DNA of 64,000 nt from Desulfocapsa sp. Lineage in GTDB: Bacteria > Desulfobacterota > Desulfobulbia > Desulfobulbales > Desulfocapsaceae. The stretch lies in contig JAFLJS010000008.1 of the NCBI GenBank assembly GCA_022712895.1, positions 62,001 to 126,000 of the forward strand, read 5' to 3'. The translations under genes and the position numbers were made by a program. Of this stretch, positions 1-64,000 are shown piece by piece; within the stretch, counting starts at the first letter, position 1, and each line of letters opens with the position of its first letter. The notes beneath the pieces were generated by a model. That model did not search any database. It had not been told where the DNA came from and was given only the letters and a program-made list of their open reading frames with translations.

Positions 1-2
1 AA

Positions 3-140
3 TTCTACCAGTGGCCCGTCAATGCTCTTCCAGCCGGAACAGCCCTCAGCAACTCTAATGTTTTTGTCCGCCTGGTGACATCTTTTGCAAGTAGCGATGA
101 ACACATCTCTGAGTTCTGCGAGATCATCCGCACCTATTAG
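3..140 (+). CDS. C-terminal end of a threonine aldolase-like PLP enzyme (partial)
   Basis: An open frame enters from the left edge and stops at TAG 138-140, giving 45 residues. The stretch VFVRLVTSFASSDEHISEF resembles the C-terminal small domain of low-specificity L-threonine aldolases (beta-eliminating lyase family), where an R-LVTSFA-T motif is followed by a helical tail. The enzyme would cleave L-threonine or allo-threonine to glycine and acetaldehyde in the cytoplasm. The catalytic lysine and PLP-binding region lie outside the window, so the assignment rests on the tail alone. It converges on the DUF1989 gene that ends at 186. Confidence 0.6.
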   Translation, partial: FYQWPVNALPAGTALSNSNVFVRLVTSFASSDEHISEFCEIIRTY

Positions 141-185
141 CAAGGCATACGGGCTATCGTTCAATATCTTTTTGCCGATCAGGAA

Positions 186-803
186 TTACTCTGGCGCGTA
201 GATCTCCACATCAATTGACGTCCATTTAAAATTATTGCATGTACCCGCGGAGCATGATGTAACGGCAACGATCATATCCATTTCTGCCCTGAGCTCGACA
301 TAAGCACCAGCTTTTGATCTTGCCGGTTGTATTGTAATTGTTCCCTGCTCTGAAATATCGATACTCATAAAGAGATTCAAAGGGATGCTAACCAGGGATT
401 CTTCTATTGTAAAATCCTTTAGACTGGTGAGCAAGTTCTCCAGACAATTTGGATGCGCCTCTGTCACCCCATAGCTTTTCTCAAACATTTTCTGACTGCA
501 AGGTGGGTACAACATAATGTGGCCACCCACTTGGTCAGCAATAATCGTAAACATAGGATTACTGCTGTTCGAGTAAAGGATATCCCCTTTCGACAAGAAT
601 AATTTTCCATTGTAATCCGTCGTTTGCCCAGAAGACAAACATTCTTGCCTTTTCTTTTCCGCAAAACAGAACAAATCTGAGACTTGCCCACCTTCCACAT
701 CAATAACCCGGATTACCTGCCCATGTTTTATGGTGAAGGCAGTACCCGATTGAGGTGTAATATGATACTGCCGTATCGGAAGAGGGGGAGGGTTCGTTTT
801 CAT
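186..803 (-). CDS. DUF1989 / urea carboxylase-associated family protein
   Basis: This 205-residue soluble protein fits the DUF1989 family, which is found beside urea carboxylase and urea amidolyase genes. Recognisable stretches are the VIDVEGGQVSDLFCF block near residue 35, a PMFTII segment, the MLYPPCSQKMFE block near residue 100, and a C-terminal SCSAGTCNNF segment carrying conserved-looking cysteines. Family members are thought to be metal-binding cupin-like proteins of nitrogen metabolism, and their reaction is not firmly established. No urea carboxylase gene is visible here. It sits 43 bp downstream of the NrfD-type gene on the same strand, so it could be the last gene of that operon or independent. 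The ATG at 803 is the only reasonable start. Confidence 0.7.
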   Translation of the reverse strand: MKTNPPPLPIRQYHITPQSGTAFTIKHGQVIRVIDVEGGQVSDLFCFAEKKRQECLSSGQTTDYNGKLFLSKGDILYSNSSNPMFTIIADQVGGHIMLYPPCSQKMFEKSYGVTEAHPNCLENLLTSLKDFTIEESLVSIPLNLFMSIDISEQGTITIQPARSKAGAYVELRAEMDMIVAVTSCSAGTCNNFKWTSIDVEIYAPE

Positions 804-846
804 TTATAGGACATCCAAATCTCTGTCACATATCAGGGACCAGCAA

Positions 847-2070
847 TTACGTTGTCGCCTCTCTAAATCTTTGCAAGATCACAAGAGCCGGTTTTATAAC
901 CAGCGTCACTACTAATATCCCTGTCGCAAGCACTCCCACAGTAATTAGTATTTCGTTTAGAGTTGGGGCATAATCAACCACTTCACCCATGGGTGATGGC
1001 ACAAACCCCGGAATGATAAGACCAAAACCTTTTTCAATCCAGATACCGGTGAACAGACTTATGGCTGCCGGCATTAAATATTTTGGATTACATTTTGTCG
1101 GATCAAAGGCAAAAAGCAGGGTTCCGATAATATTGAGACTAATGGCGGTCCAAATCCATGGCACCAGGGCATCATGGCCATCAAGTCCGAAAAACAGGTA
1201 CTGAGCGGAAAGACTGTGATGGGTTGCATTGTAGAATTCTTTGAAAATTTCGGAAAAAAGCATCAAGAGATTGATAATAGCCGAAACCACAATTATCCTT
1301 TTCAATTTAAAAAAGACCCTATTATCAATAAAATAACTAGTTTTTTGTTGAATAGTAATAAGTACCATCATAATTACTGCTGGCCCCGCAGCAAAGGCAG
1401 AGGCCAGAAACCTTGGCCCCAGCAACGGATTATTCCAAAAAGGTCTTGCAGGCAAGCCCTGGTAAAGGAATGCCGTAGTCATATGGATGGAAACAGCCCA
1501 GAAGATAGACAGAAAAACAAAAGGCTTATACTTCCAGCCCGTCGGTTTTTTATTATTGTAATTACAGTACAGGATATACAACGGAACCAGTACGTTCAAA
1601 GCCAGATAGCCATTCAGTACCAGCACATCCCAGGCCAAGATGGATGAAGGCCAGTTAAACAAGCCAATTCCTGGTATCATATGCCATACTTTCAGTGGCC
1701 CGCCCATATCAACGGTGATAAAGATCAGGCACATCACCAGTGCACCAACTGCCACGCCCTCGCCTATGATTACAACTTCATGCAAATCCTTATCCTTTAA
1801 AATATAGGCAGGAATTATCAGCATAACGGCTGCTGCTGCGACACCCACAAAAAAAGTAAAGTTAGAGATATACAATCCCCAGCTCACAATATTACTCATT
1901 CCGGTGGTGATTAATCCATTCTGGTACTGATTGGCATATGCGTATGCACCTGTGCCCATAACAGCCAGCAGAATGACAATATAGATCTTGAATCCTATTC
2001 CTCCGGACAGCGCCCAACGCATACAGTCCGCAATAAAAGCACCAAGGCCTTTTTTGGAGTTGGTAGTCAT
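847..2070 (-). CDS. NrfD/DsrP-type polytopic membrane subunit (quinol oxidoreductase)
   Basis: A 407-residue, very hydrophobic protein with about ten predicted membrane segments, typical in length and pattern of the NrfD/PsrC/DsrP/HybB family. These subunits bind menaquinol in the cytoplasmic membrane and exchange electrons with a periplasmic ferredoxin-like partner; they carry no haem. That partner is encoded immediately upstream (2314-3276), followed by two tetrahaem cytochromes and NapA. The inferred role is to oxidise menaquinol and feed the periplasmic nitrate reductase, replacing NapC or NapGH. The start at 2070 is the first ATG and precedes a short positively charged N-terminus. A palindromic repeat lies in the 243-bp gap upstream. 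Family assignment is strong; the link to nitrate reduction is from context. Confidence 0.88.
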   Translation of the reverse strand: MTTNSKKGLGAFIADCMRWALSGGIGFKIYIVILLAVMGTGAYAYANQYQNGLITTGMSNIVSWGLYISNFTFFVGVAAAAVMLIIPAYILKDKDLHEVVIIGEGVAVGALVMCLIFITVDMGGPLKVWHMIPGIGLFNWPSSILAWDVLVLNGYLALNVLVPLYILYCNYNNKKPTGWKYKPFVFLSIFWAVSIHMTTAFLYQGLPARPFWNNPLLGPRFLASAFAAGPAVIMMVLITIQQKTSYFIDNRVFFKLKRIIVVSAIINLLMLFSEIFKEFYNATHHSLSAQYLFFGLDGHDALVPWIWTAISLNIIGTLLFAFDPTKCNPKYLMPAAISLFTGIWIEKGFGLIIPGFVPSPMGEVVDYAPTLNEILITVGVLATGILVVTLVIKPALVILQRFREATT

Positions 2071-2123
2071 TATAATTTATTCCTTAAAGTTGATGGCATC
2101 GTATTTATGCCCTTTTTTCGGGT

Positions 2124-2278
2124 GAAAAATCTTCATCTGCTTCGTTGTTGTTAATTTTCTATCATTGCGATGTACCCTAGTATACTGTAATGATAGAAAA
2201 TTAACGCGCCTCGCATATGAAGTTTTTCGAAGTCTACGCTTATCTACTTTACCATCTAAGTTTTAGGTTTTTACGAGT
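2124..2278. repeat. Palindromic repeat, copy A
   Basis: An imperfect palindrome between the ferredoxin and NrfD-type genes. It has a conserved left end (AAAAATCTTCATCTGCTTCG from 2125), a private inner stem (TTAATTTTCTATCATT pairing with AATGATAGAAAATTAA), a central TGTACCCTAGTATACT, and a right end CGCGCCTCGCATATGAAG followed by TTTTTC. The motif TTTTTACGAGT at 2268-2278 is also found to the right of copy B. Related copies are at 6931-7080 (same orientation) and 63282-63390 (inverted). Confidence 0.8.
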
Positions 2279-2313
2279 TTATCAAAAACTCTCTTTCCAG
2301 CCAGCTCTGGCTA

Positions 2314-3276
2314 TCAATCCATGAAGTACCAGAATTTTGGATCTGTTCCCAATTCTTCCTTAAACCGAAAGACTTTCTTGTGTTTCAGGACGTAACGGAT
2401 CTCACTATCGGGATCGAGGAGGTTACCAAAAACCCTGGAACCGGTGGGGCAGGCGTCGGCACAGGCGGGTAATTTCCCCTGCCGTGTTCTCTGTACACAA
2501 AAAGTACATTTTTCCATGGCCCCTTTCATGCGTTTACGGTTACCGAGATAGTGCTGTTTTGTATTTATCTCTTCTTTTGGCACTTCAGGCTTGCCCCAGT
2601 TAAAACGGCGCCCCCAGAAGGGGCAGGCTGCCATACAGTAGCGACAGCCGATACACCAGTCATAATCGACAACAACAATGCCATCCGGCTCACGCCAGGT
2701 AGCTTTTGTCGGGCAGGCTCTAATACAGGGGGCGTTTTCACAATGAAAGCACTGGATCCCCATGTAATATTTATTTTCAACGGGTACTTCATGATGATAC
2801 TTACCATCACCACTTGTTGGATCCTGTTGTCCGGAATCCATTTCGAAGATACGGATGTATTGGGTTTTTGAGTTACGATCAAGATTGTTCTCTTGCACAC
2901 AGGCCTCAACACAATCCATATAGCCTTTGCAACGAGAGATGTTAAAGGCGTAGCCAAACAGCACCTTTTCCTGCGGTTCCTGATTGGACATCTGGATGTC
3001 CACCCCATCCTGGAGTTTTGCCAGTTTTTCAAGCCGGACTACTGTTTCATCTTTTTCTTCCGGGGTCATCATGCGGTAGTTTTTCTTAAAATACTCTTCC
3101 CACTTGAGCCCCATCTCTTCCGTTGATTCGCTGGTTCCAACACATCCTCCGGCAACCAGCCCGGCTGATCCAGCCGCCGCCGCAATGGACAGCTTTTTCA
3201 TAAAGGATCTGCGACTAGTCTTCTTTTCTAATATATCGATTGTTTTCATCTGGCCTTCTTTTTTCCTGGAATCCAT
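2314..3276 (-). CDS. Tat-exported 4Fe-4S ferredoxin-like subunit (NrfC/DsrO type)
   Basis: A 320-residue protein with a twin-arginine signal (SRRSFMKK, then a hydrophobic run ending in GGC), so it acts in the periplasm and may be lipid-anchored. It contains the usual multi-cluster cysteine pattern of NrfC/DsrO/PsrB proteins: CFHCENAPCIRACP, CIGCRYCMAACP, CTFCVQR with CADACP, and an N-terminal CKGYMDCVEAC. In the N-terminal motif the normal second cysteine is a tyrosine, leaving three cysteines. It would pass electrons from the NrfD-type subunit to the tetrahaem cytochromes encoded just upstream (9-bp gap). An AGGGG ribosome site supports the start at 3276; an in-frame ATG at 3249 preceded by GAAGG is an alternative. 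Four clusters are inferred, one of them possibly 3Fe-4S. Confidence 0.88.
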   Translation of the reverse strand: MDSRKKEGQMKTIDILEKKTSRRSFMKKLSIAAAAGSAGLVAGGCVGTSESTEEMGLKWEEYFKKNYRMMTPEEKDETVVRLEKLAKLQDGVDIQMSNQEPQEKVLFGYAFNISRCKGYMDCVEACVQENNLDRNSKTQYIRIFEMDSGQQDPTSGDGKYHHEVPVENKYYMGIQCFHCENAPCIRACPTKATWREPDGIVVVDYDWCIGCRYCMAACPFWGRRFNWGKPEVPKEEINTKQHYLGNRKRMKGAMEKCTFCVQRTRQGKLPACADACPTGSRVFGNLLDPDSEIRYVLKHKKVFRFKEELGTDPKFWYFMD

Positions 3277-3284
3277 GGCCGCCC

Positions 3285-3896
3285 CTATTGATCCAATGGC
3301 AGAGAGTAGGTCTCCGGCATTTTGGTTTTAAAGGCAGGGGAATGTGGGCTATGACAACTGGTACAGTTTCGTATCACTCGTTCTCCAGCCCAGTACACAT
3401 CTCGTTTCCCGTGGGCACCGCCCAGCCAATCCCGTTTTTGACGAAAATGACACTGACCGCAAAGCTGGTAGCTATGGTCAAAATCGATCTTTTTCCCTGA
3501 AGAATCGGCGAGGAAATCTCGATTATCTTCATCATGACACTGTATACACGCCAGCCCATCATCCCCTTGACCGTGATTCATCACAATATCTCCGTGGGTG
3601 AAGAGAGCAGCATTTTTGACCAATACTTTTTTATCAGTATGACAGACGCTACAGCGGAATTTGTTGATAAAATCCTTGCGAGCCAGCACTCGAAATTGCC
3701 CGCCCTGCCATTTTTCTTTGCCCCGCACCGTTTTGAGCGGCAGTTGATATGCGCTATCAATTGCCATGGAATCAAATGGTTCATCGGCATCATGGATACG
3801 ATCCATCACCCCACCACCAGAGGCCATGGCGTTAAGACTTGCCACTGGCACAAGAAACAAAAAAAGTAGGCCAGAACGTAAAAATATTTTTTTCAT
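3285..3896 (-). CDS. Periplasmic tetrahaem cytochrome c of the nap operon
   Basis: A 203-residue protein with an N-terminal signal peptide (MKKIFLRSGLLFLFLVPVAS) and four CXXCH haem sites at about residues 82, 117, 146 and 178 (CSVCH, CIQCH, CGQCH, CTSCH). Extra histidines (THG, NHG, DHS, AHG) could serve as sixth ligands. It is likely a soluble or loosely anchored electron carrier between the ferredoxin subunit and NapA or the NapB-like protein. It is not the NapC/NrfH type, because the N-terminal segment reads as a cleavable signal. The ATG at 3896 is chosen over an upstream in-frame codon at 3971, which would overlap the preceding gene and spoil the signal peptide. I cannot place it in a named cytochrome family. 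Confidence 0.85.
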   Translation of the reverse strand: MKKIFLRSGLLFLFLVPVASLNAMASGGGVMDRIHDADEPFDSMAIDSAYQLPLKTVRGKEKWQGGQFRVLARKDFINKFRCSVCHTDKKVLVKNAALFTHGDIVMNHGQGDDGLACIQCHDEDNRDFLADSSGKKIDFDHSYQLCGQCHFRQKRDWLGGAHGKRDVYWAGERVIRNCTSCHSPHSPAFKTKMPETYSLPLDQ

Positions 3897-3913
3897 AACG
3901 GTTCTCGTCCTGA

Positions 3914-4567
3914 TTATTTGTCTCTGGAAAACTCTTTTCTGATCTCTGTTGCTATCATGGGAACATGGCATTGCCTACAATTACCACGTGCCCCATGCTC
4001 TACCCTGATTTCGGCAACAGCTGCATTTCCTGTATGACAGGCAATGCAATCCTCCCGAATCTGTAGACTATGGGGAATTGGCGGGGGCGAACCTCCCATT
4101 TCTGACAAACCAAGTTTAGGCGGGTTTATAGATTGCCACTCCGTTTCCACAAACAGTTTTTCTGTGCGCTGTGGCACATGGCATTGGGCGCAACTCTCAT
4201 ATTCGGGATGCGGGGTAACCGGAGCATAGGCATCCTGATTCGGATCATATCCTCCACGTTCGTGACAGGCGAGGCACTTCAAAGTATCGCCTGAAAACGA
4301 GGTTGGCACATCATGGGGCACCCTTGGTGGTGAGCCAGGATACTGACGCAGCACATAGTATTCGTTCAAGGTACGGGTACCATCTGTGCCAGTCATGGCC
4401 GCAAGAGGTGTATTGTCAAAGCGCTTAAAGATTTTTTCGCCGTCTGAATCGAAACCCTGTGGAATACCAGGTGCTGCATTTGCTGACAGCACCATAAAGG
4501 TTCCGGTTAAGCAGATAGCAGCAAAACCTGTGGCAATTTTGCCAAGTTTTTTATCTGCTTTTGTCAT
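3914..4567 (-). CDS. Tetrahaem NapB-like cytochrome (apparent tandem duplication of the NapB dihaem unit)
   Basis: A 217-residue exported cytochrome with four haem motifs: CLACH (98), CAQCH (126), CIACH (174) and CRQCH (197). The two halves read alike: PPRVPHDV...CLACH...CAQCHVP, then PPPIPHSL...CIACH...CRQCHVP. NapB, the small dihaem subunit of periplasmic nitrate reductase, has this same order, a PP-IPH distal-histidine block, one CXXCH and a C-QCHVPQ site. The gene therefore looks like two NapB units in one chain. Its ATG (4567) overlaps the napA stop by one base (TAATG), a sign of translational coupling and of a direct NapA partner. The longer reading from 4594 adds only residues inside napA. 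The duplication reading is my inference from the motifs. Confidence 0.85.
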   Translation of the reverse strand: MTKADKKLGKIATGFAAICLTGTFMVLSANAAPGIPQGFDSDGEKIFKRFDNTPLAAMTGTDGTRTLNEYYVLRQYPGSPPRVPHDVPTSFSGDTLKCLACHERGGYDPNQDAYAPVTPHPEYESCAQCHVPQRTEKLFVETEWQSINPPKLGLSEMGGSPPPIPHSLQIREDCIACHTGNAAVAEIRVEHGARGNCRQCHVPMIATEIRKEFSRDK

Positions 4568-6885
4568 TATGCTTTCTCCAGTCGAACGGCACATTTTTTA
4601 TAATCGGGCTGCTTGGAAATCGGACAGAACGCATCCAGAGTAACTTCATTGATTTTATAAGATTCATCAAAGAACGGTACAAACACCATACCCCGCGGCG
4701 GAACTCCACGACCATTAATGGAAGCCTTCATGGTAATCTCTCCACGTCTCGAGATTATCTTCACTTTCTCACCATTTGCGACACCCATATCTGCCGCATC
4801 ATCAGGATTCATCTCAACATAGGATTCGGGCATAGCGTTATGAAGCACAGGTATCCGACGGGTCATGGAACCGGTATGCCAATGTTCGATTACACGACCG
4901 GTATTGAGCCAGAAATTATACTCCTGATCGGGAGACTCTGCTGCCGGTTCATAAGGGCGCGCCCAGATCCATGCCTTCCCGTCTTTCTTGCCATAGAAAT
5001 CGAAATCTGTGCCTTTTTTACAGGCCGGATCATACTTGCTGTTAAAGCGCCAGCGTGTTTCCTTGCCGTTGACAAAGGGCCATTGCACGCCGGATCGTTC
5101 TTTAAGGACTTTATAGGGAGCCATATTGTGTTTGGGATTATCATGAAAACGTCTATATTCTTCCCATATTTTTCCAATATACTCATCCTCTCCCCATGGA
5201 AACTGCTTCTCAAAACCAAGTCTTCTGGCAACCTCGATAATCTGCCAGGTGTCGGACATGGTATCACCGGGACCGGGTACAATACGATCAAAATGCTGGG
5301 TACGACGTTCGGAATTACCATACAACCCTTCCTGCTCAACCCACATGCTGGCCGGCAGAATTACATCGGCAACATCAGTTGTTGGTGTTGGATACACATC
5401 AGACACAACAATAAAGCGGCCCTCTTTCAGACAACCGTCTCTGTAGCGTTTCAATTTGGGCATGGTAATCATAGGGTTGGTCACCTGAATCCACATAAAC
5501 CGGATATCACCACGATCAAGAGCACGAAACATCTCAACGGTATGGTAGGTAGGCTTAGGATCGATATTTGACAGTGGCACATCCCAGATTTCAGCAGCCA
5601 TCTTCCGATCTTTTTCCTTCATCACAACGCCATGGGGTAATTTGTGAGTAAGGGTTCCCACCTCACGCACGGTACCACAAGCGCTTGGCTGGCCGGTAAG
5701 CGAAAATGGACTGTTGCCGGGAGTGGAGATCTTGCCCGTGAGCAGATGAATGTTGTAAACCAGATTATTGATCCAGGTGCCCCGGACATGCTGATTCATC
5801 CCCATACACCAAAAAGAAGTAACCTTCTTCGCCGGGTCGCCATAAAGAGATGCCATATACTTGATATCTCTAGCAGATACACCAGAAATTCTTTCTACTT
5901 TTTCAGGGGTATAGTCTTCTAAAAAGGTCTTGTACTCTTCAAAACTGATATCTTCAGGTTTATCTTTGAATTTAAAATGATCTTCAGTACCATAACCAAT
6001 GTTGGTCTTGCCCTTGTGAAAACTGGTGTGTTTATTAACAAAATCCCAATTCACCCAGTCATTACGTATAATCTCATAGCAGATGGCATTGGCGACTGCC
6101 AGATCTGTATTGGGTTTGAAGAGAATTGACTTATCTGCCGCCTGACTGGTGCGGGTGGTACGTGTGGCAAAGTCAATTATGGTCACATTATTTTTACGTT
6201 TGCGACTGGCCAGCATCCGTGAAAAAAGAACCGGATGCATCTCAGCCATATTATTACCCCAGGTAATCATGACATCGGCTTCCTCAATATCTTCATAACA
6301 GCCCATGGGCTCATCAATACCAAAGGAAGTCATGAAACCGGTCACAGCACTGGCCATGCACAAACGGGCATTAGCCTCAACATTGTTGGTACCGAGACAT
6401 CCCTTGAATAACTTTGAAGCAACATACCCGTCAGGAATGGTCCACTGACCGGAACCGTACATGGCAACGGAGTCCTTACCATGTTTTTTTATGGTCTCCT
6501 TCATCTTGGCAGCAATTACGTCCAATGCCTCAGAGATTGGAACCTCAACCATTTTGCCATTCCTACGGATTTGCGCTTTTTTTATCCGATCCTTTCCATA
6601 TAAAGCCTGCACTGAATGAAAACCTTTCACACAGCATAAACCTTTATTTACACTACAATTGGGATCTCCTTTCACTGCAACGGCGCGGTCACCGGACATT
6701 CCGACAAGAACACCACAACCGGTACCACAGAAACGACAAGGCGCTTTATGCCAATTAATTTTTCCAGACGCCCCCTCCTGTTTCTTCCACTCAGCAAAGC
6801 TAATTCCTGGAAAAATTGATCCGGCAGCGGCAAGAGCACTACTGGCAGCGGCAATCTTAATGAATGATCTTCTGGTTGTATTCAT
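4567..6885 (-). CDS. napA: Periplasmic nitrate reductase catalytic subunit NapA
   Basis: A 772-residue molybdopterin oxidoreductase. A Tat signal (NTTRRSFIK) is followed by the 4Fe-4S motif CRFCGTGC (C50, C53, C57) with a further cysteine at C84/C85, and NARLCMAS with C176 as the expected molybdenum ligand. The C-terminal molydopterin-dinucleotide-binding domain starts near YNFWLNTGRVIEHWHTGSMT, a stretch characteristic of NapA/NasA enzymes. It reduces nitrate to nitrite in the periplasm using bis-MGD. The length is near that of the monomeric Desulfovibrio type and shorter than the proteobacterial NapAB type. AAAGGAAAC before the ATG at 6885 fixes the start; an ATG at 6906 lacks a comparable site. 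napD lies upstream, and the NapB-like gene is coupled downstream. Confidence 0.93.
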   Translation of the reverse strand: MNTTRRSFIKIAAASSALAAAGSIFPGISFAEWKKQEGASGKINWHKAPCRFCGTGCGVLVGMSGDRAVAVKGDPNCSVNKGLCCVKGFHSVQALYGKDRIKKAQIRRNGKMVEVPISEALDVIAAKMKETIKKHGKDSVAMYGSGQWTIPDGYVASKLFKGCLGTNNVEANARLCMASAVTGFMTSFGIDEPMGCYEDIEEADVMITWGNNMAEMHPVLFSRMLASRKRKNNVTIIDFATRTTRTSQAADKSILFKPNTDLAVANAICYEIIRNDWVNWDFVNKHTSFHKGKTNIGYGTEDHFKFKDKPEDISFEEYKTFLEDYTPEKVERISGVSARDIKYMASLYGDPAKKVTSFWCMGMNQHVRGTWINNLVYNIHLLTGKISTPGNSPFSLTGQPSACGTVREVGTLTHKLPHGVVMKEKDRKMAAEIWDVPLSNIDPKPTYHTVEMFRALDRGDIRFMWIQVTNPMITMPKLKRYRDGCLKEGRFIVVSDVYPTPTTDVADVILPASMWVEQEGLYGNSERRTQHFDRIVPGPGDTMSDTWQIIEVARRLGFEKQFPWGEDEYIGKIWEEYRRFHDNPKHNMAPYKVLKERSGVQWPFVNGKETRWRFNSKYDPACKKGTDFDFYGKKDGKAWIWARPYEPAAESPDQEYNFWLNTGRVIEHWHTGSMTRRIPVLHNAMPESYVEMNPDDAADMGVANGEKVKIISRRGEITMKASINGRGVPPRGMVFVPFFDESYKINEVTLDAFCPISKQPDYKKCAVRLEKA

Positions 6886-6930
6886 GTTTCCTTTTCTACT
6901 CCCCATTGTATTGTTCAGTTATCTATTGGT

Positions 6931-7080
6931 GATGGATTCGCAAAAACTCTCCATCTTCTTCGTTGCTCCAAAATTGAAACAATTACGCCGTACCTTAGTA
7001 CGCCGAAATCATTTCAATTTTACGCGCCTCGAATATGAAGCTTTTTACAAATCCATCTTCAATTTTGACTTTTTACGAGT
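6931..7080. repeat. Palindromic repeat, copy B
   Basis: An imperfect hairpin of about 150 bp between napD and napA. The outer arms GATGGATTCGCAAAAA (6931) and TTTTTACAAATCCATC (7042-7057) are complementary. Next come the conserved ends CATCTTCTTCGTTGC and CGCGCCTCGAATATGAAG, an inner stem (AAAATTGAAA / TTTCAATTTT), and the central GCCGTACCTTAGTACGCC. It has the same orientation as copy A. TTTTTACGAGT at 7070-7080 marks the right boundary, as in copy A. Confidence 0.82.
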
Positions 7081-7103
7081 CCGTCATTGGTATTAAATCG
7101 AAT

Positions 7104-7334
7104 TTATTCCGCGCTATGCCCAAAGGTCATGCTTAAAGATTGTAAAGACGGCAGGTTTTTCAGTGATTTTTGCAGTGTCTCTTCTGTCTTTTCGTCGGGG
7201 GTATCTGTGACAAGCACGACCACCTCTTCATTATCGGACGGGATGATCTCACAACCCTCCATTGTTGACAGGTCTGTACATAATTGCTCCTTTGCTCCTG
7301 CCTCAGGCAGAACCAGATAACTCAAAATCGGCAT
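7104..7334 (-). CDS. napD: NapD-like chaperone for NapA
   Basis: A 76-residue protein starting MPILSYLVLPEAGAKEQL, with a central VVVLVTDTP strand and a C-terminal SLQSLSMTFGHSAE. NapD proteins are small ferredoxin-fold chaperones that bind the Tat signal of NapA and prevent export before cofactor insertion; size, secondary-structure pattern and position fit. It is the first gene of the nap operon, with napA starting about 220 bp downstream after palindromic repeat B. Sequence similarity in this family is low, so the assignment leans on context. Confidence 0.75.
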   Translation of the reverse strand: MPILSYLVLPEAGAKEQLCTDLSTMEGCEIIPSDNEEVVVLVTDTPDEKTEETLQKSLKNLPSLQSLSMTFGHSAE

Positions 7335-7530
7335 AAGAACTCCATCGAATTTTTTTCTTCTCTCTTTCGCAAAAAAACCTCACAAAAAAAGCCTATCACA
7401 ATTTAGATTACGAATCCAAACTATTTCCCACGTCGTGGTACAATTTGTAACCCACAGAACATTGCAAGATCCGCACCAATATACTTTGATATGCATTTTC
7501 AGATGGTTAAGAAATTTCAGTGAACGCAAG

Positions 7531-7602
7531 TGTTACTGCGTGGTACCGCGCCCAACTCGGCTACGCTACCGATCGGTAACAAGGCTCGAATGAGAATTCG
7601 AG
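7531..7602. other. GC-rich structured island in the napD-ald gap
   Basis: The 465-bp space between napD and ald (7335-7799) holds no convincing gene. Within it is an imperfect cruciform from TGTTAC (7531) to GTAACA (7576-7581), followed by a perfect 7-bp hairpin with a GAGA tetraloop (CTCGAAT/ATTCGAG, 7585-7602). The island is visibly richer in G+C than its AT-rich flanks. Parts (GTAGCCGAGTTGG on the minus strand, ATTCGAGTCTGCCACCCA on the plus strand) recall tRNA arms, but no complete cloverleaf forms. It may be a degraded tRNA, a small RNA or a terminator. Confidence 0.35.
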
Positions 7603-7799
7603 TCTGCCACCCAGAGAAATGTTTATAAAAAATTCGTACTTAGTGCTTAGAATATGAAATGGACAATATCACAATCGCCAGGATAAACTTGGTGGGAAAA
7701 GACCGAGGAACAACAGTACTGATTTGCATCGGCCAGCTACTTCGCTGGCCTACAGCATGCTGCCAATTTAAGAAATTGGTATCGCGTAATTATAGCACT

Positions 7800-8915
7800 C
7801 TATGCAACAATAGTATCGACAGATACGTACTCCATGTTGAAAGCTTCAGCCACACCCTGATAGGTTATCTTGCCCTCAACAATATTGAGCCCCTCTTTCA
7901 TGGCCAGGCTTTCCTTAACACTCCTCTTCCATCCTTTATTGGCAAGGGATACTGCAAAAGGAAGTGTAGCATTGGTTAATGCCATGGTGGACGTCAACGG
8001 AACTGCTCCCGGCATATTGGCAACACAGTAATGGATGATTCCATCAACTTCATAAATAGGATCTTTGTGGGTAGTAGCTTTCGATGTTTCAAAACATCCT
8101 CCCTGATCAATTGCCACATCCACAATCACTGCGCCAGGTTTCATGGTTCCAAGCATTGCTCTTGTAATAAGCTTGGGGGCTTTAGCGCCATGAAGAAGGA
8201 CCGCACCAATAACAACATCCGCCTGTTCAACCAACTCACGTATCTTTGCAGGCGATGACATCAATGGCACACAGTTTTTGGGCATAATTTCTGACAGATA
8301 CCGAAGACGTGGCAGACTGGTATCAAGAAGGTACACTTTAGCTCCAAGACCGCATGCCATCTGGGCGGCATGCGTACCAACAACACCTCCACCAAGAACA
8401 AGTACTGTGCCAGGATCAACACCAGGTACACCGCCAAGCAAAAGTCCACGTCCCCCCTGAGCACGTTCAACATATTTGGCTGCTTCCTGGACAGCCATCC
8501 GTCCAGCGACTTCACTCATGGGAGTGAGAAGGGGAAGTGTTCCGTCATCATCTTTAATTGTTTCATAGGCAATACAAACAGCTTTTCTGGCTATCATTGC
8601 CAGAGTCAGTTCTTCCGATGCAGCAAAATGAAAGTAAGTAAAAATGATCTGCCCTTCCCTGATCATCTCATATTCCTCAGGTTGCGGCTCCTTGACATGC
8701 ATAATCATTTCAGCCCAGGCATACACTTCCGCAGGTCCATCAGTAATTTTTGCACCTGCTGCAATGTATTCCTCATCAGTAAAGCCACTTCCAACGCCGG
8801 CACTTTTCTCAACAAGTATCTGGTGACCGTTCTGCACCATGATCTCTGTACCGGCAGGAGTCATACATACCCTGCTTTCTTCAATTTTAATTTCTTTTAA
8901 GATTCCTACCTTCAT
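7800..8915 (-). CDS. ald: Alanine dehydrogenase
   Basis: A 371-residue enzyme matching the alanine dehydrogenase family over its full length. It would interconvert L-alanine and pyruvate plus ammonia with NAD. Lys75 ([10 protein letters not shown]) and His96 (TYFHFAAS) fall at the positions of the known catalytic residues. The dinucleotide-binding loop is [17 protein letters not shown] near residue 168. The ATG at 8915 follows AGGGGAAC and gives the canonical N-terminus [10 protein letters not shown]; the upstream in-frame codon at 8960 is rejected. The gene diverges from an Lrp-type regulator that starts at 9120. In several bacteria an adjacent Lrp-family protein controls ald in response to alanine, so that is the likely regulation here. 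Confidence 0.95.
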
Positions 8916-9033
8916 AACAAGTTCCCCTGACGTTAATTGATTGCTATCTAAATCCTGCACGGTAAATCTGAAGAAGTAAAGCTCGTAATCAGATATTGTG
9001 CTTTTTCAAACCCATCGAATGATAAATTGAATT

Positions 9034-9046
9034 CTACCCGGAGTAG
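9034..9046. promoter_or_regulatory. Candidate operator in the ald/lrp divergent region
   Basis: The 204-bp divergent spacer contains the inverted repeat CTACCCGGAGTAG (9034-9046) flanked by AT-rich DNA (AATT and TTTAAAATT). This resembles the partly palindromic, AT-flanked sites bound by Lrp-family regulators. It lies 119 bp from the ald start and 74 bp from the lrp start. No promoter could be fixed with confidence. Confidence 0.35.
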
Positions 9047-9119
9047 TTTAAAATTTGATTGCTTTCTTCTACCTTTTGGCATTAAATCTGGTGGATAATT
9101 CTACTTTTGAGGAGAAAAC

Positions 9120-9608
9120 ATGCAGAATACATCAACACTTCGCATGGACGAGCTTGATCGATCCATTTTACTTTCCCTGCAAACAGATTCCAGAATCTCA
9201 AATGTTCAGTTGGCTAAAAAAGTGGGATTATCAGAATCCGCCTGTTTGCGGAGAGTAAAATCCCTTGAGAGCAGCGGTATTGTCGACCGTGCAGTGCTAT
9301 TACTCAACCAAAATGCACTGGGGTTTTCGGGAACAGTTTTTGTTCGAGTAACACTGAAAGAACAACAGCAGGAAACGCTACAATCTTTTGAGAGTGCGGT
9401 TACCAGTATCGAACAGGTGATGGAGTGTTATTTAATGTCAGGGGATGCTGACTATATGCTTCGGATTATTTATAGAGATAATGAAGATTATAAGAAGATT
9501 CATTTAAAGCTGACGAATCTGCCCGGAGTGCAGCGAGTACATTCTTCTTTTGCTCTTAGCACGGTGATTAAGAAAACCGAACTTCCCATTCATACGACTA
9601 TTTCTTGA
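9120..9608 (+). CDS. Lrp/AsnC-family transcriptional regulator
   Basis: A 162-residue protein with the two Lrp domains: an N-terminal winged helix (MDELDRSILLSLQTDSRISN, then VQLAKKVGLSESACLRRVKSL as the recognition region) and a C-terminal RAM ligand-binding domain (VMECYLMSGDADYMLRI). Such proteins form octamers or dimers of dimers and respond to amino acids. Its gene diverges from ald, so alanine-dependent control of ald is the simplest inference. GAGGAG seven bases upstream of the ATG supports the start. No terminator was recognised in the 226 bp before the next gene. Confidence 0.92.
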   Translation: MQNTSTLRMDELDRSILLSLQTDSRISNVQLAKKVGLSESACLRRVKSLESSGIVDRAVLLLNQNALGFSGTVFVRVTLKEQQQETLQSFESAVTSIEQVMECYLMSGDADYMLRIIYRDNEDYKKIHLKLTNLPGVQRVHSSFALSTVIKKTELPIHTTIS

Positions 9609-9834
9609 CCAAGCCCTGACACTAATACCGACGACACCAGCTTCACACAATATTCCACACTATCCCTGTCACAGGCCGTTACCACAAGCATCTATAATCA
9701 GACGACATATGATGAAACGTGTTTCAAGCTTTTAATAACACTGTTGCTCATTTACTAACAACTTCTTTCCCCTTGTTCCTTTTCCCAATATCCTTTATTC
9801 TGAATATCTTAAAAAATAACCAAAAGGAGACCAT

Positions 9835-10527
9835 ATGGAATACTCTTCTGAAGTAAAAGAAATGTGCCCAATAACTCAGGGCTGCAACCACGGGCCATCA
9901 CCCATTCCCCAGGAAGGGGGCTGGACTCAGGCCAAAGAGATCAAGGACATCCGGGGCTTAACCCACGGAATAGGCTGGTGCGCTCCCCATCAGGGTGCAT
10001 GCAAGCTGACTTTGAATATTAAAGATGGCATTATCGAAGAAGCTTTGATTGAAACTATCGGCTGTACAGGAATGACCCATTCCGCAGCCATGGCATCTGA
10101 GATCATGCCTGGCAAAACCATCCTTGAGGCCTTGAATACAGATCTTGTCTGTGATGCTATCAACGTGGCCATGCGGGAATTGTTCCAGCAGATCGTTTAT
10201 GGTCGCAGCCAGTCAGCGTTCTCTGAGGGCGGACTTCCCATTGGTGCCTGCCTTGAAGATCTTGGCAAGGGCTTGCGCTCAGTTACCGCAAGTACTTATG
10301 GTACAAAACTGAAAGGCCCTCGTTATCTTGAAGTGACTGAAGGGTATGTTCTTGAGCTGGCACTTGATGCCAACAATGAGATCATCGGCTACAAGTTCGT
10401 TCATCTCGGTCGCATGATGGATGCCATCAGAAAGGGTGAAGATGCGAATAAAGCTATGGAAAGTGCCACCGGAACGTACGGTCGCTTTGCAGATGCTGTG
10501 AAAACTATTGATCCGCGTGAGGAATAA
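9835..10527 (+). CDS. NifU-like iron-sulfur scaffold family protein (partner of GGGtGRT protein)
   Basis: A 230-residue protein whose central part reads as a NifU/IscU N-terminal domain (GACKLTLNIKDGIIEEALIETIGCTGMTHSAAMASE), with cysteines at CAPHQGAC and GCTGMTHS. It lacks the standard IscU spacing and carries a distinct C-terminal region (GYKFVHLGRMMDAIRKGEDANKAM). Annotated homologues are called iron-sulfur cluster assembly scaffold proteins and are nearly always followed by a GGGtGRT gene, as here (11-bp gap). The exact function is not known. It has a clear AAAGGAGACC site before the ATG at 9835. The two genes form a transcription unit ended by the hairpin at 11565. Confidence 0.78.
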   Translation: MEYSSEVKEMCPITQGCNHGPSPIPQEGGWTQAKEIKDIRGLTHGIGWCAPHQGACKLTLNIKDGIIEEALIETIGCTGMTHSAAMASEIMPGKTILEALNTDLVCDAINVAMRELFQQIVYGRSQSAFSEGGLPIGACLEDLGKGLRSVTASTYGTKLKGPRYLEVTEGYVLELALDANNEIIGYKFVHLGRMMDAIRKGEDANKAMESATGTYGRFADAVKTIDPREE

Positions 10528-10538
10528 GGAGAGCTATC

Positions 10539-11534
10539 ATGGCATTATTTGAAAGTTATGAAAGGCGGATTGACCAGATCATTCCAGTATTGATGGAATA
10601 TGGCATCAAAAGCCTTGAAGAAGCCAAACAGGTTTGTGACGATTACGGTGTTGATGTCGCTAAGATTGTAAAAGATATTCAGCCCATCTGTTTTGAGAAT
10701 GCCTGCTGGGCATATATTGTTGGTTCTGCCATTGCCATTAAAAAAGGTCAGACCAAAGCTGTTGATATTGCATCAACCCTAGGTGTTGGTTTACAGGCAT
10801 TTTGTATTCCAGGATCTGTTGCTGACAATCGTCAGGTCGGTATTGGACATGGCAACCTTGCCTCTATGCTTTTGCGTGAAGAAACTAAATGTTTTGCATT
10901 TCTTGCAGGACATGAGTCTTTTGCCGCTGCAGAGGGCGCTATTGGTCTTGCCAAATCAGCCAACCACGTTCGCAAAGAACCTCTTCGAGTAATCCTTAAT
11001 GGTCTTGGTAAGGATGCAGCCTATATTATTTCACGGATTAATGGCTTTACCAGTGTCGAGACAACATTTGATTACACAAGCTCCGAGCTCACCATTACAA
11101 AAGAAGTTCGTTTCTCTGATGGCGAACGCGGAAACGTCCGTTGTTATGGTGCCGATGATGTTCGTGAAGGTGTCGCTATCAATCATCATGAGGGCGTTGA
11201 TGTTTCCATCACCGGAAACTCCACTAATCCAACCCGTTTTCAGCATCCTGTTGCCGGAACATATAAGAAAGAGTGTATCATACAGGGAAAGAAGTATTTC
11301 TCCGTAGCCTCCGGTGGTGGTACCGGACGTACCTTGCATCCCGACAACATAGCAGCAGGTCCTGCTTCATACGGTATGACAGATACCATGGGAAGAATGC
11401 ATTCTGATGCACAGTTTGCCGGTTCTTCGTCTGTGCCTGCCCATGTTGAGATGATGGGACTTATTGGTATGGGCAACAACCCTATGGTTGGAGCGTCGGT
11501 TGCTGTAGCAGTAGCATTGCAGGAAGCAAGCTAA
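10539..11534 (+). CDS. GGGtGRT protein
   Basis: A 331-residue protein of the family named for its glycine-rich signature, here GGGTGRTLHPDN around residue 258. Other strong blocks are AFCIPGSVADNRQVGIGHGN near 88, FLAGHESFAAAEGAIGLAKS near 130, and the C-terminal GLIGMGNNPMVGASVAVAVA. The family is conserved in anaerobes, is usually coupled to the NifU-like gene found immediately upstream, and has no established biochemical role. The context suggests iron-sulfur or sulfur chemistry. An AAGGAGAGC site precedes the ATG. It ends 31 bp before a strong hairpin. Confidence 0.9.
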   Translation: MALFESYERRIDQIIPVLMEYGIKSLEEAKQVCDDYGVDVAKIVKDIQPICFENACWAYIVGSAIAIKKGQTKAVDIASTLGVGLQAFCIPGSVADNRQVGIGHGNLASMLLREETKCFAFLAGHESFAAAEGAIGLAKSANHVRKEPLRVILNGLGKDAAYIISRINGFTSVETTFDYTSSELTITKEVRFSDGERGNVRCYGADDVREGVAINHHEGVDVSITGNSTNPTRFQHPVAGTYKKECIIQGKKYFSVASGGGTGRTLHPDNIAAGPASYGMTDTMGRMHSDAQFAGSSSVPAHVEMMGLIGMGNNPMVGASVAVAVALQEAS

Positions 11535-11564
11535 ATAAGTAACCACAAGCACTGTATCTTCGTT

Positions 11565-11611
11565 GTTTCACTGTCTCCGCATGGGTAAAACTATTGCGGA
11601 GACAGTGAAAC
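11565..11611. terminator. Strong 17-bp hairpin after the GGGtGRT gene
   Basis: A perfect 17-bp stem, 11565-11581 pairing with 11595-11611 (GTTTCACTGTCTCCGCA and its complement), with a 13-base loop. There is no U-tract on either strand, so it may act as a factor-dependent terminator or an mRNA-stabilising 3' end. It lies between converging genes. Confidence 0.6.
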
Positions 11612-11688
11612 TGCAAACCTGTAGCACTTGTGATCAATTATCTTGAAAGATCTGCCTGTTGGTTTTTGACAGATTCGGGATTAGGTTC

Positions 11689-12063
11689 CTACTCCGTAGT
11701 AGTATCTGACTCAGTGGCATCATGCACTTTTGCTTTCCCCTTCTCCCACAGCTCTTTACTTTTACTTTTTGTTTTATCCCAAGCTTCTGTTGAACCTTCT
11801 TTTGTCGCTTCCCAAGCTTCCTTGGAACCCTCTTTGGTTGCATCCCACGTGTCTTCAGAACCTTCCTTAGTGGCTTGCCATGCTTTCTTCGAGCTATCCG
11901 CCGTCGCATCTCCCACAGCATGAGCCGCTTCACCAATTTCACCACCAGCTTTACTCCACTTGGATGGTTCAGCAGGTGTTCCTTCCGCTACAGTCTCAGA
12001 GGCCCACGAAGACGTGGCTCCTATCACTCCTAAAAACAGAACTACAACTATCATTTTTTTCAT
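11689..12063 (-). CDS. Exported LEA-like protein with 11-residue repeats
   Basis: A 124-residue protein with a clear signal peptide (MKKMIVVVLFLGVIGATSSWA) and a mature part made largely of an 11-residue period: AWQATKEGSED, TWDATKEGSKE, AWEATKEGSTE, AWDKTKSKSKE. This alternation of alanine, tryptophan, threonine-lysine and acidic residues predicts a long amphipathic helix, as in group 3 LEA or apolipoprotein-like proteins. A periplasmic role in stabilising membranes or protecting against stress is inference only. ACAGGAGATTGG before the ATG at 12063 fixes the start; the longer frame from 12132 has no ribosome site. It is monocistronic, with about 205 bp of non-coding DNA upstream. Confidence 0.75.
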   Translation of the reverse strand: MKKMIVVVLFLGVIGATSSWASETVAEGTPAEPSKWSKAGGEIGEAAHAVGDATADSSKKAWQATKEGSEDTWDATKEGSKEAWEATKEGSTEAWDKTKSKSKELWEKGKAKVHDATESDTTTE

Positions 12064-12269
12064 AACCAATCTCCTGTTAAGTATATTTTTATATAGGGAA
12101 AGTTCCTTGTAGCAGCCGATACATACACGCACTTATCATGTGACAATACGACTAAGGACATCTTCTTCAAGCATGACCCAGGGTGCACCCCCTGCTCGGT
12201 GAGTCCCCCCTTCTTAGAAGAGGGCCCGTCAAAGAGACGTGCTGCAAGCAATGAATCGTTGCCACTAGC

Positions 12270-13034
12270 TTACAGGATCTGACTCAGAAACAATTTGGTT
12301 CGATCTGACTGTGGATTATTAAAGAACTCATTTGGCTCATTTTCCTCGATAATTTCACCAGCATCCATAAACAGAACACGGTTCGCTACGGTTTTGGCAA
12401 AACCCATCTCGTGGGTAACGCAAAGCATAGTCATTCCTTCACGGGCCAGATCCACCATTACATCCAGAACTTCTTTTATCATTTCAGGATCAAGGGCAGA
12501 AGTCGGTTCATCAAAAAGCATGATAGATGGATTCATACAGAGAGATCTGGCAATGGCCACACGCTGCTGCTGACCACCAGAAAGTTGACCAGGAAATTTC
12601 TTCGCCTGATCGGCAATCTGAACACGCTCAAGATACTTCATAGCAATAGCCTCAGCATCTTTGCGAGACTGTTTCTGTACCCAGATGGGAGCAAGACAAC
12701 AGTTTTCCAGAACCGTCAGGTGTGGAAATAGATTGAACTGCTGAAAAACCATTCCGATATCACGACGGACCCGATCAATATGCTTCAAATCATCATCAAG
12801 GGTGATCCCTGAAACGATGATTTCACCTTCTTGATGTTCCTCCAGGCGATTCATACAGCGGATCAAGGTAGACTTACCACAACCGGAAGGACCACAGATA
12901 ATAATACGCTCCCCCTTACTTACCTTAAGATTAATATTCTTAAGTACGTGAAAGTCACCATACCATTTGTTCACATTCCGCAATTCAACCATTACTTCCT
13001 TGGATGTTGCCTGTTGAGCGTTTTCTGCTGTCAT
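12270..13034 (-). CDS. aapP: General L-amino acid ABC transporter ATPase
   Basis: A 254-residue ABC ATPase of the polar amino-acid group. It has Walker [11 protein letters not shown]-loop [10 protein letters not shown], signature [14 protein letters not shown], Walker [14 protein letters not shown] and H-loop VTHEMGF. The amino-acid-type C-terminus ([18 protein letters not shown]) is intact. It energises the AapQ-AapM permease encoded just upstream. The start at 13034 is preferred because of GGA seven bases upstream; an ATG at 13046 in the same frame is possible. It is the last gene of aapJQMP, 93 bp or more after aapM. It may also serve the ATPase-less amino-acid transporter at 56-59 kb. Confidence 0.93.
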
Positions 13035-13139
13035 AATATTTTCCATTATGCTTGGTTCAACTTCATGTTTATCATTCGATGTTGGACGTTCATTGTTCAG
13101 GTAGCAAGTCTTACATGACTTCGTTTTCAGTCTTAGAAT

Positions 13140-14243
13140 TTAGCGCGCATGCCCTGTATTTAGTTTTTTCTCAAGATGCTGTGAGTAACGTGACATGGAA
13201 AAACAGGAAACCCAGTATACACTTGCGACAAACACATAGCCTTCCACAGAGAAACCCAACCATTTCGGATCGGCGAACGCCGCCTGGACAACGGCCAGCA
13301 GATCAAAAAGTCCGATAATAAGTACAAGGGTTGTATCTTTGAAAAGTGCGATAAAGGTATTCACAATTCCGGGAATAACCATCTTTAAGGCCTGGGGCAG
13401 AATAATAAAGAACGTCGTCTTCCAATAGGACAGACCAAGCGCCTCAGCAGCTTCATACTGCCCCCTGGGTATGGCCTGTAGACCACCACGCACAACTTCT
13501 GCCATATAGGCAGACTGGAAAAAAATAATCCCGATTAGTGCCCGCAGGAGTTTATCAAACTGCCAGGTTTCCGGCATAAAAATGGGCAGCATCACTGAAG
13601 ACATAAAAAGTACAGTGATCAGCGGTACCCCACGCCAGAATTCAATAAATATGATAGACATGGTTTTTGCAATGGGCATGGAAGAGCGGCGTCCAAGTGC
13701 CAATATAATTCCTATTGGCAATGCACAAAACATGCCGATGGTGGCCAGGATCAAGGTCAGCATCAATCCGCCCCACTTATGTGTCTCCACAACCGGCAGG
13801 CCAAAAGATCCACCGTAAAAGAGAAAATAGGCGATAATCGGATAGCAAAACACGGTAAAAGCCGCTACCAGTCCTTTCTTTGGTGTTCTTTCAATCAACA
13901 GCCAGGCTACCAGTACACCAACTAAAGAGAAAGATGTGATCACTCTCCAATATTCAGATGGTGGATAAAAACCAAATAAAAACTGTTTGATACGAACAAT
14001 CACAAAAACCCAGCATGCACCTTCACTTGTACAGTCACCTTTGGTGCTTCCTACCCAGTCAGCTGTAAAAAAAGCCCAGTTGAGAGCTGGCGGCACTATT
14101 TTGTAAATCAGAACCAAGCCAATCAGGGTAAATATTGAGTTGGTGGCAGAGGAGAACAGATTTTTCCGCAACCAGCCCATAACACCTACCGAACTAGCAG
14201 GTGGCGCCTTATCCGCCGTTGGAGTTGTAATATGTACTGTCAT
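13140..14243 (-). CDS. aapM: General L-amino acid ABC transporter permease
   Basis: A 367-residue inner-membrane permease of the HisMQ/AapM type. The long N-terminal part contains the periplasmic segment with CTSEGACWVFV typical of AapM. The C-terminal transmembrane domain carries the coupling loop EALGLSYWKTTFFIILPQALK that docks on the ATPase, preceded by FQSAYMAEVVRGGLQAIPRGQYEAA. It pairs with AapQ (3-bp gap) to form the heteromeric channel. Order and protein sizes match the rhizobial aapJQMP operon. Confidence 0.93.
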   Translation of the reverse strand: MTVHITTPTADKAPPASSVGVMGWLRKNLFSSATNSIFTLIGLVLIYKIVPPALNWAFFTADWVGSTKGDCTSEGACWVFVIVRIKQFLFGFYPPSEYWRVITSFSLVGVLVAWLLIERTPKKGLVAAFTVFCYPIIAYFLFYGGSFGLPVVETHKWGGLMLTLILATIGMFCALPIGIILALGRRSSMPIAKTMSIIFIEFWRGVPLITVLFMSSVMLPIFMPETWQFDKLLRALIGIIFFQSAYMAEVVRGGLQAIPRGQYEAAEALGLSYWKTTFFIILPQALKMVIPGIVNTFIALFKDTTLVLIIGLFDLLAVVQAAFADPKWLGFSVEGYVFVASVYWVSCFSMSRYSQHLEKKLNTGHAR

Positions 14244-14246
14244 TTT

Positions 14247-15419
14247 TTATCTCTCCACCAACATTATTTTCTTATTATACCAGTTCATTATCGCTGAGAT
14301 TGTCAAACTGATAGTGAGATAAACGCCCATGGTCATGGCAATGATTTCAATAGCCTGTCCGGTCTGATTCAGTGTTGTACCCGCAAAAACAGCCACAAGA
14401 TCAGGATACCCTATCGCAGTGGCCAGTGAGGAGTTTTTCACAAGATTCAGATACTGGGAGGTTAACTGTGGAATAATCACGCGCATGGCCTGAGGAATAA
14501 CCACCAGTTTTAATACTTTGCTTTTATGCAGACCAAGAGCAGAGGCTGCTTCAGTCTGACCACTGTTTACAGCAAGAATTCCGGAACGTACCGCTTCTGC
14601 AATAAAGGTCGCTGTATAAATAGAAAGAGCCAGCAGCAGTGCCGTAAGTTCCGGGATAATCGTCACGCCACCACGAAAGTTAAAACCTTTAAGCACTGGC
14701 AGCTCCCAACTTAATGGGGAACCGACAGCAAAGAATACCAGCAGCGGCAAGACAATGATCAACCCAAATGCAGCACCCCAGATATTAAACTGCTGACCTG
14801 TTTCTTCTTGTCGTTTTTTCCTCCATCTCGCTATCACCACGGTGGCAACTATTGCCAGCACAAATGTCCAGCCGACATAACCAAAACCATCGTCAAACAG
14901 AGGTTGAGGCAGGTAAAGCCCACGAATATTCACAAAAGCAAGCTCGCCCGCTGACCAACTTTGCCGTGGAGAAGGCAAGGCACGAAGTACAGCAAAATAC
15001 CAGAAGAAGATTTGCAGGAGTAGTGGGATATTCCGAAAGATTTCTACGTAAACTGTTGCAATTTTAGCAATTAGCCAGTTATTGGAAAGACGTGCAATGC
15101 CCATGGTGAAGCCGATGACAGTGGCAAAAATAACACCAAGCACTGAAACCAGCAGGGTATTTAGTAAACCAACCAGGAAAGTACGGCCAAAGGAATCTGC
15201 GTCGGTAAAAGGAATGAGAGACTGAAGTATACCAAATCCCGATTTTTGCGACAGAAAGGCAAAGCCTGTGGAGATACCTCTTTTTTCCAGGTTGTGCAGG
15301 GTATTGCTTCCGATAAACCAGAAGAACCCTGCAACCATGGCTACCAGCAGCACCTGAAAAAACAGGGAGCGATACTGGGCATTGTTCCACCAAAACTGTT
15401 TTTTTGATGATTTCGACAT
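14247..15419 (-). CDS. aapQ: General L-amino acid ABC transporter permease
   Basis: A 390-residue permease. The N-terminus (WNNAQYRSLFFQVLLVAMVAGFFWF, broken here by citation) and the block FQILLVGLLNTL-like FLVGLLNTLLVSVLGVIFAT mark the AapQ family. A membrane-inserted central region is followed by the coupling loop ASALGLHKSKVLKLVVIPQAMR. It forms the translocation pore with AapM. A hairpin terminator and an inverted repeat separate it from aapJ upstream, which would allow more binding protein than permease to be made. The ATG at 15419 is the natural start. Confidence 0.93.
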   Translation of the reverse strand: MSKSSKKQFWWNNAQYRSLFFQVLLVAMVAGFFWFIGSNTLHNLEKRGISTGFAFLSQKSGFGILQSLIPFTDADSFGRTFLVGLLNTLLVSVLGVIFATVIGFTMGIARLSNNWLIAKIATVYVEIFRNIPLLLQIFFWYFAVLRALPSPRQSWSAGELAFVNIRGLYLPQPLFDDGFGYVGWTFVLAIVATVVIARWRKKRQEETGQQFNIWGAAFGLIIVLPLLVFFAVGSPLSWELPVLKGFNFRGGVTIIPELTALLLALSIYTATFIAEAVRSGILAVNSGQTEAASALGLHKSKVLKLVVIPQAMRVIIPQLTSQYLNLVKNSSLATAIGYPDLVAVFAGTTLNQTGQAIEIIAMTMGVYLTISLTISAIMNWYNKKIMLVER

Positions 15420-15460
15420 AAGAACTATAGGTGAGTTTAGAAATTCAAAGAATAGTACTT

Positions 15461-15530
15461 GCTGTCATTCCGGACTCGATTCGGAATTTTAATCACTCTT
15501 GAGTTTTCGGATCAGTTCCGGAATGACGGC
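15461..15530. repeat. Inverted repeat of the GTCATTCCGGA type
   Basis: The left arm GTCATTCCGGACTCGAT (from 15464) and the right arm ending TTCCGGAATGAC (to 15527) form an 11-bp perfect and roughly 24-bp imperfect stem with an AT-rich loop. This resembles the dispersed GTCATTCCGGA-type palindromes seen in many bacterial genomes. It lies between aapJ and aapQ, just downstream of the terminator in the direction of transcription. Confidence 0.65.
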
Positions 15531-15536
15531 AAAACG

Positions 15537-15574
15537 AAAAAAGGGATGCTCTCTCTTTCGAGAAAGCATCCCTT
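15537..15574 (-). terminator. Intrinsic terminator after aapJ
   Basis: Read on the minus strand: AAGGGATGC, a stem with GAGA/CTCTC arms, GCATCCC, then TTTTTT. It is a classic rho-independent terminator 20 bp after the aapJ stop. Because aapQMP follow on the same strand it is probably a partial terminator that sets a high ratio of binding protein to permease. Confidence 0.85.
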
Positions 15575-15593
15575 ATTCACACTAAGCTATTTA

Positions 15594-16616
15594 CTAGCGT
15601 AGAGGAGGCGCATACATTATGCCGCCTTTACTCCAGAGTGCGTTGAGCCCTCTGGAAATATTCAGTGGAGAACCAGTACCTACGTTACGCTCAAAAACCT
15701 CGCCATAGTTACCAACCTGTTTGATGATCTGATATGCCCAGTCATCGCTGAGACCAAGACCTTTACCAGCAATTCCTTCAAGACCAACAAGCCTGCGAAC
15801 AGAAGGAGAATTAGAGTCAGCCTTCATTGCATCAACATTAGCAGAAGTAAGTCCAAGCTCTTCAGCTTCAATCATAGCATTGAAAGTCCATTTAACGATA
15901 TTCAACCAGGCATCATCACCCTGACGTACAACAGGTCCCAGAGGTTCCTTGGAGATAACTTCTGGAAGTACGAAGGCTTCGCCTGGATTAGGAAGATGGG
16001 TGCGCAGACCGTAAAGCTGAGACTGGTCGGAGGTAAGGACATCACAACGACCATTTTCAAACGCTTTAAGGGTCGCATCATGGGTATCGAAAACAACTGC
16101 TTCGTACTTCATGTTATTTTCTGTGAAGTAATCAGCAAGGTTCATTTCAGAAGTGGTTCCGGACTGAATACAAACAGCAGCACCACCAAGCTCAAGAGCA
16201 GACTTCACACCAAGCTTTTTAGATACCAGGAATCCCTGACCATCATAGTAGTTAACACCGGCAAAGTTGAGACCAAGTGAACTGTCACGGGTAAGGGTCC
16301 AGGTGGTTCCACGAACAAGCACGTCAATTTCACCAGACTGTAGAGCAGTAAAACGCTCCTTAGCATTCAGTGGTACGTATTTAATTTTTGTTGCGTCACC
16401 AAGAACGGCAGATGCAACAGCTTTACAACCATCAACATCAATTCCGGCCCAAACACCCTTCTCGTCAGCGATGGAAAATCCGGGAAGGCCTGTGGAAACG
16501 CCACAGTTAAGGACACCACGCTTCTGCACCTCTTCTTTGGTAGATGCCTGCACAGTTCCCACTGTAATGGCAAGGGTCATCGCAGTGGCCGCCAGGGCCC
16601 ATGTGATCTTCTTCAT
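15594..16616 (-). CDS. aapJ: General L-amino acid ABC transporter binding protein
   Basis: A 340-residue periplasmic binding protein of the family 3 solute-binding group. A signal peptide (MKKITWALAATAMTLAITVG) is followed by VQKRGVLNCGVSTGLPGFSI, AGIDVDGCKAVASAVLGD and the ligand-contact region CIQSGTTSEMNLADYF, all typical of AapJ. It captures a broad range of L-amino acids for AapQMP. The first gene of the operon; its promoter must lie in the 125 bp before the divergent hybrid kinase. Confidence 0.95.
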   Translation of the reverse strand: MKKITWALAATAMTLAITVGTVQASTKEEVQKRGVLNCGVSTGLPGFSIADEKGVWAGIDVDGCKAVASAVLGDATKIKYVPLNAKERFTALQSGEIDVLVRGTTWTLTRDSSLGLNFAGVNYYDGQGFLVSKKLGVKSALELGGAAVCIQSGTTSEMNLADYFTENNMKYEAVVFDTHDATLKAFENGRCDVLTSDQSQLYGLRTHLPNPGEAFVLPEVISKEPLGPVVRQGDDAWLNIVKWTFNAMIEAEELGLTSANVDAMKADSNSPSVRRLVGLEGIAGKGLGLSDDWAYQIIKQVGNYGEVFERNVGTGSPLNISRGLNALWSKGGIMYAPPLR

Positions 16617-16741
16617 GTTTTACTCTCCTGTTAAAAAGTAAAAAAATTAAATTAATAATAGGTTTCAATAACATAGGAACCCACCTCTGCATACTATGGT
16701 TTTACCAGTGCCAATAGTAGCAATCGTGCCGGGAATTGTCC

Positions 16742-18724
16742 ATGAGAAAGATTAGAAAAGGTCGCTCTTTTTCCATGCAATTTAACGAGAGTATGATACA
16801 TGTATCACCCATGCAAGAACGTTTATCCCATACAGTACTTGTGGTTGACGACAATCCTGTCAATCCACAACTGCTGGCCTCCATCCTGCACGGAGCAAAT
16901 TACCAGGTCCTCAGTGCCGGAAACGCAGAGGAAGCATTGCAACTCATTGAAAACCAGATCCCTGACATCATCCTCCTTGACGTGATGATGCCTGGGATTG
17001 ATGGTTTTTCTCTCTGCCGCAAACTCAAACGCGACGATAAGTATGCGGATATCCCTCTAATCTTCATAACTTCACTCTCCCAGCAGGAAGATATCGTCGA
17101 AGGGTTTAACGCTGGCGGCAATGACTATATAGTCAAACCCTTCAACCGCCAGGAGCTTCTGGCCCGCGTTCGTAATCATTTACATCTTTACGACATGCTT
17201 CAGGAAAACAAGCGGCTTATCGCACTGTCAGAAGACGCCAGCCGCTCAAAAACAGAATTCCTGGCTTCCATGAGCCATGAGATCCGCACCCCCTTAAACT
17301 CCATCATTGGCATGGCAGAAGTCTTAAACGACACGAAACTCACCGAAGAACAGCGGGATTTTGTACGGATTTTCAGAACAGCAGGAGAAAGCCTGCTTTC
17401 CATCATTAACGATATCCTTGATCTTTCAAAAATTGAAGCTGGTCAGACCGAATCGGAAAGCATCGACTTCCACCTTCCCTCACTGCTTAGCTCCGTCGCA
17501 TCCATCCTTTCCGTACGAGCAACAGAGCGAAATGTGAACATCACCATCAACACTCACCCGGATGTGCCTTCAGGCCTCAGGGGAGACCCCACTCGCTTGC
17601 GTCAGATCCTGATTAATCTTGTTGGTAATGGTGTAAAATTCACCGAGAATGGCAAGGTTGAAATATTTGTCAAAAAAGATTCCGAAACCCAACTACTCTT
17701 TTCCGTTAAAGATAATGGTATTGGTATACCCATAGAGAAACAGCAACTTATCTTTGAGAGCTTTACTCAGGCAGATTCCATGACCACCAGAAAATATGGT
17801 GGCACAGGGCTTGGCCTCACCATCTGCCAGAAACTCACCCAGATCCTTGGTGGGGATATTGGCCTTAAAAGTCTACCGGGAAAAGGTTCCACATTCTTTT
17901 TTACGTACCCACTCCACTCTGCCCTGACAGACACCACACCGAATGGTGCAGAGGTGGAACCAGCAGCCCAATGCGAACTTTTAAAAGAAGCACACATCCT
18001 GCTGGTGGACGACAATGAAGACAACCGCAATCTGCTCTGCCTCTACCTGCGCAATACGCCCTTCACCCTGGAAACCGCTGAAAATGGCCGGGAGGCTGTT
18101 GAGATGTTCAAAAAAACTTCTTTTGACATCGTCTTTATGGACCTTGAAATGCCAATTATGGATGGTTATGAAGCAACCAGACAGTTTCGAAAATGGGAGA
18201 AGACAGCAGAACTCGCTACCACTCCCATTGTTGCCCTCACCGCCCATGCCTTTATCCGTTTTAAAAAGAAATGTATGGCCGCTGGCTGCAGTGATTATCT
18301 CACAAAACCGATACGCAGGAATACACTGATTCACTGCATCTCCAAACATCTGCAGATGAATGCTGTCCTTGTAGAGGATATTCAAGACGCCCCTCCTACT
18401 GGTAACAATCCGGCACAAATAACTGTGAGTCACAAAATAAAAAAACTTATCCCCCGCTTTCTCAGCAATAAGAGGGAAGATGCGAAACAACTTCTACACA
18501 GCCTTGAAAAGGCTGATTTTGACTTGCTTAACCAGCAGGCCCACACAATTAAAGGAACTTCATGGATGTATGGGTTCAAATATCTGGGAGATACATGTCT
18601 GGAACTGGAACAGGCTGCAAAGGCTAAGGACGACAAGCTGGCGCATGATCTGATTGAGCAGATTCGCAATCATCTTGATACAGTTACAATCAGTTACAGT
18701 GGAGAGACTGCTGCGCAGGATTAA
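16742..18724 (+). CDS. Hybrid histidine kinase: REC-HisKA-HATPase-REC-HPt
   Basis: A cytoplasmic protein of about 660 residues with no membrane segment. Order: receiver domain (VLVVDDNPVN, phospho-Asp in IILLDVMMPG), a short coiled linker, HisKA with FLASMSHEIRTPLNSIIG, HATPase (NLVGNGVKFTENG, DNGIGIP, GGTGLGLTI), a second receiver (ILLVDDNED, VFMDLEMPIMDG) and a C-terminal HPt domain with phospho-His in AHTIKGTSWMYG. It can therefore run a full phosphorelay internally. No output domain is present; the small receiver protein at 18836 is a natural partner. The start is uncertain: ATG 16742 is given, while TTG 16736 and ATGs 16775, 16793 and 16811 are in frame before the first receiver strand. 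Confidence 0.9.
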   Translation: MRKIRKGRSFSMQFNESMIHVSPMQERLSHTVLVVDDNPVNPQLLASILHGANYQVLSAGNAEEALQLIENQIPDIILLDVMMPGIDGFSLCRKLKRDDKYADIPLIFITSLSQQEDIVEGFNAGGNDYIVKPFNRQELLARVRNHLHLYDMLQENKRLIALSEDASRSKTEFLASMSHEIRTPLNSIIGMAEVLNDTKLTEEQRDFVRIFRTAGESLLSIINDILDLSKIEAGQTESESIDFHLPSLLSSVASILSVRATERNVNITINTHPDVPSGLRGDPTRLRQILINLVGNGVKFTENGKVEIFVKKDSETQLLFSVKDNGIGIPIEKQQLIFESFTQADSMTTRKYGGTGLGLTICQKLTQILGGDIGLKSLPGKGSTFFFTYPLHSALTDTTPNGAEVEPAAQCELLKEAHILLVDDNEDNRNLLCLYLRNTPFTLETAENGREAVEMFKKTSFDIVFMDLEMPIMDGYEATRQFRKWEKTAELATTPIVALTAHAFIRFKKKCMAAGCSDYLTKPIRRNTLIHCISKHLQMNAVLVEDIQDAPPTGNNPAQITVSHKIKKLIPRFLSNKREDAKQLLHSLEKADFDLLNQQAHTIKGTSWMYGFKYLGDTCLELEQAAKAKDDKLAHDLIEQIRNHLDTVTISYSGETAAQD

Positions 18725-18835
18725 TCAATCATCTGCAATGATTTCCTAAAAATAGGGAACCATCAATTTTCTTTTCCTTTTTCCACCACATCCTGCTAAA
18801 ATAAATAAACTAAATCCACTTAATGAGGCTAATTT

Positions 18836-19216
18836 ATGGGGCAGCAAACCCGTATTGTACTTATAGATGACGACCTGGATGCCTGCGAGCTCCTGAAAAT
18901 ACAGCTGGAAGACGGCAACAACATGAGTCTCACATTCAGCACCAACGGTGATGACGCGCTACCACTTATAAGCAAAGAACAACCGAATATTGTGATCTTA
19001 GACATCAATATGCCGGGTACTCACGGCGTTAAAATAGGTGCCGCCCTTGCTGCTGAAGAAAGTACTGCCTCTATTCCTGTCCTGTATCTTTCAGGAATGG
19101 TCAGCCCCGAAGAGGTGGCAGCACTAGCAAAAGGTGAGGATAAACCTTCCATCATATCCAAAGGCTCTCCTGTGGAAGATCTAATTGTTGCCATTCGTTC
19201 CATAACAACCCACTAA
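18836..19216 (+). CDS. Stand-alone response regulator receiver protein
   Basis: A 126-residue single receiver domain: acidic pair in VLIDDDLDA, phosphorylation site in IVILDINMPGTHG, Thr/Ser switch region in VLYLSGM, and the conserved lysine in IISKGSP. With no DNA-binding or enzymatic domain, it likely works by protein contacts or as a phosphate shuttle. It lies 111 bp after the hybrid kinase on the same strand and 11 bp before rsmB, so it may share a transcript with both. Confidence 0.9.
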   Translation: MGQQTRIVLIDDDLDACELLKIQLEDGNNMSLTFSTNGDDALPLISKEQPNIVILDINMPGTHGVKIGAALAAEESTASIPVLYLSGMVSPEEVAALAKGEDKPSIISKGSPVEDLIVAIRSITTH

Positions 19217-19227
19217 TCTATTCTGCC

Positions 19228-20589
19228 TTGACTTCAACAAAACAACTATCTGCTCGACTTGCCGCAATTGAGACCTTACGTATCCTCAAGAAGGAGCGCA
19301 TCCCGGTAAAACTTGTCTTTGACAAACTGCTCAACGAATGCTCGATACAAGCCAATGACCGCCAGCTTGCCAACAACATTATTTATGGCGTACTGCGCAA
19401 TCAAGAATCCCTCGACCGCATGCTCCAGCATCTTTGTAACAAGCACTTTAAAAAACTCGATCCATTTGTGTATCAAGCGCTAAACGTAGGGCTCTATCAG
19501 ATTATCTATCTTGATCGTATTCCCGATTCTGCAGCGGTAAACGAATCTGTGAAAGCTGCACAAGCAGCCAGACTCCCCAAACGCTTACATGGTTTCATCA
19601 ATGGTGTGTTGCGTAATTCCACCCGTAAACGTGATGAGCTGCTGATGTTGGTGAACAAACCCGGCAAACCGGTTCTTAATCATCCCGACTGGTTGGTAAA
19701 ACGCTGGACCAAACGCTTTGGTTCTGAAGAAAGCTTGGCTGTCTGCCAGCAAAACAACAGACAACCGTCGCTCATCCTGCAAAGCAACAGCTATAAAACA
19801 GATCGTGACGCACTCCTTCAAACATTCACTGACGTTGGTATCATTGCGGATAAATGTATCTTCAGCACAACGGGTTTAGTGCTTTCTGATTTTCACGGCA
19901 GCATTACTACGCTACCGGGCTTTGAGGACGGCCTGTTTCAGGTACAAGATCAGGGCGCACAACTCCTCTGTCAACTCTTACTGCCAATCCATGGACAGGG
20001 AGAATATCTGGACGCCTGCGCTGGAGTCGGAGGTAAGAGCAGCACGTTACTACAACTCATGAAAAACAGTGGTGCTAAGCTCACAGCCATAGAACCAGAA
20101 AAGGGCAGACAAGAAAAATTTGCTCAAAATATGGCCAGACTACATCCCGAGATGACGATCCCCCTTTTTCAGGGTACACTGCAGGAGTTCAGTGACCAGA
20201 CCAGCAAACGATTCCATGGTATCCTTTTGGATGCTCCCTGCTCAGGCACAGGAGTTACCGGTCGGCATCCAGATATTCGCTGGAATAGAAGGGAAGAAGA
20301 TTTTGCAAAATACCAGGAGACACAACTTGAACTCCTGGAAAAGGCTGCGACACTACTTACTCCTGACGGAATATTGGTTTACGCAACTTGCTCACTTGAA
20401 GAAGAGGAAAATGAACAAGTTGTTGAAGAATTTTTGAAAAAACATCTCGGCTTTTCGGTCGAAGACTGCGGCGAACAGTTTTCGGACGGGAAAAACAATT
20501 TTATCCGTGACGGCTTCTTTGCTCCCCTTCCCCAAATGGGAATGGATGGCTTTTTTGGGGCACGTTTACGGAAGAACTCAACTACATAG
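19228..20589 (+). CDS. rsmB: 16S rRNA (cytosine-967 C5)-methyltransferase RsmB
   Basis: A 453-residue protein. The N-terminal NusB-like RNA-binding domain (RLAAIETLRILKKERIP to about 150) is followed by the SAM-dependent methyltransferase domain with LDACAGVGGKSS (motif I), LLDAPCSGTGVTGRHPDIRW (motif IV) and VYATCSLEEEENEQV (motif VI, catalytic cysteine). It methylates C967 of 16S rRNA. The start is a TTG at 19228; no ATG occurs before the first conserved helix. It stands in a plus-strand run of cytoplasmic genes, closely followed by the 195-residue hypothetical gene (9-bp gap). Confidence 0.93.
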   Translation: MTSTKQLSARLAAIETLRILKKERIPVKLVFDKLLNECSIQANDRQLANNIIYGVLRNQESLDRMLQHLCNKHFKKLDPFVYQALNVGLYQIIYLDRIPDSAAVNESVKAAQAARLPKRLHGFINGVLRNSTRKRDELLMLVNKPGKPVLNHPDWLVKRWTKRFGSEESLAVCQQNNRQPSLILQSNSYKTDRDALLQTFTDVGIIADKCIFSTTGLVLSDFHGSITTLPGFEDGLFQVQDQGAQLLCQLLLPIHGQGEYLDACAGVGGKSSTLLQLMKNSGAKLTAIEPEKGRQEKFAQNMARLHPEMTIPLFQGTLQEFSDQTSKRFHGILLDAPCSGTGVTGRHPDIRWNRREEDFAKYQETQLELLEKAATLLTPDGILVYATCSLEEEENEQVVEEFLKKHLGFSVEDCGEQFSDGKNNFIRDGFFAPLPQMGMDGFFGARLRKNSTT

Positions 20590-20598
20590 ATACATATT

Positions 20599-21186
20599 AT
20601 GGCTGAAATACGAAGTACTTTGGATATGGTAATGGAACGGGCAGAACGCATGGCAAAACGTGCCATAGAAGTGCCCGTAGAGCAACAGATGGAAGAACGA
20701 GGGATGCGACTGCTGGTCGAATTTATGAACGGTAAACACCCAGACTTGAATGCATTACTCCAGACTGAGGACCCTTCCGTACAACCGTCCATTCGAAAAG
20801 GAATGGCCACAGGCCTGCTACGTAATATCATCTTGCCACGAGATGAAGATCTCATGAAAAACAGTGTAACCGCCCTGGCCAGTATTCAGCAACTTGCAGG
20901 ACAAGATACTGAGACCAGTTCTGTCTGCACAGAACTAATCCAGATCCTTGAACAATACACGGGCCATAAAGAGCAGCTGAAACAGCAGTTATCAGATAGC
21001 ATCCGCACCCAACTGGCTCAGCAGTTACAGCAGGAGACTGGTGACATGCCAGACCTCAACACTATCGATCCTACCATGCACCCGCAATATCAAAAAGAGT
21101 GGGATAAAGCACAGAATGACTTAAACGATCAATATACCCAGGCCCTGGAACAGCGAAAAGATATCCTTATACAGAGGTTTTCCTGA
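20599..21186 (+). CDS. Conserved-looking hypothetical protein, helical
   Basis: A 195-residue, mostly helical, charged cytoplasmic protein that I do not recognise. It starts MAEIRSTLDMVMERAERMAK and has a long glutamine-rich helical region (QLKQQLSDSIRTQLAQQLQQ) and a C-terminal stretch of likely coiled coil (WDKAQNDLNDQYTQALEQRK). It has no signal peptide, membrane segment or metal motif. Its stop (21184-21186, TGA) overlaps the ATG of the M24 peptidase at 21186, implying translational coupling, and it starts 9 bp after rsmB. This placement argues for a real, co-expressed gene. Confidence 0.75.
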   Translation: MAEIRSTLDMVMERAERMAKRAIEVPVEQQMEERGMRLLVEFMNGKHPDLNALLQTEDPSVQPSIRKGMATGLLRNIILPRDEDLMKNSVTALASIQQLAGQDTETSSVCTELIQILEQYTGHKEQLKQQLSDSIRTQLAQQLQQETGDMPDLNTIDPTMHPQYQKEWDKAQNDLNDQYTQALEQRKDILIQRFS

Positions 21187-22286
21187 TGGACAACACAACA
21201 CGTATAGAGAAGGTTCAGGCTCAGTTACGTAGAAAGAAACTTGATGCACTGATTATTTCCGAGCCCCACAACAGACGTTATTTATGCGGCTATTCTGCGA
21301 TGGATCATGATATCGGTGAGAGCTCCGGAATTTTACTGGTCCCAGCACGCACAAACCCCATCCTGCTCACCGATTTTCGTTATCAGATTCAGGCAGAACA
21401 GGAAGCGGGAGAGATCAAGGTGATGCTCTACCCCAAGGGTTTACTAGCTCTTTTAAAAACAGTGCTCCCCGATATGGGTGTGCAAAAACTTGCCTTTGAA
21501 AGCCATTACACCCTGCACTCTGTTGCCGGGGAGATGGAAGAAACCTTCAAAAAACTGAACATCTCGCTGCATCCTCTCACCGATCTTGTGGAAGAGATGC
21601 GCATCGTCAAAGATGAGGAGGAGATAAGTAAACTCCGAAAATCCGTACTCTTGAACGAAGCTGTTTTTGAAGAAGTGTACCAAACTATCACACCCGGCCA
21701 GACAGAGATTGAAATTGCACTGGCCATCGAAAATGCCATGCGCAAAAAAGGTGCCGAAGCGCCCAGTTTTGAAACCATCGTCGCCACCGGTAAACGCAGC
21801 GCACTCCCCCATTCCGTACCAGGAAATGTTGCCATTAAAAAGAACAAAGCATTAATGATTGACATGGGGCTTGTTCTTGATGGATATTGCTCCGATATGA
21901 CCAGGACTTTTGTCCCCAAAAAAGCGACCAAAAAATATCTGAAAATCCACCGCCTGGTTCGTAAAGCACAGCTTGCAGCAACTGAAGCGATCCACGCCGG
22001 AGTGAGTGCATCTTCCATTGATAAAATTGCCAGAACAATTATCAGCGACGCAGGCTATGGAAAGCAGTTTGGCCATGCATTGGGGCATGGGGTTGGACTT
22101 GCTGTCCATGAAAACCCGAGACTCTCTTCAAAAAACCGTAAACACCTACGCGCCGGAATGATTGTCACAGTAGAGCCGGGCATTTACCTTCCTGATTGGG
22201 GCGGGGTACGTCTTGAGAACATGGTGGTTGTCAGAGAAGACGGCTGCGAAGTACTGAATAAAAACACGACTTGGCTGGATATTTAG
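21186..22286 (+). CDS. Xaa-Pro aminopeptidase / M24 family metallopeptidase
   Basis: A 366-residue protein with the creatinase N-terminal domain (LDALIISEPHNRRYLCGYS) and the pita-bread catalytic domain. Metal ligands are visible: Asp in MIDMGLVLDGYCSDMTRTF, His in GHALGHGVGLAVHENP, Glu in VTVEPGIYLPDWGG, and a final Glu in GVRLENMVVV. It would remove N-terminal residues ahead of proline, or hydrolyse Xaa-Pro dipeptides, in the cytoplasm with a dinuclear metal site. The ATG overlaps the preceding stop; phoH-like follows after 21 bp. PepP versus PepQ cannot be decided from the sequence. Confidence 0.92.
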   Translation: MDNTTRIEKVQAQLRRKKLDALIISEPHNRRYLCGYSAMDHDIGESSGILLVPARTNPILLTDFRYQIQAEQEAGEIKVMLYPKGLLALLKTVLPDMGVQKLAFESHYTLHSVAGEMEETFKKLNISLHPLTDLVEEMRIVKDEEEISKLRKSVLLNEAVFEEVYQTITPGQTEIEIALAIENAMRKKGAEAPSFETIVATGKRSALPHSVPGNVAIKKNKALMIDMGLVLDGYCSDMTRTFVPKKATKKYLKIHRLVRKAQLAATEAIHAGVSASSIDKIARTIISDAGYGKQFGHALGHGVGLAVHENPRLSSKNRKHLRAGMIVTVEPGIYLPDWGGVRLENMVVVREDGCEVLNKNTTWLDI

Positions 22287-22307
22287 CCAGAGAGATATAC
22301 CACGATT

Positions 22308-23627
22308 ATGAGCAAACAAAAATACTTCGTCCTCGACACCAATGTTCTGCTGCACAATGCCGATTCCCTCACCTCTTTTTCGGATAATCATGTCATCCTG
22401 CCCATGACCGTCATAGAGGAACTGGATAAATTCAAACGCCAGAACGATGAACTGGGCCGCAACGCCAGAAGCGTTATTCGCCACCTGGATCGTCTCCGCA
22501 TGCAAGGCACTTTAAAAGATGGCGTTACGATGGACAACGGTGGCACTCTGGCAATCACCGTGGAATACAAGGATATGCCAGGTGCTTTGCTGGATATGAA
22601 GATACCTGACAATCGTATCTTAGCTGTGGCCAACAGTCTGCACGAAAAAGGTGAAACGGTAATTTTTGTCTCAAAAGATATCAATGCCCGCCTCAAAGCT
22701 GACGCACTTGGTATCGATGTCATGGATTTTGAAAAACAAAAATGCAATATCGATGACCTGTACACGGGCTGGCGAAACGTTACTGTTCCTGGCGAAGTTG
22801 TTGACCGTTTTCATCAGGAAGAATCTCCTCAGAAAACAGAAGGCTTTGAGTTCTATCCCAATGAATTTATTCTGCTTCAGGATGAGGCGAATCCCAAACA
22901 TTCAGGACTTGGTCGAGCTCTTGACAAAAGTCACCTAATCCACCTTAATCCCCGTAACGAACATGCCTGGAATGTTGGGCCACGTTCAAAAGAGCAGCGC
23001 ATGGCACTGGAGCTACTTCTTGATCCAGATGTCAACCTTGTCACCCTGATTGGCCAGGCTGGTACAGGTAAAACATTACTTGCCCTTGCAGCGGGTCTTG
23101 AATGTGTTGTCCACCGGGGAAGCCAGGAGAAACTCCTTGTTTCCCGCCCCGTGATCCCCATGGGCAAAGATATTGGCTACCTGCCAGGAACTAAAGACGA
23201 GAAACTGCTCCTCTGGATGCAACCTATTTTTGATAATCTCACCTACCTGATGCGCCATAATCGAAGCCCTGAAGATGAAGGCACTGTACAGCAGAAAGTC
23301 AACAAACTCCTCAAGGATCAAATTGTTGAATTGGAAGCACTTACCTATATCCGTGGCCGCTCCATTCCTCGTCAATATGTTATTATCGATGAAGCACAAA
23401 ACCTGACGCCCCACGAAGTCAAAACTATTATTTCCCGCGCCGGCGAAAATACAAAGATGGTGTTTACGGGAGATCCCCAGCAGATTGATAACCCTTATCT
23501 CGATTCATCTTCCAATGGCCTCTCCTATGCAGTTGAAAGATTGAAAGGACATGGTATATTTGGGCACGTTACACTGAGTAAAAGTGAACGAAGCCCATTA
23601 TCGGCCATTGCAGCCGATTTATTATAA
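22308..23627 (+). CDS. PIN domain-PhoH ATPase fusion (PhoH2 type)
   Basis: A 439-residue protein. The N-terminal PIN nuclease domain (YFVLDTNVLLHNADSL, with acidic residues in VIEELDKFK and PDNRILAVA) is fused to a PhoH ATPase domain with Walker A LIGQAGTGKTLLALAAGLE and Walker B YVIIDEAQNLTPHE, plus the GDPQQIDNPYLD motif. PhoH2 proteins are ATP-dependent RNA helicase-nucleases. All catalytic motifs look intact. It sits at the end of the rsmB-peptidase run with good spacing (21 bp). An antitoxin-like partner, found next to PhoH2 in some bacteria, is not obvious here. Confidence 0.92.
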   Translation: MSKQKYFVLDTNVLLHNADSLTSFSDNHVILPMTVIEELDKFKRQNDELGRNARSVIRHLDRLRMQGTLKDGVTMDNGGTLAITVEYKDMPGALLDMKIPDNRILAVANSLHEKGETVIFVSKDINARLKADALGIDVMDFEKQKCNIDDLYTGWRNVTVPGEVVDRFHQEESPQKTEGFEFYPNEFILLQDEANPKHSGLGRALDKSHLIHLNPRNEHAWNVGPRSKEQRMALELLLDPDVNLVTLIGQAGTGKTLLALAAGLECVVHRGSQEKLLVSRPVIPMGKDIGYLPGTKDEKLLLWMQPIFDNLTYLMRHNRSPEDEGTVQQKVNKLLKDQIVELEALTYIRGRSIPRQYVIIDEAQNLTPHEVKTIISRAGENTKMVFTGDPQQIDNPYLDSSSNGLSYAVERLKGHGIFGHVTLSKSERSPLSAIAADLL

Positions 23628-23714
23628 AAACAGATTATCTGACTGGAAGCCTTTAGGCAATTAGCACAAGCCCTTCCTTCCAGCCGGACGACTGACAACC
23701 CAACAGAATAAAAA

Positions 23715-24047
23715 ATGCGCCAATTTGTCATTGACGACTTGTCCCCCATGGAGCGGGACAATATAGATTCGTATCTAAAGCGAAACCTCAAGACCGGTCC
23801 CATGATTGGCCTCTACTGGATCGTCCTGCCCAATGATGTCCTCACCGACATCCAGAAAGAACATACCGACTGCGCCCCCTTTTATCTTGGGGTTGAAGTT
23901 GAGAATGATCTGGTTCGTTTTGAATTCCTGGTACGCAGCAATGCACATCTTCATTGTGACTGTATTGCCCACACCAACAAAGAACAACGTCAGTTTGCAC
24001 TGGATTTTATCGATACCATGCTCGACGAGGAATGCATACGCTCATAA
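23715..24047 (+). CDS. Hypothetical protein, small acidic
   Basis: A 110-residue cytoplasmic protein that I do not recognise. It starts MRQFVIDDLSPMERDNIDSY, contains a hydrophobic strand region (GPMIGLYWIVLPNDVL) and a CDCIAHTNKEQR segment with two cysteines and a histidine that might bind metal. Its size and mixed alpha/beta pattern suggest a single compact domain. It lies 87 bp after the PhoH-like gene and 131 bp before aconitase on the same strand. Codon use resembles the neighbours, which supports a real gene. Confidence 0.65.
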   Translation: MRQFVIDDLSPMERDNIDSYLKRNLKTGPMIGLYWIVLPNDVLTDIQKEHTDCAPFYLGVEVENDLVRFEFLVRSNAHLHCDCIAHTNKEQRQFALDFIDTMLDEECIRS

Positions 24048-24178
24048 TAGGACTTCAGCGTTGAGACATGTAAGCATCGTAGGAGCTACAACCCTCCCAG
24101 ACCTTATAGCAACTGCGTTACCTGATTGGCTGTAGAGACAGCCCCTATCCTTTTCACACAGCTTTTTCGGAGAACAAA

Positions 24179-26446
24179 ATGAATACTTCTGTAGATTCCA
24201 CACCCGCCTTTATCGAAAATACCTACCAGAAAATGGACGAGAATATTGCCATCATCAAAAAACGACTTGGTCGTGCCCTGACCTATGGTGAAAAAATTCT
24301 TTTTGGACATCTGGATAATGCTGCGGAGGCTGAGCTGGAAGCCGGAAAATCATATGTAAAAACCAGACCAGACCGCATTGCCCTCCAGGATGCAACTGCC
24401 CAAATGGCAGTACTACAGTTTATGTTGGCCGAAAAAACTGAGGCGGCAGTTCCTGTAACTGTGCACTGTGATCACCTGATCCGTGCCCATAGAGGTGCAG
24501 AGAGTGACCTAAATACTGCTCGTACAGAAAACAAAGAAGTCTATGATTTCCTGTCATCCGCCTCCCAACGGTACGGATTCGGTTGCTGGATGCCCGGCGC
24601 AGGTATCATTCACCAGGTGGTTATCGAGCAGTATGGATTCCCCGGACTAATGATGCTTGGCACCGACTCCCACACCCCTCATGCTGGTGGCATAGGATCT
24701 TTCGCCTCCGGTGTTGGTGGAGCAGATGCCGTCGATGTTATGGTAGGCTTGCCCTGGGAGGTACTACTCCCAAAATTTGTTGGCGTTCGATTAACTGGTG
24801 AATTACAGGGCTGGGCTGCACCAAAAGATGTAATCCTTAAGGTACTTGGCATGCTCACCTGCGCGGGTGGAACCAACCGGGTCTTTGAATATTTCGGGCC
24901 AGGGGCATCGACGATCTCCTGCACAGGAAAAGCAACTATCTGTAACATGGGCGCGGAACTGGGTGCCACGACGTCCACCTTCCCTTACGATGAGCACATG
25001 AAAAGTTTCCTTGGAGCCTGTGGTCGTGCGGACGCTGCTGAAGTAGCTGACAAGTACAAACATCTATTACAGGCGGATGAAGAAGTACTGGCAAACCCGG
25101 AAAACTATTTTGATGAAGTTATTGAAATTGACCTCTCAAGCCTTGAGCCACATCTCGTCGGCCCCCATTCGCCCGACCGTGCATCAACGGTTGCAAATAT
25201 GGCCGATTATGTGAAAGAAGGCGATCATCCAGAGAATATCACCTATGCACTGGTTGGCTCCTGCACCAACTCTTCCTATGAAGATATGGGACGGATTGCA
25301 GCCATGGCCGAGCAGATCAAGGAAAAGGGAGCCAAACTAAAAATCCCTCTCCTTATCACCCCCGGCTCAGAGCAGGTACGGGCAACCATTGAACGCGACG
25401 GACAACTGGCCAAGCTTGAAGCAATTGGAGCTGTGGTACTTGCCAACGCCTGTGGACCTTGTATTGGACAATGGAACCGTGAAGGAATTGAAGAGGGTTT
25501 TAAAAACTCCATTGTTACATCCTACAACCGTAACTTCCCCAAACGAAATGATGGTAATTCTGGAACCAGCGGTTTTATTGGAAGTCCTGAAACCTGTCTT
25601 GCGTATGCCATGACCGGCACCTTTACCACAAATCCATTTACCACCGAAATTACCGCGGCTGACGGCTCAGGCTTTACCCTGACAGTTCCCGGTAAAGTAG
25701 ATGAAGTCCCTGCTGCGGGTCTTGTTCGTGATAGCAAAGGTTTTCTGGCCCCCATAGCTGATAACAGTGCGATTAAAGTACAGGTATCTCCTGATTCTGA
25801 ACGCCTGGCCTTACTCACCCCTTTTACTCCCTGGGACGGAAAAAATTTCAAAGGATTGCATTTACTTTTAAAAGCCAAGGGGAAATGTACCACGGATCAC
25901 ATATCGCCCGCCGGCCCCTGGCTTCGTTTCCGCGGCCACTTAAACAATATTTCTGACAATATGTTCAGTGGAGCAGTGAATGCATTTACCAACGCTGCCG
26001 GCAAGGCCAAAAACCAACTCACCGGGGAGACCCAGGGATATAATGAAATTGCACGAGCCTACGTAGCAGCAGGCAAAAACTGGATTGCAGTGGGAGATGT
26101 CAATTACGGTGAAGGCTCCTCCCGTGAACATGCTGCCATGAGCCCTCGCCATATGGGCGGAAGAGCAGTAATCACAAGATCATTTGCCCGTATCCATGAG
26201 ACGAATCTCAAAAAACAGGGTGTGCTGCCACTTACCTTTGCCAAACCTGCCGATTACGATCTCATACAGGAGGCTGATACAATAGACCTTATTGGAATTG
26301 AAACCATTGTCCCGGGATCAACGATCACCGGTATTTTTCATCATGAAGATGGATCAAGTTCTGAGATTGAGCTTGCACACTCATTAAACGGGGAACAGAT
26401 TGACTGGTTCAAAGCGGGATCTGCCCTGAACTTTTTGAAAAGATAA
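24179..26446 (+). CDS. Aconitate hydratase (mitochondrial-type, AcnA/ACO2-like)
   Basis: A 755-residue aconitase that isomerises citrate and isocitrate in the TCA cycle. It carries the 4Fe-4S cysteines in VGSCTNSSYED and NACGPCIGQW, substrate-contact stretches HCDHLI, GTDSHTPHAGG and NYGEGSSREHAA, and the C-terminal swivel domain. Length and the HCDHLI/GTDSHTPHAGG form match the mitochondrial-like group, not AcnB. CGGAGAAC before the ATG fixes the start. In sulfate reducers it may run oxidatively or for glutamate synthesis; the window cannot tell. It is followed by a bidirectional terminator. Confidence 0.95.
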   Translation: MNTSVDSTPAFIENTYQKMDENIAIIKKRLGRALTYGEKILFGHLDNAAEAELEAGKSYVKTRPDRIALQDATAQMAVLQFMLAEKTEAAVPVTVHCDHLIRAHRGAESDLNTARTENKEVYDFLSSASQRYGFGCWMPGAGIIHQVVIEQYGFPGLMMLGTDSHTPHAGGIGSFASGVGGADAVDVMVGLPWEVLLPKFVGVRLTGELQGWAAPKDVILKVLGMLTCAGGTNRVFEYFGPGASTISCTGKATICNMGAELGATTSTFPYDEHMKSFLGACGRADAAEVADKYKHLLQADEEVLANPENYFDEVIEIDLSSLEPHLVGPHSPDRASTVANMADYVKEGDHPENITYALVGSCTNSSYEDMGRIAAMAEQIKEKGAKLKIPLLITPGSEQVRATIERDGQLAKLEAIGAVVLANACGPCIGQWNREGIEEGFKNSIVTSYNRNFPKRNDGNSGTSGFIGSPETCLAYAMTGTFTTNPFTTEITAADGSGFTLTVPGKVDEVPAAGLVRDSKGFLAPIADNSAIKVQVSPDSERLALLTPFTPWDGKNFKGLHLLLKAKGKCTTDHISPAGPWLRFRGHLNNISDNMFSGAVNAFTNAAGKAKNQLTGETQGYNEIARAYVAAGKNWIAVGDVNYGEGSSREHAAMSPRHMGGRAVITRSFARIHETNLKKQGVLPLTFAKPADYDLIQEADTIDLIGIETIVPGSTITGIFHHEDGSSSEIELAHSLNGEQIDWFKAGSALNFLKR

Positions 26447-26457
26447 AAAAGAAAAAC

Positions 26458-26509
26458 AGAGAACCACAGAACAGAAGTCTTTTACTTCAACATTCTGTGG
26501 TTCTCTTTT
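26458..26509. terminator. Bidirectional terminator between aconitase and the defence cluster
   Basis: AGAGAACCACAGAA (26458-26471) pairs perfectly with 26493-26506; the loop contains a second small stem (AGAAGT/ACTTC). A run TTTTA follows on the plus strand, and the A-rich flank 26449-26457 gives Us on the minus strand. It is placed exactly between two converging genes. Confidence 0.85.
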
Positions 26510-26519
26510 ACTGCATAAA

Positions 26520-26843
26520 TCAGTCCGCAGTTTCCATGGCACGTCCACAACAAACAGGCACAGCATCACCACCTTTCAGCTGCATATACTTGTTACAGGT
26601 GGTACAAATTACGGTGCACTCTTCCACAGCTTTTTCTTCAGTGTAGACAGTTGTTGACTCAATACCTTCGATGTGAAAACGAGCCAAGTTAGCTTTGGAG
26701 GGAATGTATTCGCCAATGGCTGTCATTCGCTTATTCTCAGCCGCACAGTCAACCACTACTCTCCACAGCGTTTCCATGGATGAGGTTTCCTGCTCATTTT
26801 CCGGTACAAACTCAACGATATTCTTATCAACACGTATTTTCAT
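26520..26843 (-). CDS. Small protein with desulforedoxin-like C-terminal metal site
   Basis: A 107-residue protein. The first 75 residues are an unrecognised alpha/beta domain (KNIVEFVPENEQETSSMETLW). The tail is CTTCNKYMQLKGGDAVPVCCG, a C-X2-C then CC pattern like the FeS4 site of desulforedoxin and of the N-terminal domain of desulfoferrodoxin (CEICGN...LSCCG in this same window). Metal binding through four cysteines is a good inference. It is the last gene of the minus-strand oxygen-defence cluster, 79 bp after the flavodiiron gene, so a redox role such as electron transfer is plausible. It could also be a zinc site. Confidence 0.75.
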   Translation of the reverse strand: MKIRVDKNIVEFVPENEQETSSMETLWRVVVDCAAENKRMTAIGEYIPSKANLARFHIEGIESTTVYTEEKAVEECTVICTTCNKYMQLKGGDAVPVCCGRAMETAD

Positions 26844-26922
26844 ACTACCCTCATGTTATTATTTGAAAACTTATTTTACTTATTTGACAAAAAGCACCCT
26901 GAGAAAGAACTGCTATGCGCAA

Positions 26923-28128
26923 TTATGCCTTTTCAGATGTTTTGGCATTCAACGCCCTACCTACTTTTCTGCCAAGCTCTATACAGTGAGCAAAATCTTC
27001 ATCTTCCGGCACATATTTCACTTTCAAACCATCATCCACCACATCAAACTTCATTGCGGCCATGGCTTCGTTAAGCAGTTTCACAGACTCACCGGACCAG
27101 CCAAAAGAACCAAAAGCGGCACCGATCTTATTGGTTGGCTTCAGCCCTCGCATATACATCAAAAAACCAGCCATTCGAGGCAACAAACCGTTATTCAAAG
27201 TAGGACAACCAAGTACAATAGAGCTCGCATTCAGTACATCACGCATAACATCACTACGATGATTATAACGCAAGTTTACAAGCTTAAAGGAAATACCTTC
27301 GTCCTGCAGACCTGCGCCAACTCTTTTGGCCATTTCTTCTGTAGAATGCCACATGGTGTCATAAATAATCATGGCATAACCATCCCCTTTATGTTGACTC
27401 CACTTGTCGTAATACTCAAGCGCCATATTAGGGTTACTACGCCAGATCACACCATGATCCGGTGCAATCATCTTGATCGGTAGATTCATCTCTTTCACTT
27501 TAGCGATCAGCTTTTTCACCAGTGGAGAATAGAGTGTCAGGATATTCGCATAATATTTGGTAAGCTCTTCAACCAGAACTGCCTGATCCACTGCATCATC
27601 AAAACGCTCACTGCTTGCAAGGTGCTGCCCAAAAGCATCGGAGGAGAACAGGATCTGGTCTTCAACCAGATAGGTAAACATGGAATCCGGCCAATGCAGC
27701 ATGCGGGTTTCCAGGAAAGAGAGGGTTTTCGCACCAAGACTGATATCTTCACCAGGCTTGGCAATTACATAGGGCCAGTCTTTCTGATGAAAATGCTGGA
27801 GCAGCGCTTTTTCACCCATCTTTGAACAGATAATCTTTTCAGGATTGATCATCTCCACCATATCCGGTAAACAACCCGAGTGATCCATCTCCACATGGTT
27901 GACCACGATATAGTCTATCTTGGCAGGATCTACGATCTCACTGATCCGAGCAATCATATCACTCTGTAGTGATTTCTTAACGCAATCGATAAGGGTAATT
28001 TTCTCATCCATTATCAGATACGCGTTATAGGTGGTTCCTCTGTTTGTTGAATATCCGTGAAAATCACGCACATCCCAATCAATGGCACCGACCCAGTACA
28101 CATTTTCGGTAAGTTTAACCGGATTCAT
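26923..28128 (-). CDS. roo: Flavodiiron protein (rubredoxin:oxygen oxidoreductase type)
   Basis: A 401-residue class A flavodiiron protein. The N-terminal metallo-beta-lactamase-like domain has the diiron ligands HVEMDHSG, the second His near RMLHWPDSMFTYL, and later DAFGQH and APDHGVIWR. The C-terminal flavodoxin domain starts MIIYDTMWHSTEEMA and contains SFGWSGES. Such proteins reduce O2 to water or NO to N2O with electrons from rubredoxin; a double rubredoxin is encoded upstream at 28435. It is cytoplasmic. GGAGGTTAG before the ATG fixes the start. An AT-rich palindrome lies 42 bp upstream of the start. Confidence 0.93.
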   Translation of the reverse strand: MNPVKLTENVYWVGAIDWDVRDFHGYSTNRGTTYNAYLIMDEKITLIDCVKKSLQSDMIARISEIVDPAKIDYIVVNHVEMDHSGCLPDMVEMINPEKIICSKMGEKALLQHFHQKDWPYVIAKPGEDISLGAKTLSFLETRMLHWPDSMFTYLVEDQILFSSDAFGQHLASSERFDDAVDQAVLVEELTKYYANILTLYSPLVKKLIAKVKEMNLPIKMIAPDHGVIWRSNPNMALEYYDKWSQHKGDGYAMIIYDTMWHSTEEMAKRVGAGLQDEGISFKLVNLRYNHRSDVMRDVLNASSIVLGCPTLNNGLLPRMAGFLMYMRGLKPTNKIGAAFGSFGWSGESVKLLNEAMAAMKFDVVDDGLKVKYVPEDEDFAHCIELGRKVGRALNAKTSEKA

Positions 28129-28169
28129 TGTTCTAACCTCCTGCTGTATTTTTATAGTATTGCCTATAT

Positions 28170-28183
28170 ATTATATATATAAT
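28170..28183. promoter_or_regulatory. Candidate PerR/Fur-like operator upstream of the flavodiiron gene
   Basis: A perfect 14-bp palindrome ATTATATATATAAT, 42 bp before the roo start, in the 306-bp gap that separates it from the rubredoxin gene. It resembles the TTATAAT-N-ATTATAA consensus of PerR, but it is also what a simple AT-rich promoter region would give. The rest of the gap holds no gene. Confidence 0.3.
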
Positions 28184-28434
28184 TCGTTGAAGTATAAACG
28201 TTCTGTAATCTTTGTCATTGTTTTTCCTGATTTTCCAAGAAGTCTGATTACCGATCTTATCATCCCGGAATAGAGTTGAAATCTCGCCGCAGGAATGGGT
28301 TTTTTCGCAAAAAAAAAGCGCAGAAGCAGAAGACATCTCTTGCGTTCCACGCTTTTTCAAAACAACTGCTTCACCTACTATTTGGATCAAATTAGGCTGG
28401 CGCACAGTCGGCCAGCGTAAGCATCTTCAAGGTA

Positions 28435-28854
28435 CTATGATACAGAGAACTCCTCTTTCCCTGCCCCACAAACAGGACACTCATAGTCATCCGGGAGATC
28501 GTCAAAAGCTGTACCCGGTGCAATACCGGCCGCCTCATCTCCCTCAACAGGGTTATATTCAAAACCACAAATATCACATGTGTACTTCTCCATTCCTGCC
28601 TCAGCACCTTCTTCAACATTCTTGGCTCCGGTTTCAGCAGGTGGTTTTGCATTTTCTTCATGTGCAGACCCTGGCCCAGCTAATGGTCGAAACGCTTTCA
28701 CAGTTGCGCCACACACCGGACATTTCCAGCCTTCAGGTAGATCTCCAAACTGTATTCCTTTCTTTATCTTTCCCTTACGATCACCTCTGTCAGGATCATA
28801 AATATAGCCACAATTCATGGTTTGACACTGGTGCATTTCTTCTGGTAACGACAT
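28435..28854 (-). CDS. Tandem rubredoxin (two FeS4 domains)
   Basis: A 139-residue protein with two rubredoxin domains. Domain 1 (residues 5-60) has CQTMNCGYIYDPDRGD and CPVCG, so its first knuckle is C-X4-C, as in the rarer type 2 rubredoxins. Domain 2 (about 88-139) has CDICGFEYNPVEGDE and CPVCGAGKEEF, the normal C-X2-C form. The linker is alanine- and glutamate-rich. It would carry electrons one at a time to the flavodiiron protein downstream, to rubrerythrin or to desulfoferrodoxin. A two-site carrier with unlike sites is unusual. AAGGAGTAAAG lies just upstream of the ATG. Confidence 0.92.
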   Translation of the reverse strand: MSLPEEMHQCQTMNCGYIYDPDRGDRKGKIKKGIQFGDLPEGWKCPVCGATVKAFRPLAGPGSAHEENAKPPAETGAKNVEEGAEAGMEKYTCDICGFEYNPVEGDEAAGIAPGTAFDDLPDDYECPVCGAGKEEFSVS

Positions 28855-28890
28855 AACACTTTACTCCTTTAAGCCAAATAAGCTGGGGAA

Positions 28891-29265
28891 TCAGGACTTC
28901 CAGACTCCATGCAAATTACAGTGAGCTCTTGCTGTTACAGAGTCGGCAGACACTGCAAAAACTGCCTCAGGGGCATCACCAGGTTTTAGAAACTTACGGA
29001 AACTCTGCTCTCCGGCAAGCAGTTCAATCCATTCGATATAATGATCATCAGTCATGGGATGTGCAACACTACCAACAGTCACCTTATACCCGTTGTCTGT
29101 CTTTTCAATTACAGGAACGTGTTTCTCCGTTGCCGCATCCACACTGTTCTCTTTTAAATGCTCCATGGGAGAGCCACAGCAGGAGAGATCTCCGGCACCA
29201 GCATGCAGTACTTCCACCACATTCCCACAAATTTCACACTTATAAATTCCTTTTTGTTCTGCCAT
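28891..29265 (-). CDS. dfx: Desulfoferrodoxin (superoxide reductase, 2Fe type)
   Basis: A 124-residue class I superoxide reductase. The N-terminal desulforedoxin-like domain has CEICGN and CCGSPM ligating centre I. The catalytic domain has [22 protein letters not shown] and the C-terminal CNLHGVWKS, which supply the four histidines and one cysteine of centre II. It reduces superoxide to hydrogen peroxide using rubredoxin, which is encoded 36 bp downstream. Peroxide would then be handled by the peroxiredoxin and rubrerythrin encoded upstream. GGAGGACAT precedes the ATG. Confidence 0.96.
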
Positions 29266-29379
29266 GATATGTCCTCCAAAAAATTACGTTTAACAACTCG
29301 TTAACCACCCGAAACCGAACAGACAGAAGAAGAAAGCGTCCGCTTCCAATCTCGTGATAGTCACTGTAGGTTACAAATC

Positions 29380-29970
29380 CTAATTGTGCTCAGCAAGATA
29401 CTTGGCAACACCCTCTGCGGTTGGCTCCATGGCGTCGTCACCTTTATTCCAGTTGGCAGGGCAAACATCACCATGCTCTTCAGTGAACTGTAGCGCATCA
29501 AGCATTCGCAAAGCTTCATCAACATTTCTGCCAAGGGACAGGTCGTTAACTACCTGGTGGCGAACGATACCTTCTTTGTCGATAAGAAAGAGACCACGAA
29601 GGGCAATTCCCATATCAAGCAAAACGCCGTAGTTCTCGGCAATCGATTTATCCAGATCGGCCACCAGTGGGAACTGAACGTTACCAATACCACCGTCATT
29701 GATTGCAGTTTTTTTCCATGCAAGATGACTGAAATGCGAATCAGTAGAAACACCAACTACTTCACATTTTTTCTCCTTGAAAACATCCACAGCCTTATTG
29801 AAAGCAAGGATTTCAGAAGGACAAACAAACGTGAAATCAAGTGGATAAAAAAAGAGCATTACATATTTACCGCGCAAAGCAGAGAGTGAAAATGTTTCAT
29901 TAAAAGTGTTATCGGGCATTACTGCGATGGCAGTAAAATCTGGTGCATCGTTGGTTACTAATGGGTTCAT
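29380..29970 (-). CDS. Typical 2-Cys peroxiredoxin (AhpC family)
   Basis: A 196-residue peroxiredoxin with the peroxidatic cysteine in DFTFVCPSEILAF (about residue 50) and the resolving cysteine in EEHGDVCPANW near the C-terminus. It reduces hydrogen peroxide and organic hydroperoxides in the cytoplasm; the electron donor is probably a thioredoxin, but rubredoxin-linked donors exist in this group. It sits between desulfoferrodoxin and rubrerythrin, so the cluster holds a superoxide-to-peroxide-to-water pathway. GGAGAAGGTA precedes the ATG. Confidence 0.95.
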   Translation of the reverse strand: MNPLVTNDAPDFTAIAVMPDNTFNETFSLSALRGKYVMLFFYPLDFTFVCPSEILAFNKAVDVFKEKKCEVVGVSTDSHFSHLAWKKTAINDGGIGNVQFPLVADLDKSIAENYGVLLDMGIALRGLFLIDKEGIVRHQVVNDLSLGRNVDEALRMLDALQFTEEHGDVCPANWNKGDDAMEPTAEGVAKYLAEHN

Positions 29971-30036
29971 TACCTTCTCTCCAAAATTATTTTTGATTTC
30001 GTTTAAAAGAGTACCGGTGAATATTTATGACCGATA

Positions 30037-30615
30037 TTAATAGTTCTCAGCCAACAGCTCAAAATATGTTTGAGGATGACTACAGGCCGGACATTTTTTA
30101 GGAGCTTTTTTACCCTTGTGAGTAAAGCCACATTTACTACAGTACCAGGTGACCTCCTCTTCTTTTTCAAAGACTCTTTCAGCCCCAATATTCGCGATAA
30201 GCGTTCTGTAGGTCGCTGCATGCTGTTTTTCCGCCACAGCGATTGACCGCATGGCAATTGCAATGACTGCGAACCCTTCATCTTCCGCTGTTTGCGCAAA
30301 TTCAGGATACATTTCTTCAAATTCATGTTCCTCACCCTGCGCCGCATTGTGAAGATTCTCCACGGTGGTTCCGGGAGGGGTTACAGGATAGGACGCAGTG
30401 ATTTTGACCTCACCACCTTCCATAAATTTTAATAATGTTTTGGCATGCGCACGCTCCTGTTCGGCGGTACGATCAAAAATTGCTGAAATCTGGACATAGC
30501 CCTCTTTCTTAGCAGCCTTGGCATAGTAGGAATATCGATTCCGTGCCTGCGCTTCACCAGCGAAGGCAATGAGAAGATTCTTTTCCGTTTGACTGCCCTG
30601 TAATTTACTCATCTT
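30037..30615 (-). CDS. rbr: Rubrerythrin
   Basis: A 192-residue protein with a ferritin-like diiron domain (AFAGEAQARNRYSYYAKAAKKE, then AEQERAHAKTLL, with EXXH motifs) and a C-terminal rubredoxin domain (CSKCGFTHKGKKAP, then CPACSHPQ). It is a peroxidase that reduces hydrogen peroxide to water using rubredoxin or NADH-linked donors. The ATG at 30615 is preferred because of the GAAGGA site upstream; an ATG at 30627 is four codons earlier. It lies next to the peroxiredoxin and to the regulator gene pair. Confidence 0.95.
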   Translation of the reverse strand, partial: KMSKLQGSQTEKNLLIAFAGEAQARNRYSYYAKAAKKEGYVQISAIFDRTAEQERAHAKTLLKFMEGGEVKITASYPVTPPGTTVENLHNAAQGEEHEFEEMYPEFAQTAEDEGFAVIAIAMRSIAVAEKQHAATYRTLIANIGAERVFEKEEEVTWYCSKCGFTHKGKKAPKKCPACSHPQTYFELLAENY

Positions 30616-30638
30616 TTCATCCTTCATTCTCGCAGAGA

Positions 30639-30872
30639 TCAGGCCTTAAGAGCCGCTTTTCCTTCACTTGTTATTGCATATTTGCAACGAACGGGGCTAT
30701 CAACAAAACCCTTTTTCTTCAGTGCCGTAATCTGACAACTCACCTGCTTGCTTTCCTTGTCAATGGCTGCTGCAATATCTTTTGAACCACACGGCCCATC
30801 ACATTTGTCCATTGCTGCAAGAACTTCCTTCTGCTTATCACTCAATCCATCTTTTTCACATCCGCAACCCAT
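30639..30872 (-). CDS. Small cysteine-rich winged-helix protein
   Basis: A 77-residue protein that reads as a winged-helix fold: QKEVLAAMDKCDGPCGSKDIAAAID, then KQVSCQITALKKKGFVDSP, then the wing RCKYAITSEGKAALKA. Six or so cysteines stand out: MGCGCE at the N-terminus (C3, C5), KCDGPC (C24, C28), VSCQ and RCKY. This could be a metal or redox sensor. It starts 13 bp after perR and ends before rubrerythrin in the same operon, so it may tune this cluster. Closest analogy is small MarR/ArsR-like repressors; it has no assigned name. Confidence 0.75.
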   Translation of the reverse strand: MGCGCEKDGLSDKQKEVLAAMDKCDGPCGSKDIAAAIDKESKQVSCQITALKKKGFVDSPVRCKYAITSEGKAALKA

Positions 30873-30884
30873 CTTCGCAACTCC

Positions 30885-31286
30885 TCATTGTTTTTTTGTT
30901 TTTGCTATTTTCTTCTGGCAACGTGGACAAACACCTGTTACTTCCAGCCTCCGGCCGGTAATGGTGTATCCATGCGCATCTTCCACTGGTAGTTCAACCT
31001 GGTTCTTACTGATCTCCAGATTCTCGATGCGGTGGCATTCAACACAGTAGATATGGTCATGGTCCTCAAGTTCACTATCAAAGCGTTTCTGCCGTCCACT
31101 TATCTCAAGCTTACGGATCATATTGACATCTGAAAGAATCTCAAGATTTCTATAAACCGTTGCGAGACTGATCCGCGGCATAAACTTTTTTACACGTTCA
31201 TACAACTCATCTGCCGTAAGATGTCCTTTGGACTTTTTTAACTCACGTAAAATCATTTCGCGCTGATTTGTCATTCGTAACTGCAT
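30885..31286 (-). CDS. perR: Fur-family peroxide-type regulator (PerR-like)
   Basis: A 133-residue Fur-family repressor. The winged helix is MTNQREMILRELKKSKGHL to ISLATVYRNLEIL. The metal region is DHDHIYCVECHRIE, and the C-terminal CPRCQKK provides the second half of the structural Cys4 zinc site. Its place at the head of a rubrerythrin-peroxiredoxin-superoxide reductase cluster points to PerR rather than Fur, though Fur/PerR selectivity cannot be read with certainty. AAGGAGGACGT before the ATG is a near-perfect ribosome site. A candidate self-operator lies at 31299-31313. Confidence 0.9.
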   Translation of the reverse strand: MQLRMTNQREMILRELKKSKGHLTADELYERVKKFMPRISLATVYRNLEILSDVNMIRKLEISGRQKRFDSELEDHDHIYCVECHRIENLEISKNQVELPVEDAHGYTITGRRLEVTGVCPRCQKKIAKTKKQ

Positions 31287-31298
31287 ACGTCCTCCTTG

Positions 31299-31313
31299 TG
31301 ATAATTGTTTTCA
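31299..31313. promoter_or_regulatory. Candidate PerR box upstream of perR
   Basis: TGATAATTGTTTTCA is a 7-1-7 imperfect inverted repeat centred on 31306 (5 of 7 positions pair), like the PerR/Fur consensus. It is 13 bp before the perR start codon and next to the ribosome site, which suits autorepression. Nearby GTGATAA occurrences (31321 and 31389) hint at further sites. Confidence 0.45.
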
Positions 31314-31470
31314 ACAGTAAGTGATAACTCTTCGCAAGTCAAGTTTTTTTCATCACCTTTTTCCGTTTTAACAATTTCTATCAACAAGTGATAAGCAAAC
31401 AGCAGCATAGCTTGCAGCCGTTCGCGATAGTCCTGCCACAAAAAGGGACATCAGGATGTAGACGGAATAT

Positions 31471-32565
31471 TTAGCGAAATCGTTTCATAAATTTACTATC
31501 AATATAATCTTTGATTCGAAAGGCGAGAGTACCGGAAATCTGAAACCACTTCTTTCGTAACACTCCTTCACCGTTGCCAAGATTAAAGATGAGGAGATAG
31601 TCACCACCTGGATCGAAATCTTGCAATTTTTCACCTTTTAGAAAGGCTTTTAAATTATGCAACAACACCGGATTTTCCCGAACAGCATACACACCAACTT
31701 TGGCAAGACTGCATGGCTCAAATGAGATACAATCTCCACCGCCAAAAATATCAGGATATTCTGTACACTGTAGAGCACGGTTCACCAAGAGCCCACCATC
31801 ATCTCCGGTGGGCAAACCTGCTTCTTTAAAAAAAGAGTCCGGGTGCACGCCGGTACAGACAATAACACAGTCCGCATACTCCTCTACGCCATTGTCAAAA
31901 TAGAGATTATTTTCTTTAATTAAACGTAGATAGCCACCCTCTCTGATGTTTACGCCTTGTTTTTCGAGAATTTTACGAGTCTGCTTTTGCACATATGGAG
32001 GAAAGCCAGCCAACAACTTACGCCCTGCATATAGATCCGTCTGAGATGGATAGCCCGCATTTGCAAGTAGCCGAGCCACATTACCACCGATTTCAACACC
32101 CGCAGGACCACCACCTATTACTGCAACTCTGATAGCGTGCTTCCCAGCAAGGGATTCGATGGCCGCCTTGGCCTTTGTCAGCCCTTCAATGGGTTTTACC
32201 GGATATATATGTCGACTGGCACTGATGGGCGGCAGATGAACAGAACTACCCGTATTAAAGGAGAGCAGGTCATACTGGAGAGAAGCACCAGACTGTAGGA
32301 ACAGCTTTCTGTTTCGAGGATCTACACCAGTAACAGCATCGCGAAGAAAATGGCCACCCTGCTCTTCAACCTGTTTTTTGACAGCAAAACGAATGTCACC
32401 GGGTTGGTAAAACCCTCCAAGCATTCCAGGCCCCATACCAGAGTAATAGTGATTCTCTGCAGGTCCGATAACTGTTACCCGAACACCATCATCCACAAAG
32501 GAACGAATATTCCTTATGGTTTCCAGATGAGCATGACCAGCTCCTGCCAATACAAGGTGTTTCAT
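31471..32565 (-). CDS. FAD-dependent NADH dehydrogenase-like oxidoreductase
   Basis: A 364-residue flavoprotein of the pyridine nucleotide-disulfide oxidoreductase superfamily (COG1252 type). The FAD-binding N-terminus is MKHLVLAGAGHAHLETI, the NAD(P)-binding loop is VAVIGGGPAGVEIGGNVARL near 146, and a late FAD motif is EYPDIFGGGDCISFE. No redox-active CXXC pair is visible. The GAGHAHL start and lack of a membrane tail resemble the flavoprotein found fused to SelD in some bacteria. Substrate is unknown; quinone or sulfide-linked redox is possible. GGGGAGCC precedes the ATG. Confidence 0.85.
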   Translation of the reverse strand: MKHLVLAGAGHAHLETIRNIRSFVDDGVRVTVIGPAENHYYSGMGPGMLGGFYQPGDIRFAVKKQVEEQGGHFLRDAVTGVDPRNRKLFLQSGASLQYDLLSFNTGSSVHLPPISASRHIYPVKPIEGLTKAKAAIESLAGKHAIRVAVIGGGPAGVEIGGNVARLLANAGYPSQTDLYAGRKLLAGFPPYVQKQTRKILEKQGVNIREGGYLRLIKENNLYFDNGVEEYADCVIVCTGVHPDSFFKEAGLPTGDDGGLLVNRALQCTEYPDIFGGGDCISFEPCSLAKVGVYAVRENPVLLHNLKAFLKGEKLQDFDPGGDYLLIFNLGNGEGVLRKKWFQISGTLAFRIKDYIDSKFMKRFR

Positions 32566-32573
32566 GGCTCCCC

Positions 32574-32672
32574 TTAAAGCACGATCGCGGCAAGTTCCAG
32601 TACGTCCTGCAAAGATTCCAAAATCTGGAGCACCTCAACACTTTCGCCCCAAAAAATACCGGCAATATCCAC
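32574..32672 (-). CDS. Possible 32-residue ORF upstream of the FAD oxidoreductase
   Basis: From a GTG at 32672 an open frame of 32 codons encodes VDIAGIFWGESVEVLQILES and continues to a TAA at 32574-32576, 8 bp before the next ATG. Codon third positions look coding-like. AAGG lies only two bases from the GTG, so initiation is doubtful. The frame stays open for about 35 more codons upstream without a start, so this may be the tail of a decayed gene. The rest of the 224-bp gap shows only short inverted repeats (TATACTGTA/TACAGTATA). Confidence 0.2.
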   Translation of the reverse strand: MDIAGIFWGESVEVLQILESLQDVLELAAIVL

Positions 32673-32789
32673 TACCTTATCACTGGTATACTGTAAGGTT
32701 TGTACTGGATGACGGAGTAGAGAAATGAGTAAAGATCCACTACAGTATATGTGCCAGGCGACAGAAATTGAAAGAACTATTTGAAAGAA

Positions 32790-33698
32790 TCACTCTGAAT
32801 CATGCTTTTGCCCAGCCATGGATTGCACGACAAACATGGCGATAAGAACAACAAAAACTCCCGGCAAAACCCTGAATCCAGGCCACACCCCTCCGAAAAC
32901 TAAATCAATCAGCAGAACCAGCCCGGGATACAGATAGGAATATGCCATGGCTCTGGTTGGACCAATGGACAGTGTACAATATTGAGTGAGAAAAAATGTG
33001 ATGATAGTGGAGAAAATTGCTAAATAAGCAATTCCAAGCCAGACAGTACCTTGAATATCGGAAAACTGTAGCCCCAACAGCTTTGAACCTCCTGGCAACA
33101 GCAACCACAACGTCCCACTCAACGTCACCCAGAAAGCCATCTGCACCATGGGCTCACCACGGTGGAGTTTCTGCACCAGAGGAGTATACAGGCCCATAAC
33201 CAGACATCCCGCAAGAAAGATAAGATCTCCCCGGTTCCAGGCAAGACTGGTAAGAAGATTCAGATCTCCCCTGAAAATTATCCACAATGCTCCGGTCAGG
33301 CCAAAAAACAAGGCCGCAAGACGTGCTTTACCCAGACGCTCTTTGTTAAGCACCATGGCATAGATCCCGGAGAAGGAGGGCACAAGAGTAAAGATAGCGC
33401 TTGTGTTAAGGGCAGAGGTATAGCGAAGCGACAGAAACATACACCAGAAAAAGACCACCAGCACGGCAGAAATAATAGAATAGCGCAAAAAAGCAGCAAG
33501 AGAAATAGCAAGCCCGCATTGACGCCAGACAATCGGGGCAAAGAGCAGGCTAGCAAGTGCAAAACGGATGAGAGTAAGGGCTGCGGGATCAAGCCCCCTG
33601 GTTATAGCAGCCCCCACCGGAAATGATCCTGATACCAGAACGGCACACAGGATCATCAGAAGGTGGATCTTATAATGACTCTTCACTCTCCTCAGCAC
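32790..33698 (-). CDS. EamA-family (DMT) transporter
   Basis: A 302-residue, ten-segment inner membrane protein made of two EamA repeats (GSFPVGAAITRGLDPAALTLIRFALASLLF in the first half, shown here as a single repeat signature, and AYSYLYPGLVLLIDLVFGG in the second). Members export metabolites or amino acids; the substrate cannot be inferred. The start is a GTG at 33698 with GAGGA upstream, inside the last codons of the zinc-ribbon gene (29-bp overlap), so the two are probably translationally coupled. An ATG at 33656 is an alternative. Confidence 0.88.
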   Translation of the reverse strand: MLRRVKSHYKIHLLMILCAVLVSGSFPVGAAITRGLDPAALTLIRFALASLLFAPIVWRQCGLAISLAAFLRYSIISAVLVVFFWCMFLSLRYTSALNTSAIFTLVPSFSGIYAMVLNKERLGKARLAALFFGLTGALWIIFRGDLNLLTSLAWNRGDLIFLAGCLVMGLYTPLVQKLHRGEPMVQMAFWVTLSGTLWLLLPGGSKLLGLQFSDIQGTVWLGIAYLAIFSTIITFFLTQYCTLSIGPTRAMAYSYLYPGLVLLIDLVFGGVWPGFRVLPGVFVVLIAMFVVQSMAGQKHDSE

Positions 33699-35475
33699 TG
33701 TCCTCGAAAGCGTCTTCTTCGTTTTCTATATCGTCTTCTTCAGCTGTGTCTTCATCTCCCTCAACCCCAGAAAACCCAAACAAACGAGTATACAAGACGC
33801 CAATCAAGACCATAAACATGGGAACAGCCCAGATCAGTCCAAGACCAAGAGGAATAATCGAGACCATATAAAGAAGCATCATTACCAGATACATGCCCAG
33901 CACTGTCCACCACTTCTTATGGATAGCCTTCCTTGATTTTTCCATGGCTTCCCATGGGCCTAGGCCCTTATCCAGAATCAATGGCAATGTCAGGGCATAG
34001 CCCACCGTCAAATAGATTCCTGGAAGCACCAGCAAAGCAAAACCGATACAAATAAGAAGTAACTGAAGAACGGTGGCAATGGTCATGGAAAGGATTTTAT
34101 TACCAGAAAAAGCGGCAAACACCATTTTCCAGCTGACCCGCTGTTCAAGGGCACGGCGAACCCCAATCAACATCAAACCACCGGTGAGGAGCATGGAAAG
34201 CCAGCTTGTAACTAACTGTAGGCCGACGTTGGCAGCCATGGCCGTGGTGGGATCACCCTGTTCAGAGAATCCCTGAATACCATAAAAACCAGCAAGGCTC
34301 ATTCCGAAGACAATAAGATACATGGCAATAATACCACCCCAGACAGCACCTTTGGCTCCTTTGGTCTTTTGCCACGCCTCTTTTATGGTGTCACCTACTG
34401 TAAAATCGGTGCCACTGCTCAGTTCATCTTCTACAACTTCGCCATTCTCTTCTATTTCCTCTTCTTCATCACTAGAGGCGGCCAACATATCTGCGGATAC
34501 CGTCTCAATTACTTCCGGCTGACACACTCCGCAATAGAATTTGGCGTCTATCTCCTGCAAAAAATCTCTGTGAAACATATCGCCACAAACCGAACAAGCT
34601 TCCTGAGGGAAACCTTCCTCTGGAAACTCAGCCTCTTCGCTGTCGACTTCGCCTACGTCTCCTTCTTGTTCTTCCCCCCCATCGTCATCCATTAAAGCAG
34701 TTGCTGAATCAATGGAATCTTCACTTACGTCACTCTCTTTCTCCATTTCCACGTCATCAGATAGGTGAAGGTTTTCTTCAGCATCTTCCGGCAGACAAAG
34801 TGCGCAGTACTGCTTTCCCTCGTATGAGTCGAGGAATTGAGGATGGAGTGCTTCACCACAACCGGCACAAAGTTCCAGGTCATCAGGTGTTACTGCAGTC
34901 TCCGTATCATCTATATCGTCTTCATCTCCTGCAAAGGCGAGGAAATCATCGTCTTTTACTGTGCTTTCCTGATCTTCATCAGCACCATCGAGGGCAAGAT
35001 TTTCCTCTTCATCTTCCACATCTTCTGAGTCTGGCTGACACAGTGCGCAGTACAATTGAGAATCAATTTCCACTAGGAATTCCATGGAAAATGAGTGCTT
35101 GCACTCGGAGCAGAGAGACATTTCGACTTCGTCCTCACTGTCACCATCATCCGGCTCAAGATCTTCTACCTCAGCTGCCTGAACAGATGTGGCTTCAGAC
35201 ATATCATCTTCGGATATCTCTACAGCATCATCGGATACACTTTCTTCTGGTATTGCAAGATCCTCTTCAGATTCCTGTTCTACAGAAGCAGCCGGTGGTG
35301 TCTCAGGAGGATCAGGTAAGATTTCCTGATGTACCAGGTTGCTCTCTTCAGCATCCGGAACCATATCGTCTGCAACCAGGAAAACCTTGGAACACTTCGG
35401 GCAACGTAATTTTTTCGCGGCAAGGGAATCATCCACAGATCCATGCACCCCGCAATGGGGACAATCTATCTTCAT
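33670..35475 (-). CDS. Acidic multi-zinc-ribbon membrane protein
   Basis: A 601-residue protein of unusual build. It opens with an MJ0042-type zinc ribbon (CPHCGVHGSVDD, CPKCSKVF). Three further ribbons of one repeat type follow, each with C-X2-C, about 17 residues, then YC-X2-C: CSECKHSF/YCALC, CAGCGEAL/YCALC, and CSVCGDMF/YCGVC. They are joined by very acidic linkers rich in Glu and Asp. The C-terminal 220 residues form a membrane domain of about five segments (GAVWGGIIAMYLIVFGMSLA; ILSMTIATVLQLLLICIGFA), recalling DUF975/GPDPase-membrane-type modules. The last 30 residues are again acidic. The role is unknown; protein-protein or metal binding at the membrane is likely. It shares an operon with the EamA gene. 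Confidence 0.8.
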   Translation of the reverse strand: MKIDCPHCGVHGSVDDSLAAKKLRCPKCSKVFLVADDMVPDAEESNLVHQEILPDPPETPPAASVEQESEEDLAIPEESVSDDAVEISEDDMSEATSVQAAEVEDLEPDDGDSEDEVEMSLCSECKHSFSMEFLVEIDSQLYCALCQPDSEDVEDEEENLALDGADEDQESTVKDDDFLAFAGDEDDIDDTETAVTPDDLELCAGCGEALHPQFLDSYEGKQYCALCLPEDAEENLHLSDDVEMEKESDVSEDSIDSATALMDDDGGEEQEGDVGEVDSEEAEFPEEGFPQEACSVCGDMFHRDFLQEIDAKFYCGVCQPEVIETVSADMLAASSDEEEEIEENGEVVEDELSSGTDFTVGDTIKEAWQKTKGAKGAVWGGIIAMYLIVFGMSLAGFYGIQGFSEQGDPTTAMAANVGLQLVTSWLSMLLTGGLMLIGVRRALEQRVSWKMVFAAFSGNKILSMTIATVLQLLLICIGFALLVLPGIYLTVGYALTLPLILDKGLGPWEAMEKSRKAIHKKWWTVLGMYLVMMLLYMVSIIPLGLGLIWAVPMFMVLIGVLYTRLFGFSGVEGDEDTAEEDDIENEEDAFEDSAEESEESL

Positions 35476-35647
35476 TTACAGCCTCCACGTTCTTGATCTC
35501 TTTACTTAAAAAAACTGCGGTAAGAGCTTTATAAAACAGGTATACTGCCAAAGTGTAGTACAAAAGTATGGATAAAATACAGAAAAATCAGCAAATCCCT
35601 CATTTTTTTCGCCTTTTTTTCGACAAAAACACTAACAAGCCTGTGCA

Positions 35648-36166
35648 ATGGAAATAATTCTCATAGCTGCCATGGATCCGAACAGGGTAATCGGATACAA
35701 AAACCGTATCCCCTGGCATATCCCTGAAGAAATGGAACATTTCAAAAAAAGCACCATGGGCCATGGCATAATAATGGGACGCAAGACCTTTGAATCCATT
35801 GGAAAAGCCCTTCCTGGCCGTACAAATATTGTGCTGAGCACAAACCACAACCTTGCACTTTCAGATTGTCATATCGCCCATAGTCTGGCAGAGGGAATTT
35901 ACCACAGCTCAAATCAGGAAAAAGTGTTCATCATAGGTGGCAGGACGCTGTATATACAGGCCATGGAACACGTTGACACCATCCTACTCTCAGTTATTCA
36001 CAGGAAGTATACGGGAGACATCACCTTCCCTGCAATTTCAGACAATAGCTTTCAGCTCACTTCCGAGAAAGAAATGGGAACGAAACAGACTTTTACTCTC
36101 CAGACCTACCGGCGGCGCACACCACGACCTGATAACAATCGTAACAGAGATCAAGTATACCGCTGA
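35648..36166 (+). CDS. folA: Dihydrofolate reductase
   Basis: A 172-residue DHFR. Diagnostic parts are IAAMDPNRVIGYKNRIPWHIPEEMEHFK with catalytic Glu in the PEEM segment, the NADPH-binding IIMGRKTFESIGKALPGR, and VFIIGGRTLYIQAME. It reduces dihydrofolate to tetrahydrofolate in the cytoplasm. The C-terminal tail is slightly longer than the family norm and basic. It is transcribed on the plus strand, divergent from the zinc-ribbon gene. Its 3' end faces the hybrid kinase. Confidence 0.95.
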   Translation: MEIILIAAMDPNRVIGYKNRIPWHIPEEMEHFKKSTMGHGIIMGRKTFESIGKALPGRTNIVLSTNHNLALSDCHIAHSLAEGIYHSSNQEKVFIIGGRTLYIQAMEHVDTILLSVIHRKYTGDITFPAISDNSFQLTSEKEMGTKQTFTLQTYRRRTPRPDNNRNRDQVYR

Positions 36167-36234
36167 TACACCCGGTACCGTAAATGGTAAGTTAAACGAT
36201 CTTGAAAAAAAGTCCTCCTGCTCGAAATCAACAA

Positions 36235-39033
36235 TTATTCTTTTTTCAGGACAGATCTAATTTTTTCAGTAAGTTCCTCAATGATAACAGGTTTCATAAG
36301 ATACTCTCGAATACCCGTCTTTTTGGCAAGTTCCTCTGTGAAATTTACACTAAAACCAGTGCAGAGAATAATTGGAATATCTGCTCGAACGGCGAGGAGT
36401 TCTTTAGCTAGCTCCCCCCCGGTTAGATGTGGCATAGTCTGGTCGGTGATAACCAGATCAAACGAATCTGGCTGCGCCTTAAATATTGCAAGAGCCTCGA
36501 GGCAATCTGTTACGGCGTGCACCTGGTATCCAAATTGTTCTAACAAAGTAGTAAGCATGATGACAATAACTTCCTCGTCATCAACCAGAAGTATGCGCTC
36601 TGTTCCTCCGACAAGACTAGAGAACGAAGCGACCCCTTTCTTCTCTGTCCCAGCGGGAACAATGGGAAGATAAATTTTGAAAGATGTTCCCTCACCCGGT
36701 TCACTGTATACATTGATATATCCATGATGGCTGCTGATAATGCCGTGCACCATGGCCAATCCCATTCCTGTACCCTTCCCCTGGGCTTTGGTGGTAAAAT
36801 AGGGATCAAAAATTTTGGTTACAGTTGCCTTATCCATTCCGCAACCTGTATCGCTGACGGTGAAACATGCTGTTGCGCCTGGTGGTAATCCCTGTCTGAC
36901 CACGGCATCATCCTTGGAAAGTTGAATTTCCTGTAGGGTAATTCGCAAAATCCCACCGGAATCTTCCATGGCATGGCTGGCATTAGTGGCCAGATTCATG
37001 ATGATCTGCTGAAACTGGGTAATATCGGATATAACAGCACCACAATCAGGATCAATCTTCTGACGAATTTCAATAGTGGTGGGCAAGGAGGAGCGCAGTA
37101 ACTTGATAGTTTCGTTGAGAATAGGTTGTACCTGAAGGGGACCCAACTCATTTTCGTGCTGACGGCTGAAGGTGAGGATTCGATTAATGAGTTCTTTGGC
37201 TCGTTCACCAGCCTGACGAATAGCTTTAATGGGCGTATATAACTGATCCTCAGGGCCCATACGAGTTAAAGCAATCTCGGAATACCCAAGGATCGGTGTA
37301 AGTATATTATTAAAATCATGGGCTATGCCTCCAGCCAGGGTACCAATAGCCTCCATTTTTTGCGCCTGACGCAATTCACTCAGTAGTTTTTCCTGATCTT
37401 GCTGCGCATCTGCTCTGTTTAAAGTCAGTGCATAAAGGCGGCCAAGGCGCTCCAGAACTTCTACATCCCTCTCTTGATAGTCTGCCGATGCGTTTGCCAC
37501 GGCGATCTGCCCCAGCAATTTGTCATGGAAAAGAACAGGAATAGTGAGGAAACGATTAATGGTAACATGACCCGCTCGACATCCCTGACTGGCAGGATGG
37601 CTGCTGGGACTATTGCTGAAAAAAGCTTTTTTACTGTTTAGAGCGACTCCCCAGAGGGACCCATACCGCCCCTCCGCATCAGGGGAAAAAAGAAGTTTCC
37701 CCACTTCATCTCCAATCTGGCAGTGATCACCCATCATTGAAGACATGGTAGGACAAACCAGATCTGCTGTTTTTCGGTCTATATAACCAACATAACCATG
37801 TTCGCTGTCAGTGAGCGTCCGGGCCAGCAGAAGAACCTCACCGCCGAGCTCCTCGGTATCCTCTGTGGCCAGCATTACTTTGGACAGGCTAGCCAGAGAT
37901 TCATTAATTAACAGTTCCCGCTCCAAAGCCTCCTGGATAACGGCACGCTCTCCGACCTCAGTCTGCAGGTTACTCATAGTACCAAGAAGTTTGCCTGTCA
38001 TCTCATTAAAAGCATGAGCCAGCTCACTAATCTCGTCATCGCCATTGACCTCAGCCTGAATGCTAAGGTCCCCCTCTCCAATCTTACGGGCCGTATTGGC
38101 AAGTTTTTGCAGCGGCTGAACAATTTTGGCCACCACCGGTACCATCACCAGAACAGCAGCCAGCAAGGCGACAAGGGTACCCAGGCCAATAATGAGCAGC
38201 ATCCGCTGAGCGTAGGCTTGGGCTTGTTGTTTGTCCCACTCGGAAATTATGTGGAGATGCTGATCTCCCAAGGTGACCTTCCGTACGCCAATGATGGATC
38301 TATCACCAAGCAAACCTTCGTGGTGCTCGTGCTTATCCGAATCTGTAACCTGACCAAGCTCAATTATGGTCCCACGAAGAACAACAGAAGGATTTTGATG
38401 CGCAACTACAAATCCTTTATGGTCAACAATATACACATGTTCTCCCGGACGGAGTTCAAGAGTCGCGAGAAGATCCCAAACCCTCTTGAGACGCAGATCC
38501 CCCACCACAATACCATTTACCTCCCCAGTCTGTGGGTCAACAATAGGAACGGAACAGGTCATATAAGGTTCACCTGTGTCCTGACGAAAGAGGACTGGGC
38601 CAAAATAAATTCTTTGGGTTTTCAGGGGCGTTAAAAACTCTTCTTTGTCGGCTCGACTGCCCAGATTATCCCTGATGACCAGCTGCGTTCGATTCACCTG
38701 CACAAGCTCATTACCCAAAGGATCAAGAAGGGTTATCTCATCATAGGCCTTCTCGAAGGACAACAGTTCATTGAGTGCCTCCTCCTGCTCTTGAGAATTG
38801 AGCCTATGGAGGCCATAAACCCTACTCACAACTTTGATCTGCCCGACCATACTTTGGATAAAACTGTCAACCTCACCAGCTACCCGTAACGCTGTATCCC
38901 GTGTAATGTTCACAGCTTCTTGCTGGGCAGCCTCATAACTTTTCACAGCGATAAAACTACCCAGGAAAAGGATTGGGAGGACAGCTAACCCTATGCAGAT
39001 AATGGTAAGTCTAGTACGAATTTTTCCGAACAT
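36235..39033 (-). CDS. Hybrid sensor histidine kinase: Cache-HAMP-GAF-HisKA-HATPase-REC
   Basis: A 932-residue membrane kinase. An N-terminal membrane helix (LTIICIGLAVLPILFLGSFI) precedes a periplasmic dCache-like sensor domain, a second helix near 280 (LLIIGLGTLVALLAAVLVMV) and a HAMP domain. A GAF domain follows (SLSKVMLATEDTEELGGEVL to about 560), then HisKA with GTLAGGIAHDFNNILTPILG, a HATPase (NLATNASHAMED; FDPYFTTKAQGKGTGMGLAM) and a C-terminal receiver with phospho-Asp in LVITDQTMPHLTG. The gene starts 8 bp after the ABC_sub_bind lipoprotein gene, so the binding protein may deliver the signal to the Cache domain. No partner regulator is adjacent. Confidence 0.93.
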   Translation of the reverse strand: MFGKIRTRLTIICIGLAVLPILFLGSFIAVKSYEAAQQEAVNITRDTALRVAGEVDSFIQSMVGQIKVVSRVYGLHRLNSQEQEEALNELLSFEKAYDEITLLDPLGNELVQVNRTQLVIRDNLGSRADKEEFLTPLKTQRIYFGPVLFRQDTGEPYMTCSVPIVDPQTGEVNGIVVGDLRLKRVWDLLATLELRPGEHVYIVDHKGFVVAHQNPSVVLRGTIIELGQVTDSDKHEHHEGLLGDRSIIGVRKVTLGDQHLHIISEWDKQQAQAYAQRMLLIIGLGTLVALLAAVLVMVPVVAKIVQPLQKLANTARKIGEGDLSIQAEVNGDDEISELAHAFNEMTGKLLGTMSNLQTEVGERAVIQEALERELLINESLASLSKVMLATEDTEELGGEVLLLARTLTDSEHGYVGYIDRKTADLVCPTMSSMMGDHCQIGDEVGKLLFSPDAEGRYGSLWGVALNSKKAFFSNSPSSHPASQGCRAGHVTINRFLTIPVLFHDKLLGQIAVANASADYQERDVEVLERLGRLYALTLNRADAQQDQEKLLSELRQAQKMEAIGTLAGGIAHDFNNILTPILGYSEIALTRMGPEDQLYTPIKAIRQAGERAKELINRILTFSRQHENELGPLQVQPILNETIKLLRSSLPTTIEIRQKIDPDCGAVISDITQFQQIIMNLATNASHAMEDSGGILRITLQEIQLSKDDAVVRQGLPPGATACFTVSDTGCGMDKATVTKIFDPYFTTKAQGKGTGMGLAMVHGIISSHHGYINVYSEPGEGTSFKIYLPIVPAGTEKKGVASFSSLVGGTERILLVDDEEVIVIMLTTLLEQFGYQVHAVTDCLEALAIFKAQPDSFDLVITDQTMPHLTGGELAKELLAVRADIPIILCTGFSVNFTEELAKKTGIREYLMKPVIIEELTEKIRSVLKKE

Positions 39034-39041
39034 AGAGCAAT

Positions 39042-40016
39042 CTACTCCCTGATAACAACAGCCTGACGTAAGATACTGTTCGCAATAGTTATGTCAATTT
39101 TCCGGGCTGTACTCATATTGATACTTGCTACAAATTCTGATACTTCAACTGGCAGATCAGCGGGAGAAATACCACGCAGTATTTGATCCGCCAACCTGGC
39201 CGCCTGAAAACCAACCTCTAAAATACTAAAACCATACGAAACCAGAGCACCGGCAACAACACCTTCCCGCTGTGGAGTGGAGAGAGGAAGCTTATGACTG
39301 ATTGCGATCTTGACGAATTCAGAAATATGGGTTGCCATCAAAGAATCAGTGGGCAGATAAATGGCATCAAATCCCCCGGGATAATTCTCCAAAAAAACAT
39401 TTATCTCCTGACTGTTGTGCAGTGGAATAGGGATCAATTCAAGTTCCATTTTCTGAGCAACCTCCCGAAGCCGTTTCAGATTCAGGGCGGGGCTTTTATC
39501 CCTAGAGTTATAAGGGAAACAGATACGCTTAATGGAAGGACTAATCATCTTCAGGTATTCCAGACGCTTAGGCTCTTGGTGAGAGAAGGTAACGCCTGTA
39601 AGATTCCCGCCTGGCTGTTTGAGACTTATCACAAGACCACTCTCCACCGGATTGCTCACCGGACCAAAGACTACCGGGACACTGGTATTTGCTGTGACCT
39701 TTTGTGCCACCAGAGAGGCTGGAGTAGTCATGGAAAAGATGAGATCCACCTTGCTGTCCATAAGGTGGTCACCTTCAGCGGCGAGTTTTTGCTTATCGCT
39801 AATATGCCCCTTATACAGGTAACGAATGCTACTCCCCTCCGCATACCCCAGATCAGCCATCCCCTGGCGAAATCCTTCATAGGCAGGATCTGCCGCTTGG
39901 CTAAAATTAATAACTCCTATGGTGTATACTTTCTGTTCCTGTTGACGGTCACAGGCACCGAGAATGAAAAGTAGAACAATAAGGAGCAGGAGGGTGCTTT
40001 TCCGTGGAAACGTCAT
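39042..40016 (-). CDS. ABC_sub_bind family lipoprotein (TrpX-like)
   Basis: A 324-residue periplasmic binding protein of the ABC transporter substrate-binding family PF04392. The lipobox LFILGAC follows the signal, so it is membrane-tethered. Conserved stretches are YTIGVINFSQAADPAYEGFRQ, PVVFGPVSNPVESGLV, GGNLTGVTF and LSTPQREGVVAGALVSYGFS. No permease or ATPase is beside it; instead a Cache-HAMP hybrid kinase follows after 8 bp. The inferred job is ligand capture for signalling rather than transport. The 268-bp gap upstream (40017-40284) holds no evident gene. Confidence 0.9.
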   Translation of the reverse strand: MTFPRKSTLLLLIVLLFILGACDRQQEQKVYTIGVINFSQAADPAYEGFRQGMADLGYAEGSSIRYLYKGHISDKQKLAAEGDHLMDSKVDLIFSMTTPASLVAQKVTANTSVPVVFGPVSNPVESGLVISLKQPGGNLTGVTFSHQEPKRLEYLKMISPSIKRICFPYNSRDKSPALNLKRLREVAQKMELELIPIPLHNSQEINVFLENYPGGFDAIYLPTDSLMATHISEFVKIAISHKLPLSTPQREGVVAGALVSYGFSILEVGFQAARLADQILRGISPADLPVEVSEFVASINMSTARKIDITIANSILRQAVVIRE

Positions 40017-40284
40017 AGTTGATCGTTATTTGAGTTTTTAGGCATTCAAAAATACCAGGCCTACACAGCATCTTTGCTGTCATAATAATTTTTCTCAGAA
40101 TACCCCTCGAGCCCCATAAGTTCAAGATCAATATCACCTGGTAATTGTCACACAGAAACAAACTGCGGCTGAAGTCCCTCAATAATACCAGTACCCCCAG
40201 ACGACACAAAATATTTTATCCCACACGGCAACAAAGGACAACTAACTAAAAACATGACGAATACGAATCTTACAACCGTCAACT

Positions 40285-41367
40285 TCAAGTACACTTTTTG
40301 GCAAAATCCATCATCCGCTTAAGGGGAATTATTGCCTTACGACGTACGGACTTTTCAATCACTATTTCGTTGACTCCACTCTCTAAGACCTGTTTTAAAT
40401 TGCGCAGACCATTCATGGCCATCCATGGGCACCGCATACAGCTTTCACAAGTGGCACCATCACCTCCGGTCGGAGCTTCTAAAAAAATCTTGTCAGGTTC
40501 CGCCTGTTGCATTTTATAAAAAATACCGGGTTCCGTTGCCACAATAAATTTCTCAGCATCATTTTTCGTGCTTGCCTCAATTAAGGCTGTGGTTGACCCT
40601 ACAACATCAGCCAGCGCTATAACTTCCAAAGGAGCCTCTGGATGAACCAGTACCATGGCATCAGGATGCCGTGCTTTGAGGCTTTTTATGCCTTCGGCCT
40701 TAAATTTCTCGTGGACAACGCAGCTACCCTGCCAAATCAGCATTTCGACACCTGTTTGTTTTTGCACATACAAACCAAGATGCTTATCAGGGCCCCAGAG
40801 AATTTTTTTATTCTGCCTTGCAAGATGTTCAACAATTGATAAAGCGATACCCGAGGTGACGACCCAGTCGGCTCGGGCTTTTACAGCAGCACTGGTATTG
40901 GCATAAACTACAACAGTATGGTCTGGATGGGCATCACAAAACTCTGTAAAGGTCTCCACAGGACACTCCAGATCCAGAGAACATGTGGCTGCAGAATCCG
41001 GCATCAAGACCCGCTTCTCAGGATTTAGAATCTTGGCAGTCTCTCCCATAAAGCAAACACCTGCTACCACTAGTGTTGTTGCCGAATGCTCGCTGCCAAA
41101 TCGTGCCATTTCAAGAGAATCAGCCACATGCCCCCCAGTCTCTTCCGCAAGCTGTTGAAGATCCGACGACGTATAGTAATGGGCGACAAGCACTGCGTCC
41201 TGTTTTTGCAGTAATTCCTTTATCTGGCGGATTAGCTCATCTCGCTCTCCGGGAGCATACGGTGCTGTCTGTCTCGCCGCCAAGGCTTGAGCCTCTTTAA
41301 CAAGTTTTCCTGAGAGAGTCGGTGCGGCAACTAATGCCCTGCCGCTACTTTTGGTTGCTATTATCAT
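40285..41367 (-). CDS. nadA: Quinolinate synthase A
   Basis: A 360-residue NadA. It condenses iminoaspartate and dihydroxyacetone phosphate to quinolinate in NAD synthesis and needs a 4Fe-4S cluster. Cluster ligands are visible in [25 protein letters not shown] and [34 protein letters not shown] is the characteristic N-terminal substrate region. The length is normal. It stands alone, with no nadB or nadC nearby. Start at 41367 is a reasonable ATG/alternative start before a poorly conserved 40-residue N-terminus. Confidence 0.95.
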
Positions 41368-41634
41368 ATCAATTCCATTATCCAGTTTTTATCTTCAGAC
41401 CTCCACCCACGAAGCATGTTACCACACTGTGGTATTTACGGCACATGTACTCTCACAATCCCAACCTGCAATAGAGCAGCACATGAAACCTTCCCTCTCC
41501 TTTTTTTGCCTTAAGCAGTTGAATAAAATATAATAATAAGTAGAATACTACTTAAGATCATTTGTTAAATTACCGTTTTCCAGCATAGTCAAAATGCGTC
41601 ACGAAAGACTGCCAAAATAATGGAGAGATATAAA

Positions 41635-42459
41635 ATGACCAAAAGCCCTAACCGCAAAACACAAATCATTGGATGCGTCCTTGCTTTGTTCACCTTGAGT
41701 TGCGGATCTGCTACTGCTGTCGCAGCACAAGACCAATCCGGTGAAATCCAAATACATCGTTTAGAAATCGTGACTGAAGTATCCGCTATAACATATAAAG
41801 AGCCTGGCCTGATGGAAGAAAGTGGCGCAATGGTTGGTATCGGTGGATCATACACGTATCGTAAAGGAATCATGTTACAGGCAGAAGGTGTATTTAAGTA
41901 TGGACAGGTTGACTACGATGGCTCTACTCAAAGCGGAACACCTGTTACAGCGAATGGTATTGACAACTATTTATTTGAAGTGAGGGTGACAGGCGGATAC
42001 GACTTTCTCGTTTCCACAACAACCATTACACCATACATTGGCTTAGGGCACAGGTACCTGAGCGACAATGCTGACACGATACCAAATGGATATCAAAGGG
42101 AATCCAATTACCTCTATAGCCCTATAGGAATAACGACCAAAACTGCTCTGGAAAACGGATGGTTTTGGGGTGTAACAGTTGAATATGATGTTTTCTGGAG
42201 TGGAGTGCAGAAAAGTTATCTGAGCGATGTTGACTCAAGGATCGATGATGTTGAAAATGACCAGCATAAAGGGTATGGCTTTAGAGCTTCCATAGTTTTT
42301 CAAAATTCAACATTTCTCATAGAGCCCTTCTTTAGATATTGGAAAATTGAGGATTCCGACGCCGCATTCATAACAGCCCTTGGCACTCCTATTGCGATTG
42401 GAATAGAGCCTGACAACAACTCGACAGAAATTGGATTAAAGGCTGCCTATATTTTTTAA
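41635..42459 (+). CDS. Outer-membrane beta-barrel protein
   Basis: A 274-residue protein with a signal peptide (MTKSPNRKTQIIGCVLALFT, cleavage after AVAA) and alternating strands ending in a C-terminal aromatic, AAYIF, as expected for BamA-assembled barrels. Repeats such as MVGIGGSYTYRKGIML, FEVRVTGGYDFLV and GVTVEYDVFWSGV are hairpin strands. A small 8-10-strand barrel is likely; function (porin, adhesin, structural) is unknown. GGAGAGATATAAA before the ATG at 41635 decides the start. About 267 bp of non-coding DNA precede it. Confidence 0.78.
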   Translation: MTKSPNRKTQIIGCVLALFTLSCGSATAVAAQDQSGEIQIHRLEIVTEVSAITYKEPGLMEESGAMVGIGGSYTYRKGIMLQAEGVFKYGQVDYDGSTQSGTPVTANGIDNYLFEVRVTGGYDFLVSTTTITPYIGLGHRYLSDNADTIPNGYQRESNYLYSPIGITTKTALENGWFWGVTVEYDVFWSGVQKSYLSDVDSRIDDVENDQHKGYGFRASIVFQNSTFLIEPFFRYWKIEDSDAAFITALGTPIAIGIEPDNNSTEIGLKAAYIF

Positions 42460-42490
42460 GTGAACTACTACCGACAAGTCATCTCCCGCC

Positions 42491-42928
42491 TTATTTTCTT
42501 GCAGATTCAATAATTATCTGATTTTCAGAAACTAACGCGGCATTTCCAGGCGCAAGGCTGCTGGACTTTGCAGCCAGTGATTGCGCCTGACCATAACGGC
42601 GTTGTTTTAATCGAACAGTTGCCAACTGGGACCAGAGTAAAGCCTCTTTGGGTGCAATGCGAAGGCCCCGTTCAATGGTCTGGGCTGCTGCGTCCAGCTC
42701 CCCCTTTCGAATCAACTGATTTGCCTGATCGCTGATCCCTTGAACAACCAAATTTCCTTGAAGAATGGCAGGACGTTCCACAGTGCTTTGCTGACGGGGC
42801 AACTCTCTCTCTTGTCGCGGTTCAGGCACTCTATTATACGGTGTCGGAGTTGGACGCTGAGAAGAGATACAGCCCTGACCAATCAACAGAATAAGTAACG
42901 ATAATAAAAGAAAACCCTGGCGTATCAT
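42491..42928 (-). CDS. TPR-containing lipoprotein
   Basis: A 145-residue lipoprotein: signal MIRQGFLLLSLLILLIGQGC with lipobox IGQGC, a proline/glutamine-rich linker (PTPTPYNRVPEPRQERELP), then about two tetratricopeptide repeats (ANQLIRKGELDAAAQTIERGLRIAP; SQLATVRLKQRRYGQAQSL). Its ATG overlaps the PBP1B stop by four bases (ATGA), so the two are co-translated. TPR lipoproteins such as LpoA-type factors activate class A PBPs in Gammaproteobacteria; an analogous activator role is an attractive inference. Confidence 0.85.
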   Translation of the reverse strand: MIRQGFLLLSLLILLIGQGCISSQRPTPTPYNRVPEPRQERELPRQQSTVERPAILQGNLVVQGISDQANQLIRKGELDAAAQTIERGLRIAPKEALLWSQLATVRLKQRRYGQAQSLAAKSSSLAPGNAALVSENQIIIESARK

Positions 42929-45246
42929 TTAAAAATCCTGAGGAATTGTTGCAGACCATCTTGAAAGACATTCTCAAGACGCCTGCTTTTTTGATTCGTA
43001 TTCTGCCGAGCACGTTCTGTAGCCTGACAATTGACAACTTCTGGTAGCAACCCTCCACGAATAAAAGGCACCAGCTTCCCCTGACGACATTGATCGCTGA
43101 ACAATTTACCTGCCTGGATATCTGCAAAATAAAGATCCACACCCTCAGGAGGCTGAAGATGAAGCGAAGCGCTTGTAATTCTTTTCATGGCATGCGCCCA
43201 CACCCGCATGGCCCCGGTAGATCCAGTGAGAGTCGTTGGTTTATTATCATCACGCCCCACCCAGACCACTGCCACATGGGAACCAGTGAATCCAGCAAAC
43301 CATGAATCTCGCAGCTGATCCGTCGTCCCCGTCTTCCCTGCAACCGTGAATTCTGGTCGCAACATTTTCTTGAGTTTTTTCCCCGTTCCCGTTTCACATA
43401 CTGCCTGCAAAGCTGTGCTCAGACAGAAAACAGCAGCAGGATCTACAGCCTGTTCCACGGTTAGGGGATAGCGCTGTAGCAACTGGTTCCCGCGATCGGT
43501 GACTGCCAGAATGGTTCGTAACGGTGTTTTATAACCTCCGGCCGCAATCGTCTGGTACATTTGCAAAATTGTTATGGGAGGAAGTTCAACGGCACCAAGC
43601 AACAGCGAGGGAAATGGCTGTATTTTCTCAGTTATTCCCAGGCGATACATCGTATCCACTACTGAATCAACACCCAGATCCATCCCTAGCTGCACAGTGG
43701 CCACATTCAAAGATCTCACCAGCGCCTGTTGCAAAGAGACAGGGCCATGAAACAACTTGTCATAGTTCTCCGGCTTCCAATCTTTTCCAGTGAGTGGAAC
43801 TGTGAGAGGAGTGTCATAGAGAGTGCTCAGAAGATGGTATCTCTCAGGACGACTCAGGGCGTTCAAGTACACAGCGGGTTTAACAACAGAGCCCACGGGT
43901 CGTTTCATATGCAGGGCACGATTGAACCCGGCTTGACGAGAGAATCGATCCCCCACCACAGCCAGTACTTCACCCTGATCAGCGGAGCAGAGAACAAAAG
44001 CACCTTGCAGCGTTTCCTTTGTCAGCCTTCGTTCTTTTTCCAGGTCAGCCAGCACCTGTTGTAAACTCTCTTCCGCCTGCCGCTGAAGGACAGGGTCAAA
44101 GGTAGTGAAAATAGAAAGCCCTTCGCTCTGTAGGTCTTCGTCACGATAATCACGTTTCAGTTGTTGACGCACCAGTTGCACAAATGCGGGATAATGCGTG
44201 ATGCCAGAAGGGATACGTTTGCTCACCCCAAGGGCTTCTGCCTGCAGTTGACTGGCAATATCAGGAGCCAGCAAACCTTCCTGCCCCATACTCTCAAGGA
44301 TCAGATTACGCCGCTTCTTTGCACGCTGCGGCTGCTTCCTGGGGTTATAAAAGGATGCTCCCTTAGCAAGGCCCACCAAAAGAGCAATCTGCCCGGGAGA
44401 GAGCTCGTCTATATTTCGTTCAAAATAAAACCGACTTGCCATGGCAAAACCATGAATAGCCCGTTTACCATCCTGCCCCATATAGATTTCGTTAAGGTAA
44501 ACCTCAAGAATGTCATCTTTCTGGTAACGGTACTCCAGAATAATGGCCATACAAGCTTCCTTGAGCTTCCTTTTCATACTCTGTTCACCGGAGAGGAAAA
44601 AGTTTTTCACCAGTTGTTGCGTCAGAGTACTTCCTCCCTGTACAGTTTTTCCAGCTTTCAAATTGGCCAGCAGGGCACGAAAAATAGCAAGGGGACGTAC
44701 TCCAAGGTGGTGATAAAACTGCTTGTCCTCAATAAGCAGTAGCGTCTGTGTGAGCAGAACCGGAGTGTCCTTCAACTGAATGAGGAGACGGTCTTCATTG
44801 TCTCCCGGATAAATTGAGGCAAACAGTAGCGGTTCTAGTTGAAACAGACCGAGTTGCTGTTGAGACTGCTGATCAGTGAGGGATGTGATGGTATTGTTTT
44901 CTAGGGTTAATTCTACGATGGCGGCAGCTTGCATACTCCCCGGAGAATGAACATTCCGACTATGGATAGTGAATACATTTCCATTATTATGGTATGCACC
45001 CGGCTTCTCCAGCTCCTCTGTCTGCTTGTATTGCAGCAAACTGAGTTCCTGTTGTAAATGTTCCTTCTGGAGTTCCTTGCCCACATATAATTCTAATGGC
45101 CGGCCATATATCCTGGCTGGTAACTCCCAGCGTTTTCCTTGAAAACGTGAGCTGATCTGTTTGTCCAATACAGCGATATTTTTCGGTACATAATAAGCCC
45201 CCGCCAGCAGTAGGATCAATAACAAGGTGACGGATATTTTTTTCAT
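42925..45246 (-). CDS. mrcB: Class A penicillin-binding protein (PBP1B-like)
   Basis: A 773-residue bifunctional peptidoglycan synthase. It has an N-terminal membrane anchor (VTLLLILLLAGAYYV) and a UB2H-like segment (PARIYGRPLELYV). The glycosyltransferase domain carries EDKQFYHHLGV and GGSTLTQQLVKNFFL. The transpeptidase domain carries SXXK in VGSVVKPAVYL, SXN in RSLNVATVQL, and KTGT in VAGKTGTTDQLRDSWF. It polymerises glycan and cross-links peptides in the periplasm. The ATG at 45246 is preferred to a TTG at 45276. The TPR lipoprotein gene overlaps its end. Confidence 0.93.
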   Translation of the reverse strand: MKKISVTLLLILLLAGAYYVPKNIAVLDKQISSRFQGKRWELPARIYGRPLELYVGKELQKEHLQQELSLLQYKQTEELEKPGAYHNNGNVFTIHSRNVHSPGSMQAAAIVELTLENNTITSLTDQQSQQQLGLFQLEPLLFASIYPGDNEDRLLIQLKDTPVLLTQTLLLIEDKQFYHHLGVRPLAIFRALLANLKAGKTVQGGSTLTQQLVKNFFLSGEQSMKRKLKEACMAIILEYRYQKDDILEVYLNEIYMGQDGKRAIHGFAMASRFYFERNIDELSPGQIALLVGLAKGASFYNPRKQPQRAKKRRNLILESMGQEGLLAPDIASQLQAEALGVSKRIPSGITHYPAFVQLVRQQLKRDYRDEDLQSEGLSIFTTFDPVLQRQAEESLQQVLADLEKERRLTKETLQGAFVLCSADQGEVLAVVGDRFSRQAGFNRALHMKRPVGSVVKPAVYLNALSRPERYHLLSTLYDTPLTVPLTGKDWKPENYDKLFHGPVSLQQALVRSLNVATVQLGMDLGVDSVVDTMYRLGITEKIQPFPSLLLGAVELPPITILQMYQTIAAGGYKTPLRTILAVTDRGNQLLQRYPLTVEQAVDPAAVFCLSTALQAVCETGTGKKLKKMLRPEFTVAGKTGTTDQLRDSWFAGFTGSHVAVVWVGRDDNKPTTLTGSTGAMRVWAHAMKRITSASLHLQPPEGVDLYFADIQAGKLFSDQCRQGKLVPFIRGGLLPEVVNCQATERARQNTNQKSRRLENVFQDGLQQFLRIFK

Positions 45247-45484
45247 GGGGAAACAGAGGGGTAAAGAGATTGGCAATCTAGGGATCTATCTTTCTGTGTA
45301 TATAACAAAAGCAGCTAGAGCGCCAATGATGATTATATATTTTATGAATAGAGGGAGCGGCATCGTGATGCTTATACTTTGTGTTATTGCACCAATTGAG
45401 TATCTTACAAAGGACGGCTACCACAAACAACAGACTTATATTATCGCTCAGATGAGCTTATCTTCACCCATTCCGGATACACAT

Positions 45485-46360
45485 ATGCAATCATACTCCA
45501 GCCCTTTACAAGAGAGTAGATTTATCAACATCTGTATTCTGTTGCTGGTCTTTTGTTTTTTCTTCTGGTCTGCCGCAACAGCCCAACCGGTAAATAGCAA
45601 GACAGCACCTCTTGACAAACTGACCGGCAAGGTTGTGTTCCAGAGGGCTGACGGGATATACCTGATGCAAGTGGGTAAGCACTCTGAGCAACATCTTGTC
45701 GATTACGGAAGCAATCCTCGCTGGTCACCCGACGGAAAACAGATCGCCTTTATACACGGTAATAAAATTCTGCTTATAACGACAAAAAACGGCAAGATCA
45801 AACAGCTTGCAACAGCAGGCAAGGCAAAGGCATTATGTTTTGATCCAGATGGCCGCTCTGTATTATTTACAGATAACAATCTGCTGCGCCGCGTGGATAT
45901 CAGAAACGGAAAAGTCAGGACATTGCTTAAAGATGGTACCTTCTATGAGGTTGATATAGCAGAAGATGGTCGACGACTGGCAGCAACAGTAAAAACACTT
46001 ACCGGCTTCAAGGTGCGGATATTTGACCTGAAAACCGATTCGCATCGAACACTGTCCAGGGGATGCTCAGCCAGCCTCTCTCCTGACGGAAATAGAATTA
46101 CTGTAAATGGCCCGAAGCACCGTATACTGCACCTGTTTCGATGGAAGGATTTGAAAAAAGCAGGTAAGATTCATGCGCCCGCTGGTAGGCGCTTCGATAA
46201 TCAACTCTGGTCAAATAATTCCCAGTGGATTACCAGCACCACAGAGGGAAAACGTAACGACATCTTTCTCCATCACGTCACCAGTGACACCAGTTACCAG
46301 TTAACAACAAGCGGTGACTGCGACAGGGCCGACCTTTACGTGAGTAAAATGTTGCCTTGA
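45485..46360 (+). CDS. Exported TolB-like beta-propeller (PD40) protein
   Basis: A 291-residue protein with an N-terminal signal (FINICILLLVFCFFFWSAATAQ) and five or six WD40-like PD40 blades: PRWSPDGKQIAFIHGNKILL, LCFDPDGRSVLFTDNN, IAEDGRRLAATV, SLSPDGNRITVNG and QLWSNNSQWITST. Such propellers bind partner proteins in the periplasm; TolB itself is longer and has an extra domain, so this is not TolB. The upstream 258 bases of open frame back to 45227 overlap the PBP gene and lack a convincing start. ATG 45485 (weak CGGA site) is chosen; ATG 45452 is an alternative. Confidence 0.75.
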   Translation: MQSYSSPLQESRFINICILLLVFCFFFWSAATAQPVNSKTAPLDKLTGKVVFQRADGIYLMQVGKHSEQHLVDYGSNPRWSPDGKQIAFIHGNKILLITTKNGKIKQLATAGKAKALCFDPDGRSVLFTDNNLLRRVDIRNGKVRTLLKDGTFYEVDIAEDGRRLAATVKTLTGFKVRIFDLKTDSHRTLSRGCSASLSPDGNRITVNGPKHRILHLFRWKDLKKAGKIHAPAGRRFDNQLWSNNSQWITSTTEGKRNDIFLHHVTSDTSYQLTTSGDCDRADLYVSKMLP

Positions 46361-46384
46361 GCCAATTACAGGTCGAATGGCAGT

Positions 46385-47332
46385 TTATTCGTAACGCTGG
46401 CTCGGAGATGCCACTTCATAACTATACTCCCCACCATTGGACAGTAATGCTGTCACAGTAATGTTATCAGGGTAAGATCCGCCGGGAGAGGAAAAGCGAA
46501 AAAGAGGACGACCATCATCATAATCACCCAAATCACGACCCTGATCTAAAATCTGGCCACTACTGTCACGAATTGTCAGCTCACTAATGTCTCCAGACAT
46601 GGAAGAAGGCAGCAATACTACCAGATTGCCATCACCTTCGGATATCGGTTTAAAGAGAAAACCATCGCCAATGGAAGCAGTTGCAGATTGCCCTGCCCCT
46701 ACCCTTGTAGCAGCTGCCGCACTTATTCCAGAATCCTGTTGATAAGCAAGAGACATTTTCCCTGCATCCTGCTCACCGGCATCAAATGCAGCAAGCATCT
46801 GCGTAGAAGATTCCAGAGCAAGCTCCACCATGGTAACAGCCATGGTGGAACCTAAAGAATCATACAGGGCATTTTTATTATCATCCAGTTGTGCAGCCTG
46901 AAAAGATTGCGCATGGATACTTTCCGCTTCCTCCAGAGAAAGCACACCCTGTTCAACCATGTCGTTCAAGGCAGCCCGAGATGCATCTTCCACAGGCACA
47001 TAACCATTGGCATACTCCATTGCCGAGAGGTGTTTTTCAAGAGATTCCTGATAGCTTGCCAGCCCCTCACTGCCTTTCAGGGTTTCAAGACGCTCAGCAA
47101 TAATTGCTGAAAAAAGTTGTTCCTCGTTTATCTCCTCACCTGTACCCGCTGGCAAAAAATCACTTAGAATATCTTCAAATGAAATCTGCTCCGCCTGAGT
47201 TTCCTGAGAAACAGTAGGTTCAGTTGATGCTGTAACTTCCGTGGCACTATTTAGATTACCAAGGAAGTTATCAGCAGCGCCTGTAATCTGGATATCAGCT
47301 ACTGTTGAAGAAAATGCTGGAGTGATGCTCAT
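46385..47332 (-). CDS. Hypothetical 315-residue protein
   Basis: I do not recognise this protein. It starts MSITPAFSSTVADIQITGAA without a signal peptide. The N-terminal 60 residues are Ser/Thr/Glu-rich and probably disordered; the middle (about 70-200) is helical with many Glu and Gln; the C-terminal 95 residues form a likely beta-sandwich (LVVLLPSSMSGDISELTIRD; SYPDNITVTALLSNGGEYSY). The overall plan, a low-complexity N-terminus and Ig-like tail with no signal, faintly resembles FlgD-like flagellar cap proteins, but no flagellar gene is near. AGGGAGATACC precedes the ATG. Confidence 0.7.
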   Translation of the reverse strand: MSITPAFSSTVADIQITGAADNFLGNLNSATEVTASTEPTVSQETQAEQISFEDILSDFLPAGTGEEINEEQLFSAIIAERLETLKGSEGLASYQESLEKHLSAMEYANGYVPVEDASRAALNDMVEQGVLSLEEAESIHAQSFQAAQLDDNKNALYDSLGSTMAVTMVELALESSTQMLAAFDAGEQDAGKMSLAYQQDSGISAAAATRVGAGQSATASIGDGFLFKPISEGDGNLVVLLPSSMSGDISELTIRDSSGQILDQGRDLGDYDDGRPLFRFSSPGGSYPDNITVTALLSNGGEYSYEVASPSQRYE

Positions 47333-47441
47333 GGTATCTCCCTTCTGTGATCCTGCATATAAACAATGATCTCTGTTAAATGGATTTCTACTGCACTACT
47401 TATCGGTGAACCACGCCCGATTCTTTACCAGCGAATAATTG

Positions 47442-47457
47442 TACCGAACGTTCGGTA
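47442..47457. promoter_or_regulatory. TetR-type operator 1
   Basis: TACCGAACGTTCGGTA is a perfect 16-bp palindrome 25 bases from centre to centre upstream of a good -35 box and 130 bp before the tetR start. Palindromes of the ACCGAACG-TTCGGT kind are common targets of TetR-family repressors. Confidence 0.7.
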
Positions 47458-47466
47458 GTTTTTCCA

Positions 47467-47495
47467 TTGACACCGACTCCTGGACTTTGTACTCT
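47467..47495 (+). promoter_or_regulatory. Sigma-70-type promoter of the tetR gene
   Basis: TTGACA (47467-47472) matches the -35 consensus exactly and is followed, after exactly 17 bases, by TACTCT (47490-47495) as -10 box. It lies between operators 1 and 2 and reads toward tetR. Confidence 0.65.
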
Positions 47496-47500
47496 CTTTG

Positions 47501-47516
47501 TACCAAACGGTCAGTT
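47501..47516. promoter_or_regulatory. TetR-type operator 2 (imperfect)
   Basis: TACCAAACGGTCAGTT shares the TACC-AACG half-site with operator 1 and has a degenerate second half. It covers the expected transcription start region just after the -10 box, so binding here would block initiation. Confidence 0.5.
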
Positions 47517-47579
47517 TTAACCGTAACGGGACTAGCACCCACGCATAACCTTATACGTAACGCTCCAAGGAACCAATAT

Positions 47580-48179
47580 ATGGCGGCAAAAAGCAAAGGG
47601 CAAGCTACTCGGGCTCATATCTTAAAAATAACAAGACACCTCTTTACTACCCAAGGCTTCAGCAACACCAGCATCAACACCATTATTAAAGCCACTGGAG
47701 TCAAGAAGGGAAATCTTTACTATCACTTTGCCAGCAAAGAAGAACTGGGACTGGCAGTTTTGCTTGATGCACAAGAAGAGTTCAATGGTTTCCTAAGCGA
47801 TTCTTTCCAAGGAGAGAACCCCATCGACAAGATCATTAACTCATGCGAAATGCTGTTACAATTATTACAAAAACAAAACTTTGTCGGCGGTTGCCTTTTT
47901 GGCAACACGGCCCTTGAAATGACTGATGGCAACTCTACATTCGGAAAAATCATTCAAGATGTCTTTGACCAGTGGACGACTAAAATTGAGCAGCACTTAC
48001 TAGAGGGACAGATTGATGGCTCCTTTAAAAACGATATCCCCATACCTGCACTGGCCACCACCGTAGTCGCAACCATCGAAGGAGGGATCATGATGTCACG
48101 AGTATCAAAAGGACAAAAGGGGCTGGCTGACTGTGTAATGATTTTGAAAGCGATTTTAAGAGGATCAGCAACAAAATAA
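47580..48179 (+). CDS. TetR-family transcriptional regulator
   Basis: A 199-residue repressor. The DNA-binding domain is ATRAHILKITRHLFTTQGFS to NTIIKATGVKKGNLYYHFASKEEL; the C-terminal domain (LLDAQEEFNGFLSD to the end) is a ligand-binding helical bundle with the AefR/YcdC-like FVGGCLFGNTALEMTD stretch. AAGGAACCAATAT before the ATG at 47580 fixes the start. The two ACCGAACG-type operators around its promoter imply autoregulation, and the DUF1566 and thioredoxin genes downstream may belong to its regulon. The FVGGC cysteine could sense electrophiles. Confidence 0.92.
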   Translation: MAAKSKGQATRAHILKITRHLFTTQGFSNTSINTIIKATGVKKGNLYYHFASKEELGLAVLLDAQEEFNGFLSDSFQGENPIDKIINSCEMLLQLLQKQNFVGGCLFGNTALEMTDGNSTFGKIIQDVFDQWTTKIEQHLLEGQIDGSFKNDIPIPALATTVVATIEGGIMMSRVSKGQKGLADCVMILKAILRGSATK

Positions 48180-48245
48180 AAGCGTAAAGCAAATGGCACT
48201 GACTACACAAACAAGTACTTACTCACCTATTCAGGAGAATTCAAA

Positions 48246-48728
48246 ATGAAAAAACTACTTATGCTAGCAGGAATATTGCTTATTACCATGACAAGCCAAA
48301 CATCTCTATTGGCAACAGAAAACGTTGCAAGCCAGCAAGACATTGATGGGCGGTTACTTGATCTGGGCAACGGTACTTGCCAGGACGTGAAAACAGGACA
48401 AATATGGCAACAGGGAACAAGTCCAAAGCTCAAAACACTGGAAAAAGCAAATGAGTATATTAAAACCCTCAACCTGGGAGGATATACAGACTGGCGCCTA
48501 CCCACTGTAAACGAACTCTATGATCTTCACCTTACTGTTGATCTCCACGAAAATGGCAACTGTACATTAAAAAGTGAAGGAAGCTACTGGTCAGATGAGC
48601 CTGACGACAAGGGACGTGTAGGAGCCTGGGAAATGGATGACAATTGTGATCCTGAACGTCAATACACTCCTAAAAAAGCTGGTCGCATCAGAGCTATCCG
48701 TGATATAAAGAATGTAAAGAACAGTTGA
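48246..48728 (+). CDS. Exported DUF1566 (Lcl C-terminal) protein
   Basis: A 160-residue exported protein: signal MKKLLMLAGILLITMTSQTS, then the DUF1566 fold with LLDLGNGTCQDVKTGQIWQ, the hallmark GGYTDWRLPTVNELYDL and WSDEPDDKGRVGAWEMD. DUF1566 is a C-type-lectin-like domain of surface and periplasmic proteins with no set function. CAGGAGAATTC precedes the ATG. It is 66 bp after tetR and 31 bp before the thioredoxin-like gene, probably one operon. Confidence 0.88.
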   Translation: MKKLLMLAGILLITMTSQTSLLATENVASQQDIDGRLLDLGNGTCQDVKTGQIWQQGTSPKLKTLEKANEYIKTLNLGGYTDWRLPTVNELYDLHLTVDLHENGNCTLKSEGSYWSDEPDDKGRVGAWEMDDNCDPERQYTPKKAGRIRAIRDIKNVKNS

Positions 48729-48759
48729 GTTCCCACCACCCTGAACCAGAGAGAAGCTT

Positions 48760-49278
48760 ATGCCAATGCCATATCGATTTTCAAGATACCATTATATAAT
48801 TATCCCACTATTTATACTCTGTTCGCTTCTAACGGGTGCTCTTAAGGTACAGGCAGAACAGCAAGCAATGCCAGCATTTCAATTACAAGGAGTAAAGAAC
48901 TCAGAACCAATCAACAGTGAGGACTACAAAGGAAAAGTGCTCATCGTTAACTTCTGGGCAACTTGGTGTCCTGTTTGTCGCAGGGAAACTCAGGATTTTA
49001 TTGAGCTCACCGACCTCTACAAGGATCAGGACTTTCAGATTATAGGTATTTCCGTGGATAAAGGTGGTGAGAAACCCGTCTTAGCGTTTATGGATAAAAT
49101 GAAAGTGAACTATCCAATCGCCATGGCCACCCAACAGGTGCAGGCTGACTTTGGTCCTATTGTGGGGATTCCAGCGAGTTTTGTAATTGACAAAAAAGGT
49201 AATATTTTCAAAAAAAGACAGGGATATATGAAATACAAACAGCTGGTTGCAGACATTGAGCAACTGTTGGCAGAGTAG
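48760..49278 (+). CDS. TlpA/ResA-like periplasmic thioredoxin
   Basis: A 172-residue protein with an N-terminal signal anchor (YHYIIIPLFILCSLLTGALK) and a TlpA-type thioredoxin fold: LIVNFWATWCPVCRRE with active site CPVC, GISVDKGG, and cis-proline in VGIPASFVI. It is likely a periplasmic thiol-disulfide reductant for cytochrome c maturation or exported cysteine proteins, with the C-x-x-C in reduced form. It lies 31 bp after the DUF1566 gene. It is followed by a convergent-gene hairpin. Confidence 0.92.
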   Translation: MPMPYRFSRYHYIIIPLFILCSLLTGALKVQAEQQAMPAFQLQGVKNSEPINSEDYKGKVLIVNFWATWCPVCRRETQDFIELTDLYKDQDFQIIGISVDKGGEKPVLAFMDKMKVNYPIAMATQQVQADFGPIVGIPASFVIDKKGNIFKKRQGYMKYKQLVADIEQLLAE

Positions 49279-49304
49279 CACCAACTCCTTGAGCAGGGTT
49301 AGCA

Positions 49305-49330
49305 ATGGCTCACTTTGTAAGTGAGTCCAT
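49305..49330. terminator. Hairpin between converging thioredoxin and acyltransferase genes
   Basis: ATGGCTCACTT pairs with AAGTGAGTCCAT (one bulged T, TGT loop), giving an 11-bp stem; ATTATATTT follows. It could terminate both genes, which end at 49278 and 49330. Confidence 0.55.
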
Positions 49331-51951
49331 TATATTTGAGATTTTGCATTCTCTGCGGACACACTAAAACGGATCAATTCATCTTCGAGATACGGACTAA
49401 TGTAAAGGGATCCCTGATGACTTAAATGATTGTCATCATAGTAAAGTATTGTTTTATCTTCTCCAAATATTGACTGGATATAATGACTCGTATTGAAATA
49501 ATGTACCAGATCAAAATAGCTGTCCAACTGCTGGAAAAACTCTTTACCTGTAAGCAGTCTGTTATCACTGAACACCTTATCCATATCACAAGAATCAGTC
49601 TCTCGGTAAGGTAAAGAGAGCAGGGTTACTTTACGACTCAAACATTTTTTGGGCGACTCTTTCAAAACAGGAGTTTGCCCGAGAATCACCACTTTTTTAC
49701 CACCATCCTGCAATGCACGAATCGTATTTGCAAATGACTCTTTCAAGATATCTTCTGCCGTCCTCGATTCATTTATCAACTGCCTTCCTTTCTTATTGAA
49801 AAACATGGACGGCTTTGCAAAATAAAAACCCTGTCGTATGGAAATAAAAACAAATTTTGTTTCAGGATTCTGTAAGATTTCATCGATATACTGATTGTTA
49901 AGTTTGGTGCAGATCTGATATGTATCATTCAGGGCCTCCTGCCCTTCTGAACCGATACCGTGGTAGAAAAGAGGTGGACAGGCAGGTTGTGCAAATACCC
50001 CAAAACTATAACCATTCTTCTTACTCCATTTTTGCACCGGAAGCGCATAATAACCAGCGTGGGAATCCCCCAGTAGAACGACATTGCTCCCCATGGATTC
50101 GGAAAACTGTGCCATTTCCGTCATGGCAGTTGCAGACAGCAAAAATTCGGTATTCTTTTCTTCTGCCAAGCGCCACTGTGAATAGTTGGAATATTGCAGC
50201 CTCACCGCAAGCAGCAGTGTCAGTAAAATAGTGATTACACCTCCTGACAAAACTGCTCTGTTCGTATTATTTTTTTGCAAAAAAGAGACATAAGTCCCAA
50301 GTACCAAAAGCAGAAAGATAAAAAATCCAAAGAGCAATGTGAAATCAAACGGGTTGACAGGTGAAGGACTAAAGAGAATAAAATAAGGATCAGTACCACC
50401 GCTTTCCACAAGCAGTCCATCCTCAAAGCCCATTGCTTTTACATCTGAAGACGATCTGTCGATACCGCCAAATAATTTTTCAATATTAATATGGTGCGCT
50501 ATTTTAAAGAAACCACTGGACACCACAATATTTGAAATATTCACCTTACCTTCGCTGATTAACGGGTCCAGCCGAATACTCTTTAATGTGGAGATATCGG
50601 GAAGCTTAAAAGTAAACTGATAGTGATTTCCAGACACTCTATTCTCATTATCATAGGTGAAGGAAAAAGAGTTTTCTGCTAGAAAATGTGACTTTCTATC
50701 CCGCCAATAGACCGAAATCTCCTCATTGAAAGGATCATTTGCACTTTCCAGCAACTCCACATCCATGCGGATGGTGGTAACCACCTTATTTTCCTCCAGC
50801 GAAACACTGGTGACAAATAGCAAGCTTAGAAAAATCGGCAAAAGAACGCAGAGAGAAAAATATTTCGCAACTCTGTAAGAATGTCTGTTCATAGAACCGA
50901 CTGTTCCAAGAAGACGGACAGGCCATTGCGGCAACGAACCGTACCTGAGCGGTTGCTCCACCACATAGTAAGAGAGAGTCGCCATCAGCAGACTGGCCAG
51001 AAAGATTCCACAGCCCAATGCGAAAGTGATTTCAGAACCAGTGATTGTTTTTACAAAGACAATAAGAGGCCAGTGCCACAAATAGAGAGAGTAGGATATC
51101 ACGCCAATCGCCACAAAAAGCTTCCATGACAATATCCTGAACAGAAAACTATCTCCAGATTGTCCACTGTACAGCATCAGGACTGTACCAAGAACCGGCA
51201 ACAGGGCAGGGACTCCCGGAAACAGTGTTGCACTGTCAATGAATGTAAAACCAGTAAGCACCAGAGCAAGTCCCAGGGCAGCCAATATATTATTCAATGC
51301 CTTCGATTTAATCTCAGGGAGATTGGCCACAACCAGCAACCCCCCAAGAGCCAGTTCCCAAGCCCTTGAGTGCAGCATATAAAAAGCAACTTTGGGGGAG
51401 CTGAAGCAAAGATATTGGCCATAAGCAAAAGAGAACAGTGCAAGGCCAAACAGAATATGTGCCACTTTTTTTTCCCAGAATCGAAAAACTGCCATAAGCA
51501 GCAAGGGCCATATAAGATAAAACTGTTCCTCCACCCCGAGCGACCAGGTATGAAGAAGAGGGGATGTTTCATTGGCCGCCTCAAAGTAGCCAACCTGCTG
51601 CACAAACAGAAAGTTCGATGCCTGAAACACTGCGTAGGGCAATTCTTCAAAAAATTGTTCATAGGCCTCTGGTTCAAAGGCCACCACTGCCAGCAAAGTG
51701 GAGAAAAGCAAAACGGTAAAAAGGGCAGGAAAAATGCGTCTTACGCGGCGGGCATAAAAGCGTGACATTGAAAAGTCACCACTACGCAGACCATCAACAA
51801 TAATACGGGTAATGAGAAAACCGGAAATCACAAAAAAGATATCAACTCCGGTAAAACCACCTGGCACGATCTTCTCGTTGAGGTGAAACAGAATCACACT
51901 CACAACAGCAAGGCATCTCATGCCATCAATGTCTGATCGATACCTCATCAA
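49330..51951 (-). CDS. OafA-type acyltransferase with C-terminal SGNH domain
   Basis: An 873-residue membrane protein. The first 360 residues are an acyltransferase 3 domain of about ten segments: RYRSDIDGMRCLAVVSVILFH, FIRRIFPALF-like RRVRRIFPALFTVLL, and HTWSLGVEEQFYLIWPLLL. A periplasmic beta-rich insert (residues 380-530) precedes another pair of membrane segments. The C-terminal SGNH hydrolase domain has GDSHAGYY (catalytic Ser in GDS) and DDNHLSHQGSLY (Asp and His). It would O-acetylate a surface polysaccharide. The insert between the two modules is unusual. The start at 51951 is one codon before a second ATG. Confidence 0.9.
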   Translation of the reverse strand: MMRYRSDIDGMRCLAVVSVILFHLNEKIVPGGFTGVDIFFVISGFLITRIIVDGLRSGDFSMSRFYARRVRRIFPALFTVLLFSTLLAVVAFEPEAYEQFFEELPYAVFQASNFLFVQQVGYFEAANETSPLLHTWSLGVEEQFYLIWPLLLMAVFRFWEKKVAHILFGLALFSFAYGQYLCFSSPKVAFYMLHSRAWELALGGLLVVANLPEIKSKALNNILAALGLALVLTGFTFIDSATLFPGVPALLPVLGTVLMLYSGQSGDSFLFRILSWKLFVAIGVISYSLYLWHWPLIVFVKTITGSEITFALGCGIFLASLLMATLSYYVVEQPLRYGSLPQWPVRLLGTVGSMNRHSYRVAKYFSLCVLLPIFLSLLFVTSVSLEENKVVTTIRMDVELLESANDPFNEEISVYWRDRKSHFLAENSFSFTYDNENRVSGNHYQFTFKLPDISTLKSIRLDPLISEGKVNISNIVVSSGFFKIAHHINIEKLFGGIDRSSSDVKAMGFEDGLLVESGGTDPYFILFSPSPVNPFDFTLLFGFFIFLLLVLGTYVSFLQKNNTNRAVLSGGVITILLTLLLAVRLQYSNYSQWRLAEEKNTEFLLSATAMTEMAQFSESMGSNVVLLGDSHAGYYALPVQKWSKKNGYSFGVFAQPACPPLFYHGIGSEGQEALNDTYQICTKLNNQYIDEILQNPETKFVFISIRQGFYFAKPSMFFNKKGRQLINESRTAEDILKESFANTIRALQDGGKKVVILGQTPVLKESPKKCLSRKVTLLSLPYRETDSCDMDKVFSDNRLLTGKEFFQQLDSYFDLVHYFNTSHYIQSIFGEDKTILYYDDNHLSHQGSLYISPYLEDELIRFSVSAENAKSQI

Positions 51952-52033
51952 CTACTTCCTTGAGACTGATGATCGTTGGCCTGTCAGGGGCCTATCTACA
52001 CAACGAGAAAAAACATGCGCATTCAAAGGTTAC

Positions 52034-52519
52034 CTACTGTATTGGTTCGCAATTCCCTTGGCAGTCACGATTTATAAAACCTGGAGGACATGGCTGGTTG
52101 TACAGATAATCCCAGCTTGTGCAATTATTCTGCGGAGGGACGACGGACTGACAACCACTCTTGCAGTCACTGTTCACATATCCCGGAGGGCATGGTCTGT
52201 TCGTCTTAAAATCCCATGTGGTACAATCAAACTGTGGGACAGGAGGCTGTGGATAACCTTCACTATTGCAAACCCTTGGGCCCTGACATGTTTTGTACCT
52301 ATTTTTACTGGTATCATCACAGAGCGTCTCATAGATATTACCGGGTTGGCACACACCACGATGAGAATCAAGACCAAGGCTTTGGCACGGTGCCCCACGG
52401 CCCGCATAGTGGCGAGGTAGAACCTGCCACTGGCCAAGGCAATCCGCTGCCTGAGCTCTAAACGGAAAGAAAACAACACTCGTTACCAGTAAAAACTGTG
52501 AAAATTTCCTGAATTGCAT
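52034..52519 (-). CDS. Secreted cysteine-rich repeat protein
   Basis: A 161-residue exported protein (signal MQFRKFSQFLLVTSVVFFPF, cleavage after AQA). The second half has two repeats of about 30 residues: DCTTWDFKTNRPCPPGYVNS with a following DCKSGCQ, and NCTSWDYLYNQPCPPGFINR with DCQGNCE. Each has about five cysteines. The first half has further cysteines (DCLGQW, APCQSLGLDSHRGVCQ, RYKTCQGPRVC). Many disulfides are expected, so it may depend on a periplasmic oxidase. I do not recognise the family. Confidence 0.72.
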   Translation of the reverse strand: MQFRKFSQFLLVTSVVFFPFRAQAADCLGQWQVLPRHYAGRGAPCQSLGLDSHRGVCQPGNIYETLCDDTSKNRYKTCQGPRVCNSEGYPQPPVPQFDCTTWDFKTNRPCPPGYVNSDCKSGCQSVVPPQNNCTSWDYLYNQPCPPGFINRDCQGNCEPIQ

Positions 52520-52557
52520 ACGTCATTTCCCGGGCTAAAATAATAATATGAAAAACG

Positions 52558-53985
52558 TTATGAAATCTTTGCCTTCGCCGCACTCCGTTTCTTATACTTT
52601 CGTTTCTTGAGATACATGCGGATGTTGATTAACGGAACGGCAAGTTTGGAGGTAAGAAACCCCATAAACAGAATACGGAAAGGTTTGAATTTTCCGGCAC
52701 GCAGCATGGCTGATGACAACCGCTCAGTGATTCGTTCTTTTGTGGTTACATCATCCGGCACTTGCCGGTCATAGACGGGGACCTTTCGCCCCGCACGTTT
52801 CCAACGAGCCACACGAATCGGTACAAGTGAACCTTTTCGACGGGTCTGCATTTTGTGAGTCTTATAACTGGGATCACTGGTGACATCATGAACAATCAGG
52901 TCATTCGCCTCAATCGCACTCTCTACCAGCTTTGTACCGGTGCTGGTTCGAATCAAAAGACGAGAGTGTTCTTTAAATTTGTATTCGCCATTCTCATCCC
53001 TTGTCCACGCATCACTTACCGATATATCTGCAAACTCATTGGAACCATCGAGACAGGTCTGGCAGCGCTCCGGCATATACAGTGATGTGAAATAGTTATA
53101 GGCACCATCTTTGTAATTGGAGTAATGAAGCGGCTTCACCCGCCCATCTTTAAGCACTGCTTGCATTTGCCCGGGCCAGTCACCGCCCCGGAACTTAAAA
53201 TTCGTAATGTCTGATCGTTTCAAGCCACGAACCAACAACATCTCGGTGGTAAGATCCGGCTCCAGCGAGCCACCACAATACAATCCAATGATGATTGTGA
53301 TTTTTGCTGCGAGCTCCGGATCCTCTCTCTGCAATTTACGAAATGCATGCGTCTGGCAGGGCAGAATTGCCGCAGCAAATTTACCCGGACGCTCCCGCAA
53401 CTCTGCCCACAAGGCATTGATGGGTATAATGGAATAACGGGATCCCTGACTTTCGCAAAGCTCTTCGTAACTGGTCGCAATAAAGGGTTCACCGAGCCAG
53501 GGTTTTTCGTGGTTCATGCGGGTGACGAGACATCCATCCACCTGCCCTGTTTTTAATAAATGGTACAGCAGTCCGGTAACAACACCTCCACCAGCACCGC
53601 CTTTGCGAATTGTTTCATCGGTGCTGTAACCGACATAACTGCTTTCCACCCAGCCATCAAAACCTTTGTCGATAAAACGTTGGCCAAACACCTGCTCTGC
53701 AAGATCAGCGTATTGCACGTTCCCACCGGGACACACCTCTTTGCATAAACCGCAGGCAACACATTTTTCCGGGTCCAGCTCCGGGTAAAAATCTTCACCA
53801 ACCCAAATAGCACCTGTTGGACAAACTCCTGTACAACTGCCGCATCGAGCACATAATTCTTTCGCATTAAAGGCAATACTTAGAAACGGTGACTCTGCAG
53901 TAACTATATCCTGCGTAAGTGGCTTCATGCCCTTACGAGCCAAAAACTGCAAACCTTTTTGATATTCCGGCGAGCGGTCAGTCAT
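52558..53985 (-). CDS. FrhB/F420-type iron-sulfur oxidoreductase
   Basis: A 475-residue protein. The N-terminus has two 4Fe-4S motifs: C45-X2-C48-X2-C51-X3-C55 (LCARCGSCTGVCP) and C75-C78-C81-C85 (CVACGLCKEVCP). The rest is the coenzyme F420 hydrogenase/dehydrogenase beta subunit family (GGAGGGVVTGLLYHLLKTG, SQGSRYSIIPINALW, GGDWPGQMQAVL, CQTCLDGSNEFADISVSDAW). In bacteria such genes occur beside polysaccharide genes and pyruvyl transferases, possibly acting on sugar substrates. The ATG at 53985 (GGA site) is chosen; it overlaps the acyltransferase end by 8 bp, so the two are coupled. Confidence 0.88.
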   Translation of the reverse strand: MTDRSPEYQKGLQFLARKGMKPLTQDIVTAESPFLSIAFNAKELCARCGSCTGVCPTGAIWVGEDFYPELDPEKCVACGLCKEVCPGGNVQYADLAEQVFGQRFIDKGFDGWVESSYVGYSTDETIRKGGAGGGVVTGLLYHLLKTGQVDGCLVTRMNHEKPWLGEPFIATSYEELCESQGSRYSIIPINALWAELRERPGKFAAAILPCQTHAFRKLQREDPELAAKITIIIGLYCGGSLEPDLTTEMLLVRGLKRSDITNFKFRGGDWPGQMQAVLKDGRVKPLHYSNYKDGAYNYFTSLYMPERCQTCLDGSNEFADISVSDAWTRDENGEYKFKEHSRLLIRTSTGTKLVESAIEANDLIVHDVTSDPSYKTHKMQTRRKGSLVPIRVARWKRAGRKVPVYDRQVPDDVTTKERITERLSSAMLRAGKFKPFRILFMGFLTSKLAVPLINIRMYLKKRKYKKRSAAKAKIS

Positions 53986-54751
53986 TGTTTTTTCCATCTG
54001 GATAGGTTGTACGGCTGCCCTGTCGCGTGGCTGGTTGACCAAAAGCAATTGATCCCTCGGGAAGGTCTTTATTCACCATCGAATGCGTACCGATAATCGA
54101 TCCCTTGCCAATGCGCACGCCATCCATAATCATGGTGTGTGATCCAATCCACACATCATCCTCAACCACAACACCACCTTTGGAAACAAATCCCTGCCGA
54201 ATGATTGGAATATCAATTCGATCATAAGCATGATTGCCCCCGGCACACAGATATGAATACGCTGCGATCAGTACATCTTTTCCAACTTCGAGCCTGCTGT
54301 CGGTGGCGAGAATGCAGTTTGCACCAATATCACTGCCCTCGCCCACCGTTATCGACGCATTGCGTGCACGCAGAATGGTATTGCGTGAAATAAGTGTTCC
54401 ACTGGCAATCTTGATTGAGCCTTTTTCGCCCCGGGCATCAATAACAACGTTATCGTCGATGGACACATGGCTGCCAATTTCTATTTTCATACCGCCACGG
54501 ATGGTGACATTGCGGCCAATGATAAAACTCTTCCCTGAAGATCCAAGAATGTAGCGGTAGAGTTTTTGACGCAGCCAATAGCCCAGCATCCCGGGAAAGT
54601 TACACAGCAAACCGGTTATAAGTTCGTAACGCAACAGCGCACCCGGCAATGGCTTACCGATTGTGAGCAGCGCATAACGACGCCATGCCGGTTCATTACC
54701 AGCCTTCAACTGCTGCTGCATCTGCTGCTCAAATGGTTTTTCGTCAGACAT
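53978..54751 (-). CDS. Hexapeptide-repeat acyltransferase (LbetaH family)
   Basis: A 257-residue transferase with left-handed beta-helix repeats: FIIGRNVTIRGGMKIEIGSH, VSIDDNVVIDARG, ITVGEGSDIGANC, LEVGKDVLIAAYSYLC, then VVVEDDVWIGSHTMIMDGVR and IGKGSIIGTHSMVNKDLP. His in GGNHAYDR may be catalytic. The family O-acetylates sugars or lipids with acetyl-CoA. The N-terminal 70 residues (MSDEKPFEQQMQQQLKAGNE) are helical and carry no repeats. The start at 54751 is chosen; a longer frame to 54886 lacks support. Next to an FrhB-like gene and an OafA-like gene, this suggests envelope polysaccharide modification. Confidence 0.88.
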   Translation of the reverse strand: MSDEKPFEQQMQQQLKAGNEPAWRRYALLTIGKPLPGALLRYELITGLLCNFPGMLGYWLRQKLYRYILGSSGKSFIIGRNVTIRGGMKIEIGSHVSIDDNVVIDARGEKGSIKIASGTLISRNTILRARNASITVGEGSDIGANCILATDSRLEVGKDVLIAAYSYLCAGGNHAYDRIDIPIIRQGFVSKGGVVVEDDVWIGSHTMIMDGVRIGKGSIIGTHSMVNKDLPEGSIAFGQPATRQGSRTTYPDGKNND

Positions 54752-55012
54752 GTTAATCGGTTTGTACTCAACGTTGTTTTGCAGACTGTATATGCCCGCT
54801 TTTTGAAGAAAATCTCTGAATACCAGTACCCTTCTACTACTCTCAGCCAGACAAGATGCTACCACAAACGTCAGCCATATCAACAACGATCTACAGTATC
54901 AGTCTAAAAGACCTTAAAACCGGCCACTGCAACAGCAATAGATGGCATGACAATGGTAAAAAAAAAGAGTAACTTCTCATCATGATACCTGTAGGATATA
55001 CATAATTCTTCC
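54752..55012. other. Non-coding stretch before the nested palindrome
   Basis: Between the acyltransferase start and the palindrome there are about 260 bp. An open frame continues upstream of the acyltransferase start (to 54886) but has no ribosome site. The remaining bases (A-rich near 54958-54968) show no ORF, RNA or clear promoter. Confidence 0.4.
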
Positions 55013-55203
55013 TGATTACCACCCAAACTCAGGTTCACAATATTGACGACTCTCCATTATAGCTGGTAGCAAGGGTTGCAGTGACTTATCGACAAACAAT
55101 TCCGCAGCGACGCAGTCGCGTGGACGTTTGTCGATGAGTGACTGTAAGCCTGCGGTCTACGGAGCAACCGTCATTGTGATTACCTGAGTTTGGGTGGTAA
55201 TCA
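55013..55203. repeat. 191-bp nested palindrome with perfect 21-bp ends
   Basis: Outer arms 55013-55033 and 55183-55203 are perfect 21-bp inverted repeats (core ACCACCCAAACTCAGG). Inside, imperfect pairing continues (TCACAAT/ATTGTGA). A second stem pairs 55079-55097 with 55126-55144 (CAGTGACTTATCGACAAAC, two mismatches). At the centre GCGAC (55107-55111) pairs with GTCGC (55115-55119) around GCA. It ends 23 bp before the next start codon. It may be a MITE-like element or a structured RNA. No obvious target duplication flanks it. Confidence 0.8.
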
Positions 55204-55226
55204 GATATTTTTTTTAAGAGACATAC

Positions 55227-56117
55227 ATGCCAAATACCCTGGCTCACATCGGACTGCAAACGCCACTCACAAAACTCGGACTTCCCACAGCCCCGTTACA
55301 ATGGATTGTACTGGGCTGCATCATCCCTGATATCCCATGGATTTTGCAACGGATACTCCGCCTGATTCCGGCAGTTGACCCCGTTAACCTGAGGTTATAT
55401 GCTATTTTTCAGGCCAGCCTTTTCTCCTGCTGCATCCTGTCGCTGGCCTTTGCTCTTCTCACACGTAAAACAGGATTTATATTTCTCATCCTTTCGCTTA
55501 ACAGCCTGCTCCACCTTCTGCTCGATGCCTGCCAGATCAAGTGGGGGAATGGCGTAAACTTCCTGCTCCCCTTTTCCTGGCACACCACAAACTTTGCTCT
55601 CTTCTGGCCGGAACATTCATTCACGTATCTTCTTATCGCCATGGGTTGCATCGCACTTGTTGTCTGCTGGCCACAGGCAGTAAAGGGTGAGCTGTTCCTG
55701 CAAAAACCGAATACAAAGAAGACAATCTGCCTGGCTTTTGCCCTGATGTTCTATATAATAAGCCCCTTTTCCTTCATCAAAGCTGCATATAACGCTGATG
55801 TGCATTACAGTAAAACAATTCTCAACAAATGGGAACAAGCAGGCAAAACAGTAGAGATAGACCGGGGAAACTATACGACGCAGACGCAAAGCATTGATTC
55901 GTACGCAGCTAAAGCGCTTCCGCTAAACAATCCCCCTGCAATACAGACGGGAATTGTGTCTATCAGGGGTATATTTGACCAGCACAACCGCATCACGGTC
56001 ATAGAATATCACGAACACAAAAGCCACCGCGATTACGCATCTTATGTTGGTTTATTCCTTGTCATGCTCCTCTGGTTACACTCAATCATACGAATGATTA
56101 AAGAAGCTCGTGAATAG
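55227..56117 (+). CDS. YdjM/LexA-binding-type membrane metal-dependent hydrolase
   Basis: A 296-residue membrane protein. The family signature is MPNTLAHIGLQ at the start (His in AHIG), then VLGCIIPDIPWI (Asp) and NSLLHLLLDACQIKWGNG (His and Asp), the expected metal ligands of the PF04307 family, with five or so membrane segments. C-terminal to it is an extra soluble part (ADVHYSKTILNKWEQAGKTV) and a final helix (YVGLFLVMLLWLHSIIRMI). Its physiological substrate is unknown. Start ATG is 23 bp after the palindrome and no Shine-Dalgarno is obvious. It precedes the ABC transporter genes by 26 bp. Confidence 0.78.
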   Translation: MPNTLAHIGLQTPLTKLGLPTAPLQWIVLGCIIPDIPWILQRILRLIPAVDPVNLRLYAIFQASLFSCCILSLAFALLTRKTGFIFLILSLNSLLHLLLDACQIKWGNGVNFLLPFSWHTTNFALFWPEHSFTYLLIAMGCIALVVCWPQAVKGELFLQKPNTKKTICLAFALMFYIISPFSFIKAAYNADVHYSKTILNKWEQAGKTVEIDRGNYTTQTQSIDSYAAKALPLNNPPAIQTGIVSIRGIFDQHNRITVIEYHEHKSHRDYASYVGLFLVMLLWLHSIIRMIKEARE

Positions 56118-56143
56118 CCTCAACACTTGTAACAGGCAGAACC

Positions 56144-56977
56144 ATGCACAAAAATAAAAAGAAAGGGCGTTCTTACCAGCGGCTCCTGCGATCTCCCTTC
56201 TTTGATATTGCTCAATTCCTGCTACTCCTTGCCCTCATTTTCTGGTTTTTTGATCGTTCAGTTGAGGATATGGGATACAACTGGCAATGGTATCAAATAC
56301 CTCGCTATCTCTACAGTTGGGACGAAAATGGTTTCGCCCCAGGGCCCCTGCTCTATGGCCTTGGAGTTACAGCGAAAATATCTATAATCAGTCTACTGTG
56401 TGCCTCTTCCATTGGCCTAATCACAGCACTATTAAGGCTATCAAACTCTGTTCCCGCAAAAGTTGTCTCCCGACTGTACCTTGAAATAAGTCGCAATACC
56501 CCCCTGCTGATTCAGCTTTTTTTCCTCTATTTTGTTATGGGGCCCATTCTTGGACTGGACAGATTTTGGGCAGCGGTATTAGCGCTCAGCCTTTTTGAGG
56601 GTGCTTACGCTTCAGAAATTTTTCGTTCAGGAATTGTGTCCGTGGAGAAAGGTCAATGGGAAGCGTGCCACAGTCTGGGACTCAGCTATAAACATGCCTA
56701 CCGATTAATTGTTATCCCCCAGGCAGTACGCCGTGTGTTGCCGCCTCTGGCAAGCCAGGCCATTTCATTAATAAAAGATTCGGCACTGGTCAGTACCATT
56801 GCCGTGTATGATCTTACCATGGTGACCCAGGCCTTGATTTCCGAAACATTTCTTACCTTTGAGCTCTGGTTCACCGTGGCCCTTATGTATCTTCTCATCA
56901 CAATAACACTGTCACTTCTGGTTTCCTGTCTTGAAAAACGTATGGCATCACCGTACAGATCGGATTTGTCTTTTTGA
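56144..56977 (+). CDS. Amino-acid ABC transporter permease (first of two)
   Basis: A 277-residue permease of the HisMQ family: VTAKISIISLLCASSIGLIT, YLEISRNTPLLIQLFFLYFV, FEGAYASEIFRSGIVSVEKG, and the coupling loop SLGLSYKHAYRLIVIPQAVR. About five to six membrane segments. It would form a heterodimer with the permease at 57953, because both flank one binding protein. It has 112 bp to the binding-protein gene. No ATPase is encoded here. Confidence 0.92.
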   Translation: MHKNKKKGRSYQRLLRSPFFDIAQFLLLLALIFWFFDRSVEDMGYNWQWYQIPRYLYSWDENGFAPGPLLYGLGVTAKISIISLLCASSIGLITALLRLSNSVPAKVVSRLYLEISRNTPLLIQLFFLYFVMGPILGLDRFWAAVLALSLFEGAYASEIFRSGIVSVEKGQWEACHSLGLSYKHAYRLIVIPQAVRRVLPPLASQAISLIKDSALVSTIAVYDLTMVTQALISETFLTFELWFTVALMYLLITITLSLLVSCLEKRMASPYRSDLSF

Positions 56978-57088
56978 TTTCAATGCTATAAGATATGCTT
57001 AGCTGATCACGAAAATGAGGAATGCTCATATCCTTCGTGATACAACGCACTTATTACAGATCCACCAACACATAAAAAGAGGTAAAGC

Positions 57089-57922
57089 ATGAAAACACTG
57101 AGCAGGGTTCTACTGACTGTTGGGCTCATCACAACACTGCTGCTGACAGCATTGCCTGTCATGGCTGGGAAACTGCAAAAACAACTGGTCGCAGAATCAA
57201 CAATCGATCAGGTTATGCGCCGTGGTGTTCTGCGGGTGGGGATGGATACATTTCTTCCCTGGGCCATGAAAGATAAAAAAGGCGAACTTGTTGGGTTTGA
57301 GATTGATGTCGCCAGACGACTTGCGGCGGATATGGGAGTAAAGGTAGAATTTGTTCCCACCAAATGGGCTGGGATTATCCCTGCACTGCTCACCGGGAAA
57401 TTTGATGTGGTTATTGGCGGCATGGGAATCCAGACCAAACGTGCCCTGAAAGTAAACTTCAGCATTCCTTACGATTATTCCGGTATGGCAATTGTGGCCC
57501 ATAAGGAAAAAGCTGCAGGATTTTCAACCCTGGCCGATTTCAATAAAAAGAATGTAGAAATCGCCTGTAAACTGGGAACGTCAGCTGTTACAGCAGTAAA
57601 AAAGTATATACCAAATGCCAAATTACGTCTCTTTGACGATGAAGCACAGGCCTATCAGGAATTGCGTAATGGAAACGTAGCTGCAGTTGTGGGATCCTCT
57701 CCAAGGCCTGCTTACGAGGCTCTCCAATACTCAGACACCATGTTCCTGCCTCTCAAGTCTGATTTCACCAAAGAACCCATCGGATTCGCCGTGCGTAAAG
57801 GAGATTTCGACACACTCACCTTTTTTAATAACTGGATCACCATTGTCAGCCACGAAGGGTGGCTGGAAGAGCGTCATCATTACTGGTTTGGCACCAAGGA
57901 GTGGTCTCATCTGGTTGAGTAA
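57089..57922 (+). CDS. Amino-acid ABC transporter binding protein
   Basis: A 277-residue family 3 solute-binding protein. The signal peptide ends near LPVMA, followed by MRRGVLRVGMDTFLPWAMKD, GFEIDVARRLAADMGVKVEF and GKFDVVIGGMGIQTKRAL. It binds polar amino acids in the periplasm for the two flanking permeases. AAGAGGTAAAGC precedes the ATG. The substrate cannot be told from the sequence. Confidence 0.93.
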   Translation: MKTLSRVLLTVGLITTLLLTALPVMAGKLQKQLVAESTIDQVMRRGVLRVGMDTFLPWAMKDKKGELVGFEIDVARRLAADMGVKVEFVPTKWAGIIPALLTGKFDVVIGGMGIQTKRALKVNFSIPYDYSGMAIVAHKEKAAGFSTLADFNKKNVEIACKLGTSAVTAVKKYIPNAKLRLFDDEAQAYQELRNGNVAAVVGSSPRPAYEALQYSDTMFLPLKSDFTKEPIGFAVRKGDFDTLTFFNNWITIVSHEGWLEERHHYWFGTKEWSHLVE

Positions 57923-57952
57923 GACAACTGATAAGAACCCCAGAATAAACGT

Positions 57953-58846
57953 ATGACAGGTGTTTACCTCATAAAAAAGAGCAGTACGCTTCTCGACAGT
58001 GTCGTGACGGCTGCTCTTCTGTCTTTCCTGGCTTATATCATCTACAGATTGAGTGTTGGCCTGCATTACCATTGGGATTGGAGCGTTATCCCCAACTATC
58101 TGCTTCGTTGGGATGATGAAAAAAAACGCTGGGTGACAAATATCCTGCTCGACGGTTTTTTCACCACCATCCGTCTCAGTATCTGGGCAACACTCTTTGC
58201 CACCATGATCGGGGTGGTGGTGGGGATTTTACGAACCAGAAAGCGCCTTCTGTTTCGCATGCTAGGACGCAGCTACGTTGAGCTCATCCGCAATATCCCT
58301 CCTCTGGTGCTGGTCTTTATTTTTTATTTTTTTATCTCTGACCAACTAATGCTTTTGCTTGGCGTGGATGAATTTATCCGCAATCAAACAGGACTGGTTG
58401 CCCAATGCTTAAGTTTTACCATCGCCCCGCCAGCACTCTTTGCTTCTTTTATTTCAGGAGTTCTCACGATAGCCCTCTTTCAGGGAGCCTATATTGCCGA
58501 GATCGTTCGAGCTGGTATTCAATCCATAGACAATGAACAGTGGGAAGCTTCAGCAGCGCTTGGCCTTACATGGTTACAGCAGATGCGCCTTATAATACTG
58601 CCACAGGCTACCAGACGTGTCCTGCCCCCCTTGACCAATGAGTTTATCAACACCATCAAATATTCTTCCATTGTCTCCATCATTTCCATTCAGGAGCTCA
58701 CCTTCCAGGGAATGCAGGTTATGTCTTCAACCCAGCGGACCAATGAAGTCTGGCTGACCATCTCTCTTATGTATTTTCTACTCTGCTTTACCGTTTCACT
58801 GCTTGCCCGCCGTCTGGAACGTTCAATGGCTGAAAAAAGTCTGTAA
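57953..58846 (+). CDS. Amino-acid ABC transporter permease (second of two)
   Basis: A 297-residue HisMQ-type permease: FTTIRLSIWATLFATMIGVV, YVELIRNIPPLVLVFIFYFF, FQGAYIAEIVRAGIQSIDNE and coupling loop AALGLTWLQQMRLIILPQAT. It follows the binding-protein gene after 30 bp. The three-gene set lacks an ATPase, either shared with AapP (12.3-13.0 kb) or encoded elsewhere. Confidence 0.92.
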   Translation: MTGVYLIKKSSTLLDSVVTAALLSFLAYIIYRLSVGLHYHWDWSVIPNYLLRWDDEKKRWVTNILLDGFFTTIRLSIWATLFATMIGVVVGILRTRKRLLFRMLGRSYVELIRNIPPLVLVFIFYFFISDQLMLLLGVDEFIRNQTGLVAQCLSFTIAPPALFASFISGVLTIALFQGAYIAEIVRAGIQSIDNEQWEASAALGLTWLQQMRLIILPQATRRVLPPLTNEFINTIKYSSIVSIISIQELTFQGMQVMSSTQRTNEVWLTISLMYFLLCFTVSLLARRLERSMAEKSL

Positions 58847-59164
58847 AGCATGCAACAGTTATTGACGACAGAATTGCATTCCTGGCCAAATTGCGGACGA
58901 ATCTTTTCCGTATAATAATACAAGCCGATGACGAGCGATAAGCCTGAACTCTTTATGGCTGCCGTTACTCACATTTGATCTAACACTTGAAGAAGAGTGT
59001 AAGCGAACATTACACTTATGGGGGGGGGCGTGGATTCTCAACTGAACGATTATTAAAATAGAAGGAAACGGTATTCGACTGAGTACAAATCAGTAAAATA
59101 CCATTTCACCCTATTCAAAGTTACATCTTTTAAACCCGGCTAATGGTCAGAGCGATCTGATGGA
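58847..59164. other. Gap between permease and chemoreceptor genes
   Basis: These 318 bp hold no supported gene. A run of nine guanines occurs at 59020-59028 in a region that is otherwise AT-rich. No terminator with a U-tract was found at either side. Confidence 0.4.
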
Positions 59165-60850
59165 TCAAACCCGAAACTGACTCACCAGCTCGTTTAATTG
59201 TCCGGCCAACTTGGAAAGGTCAGCGGACTGACCGTTTACGTTGGTACTGTTTTTTGAAATCTGCGAAGCAACCTCACTCACTTCTGCGATTTCACCGGCT
59301 ATTTCGCCAGATACAGAAGAGCTCTGGGCCACATTTTCATTAACTTCGGCAATGCCCTGAGCAGCCTGAGCCACATTACTGGTTATTTCATTGGTGGAGG
59401 CAGACTGCTCTTCCACTGCAGAGGCGATAGTGGTCACGATTTCATTAACATCATTGATGATTGTACTAATTTCTTTTATTTCTGCGACTGTGAGATCCGT
59501 TGAAGACTGAATATCTTCAATTTTTGCCTTAATTTCCTGGGTGGCCTCAGCTGTCTGCTTGGCCAGTTCCTTGATCTCATTTGCAACAACAGCAAATCCT
59601 TTACCTGCATCTCCTGCCCGGGCCGCCTCAATAGTTGCATTCAAAGCAAGGAGGTTAGTCTGCTCTGAAATTTCAGTTATTACCTCGGTCACTTTGCTGA
59701 TTTCTCTTGCTGCACTGCCAAGTTTATCAACCCGACTGGAGGCTCTGTCCGTACTACTGACGGCTTTTTCAGTAATTGTCTTTGCCTTGGCTGTGTTACC
59801 TGCAATCTCATTAACTGTGGCACTCATCTCTTCCGTGGCAGAAGCCACCATATTGATGTTGACAGACGCCTGTTCACTGGCTGCTGCCACAGCATTCATA
59901 TTTGCACTCATTTCTTCGGCTGCAGCTGCAACAGTGGTGGAACGACTACTGGCATCTTCAGACCCTGTAGACAATTCCCCGGCCACTGTGGTAAGTTCAT
60001 CAGATGAACTATTGATGATAGTGATATTGGTCTTAACTTGTCCTATGACGTCTTGCAGTTTCTCCACAAAAGTATTGAACCACCGAGACAACTCTCCAAT
60101 TTCATCACCACTGACCGAAAGCCTTTGGGTCAGGTCACCTTCACCTTGTGCAATATCTCTGATCATAGCACTGGTGAGATGAATGGGCGAAAGAATGGTG
60201 CGGGCTGTAAACCAGATCACTCCTCCGGAAACTAATAATATTATGAGAATAAAAATTCTCCTGAAGACGGTAAGGGAGTCTATGGTCTTTTGCAGATTTT
60301 CTTTTGCCTCAAGCTTTTCCTCAGCAACTGATGCCTTTGTCTGTGCCAAAGCAGCATTGATTTTTTCAAACAGACTGTCAATACGATCATCCAACTCGGC
60401 AAAAACCTCATCCCCGGCCAGATCTTGAATAGCTTTGAAGAGATCCTTGTGAATCGCCTGTTTCAGTTTGCTGTATGCCTGGACGATGGTTCCCGCCAAC
60501 CGTTTTTCTTCTGCGGTGTCTGCCAATTCCTGAACCATCGGTAAGGTGTTGTTGATGTGCTTGATTGCGGTATCAACCTCGTTCCTAACCTCAGTGCCGA
60601 TGTTCCCGTCACCTTTGTCAATTATGGCGTCCATGCCAGCCAAAGTGAAGTGGAGAAAAGCAAAATCGAGACTGGTGAGAGTGTCGAGCTGTTTCCCGCG
60701 CAGCACATCCTCTGCGCTGGCCTGGTCAAGGGTACGCTGAGAATAGGAGGAAAAAGTCTCCATGGCAACCATTGCCAGAACAAAAAGGACAGCGATAAAA
60801 ATGAGTTTAGCTTTAATGGTTGCCAGTAGATGGGAAGATTTTGTAGCCAT
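59165..60850 (-). CDS. Methyl-accepting chemotaxis protein
   Basis: A 561-residue receptor. An N-terminal helix ([19 protein letters not shown]) precedes a periplasmic four-helix-bundle-type sensor (residues 40-180), a second helix ([17 protein letters not shown]), HAMP ([20 protein letters not shown]) and a long signalling domain with hairpin [20 protein letters not shown]. Serine- and alanine-rich methylation helices flank it. The C-terminus ends LVSQFRV without a CheR-binding pentapeptide. It detects a periplasmic or membrane cue, which is unknown; no chemotaxis genes are adjacent. Confidence 0.95.
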
Positions 60851-61284
60851 GTGGAACTCCGTATTTGATATAAATATTAATAGTCATTATTACCACCAAT
60901 GCCTATCAGTTTCCTCCACCTTGTCAATAAGAAGAATGTTTCTTTCAAATCTGACAAGATGAGGGAAACAACCATATAGATACTTTCCAATCATGTCAAA
61001 CTAAATTATCGCGTTTAAAAAAAATATTATTAACTGAATAAAAACAGCGACATAAAGAACAACACCTCTATGGTGGTTACGCTTCTGACCACGGAAAACC
61101 TCGTCAAAACGGAGGTTTTCAGGCATCGCAAGAACATCAAATGCAGCGTACGCAAATAACTAAGAAAGTAATATCCACGCTGGATTCGTCCCAATCGTAA
61201 GACCAAAAAGGAACTTTCCCGAAAAAACAGCTGATTCTTCAGCCCAGGATACCTGACAAGTTATCGCTGGAAGATACCTTTCAA
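60851..61284. other. Gap upstream of chemoreceptor and downstream of thiC, with hairpin
   Basis: The 434-bp gap holds no supported ORF. A hairpin GAAAACCTC/GAGGTTTTC (61094-61102 with 61112-61120, 9-base loop) is 165 bp beyond the thiC stop; it lacks a clear U-tract and could be a weak terminator. The remaining sequence is A-rich and likely carries the chemoreceptor promoter near 60851-60960. Confidence 0.4.
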
Positions 61285-63153
<1,869 letters not shown>

Positions 63154-63281
63154 TTATTTCAAAATGAATTAGCAGCCACAAAATAGTAGCACTAACGTAT
63201 GGATATTTCATATAAAAAAGGGAAAGATGAGCGAAACTAAACACAGAAAGTGTTTCATAGTCATTCCGATCTAGCTGCAAT

Positions 63282-63390
63282 CGAAAAAAGCTTCATATGC
63301 GAGGCGCGTAGATTTTATATCATTTCGGCGTACTAAAGTACGTTGTAATTATATAAAATATACAGCAACGAAGCAGATGAAGATTTTTTT
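63282..63390. repeat. Palindromic repeat, copy C (inverted)
   Basis: Between thiD and thiC, in the orientation opposite to copies A and B: GCTTCATATGCGAGGCGCG (63289-63307), inner stem ATTTTATAT/ATATAAAAT, central CGGCGTACTAAAGTACG, and CAACGAAGCAGATGAAGATT near 63365-63384. No gene or TPP riboswitch is seen in the rest of the 361-bp gap. Confidence 0.82.
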
Positions 63391-63502
63391 TTGTTCCAGC
63401 AGCAACTTTCCCTACGACTTTATTACAAAAGCATCAGGTTCAAGGGGTTTGTTCTCAGCCAGTTTCCCAGCACCCCCAAGTCAATTATTTCTTACAACAA
63501 AT

Positions 63503-64000
63503 TCAAACAGTCCACCAGTTATGAAAATGGTGCACCGGGCCGTGCCCAGCACCGATCTTCACTTCAGCCCCACCTAGCAATGCTCCATCGATATAGGCCT
63601 TAGCATCACGCACTGCGGCAGATAACTCCATGCCTTTAGCCAGACAAGAAGCAATAGCAGAAGAAATGGTACAACCTGTACCATGACTGTTTCGGGTATC
63701 GATCCGAGGACTTTCCAGTTTCAGGATCTCGTCACACTTGCGATCATAGAGCAGATCGATACTGCTTATCCCGTCAAGGGCGCCTCCTTTGAGGAACACC
63801 CGATCACAACCCAAGTCCGCCAGATCCCGACATGCGCCTTCCATCTGTGAGATTTCTGTTACATCCCTTTCCAGCAGAATCGAAGCCTCTGCAAGATTTG
63901 GAGTAATAACGGTGGCCATGGGAAAGAGATATTCTTTCAAGGCCTGAACCGCATCGTCCTGAAGAAGTTTGTCTCCATTTCTGGTCACCATCACCGGGTC
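63503..64000 (-). CDS. thiD: Hydroxymethylpyrimidine phosphate kinase ThiD (N-terminus cut off)
   Basis: 165 C-terminal residues of a PfkB/ThiD-type kinase, cut at the right edge. DPVMVTRNGDKLL is the start of the visible part, followed by TVITPNLAEASILL (written here as ITPNLAEASILL) and the catalytic ATP/anion-hole GTGCTISSAIASCLAKG. It phosphorylates HMP-phosphate, the next step after ThiC, which is encoded downstream. The stop is TGA at 63503-63505. The upstream half lies outside the window. Confidence 0.92.
   Translation of the reverse strand, partial: DPVMVTRNGDKLLQDDAVQALKEYLFPMATVITPNLAEASILLERDVTEISQMEGACRDLADLGCDRVFLKGGALDGISSIDLLYDRKCDEILKLESPRIDTRNSHGTGCTISSAIASCLAKGMELSAAVRDAKAYIDGALLGGAEVKIGAGHGPVHHFHNWWTV

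What the first reader, a model, noticed from the sequence alone, without database searches (positions are those of the whole stretch)
55013..55203. 191-bp three-tier palindrome with perfect 21-bp ends
Perfect 21-bp arms, a second 19-bp stem with two mismatches and an inner hairpin give one long nested fold just 23 bp before a start codon. It shares no sequence with the A/B/C palindromes. It could be a MITE remnant, a recombination site, or a 5' structured RNA that controls the YdjM-like gene.
Basis: seen in the sequence. Interest (0 to 1): 0.66.

Follow-up and report, generated by a model that had tools for sequence, protein, structure and literature searches.

The report
Miniature transposon carrying a capped hairpin
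The long palindrome is one copy of a tiny, gene-less jumping DNA element scattered through Desulfocapsa-like bacteria; nested inside it is a second hairpin whose oddly shaped tip stays nearly the same while the stem below it changes, and that tip is the part worth studying.

Summary
The palindrome is real and slightly longer than reported: 23-bp perfect arms (55012-55034/55182-55204), RNA fold z = -14.5. It is a MITE copy: ends CCTGATTACCAYYNAARCTCAG; 8-bp target duplications in the family (43 of 56 distinct elements match at 7 or 8 of 8 bases at one exact offset; this copy 6 of 8); ends found in 19 of 20 genus genomes; no copy upstream of the neighbouring gene in the 13 relatives inspected. 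A conserved riboregulator or recombination site is not supported. The same ends enclose different inner palindromes, including GTAG-REP pairs. The inner hairpin is unusual: its 34-nt tip (AAT/AC internal loop, non-Watson-Crick pair, bulged A) is kept on differing stems; a model of it matches 13 of 257 genomes of the order, 12 in one family, within at least two outer wraps. Stems covary; G-T mismatches outnumber A-C about five to one, suggesting selection on one single strand. No transposase for the ends and no partner for the tip was found. Verdict: new variant of a known kind.

The parts
55003..55010 (.). left copy of the putative 8-bp target duplication (TAATTCTT)
   Evidence: 6 of 8 identical to the right copy at the offset used by the family
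55011..55034 (+). left terminal inverted repeat, CCTGATTACCACCCAAACTCAGGT
55063..55159 (+). inner core hairpin (model R1, 97 positions)
   Evidence: covariance model hit at the corresponding place of the own genome, alignment and pair counts
55072..55097 (+). 5' arm of the inner stem
55096..55129 (+). 34-nt tip (cap) with AAT/AC internal loop, G-T pair and bulged A
55126..55151 (+). 3' arm of the inner stem
55182..55205 (-). right terminal inverted repeat
55206..55213 (.). right copy of the putative target duplication (TATTTTTT)
55227..56117 (+). downstream 296-aa gene, weakly YdjM-like; neighbour, not part of the element

Best explanation
The 195-bp sequence is one copy of a non-autonomous miniature transposon (MITE) that landed upstream of the YdjM-like gene in this lineage. 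Shown: terminal repeats, 8-bp target duplications in the family, many copies, absence from the same place in relatives, no ORF of 80 aa or more across it. Inferred: it is moved in trans by an unidentified transposase, probably of the DDE type, that acts on CCTGATTACC ends. Inside is a second, nested hairpin whose stem changes sequence but stays paired and whose tip is conserved. Inferred with less certainty: the hairpin is held by selection on one strand in single-stranded form, because an unknown protein recognises the tip as ssDNA or as RNA. Any effect on the neighbouring gene is incidental.
For: Terminal repeats and exact-offset 8-bp duplications, 43 of 56 elements; ends in 19 of 20 genus genomes, reversed-pattern control 0 in all 20; full-length relatives in the own genome; 13 of 13 inspected relatives lack it upstream of the gene and the G001 flank aligns with the window flanks; covariation beyond all 500 shuffles on two alignments; G-T over A-C mismatches 100:19 and 37:7.
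Against: The window copy's own duplication is only 6 of 8. No transposase with these ends was found (the lists were cut). Shuffle controls do not keep relatedness. The G-T excess counts related sequences, and part of the 25-sequence set was found with a model that tolerates G-T pairs. DNA folds of single tips are not all stronger than shuffles (L190: 28 of 200 shuffles as good).
Confidence: 0.87

Rival explanations
1. A 5' structured RNA (riboswitch, attenuator) that controls the downstream gene.
For: Very stable fold 23 bp before the ATG; covarying stem with a G-T over A-C asymmetry; a run of T follows the right arm (by eye).
Against: None of 13 inspected relatives has it upstream of the orthologous gene. 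Copies lie beside many different genes with no orientation bias for the tip strand: of 45 placed copies 11 tandem same, 19 tandem opposite, 8 divergent, 7 convergent. No Rfam match up to E = 1. The promoter scan found nothing above chance on the + strand.
Confidence: 0.05
2. The inner core is a REP/REPIN-type element moved by a Y1 (RAYT) transposase, caught inside a MITE.
For: Small hairpin with conserved unpaired features, dispersed, seemingly present with and without the outer ends; REP pairs occur inside the same ends; Y1 transposases are present in the own genome (5 places).
Against: None of the 21 Y1 loci in 9 of 10 further genomes, nor the 5 in the own genome, shows the tip within the flanks held. 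Y1 loci L132 and L247 are flanked by GTAG REPs instead. No constant GTAG or CGTC tag: WB1_Bin_21 copies read GGCAG where others read GGTAG.
Confidence: 0.15
3. A site-specific recombination site (integron attC-like or phage att site).
For: Imperfect hairpin with unpaired bases. One copy of the outer-end family lies on a putative viral contig.
Against: Dispersed intergenic copies with 8-bp duplications. That viral-contig copy has its own 8 of 8 duplication (read). The attC core-site rule (recalled) is not matched by eye. No test of recombinase linkage was run.
Confidence: 0.02

Closest known systems
Bacterial MITEs (defined in PMC3733652, passage read, as 70-300 bp, 15-30 bp TIRs, no coding capacity)
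   Same: Size, terminal inverted repeats, target duplication, dispersed intergenic copies, no coding capacity.
   Different: The same ends hold several unrelated inner palindromes, one of them with a conserved tip on changing stems.
REP dimers nested in longer palindromes (A. variabilis GTAG-15, H. neapolitanus CGTC-1; PMC3733652, section 7 read)
   Same: A palindrome inside a palindrome.
   Different: Here the outer palindrome has transposon ends with 8-bp duplications and also occurs with other contents; the window's inner hairpin is not a tagged REP.
REPINs / RAYT-associated REPs (PMC3116915, search listing only; PMC3733652, section 16 read)
   Same: Small dispersed imperfect hairpins.
   Different: No constant tag, no linked Y1 transposase seen, about 26-bp stems of changing sequence.

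Membership tests
MITE | terminal inverted repeats of 15-30 bp | tested here: met
   23-24 bp
MITE | target site duplication | tested here: met
   family: 43 of 56 at 7 or 8 of 8; window copy 6 of 8
MITE | 70-300 bp, no coding capacity | tested here: met
   195 bp; no ORF of 80 aa or more overlaps it
MITE | multiple dispersed copies and empty sites | tested here: met
MITE | autonomous relative with matching ends | tested here: inconclusive
   none seen as an inward pair 0.5-4 kb apart with a transposase in own, G009, G018, G013, G016, G019 (list cut); the one long pair, in G009, encloses a 516-aa ORF with no Pfam match
REP / REPIN | GTAG or CGTC tag beside the hairpin | tested here: not met
   not constant across copies
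REP / REPIN | linked Y1 (RAYT) transposase gene | tested here: not met
   0 of 21 loci in 10 genomes and 0 of 5 in the own genome carry the tip in the flanks held
cis-regulatory RNA | conserved position next to the regulated gene | tested here: not met
   0 of 13 relatives
known Rfam family | match to a covariance model | tested here: not met
   no match at gathering threshold or at E up to 1
integron attC site | cleavage by an integrase at the core site | not testable with these tools
   core motif compared by eye from memory only

The most novel reading that the evidence does not exclude
The 34-nt tip is a transferable hairpin cap: a unit recognised in single-stranded form by an unknown factor, which has come to sit on unrelated stems and inside at least two different outer elements in one bacterial family, and which has itself taken up a 17-24 nt insert that also appears, with filled and empty versions, in several unrelated repeats.
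Probability: 0.25. Interest if true: 0.78.

Novelty: new variant of a known kind. Interest (0 to 1): 0.5.

Why it matters
It turns a curious palindrome into a natural experiment: one set of transposon ends with interchangeable palindromic contents, and one hairpin tip kept on stems that evolution has rewritten. That series would let one test directly which part of a repetitive bacterial hairpin is under selection, on which strand, and by what protein.

Tried and rejected
Phage records: no match by distant blastn of 401 bp. Viral contigs: exact tip pattern 0; exact terminal-repeat pattern 3 stretches, one with a paired element holding a REP pair, two the same unrelated-looking sequence with a single end. 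Autonomous partner: G006:C73:5939-8703 looked like a long pair but each end belongs to a small element of its own; G009:C1:1364488-1366297 encloses a 516-aa ORF with no Pfam match up to E = 1 and one end has a degraded partner 110 bp away. REPtron for the tip: not seen. Promoter or terminator in the element: one promoter-like site (shuffles 1.0) and one 5-bp terminator-like site (shuffles 0.2), both on the minus strand. The idea that tips end in very stable DNA triloops: seen by eye in window-type tips, not borne out by the DNA folds of all seven tested, so not claimed. Core-only copy L005 between an xerC-like gene and hslV: the site was printed for 17 relatives and no paired tip was found (L269 has only 120 nt, and in L267 and L272 the xerC end is not in the printed stretch), but decayed outer ends at L005 could not be excluded, so independent mobility of the core is not claimed. 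Papers: 0 for Desulfocapsa with inverted repeat or miniature inverted, 0 for four sequence strings, 0 for a six-term REP-in-MITE query; PMC3739170 passages only, with no occurrence of 'transpos'; read as listings. Absence from print is claimed for these searches only.

Full report
1. The observation. The palindrome is there. Arms 55012-55034/55182-55204 are 23 nt, fully complementary, 147 nt apart; a 26-nt second stem (85%) and an inner hairpin are nested inside. The RNA fold is far below shuffles, z = -14.5, 0 of 200. It is the only 100% complementary pair in the window's list of 17 inverted repeats. Rfam has nothing here at the gathering threshold or at E up to 1.

2. It is a repeat. In the own genome (3.68 Mb, 75 contigs) full-length relatives lie at C24 (76% identity) and C48 (72%); other places match only the inner part or only the ends. 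By blastn 5 of 36 genomes match, the own included, all of one genus; in two of them (G014, G019) only an end matches. An exact tip pattern in the 84,980-species genome collection finds 29 contig stretches, all from three MAGs: two named Desulfocapsa and one named Deltaproteobacteria bacterium WB1_Bin_21 (near relatives of the window's genome may be left out there). The window is therefore from a Desulfocapsa-like bacterium (inference).

3. It is a MITE. The ends read CC-TGATTACCAYYNAARCTCAG. From the loci then held I collected 56 distinct elements (paired ends 30-260 bp apart, up to 3 mismatches); the set is biased to what earlier calls had fetched. At the offset 2 bp outside TGATTACC, 43 of 56 have 7 or 8 of 8 identical flanking bases, mean identity 0.88; offsets in the same register fall off from there (36 and 35, then 13 and 11), offsets out of register give 0-2. 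The window copy has 6 of 8. The ends occur, at up to 2 mismatches, in 19 of 20 genus genomes, from 1 site to 98 per genome, with 0 for the reversed control pattern in all 20.

4. Empty sites. The downstream gene has a match in 15 of 20 genus genomes, the own included. I printed 420 nt upstream of it for the own genome and 13 relatives; the match in G019 is a fragment and was left out. None of the 13 has the element there, and a pattern scan of all 15 loci agrees. G013 and G009 have end sites of this family on the other side of the same gene. The G001 flank aligns well with the window's flanks, the G013 flank poorly.

5. One frame, several contents. Of the 56 elements, 18 hold the window-type core (9 in each orientation), 13 a REP by a loose match of up to 7 mismatches (5 of these a REP pair; some single matches may be spurious), and 25 other interiors, among them a 174-bp type frequent in G009 and two with a GTCATTCCGG palindrome that resembles the CGTC class. 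REP dimers inside longer palindromes were described before (PMC3733652: abstract, passages and sections 6, 7 and 16 read), so nesting as such is known.

6. The core covaries. On 45 distinct core sequences (all that the script found in held loci at up to 7 mismatches to a tip pattern; four were then extended by 17 nt), 89.2% of cells pair against 79.7% in shuffles; 25 of 38 pairs change on both sides; 144 such cells against 30.4; 0 of 500 shuffles reach this; slid structures give at most 30 such cells. Against the drawn structure: four pairs are often unpaired (41, 36, 36 and 19 of 45 sequences), and the shuffles do not keep relatedness.

7. The tip outlives the stem. Model R1 hits 10 of 93 family genomes (per-genome counts include opposite-strand matches of one place, e.g. 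14 matches at 10 places in the own genome). Its weaker hits in G003, G039, G040, G044, G045 and G048 share mainly the tip, ACAAT(N)YCRCAG...GCGAGGACGTYT, on other stems. Among nine representatives the 5' stems are 0.22-0.78 identical over 18 positions, so a few stems may be related. On 25 sequences chosen from both kinds (13 window-type, 12 distant; the pattern had given 53 hits, one of them, L164, spurious), 16 of 18 outer pairs change on both sides, 121 cells against 38.5, 0 of 500. In these 25 the bulged A is present in 25, the AAT side in 24, the AC side in 24, and the pair above the loop is G-T 13, A-A 7, G-A 5, never Watson-Crick. An exception outside the set: L227 of G009 has A-T there (read). 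Model R2 hits 13 of 257 genomes of the order, 12 in the same family (G002 only by diverged copies) and one borderline, G113, E = 0.007; at most 20 candidates per genome were scored, so copy numbers are lower bounds. Outer wraps: the window's ends in G003 and G040 (by eye); a different shared outer sequence in eight aligned copies of G044, G045 and G048, one of them cut by a contig end.

8. Strand. In the stems, G-T/T-G mismatches outnumber A-C/C-A 100 to 19 in the 45-sequence set and 37 to 7 in the 25-sequence set; columns that show each type are 23 against 13 of 28, and 13 against 6 of 18. A function of double-stranded DNA should treat both strands alike, so I infer selection on the tip strand when single, as RNA or ssDNA. 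Sequences are related, and distant members were found with a model that tolerates G-T, so the ratio is indicative. Of 47 placed copies 46 are not inside a called ORF of 200 or more codons, the other being the spurious L164; of the 45 with ORFs on both sides 30 are tandem (11 on the tip strand, 19 opposite), 8 divergent, 7 convergent (crude ORF calls). This shows no preference for the gene strand.

9. What was not found. No transposase with these ends (some lists were cut). No Y1 transposase beside the tip: 0 of 21 loci from 10 genomes (9 with a Y1 gene) and 0 of 5 in the own genome, within the flanks held.

10. Verdict. The thing is of an ordinary kind, a MITE, with an unusual interior. I am confident about the MITE, moderately so about single-strand selection on the hairpin, and unsure about the cap as a separate unit.

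Noticed in passing
window 2227-2244 (- strand); L067, L069, L015, L085, L185, L193: A 17-nt sequence GRTAAGCGNAGACTYCG sits in several unrelated repeats with counterparts that lack exactly it: tip L067 against L058 (junction 0 mismatches of 24), L185 against L075 (0), window against L006 (1), L015 against L125 (1), L085 against L086 (3); 24-nt forms in L193 and L182. Rare: 2 hits in 400 kb of own genome plus the window (reversed control 1) and 1 in 400 kb of G009 (control 0) at up to 2 mismatches. Not in the window's own element.
   Followed up: partly
L314 121-268: A 148-bp element with the same ends and a REP pair inside lies on a putative viral contig, with an 8 of 8 flanking duplication read by eye.
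   Followed up: partly
L263, L267, L272 upstream of hslV: Other long nested palindromes occupy the region upstream of hslV in three relatives.
   Followed up: no
window 2150-2205, 6970-7021, 63308-63363; L280 2386-2536; L291 16311-16463: A further palindrome family around TATCATTNCGNCGTAC, in some copies nested inside other inverted repeats.
   Followed up: no
window 54938-54956: A stretch GATGGCATGACAATGG is kept in relatives, where in several it looks like the start of a divergent minus-strand gene that is missing in the window (by eye).
   Followed up: no
L132 (own genome C24): A short Y1-transposase-like ORF flanked on both sides by GTAGGAGCTCGCC-type REPs.
   Followed up: no
L140 (G009): Two end sites 1.8 kb apart, facing inward, enclose a 516-aa ORF with no Pfam match up to E = 1.
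   Followed up: partly
window 63392-63487 (- strand): TPP riboswitch, 56.8 bits.
   Followed up: no
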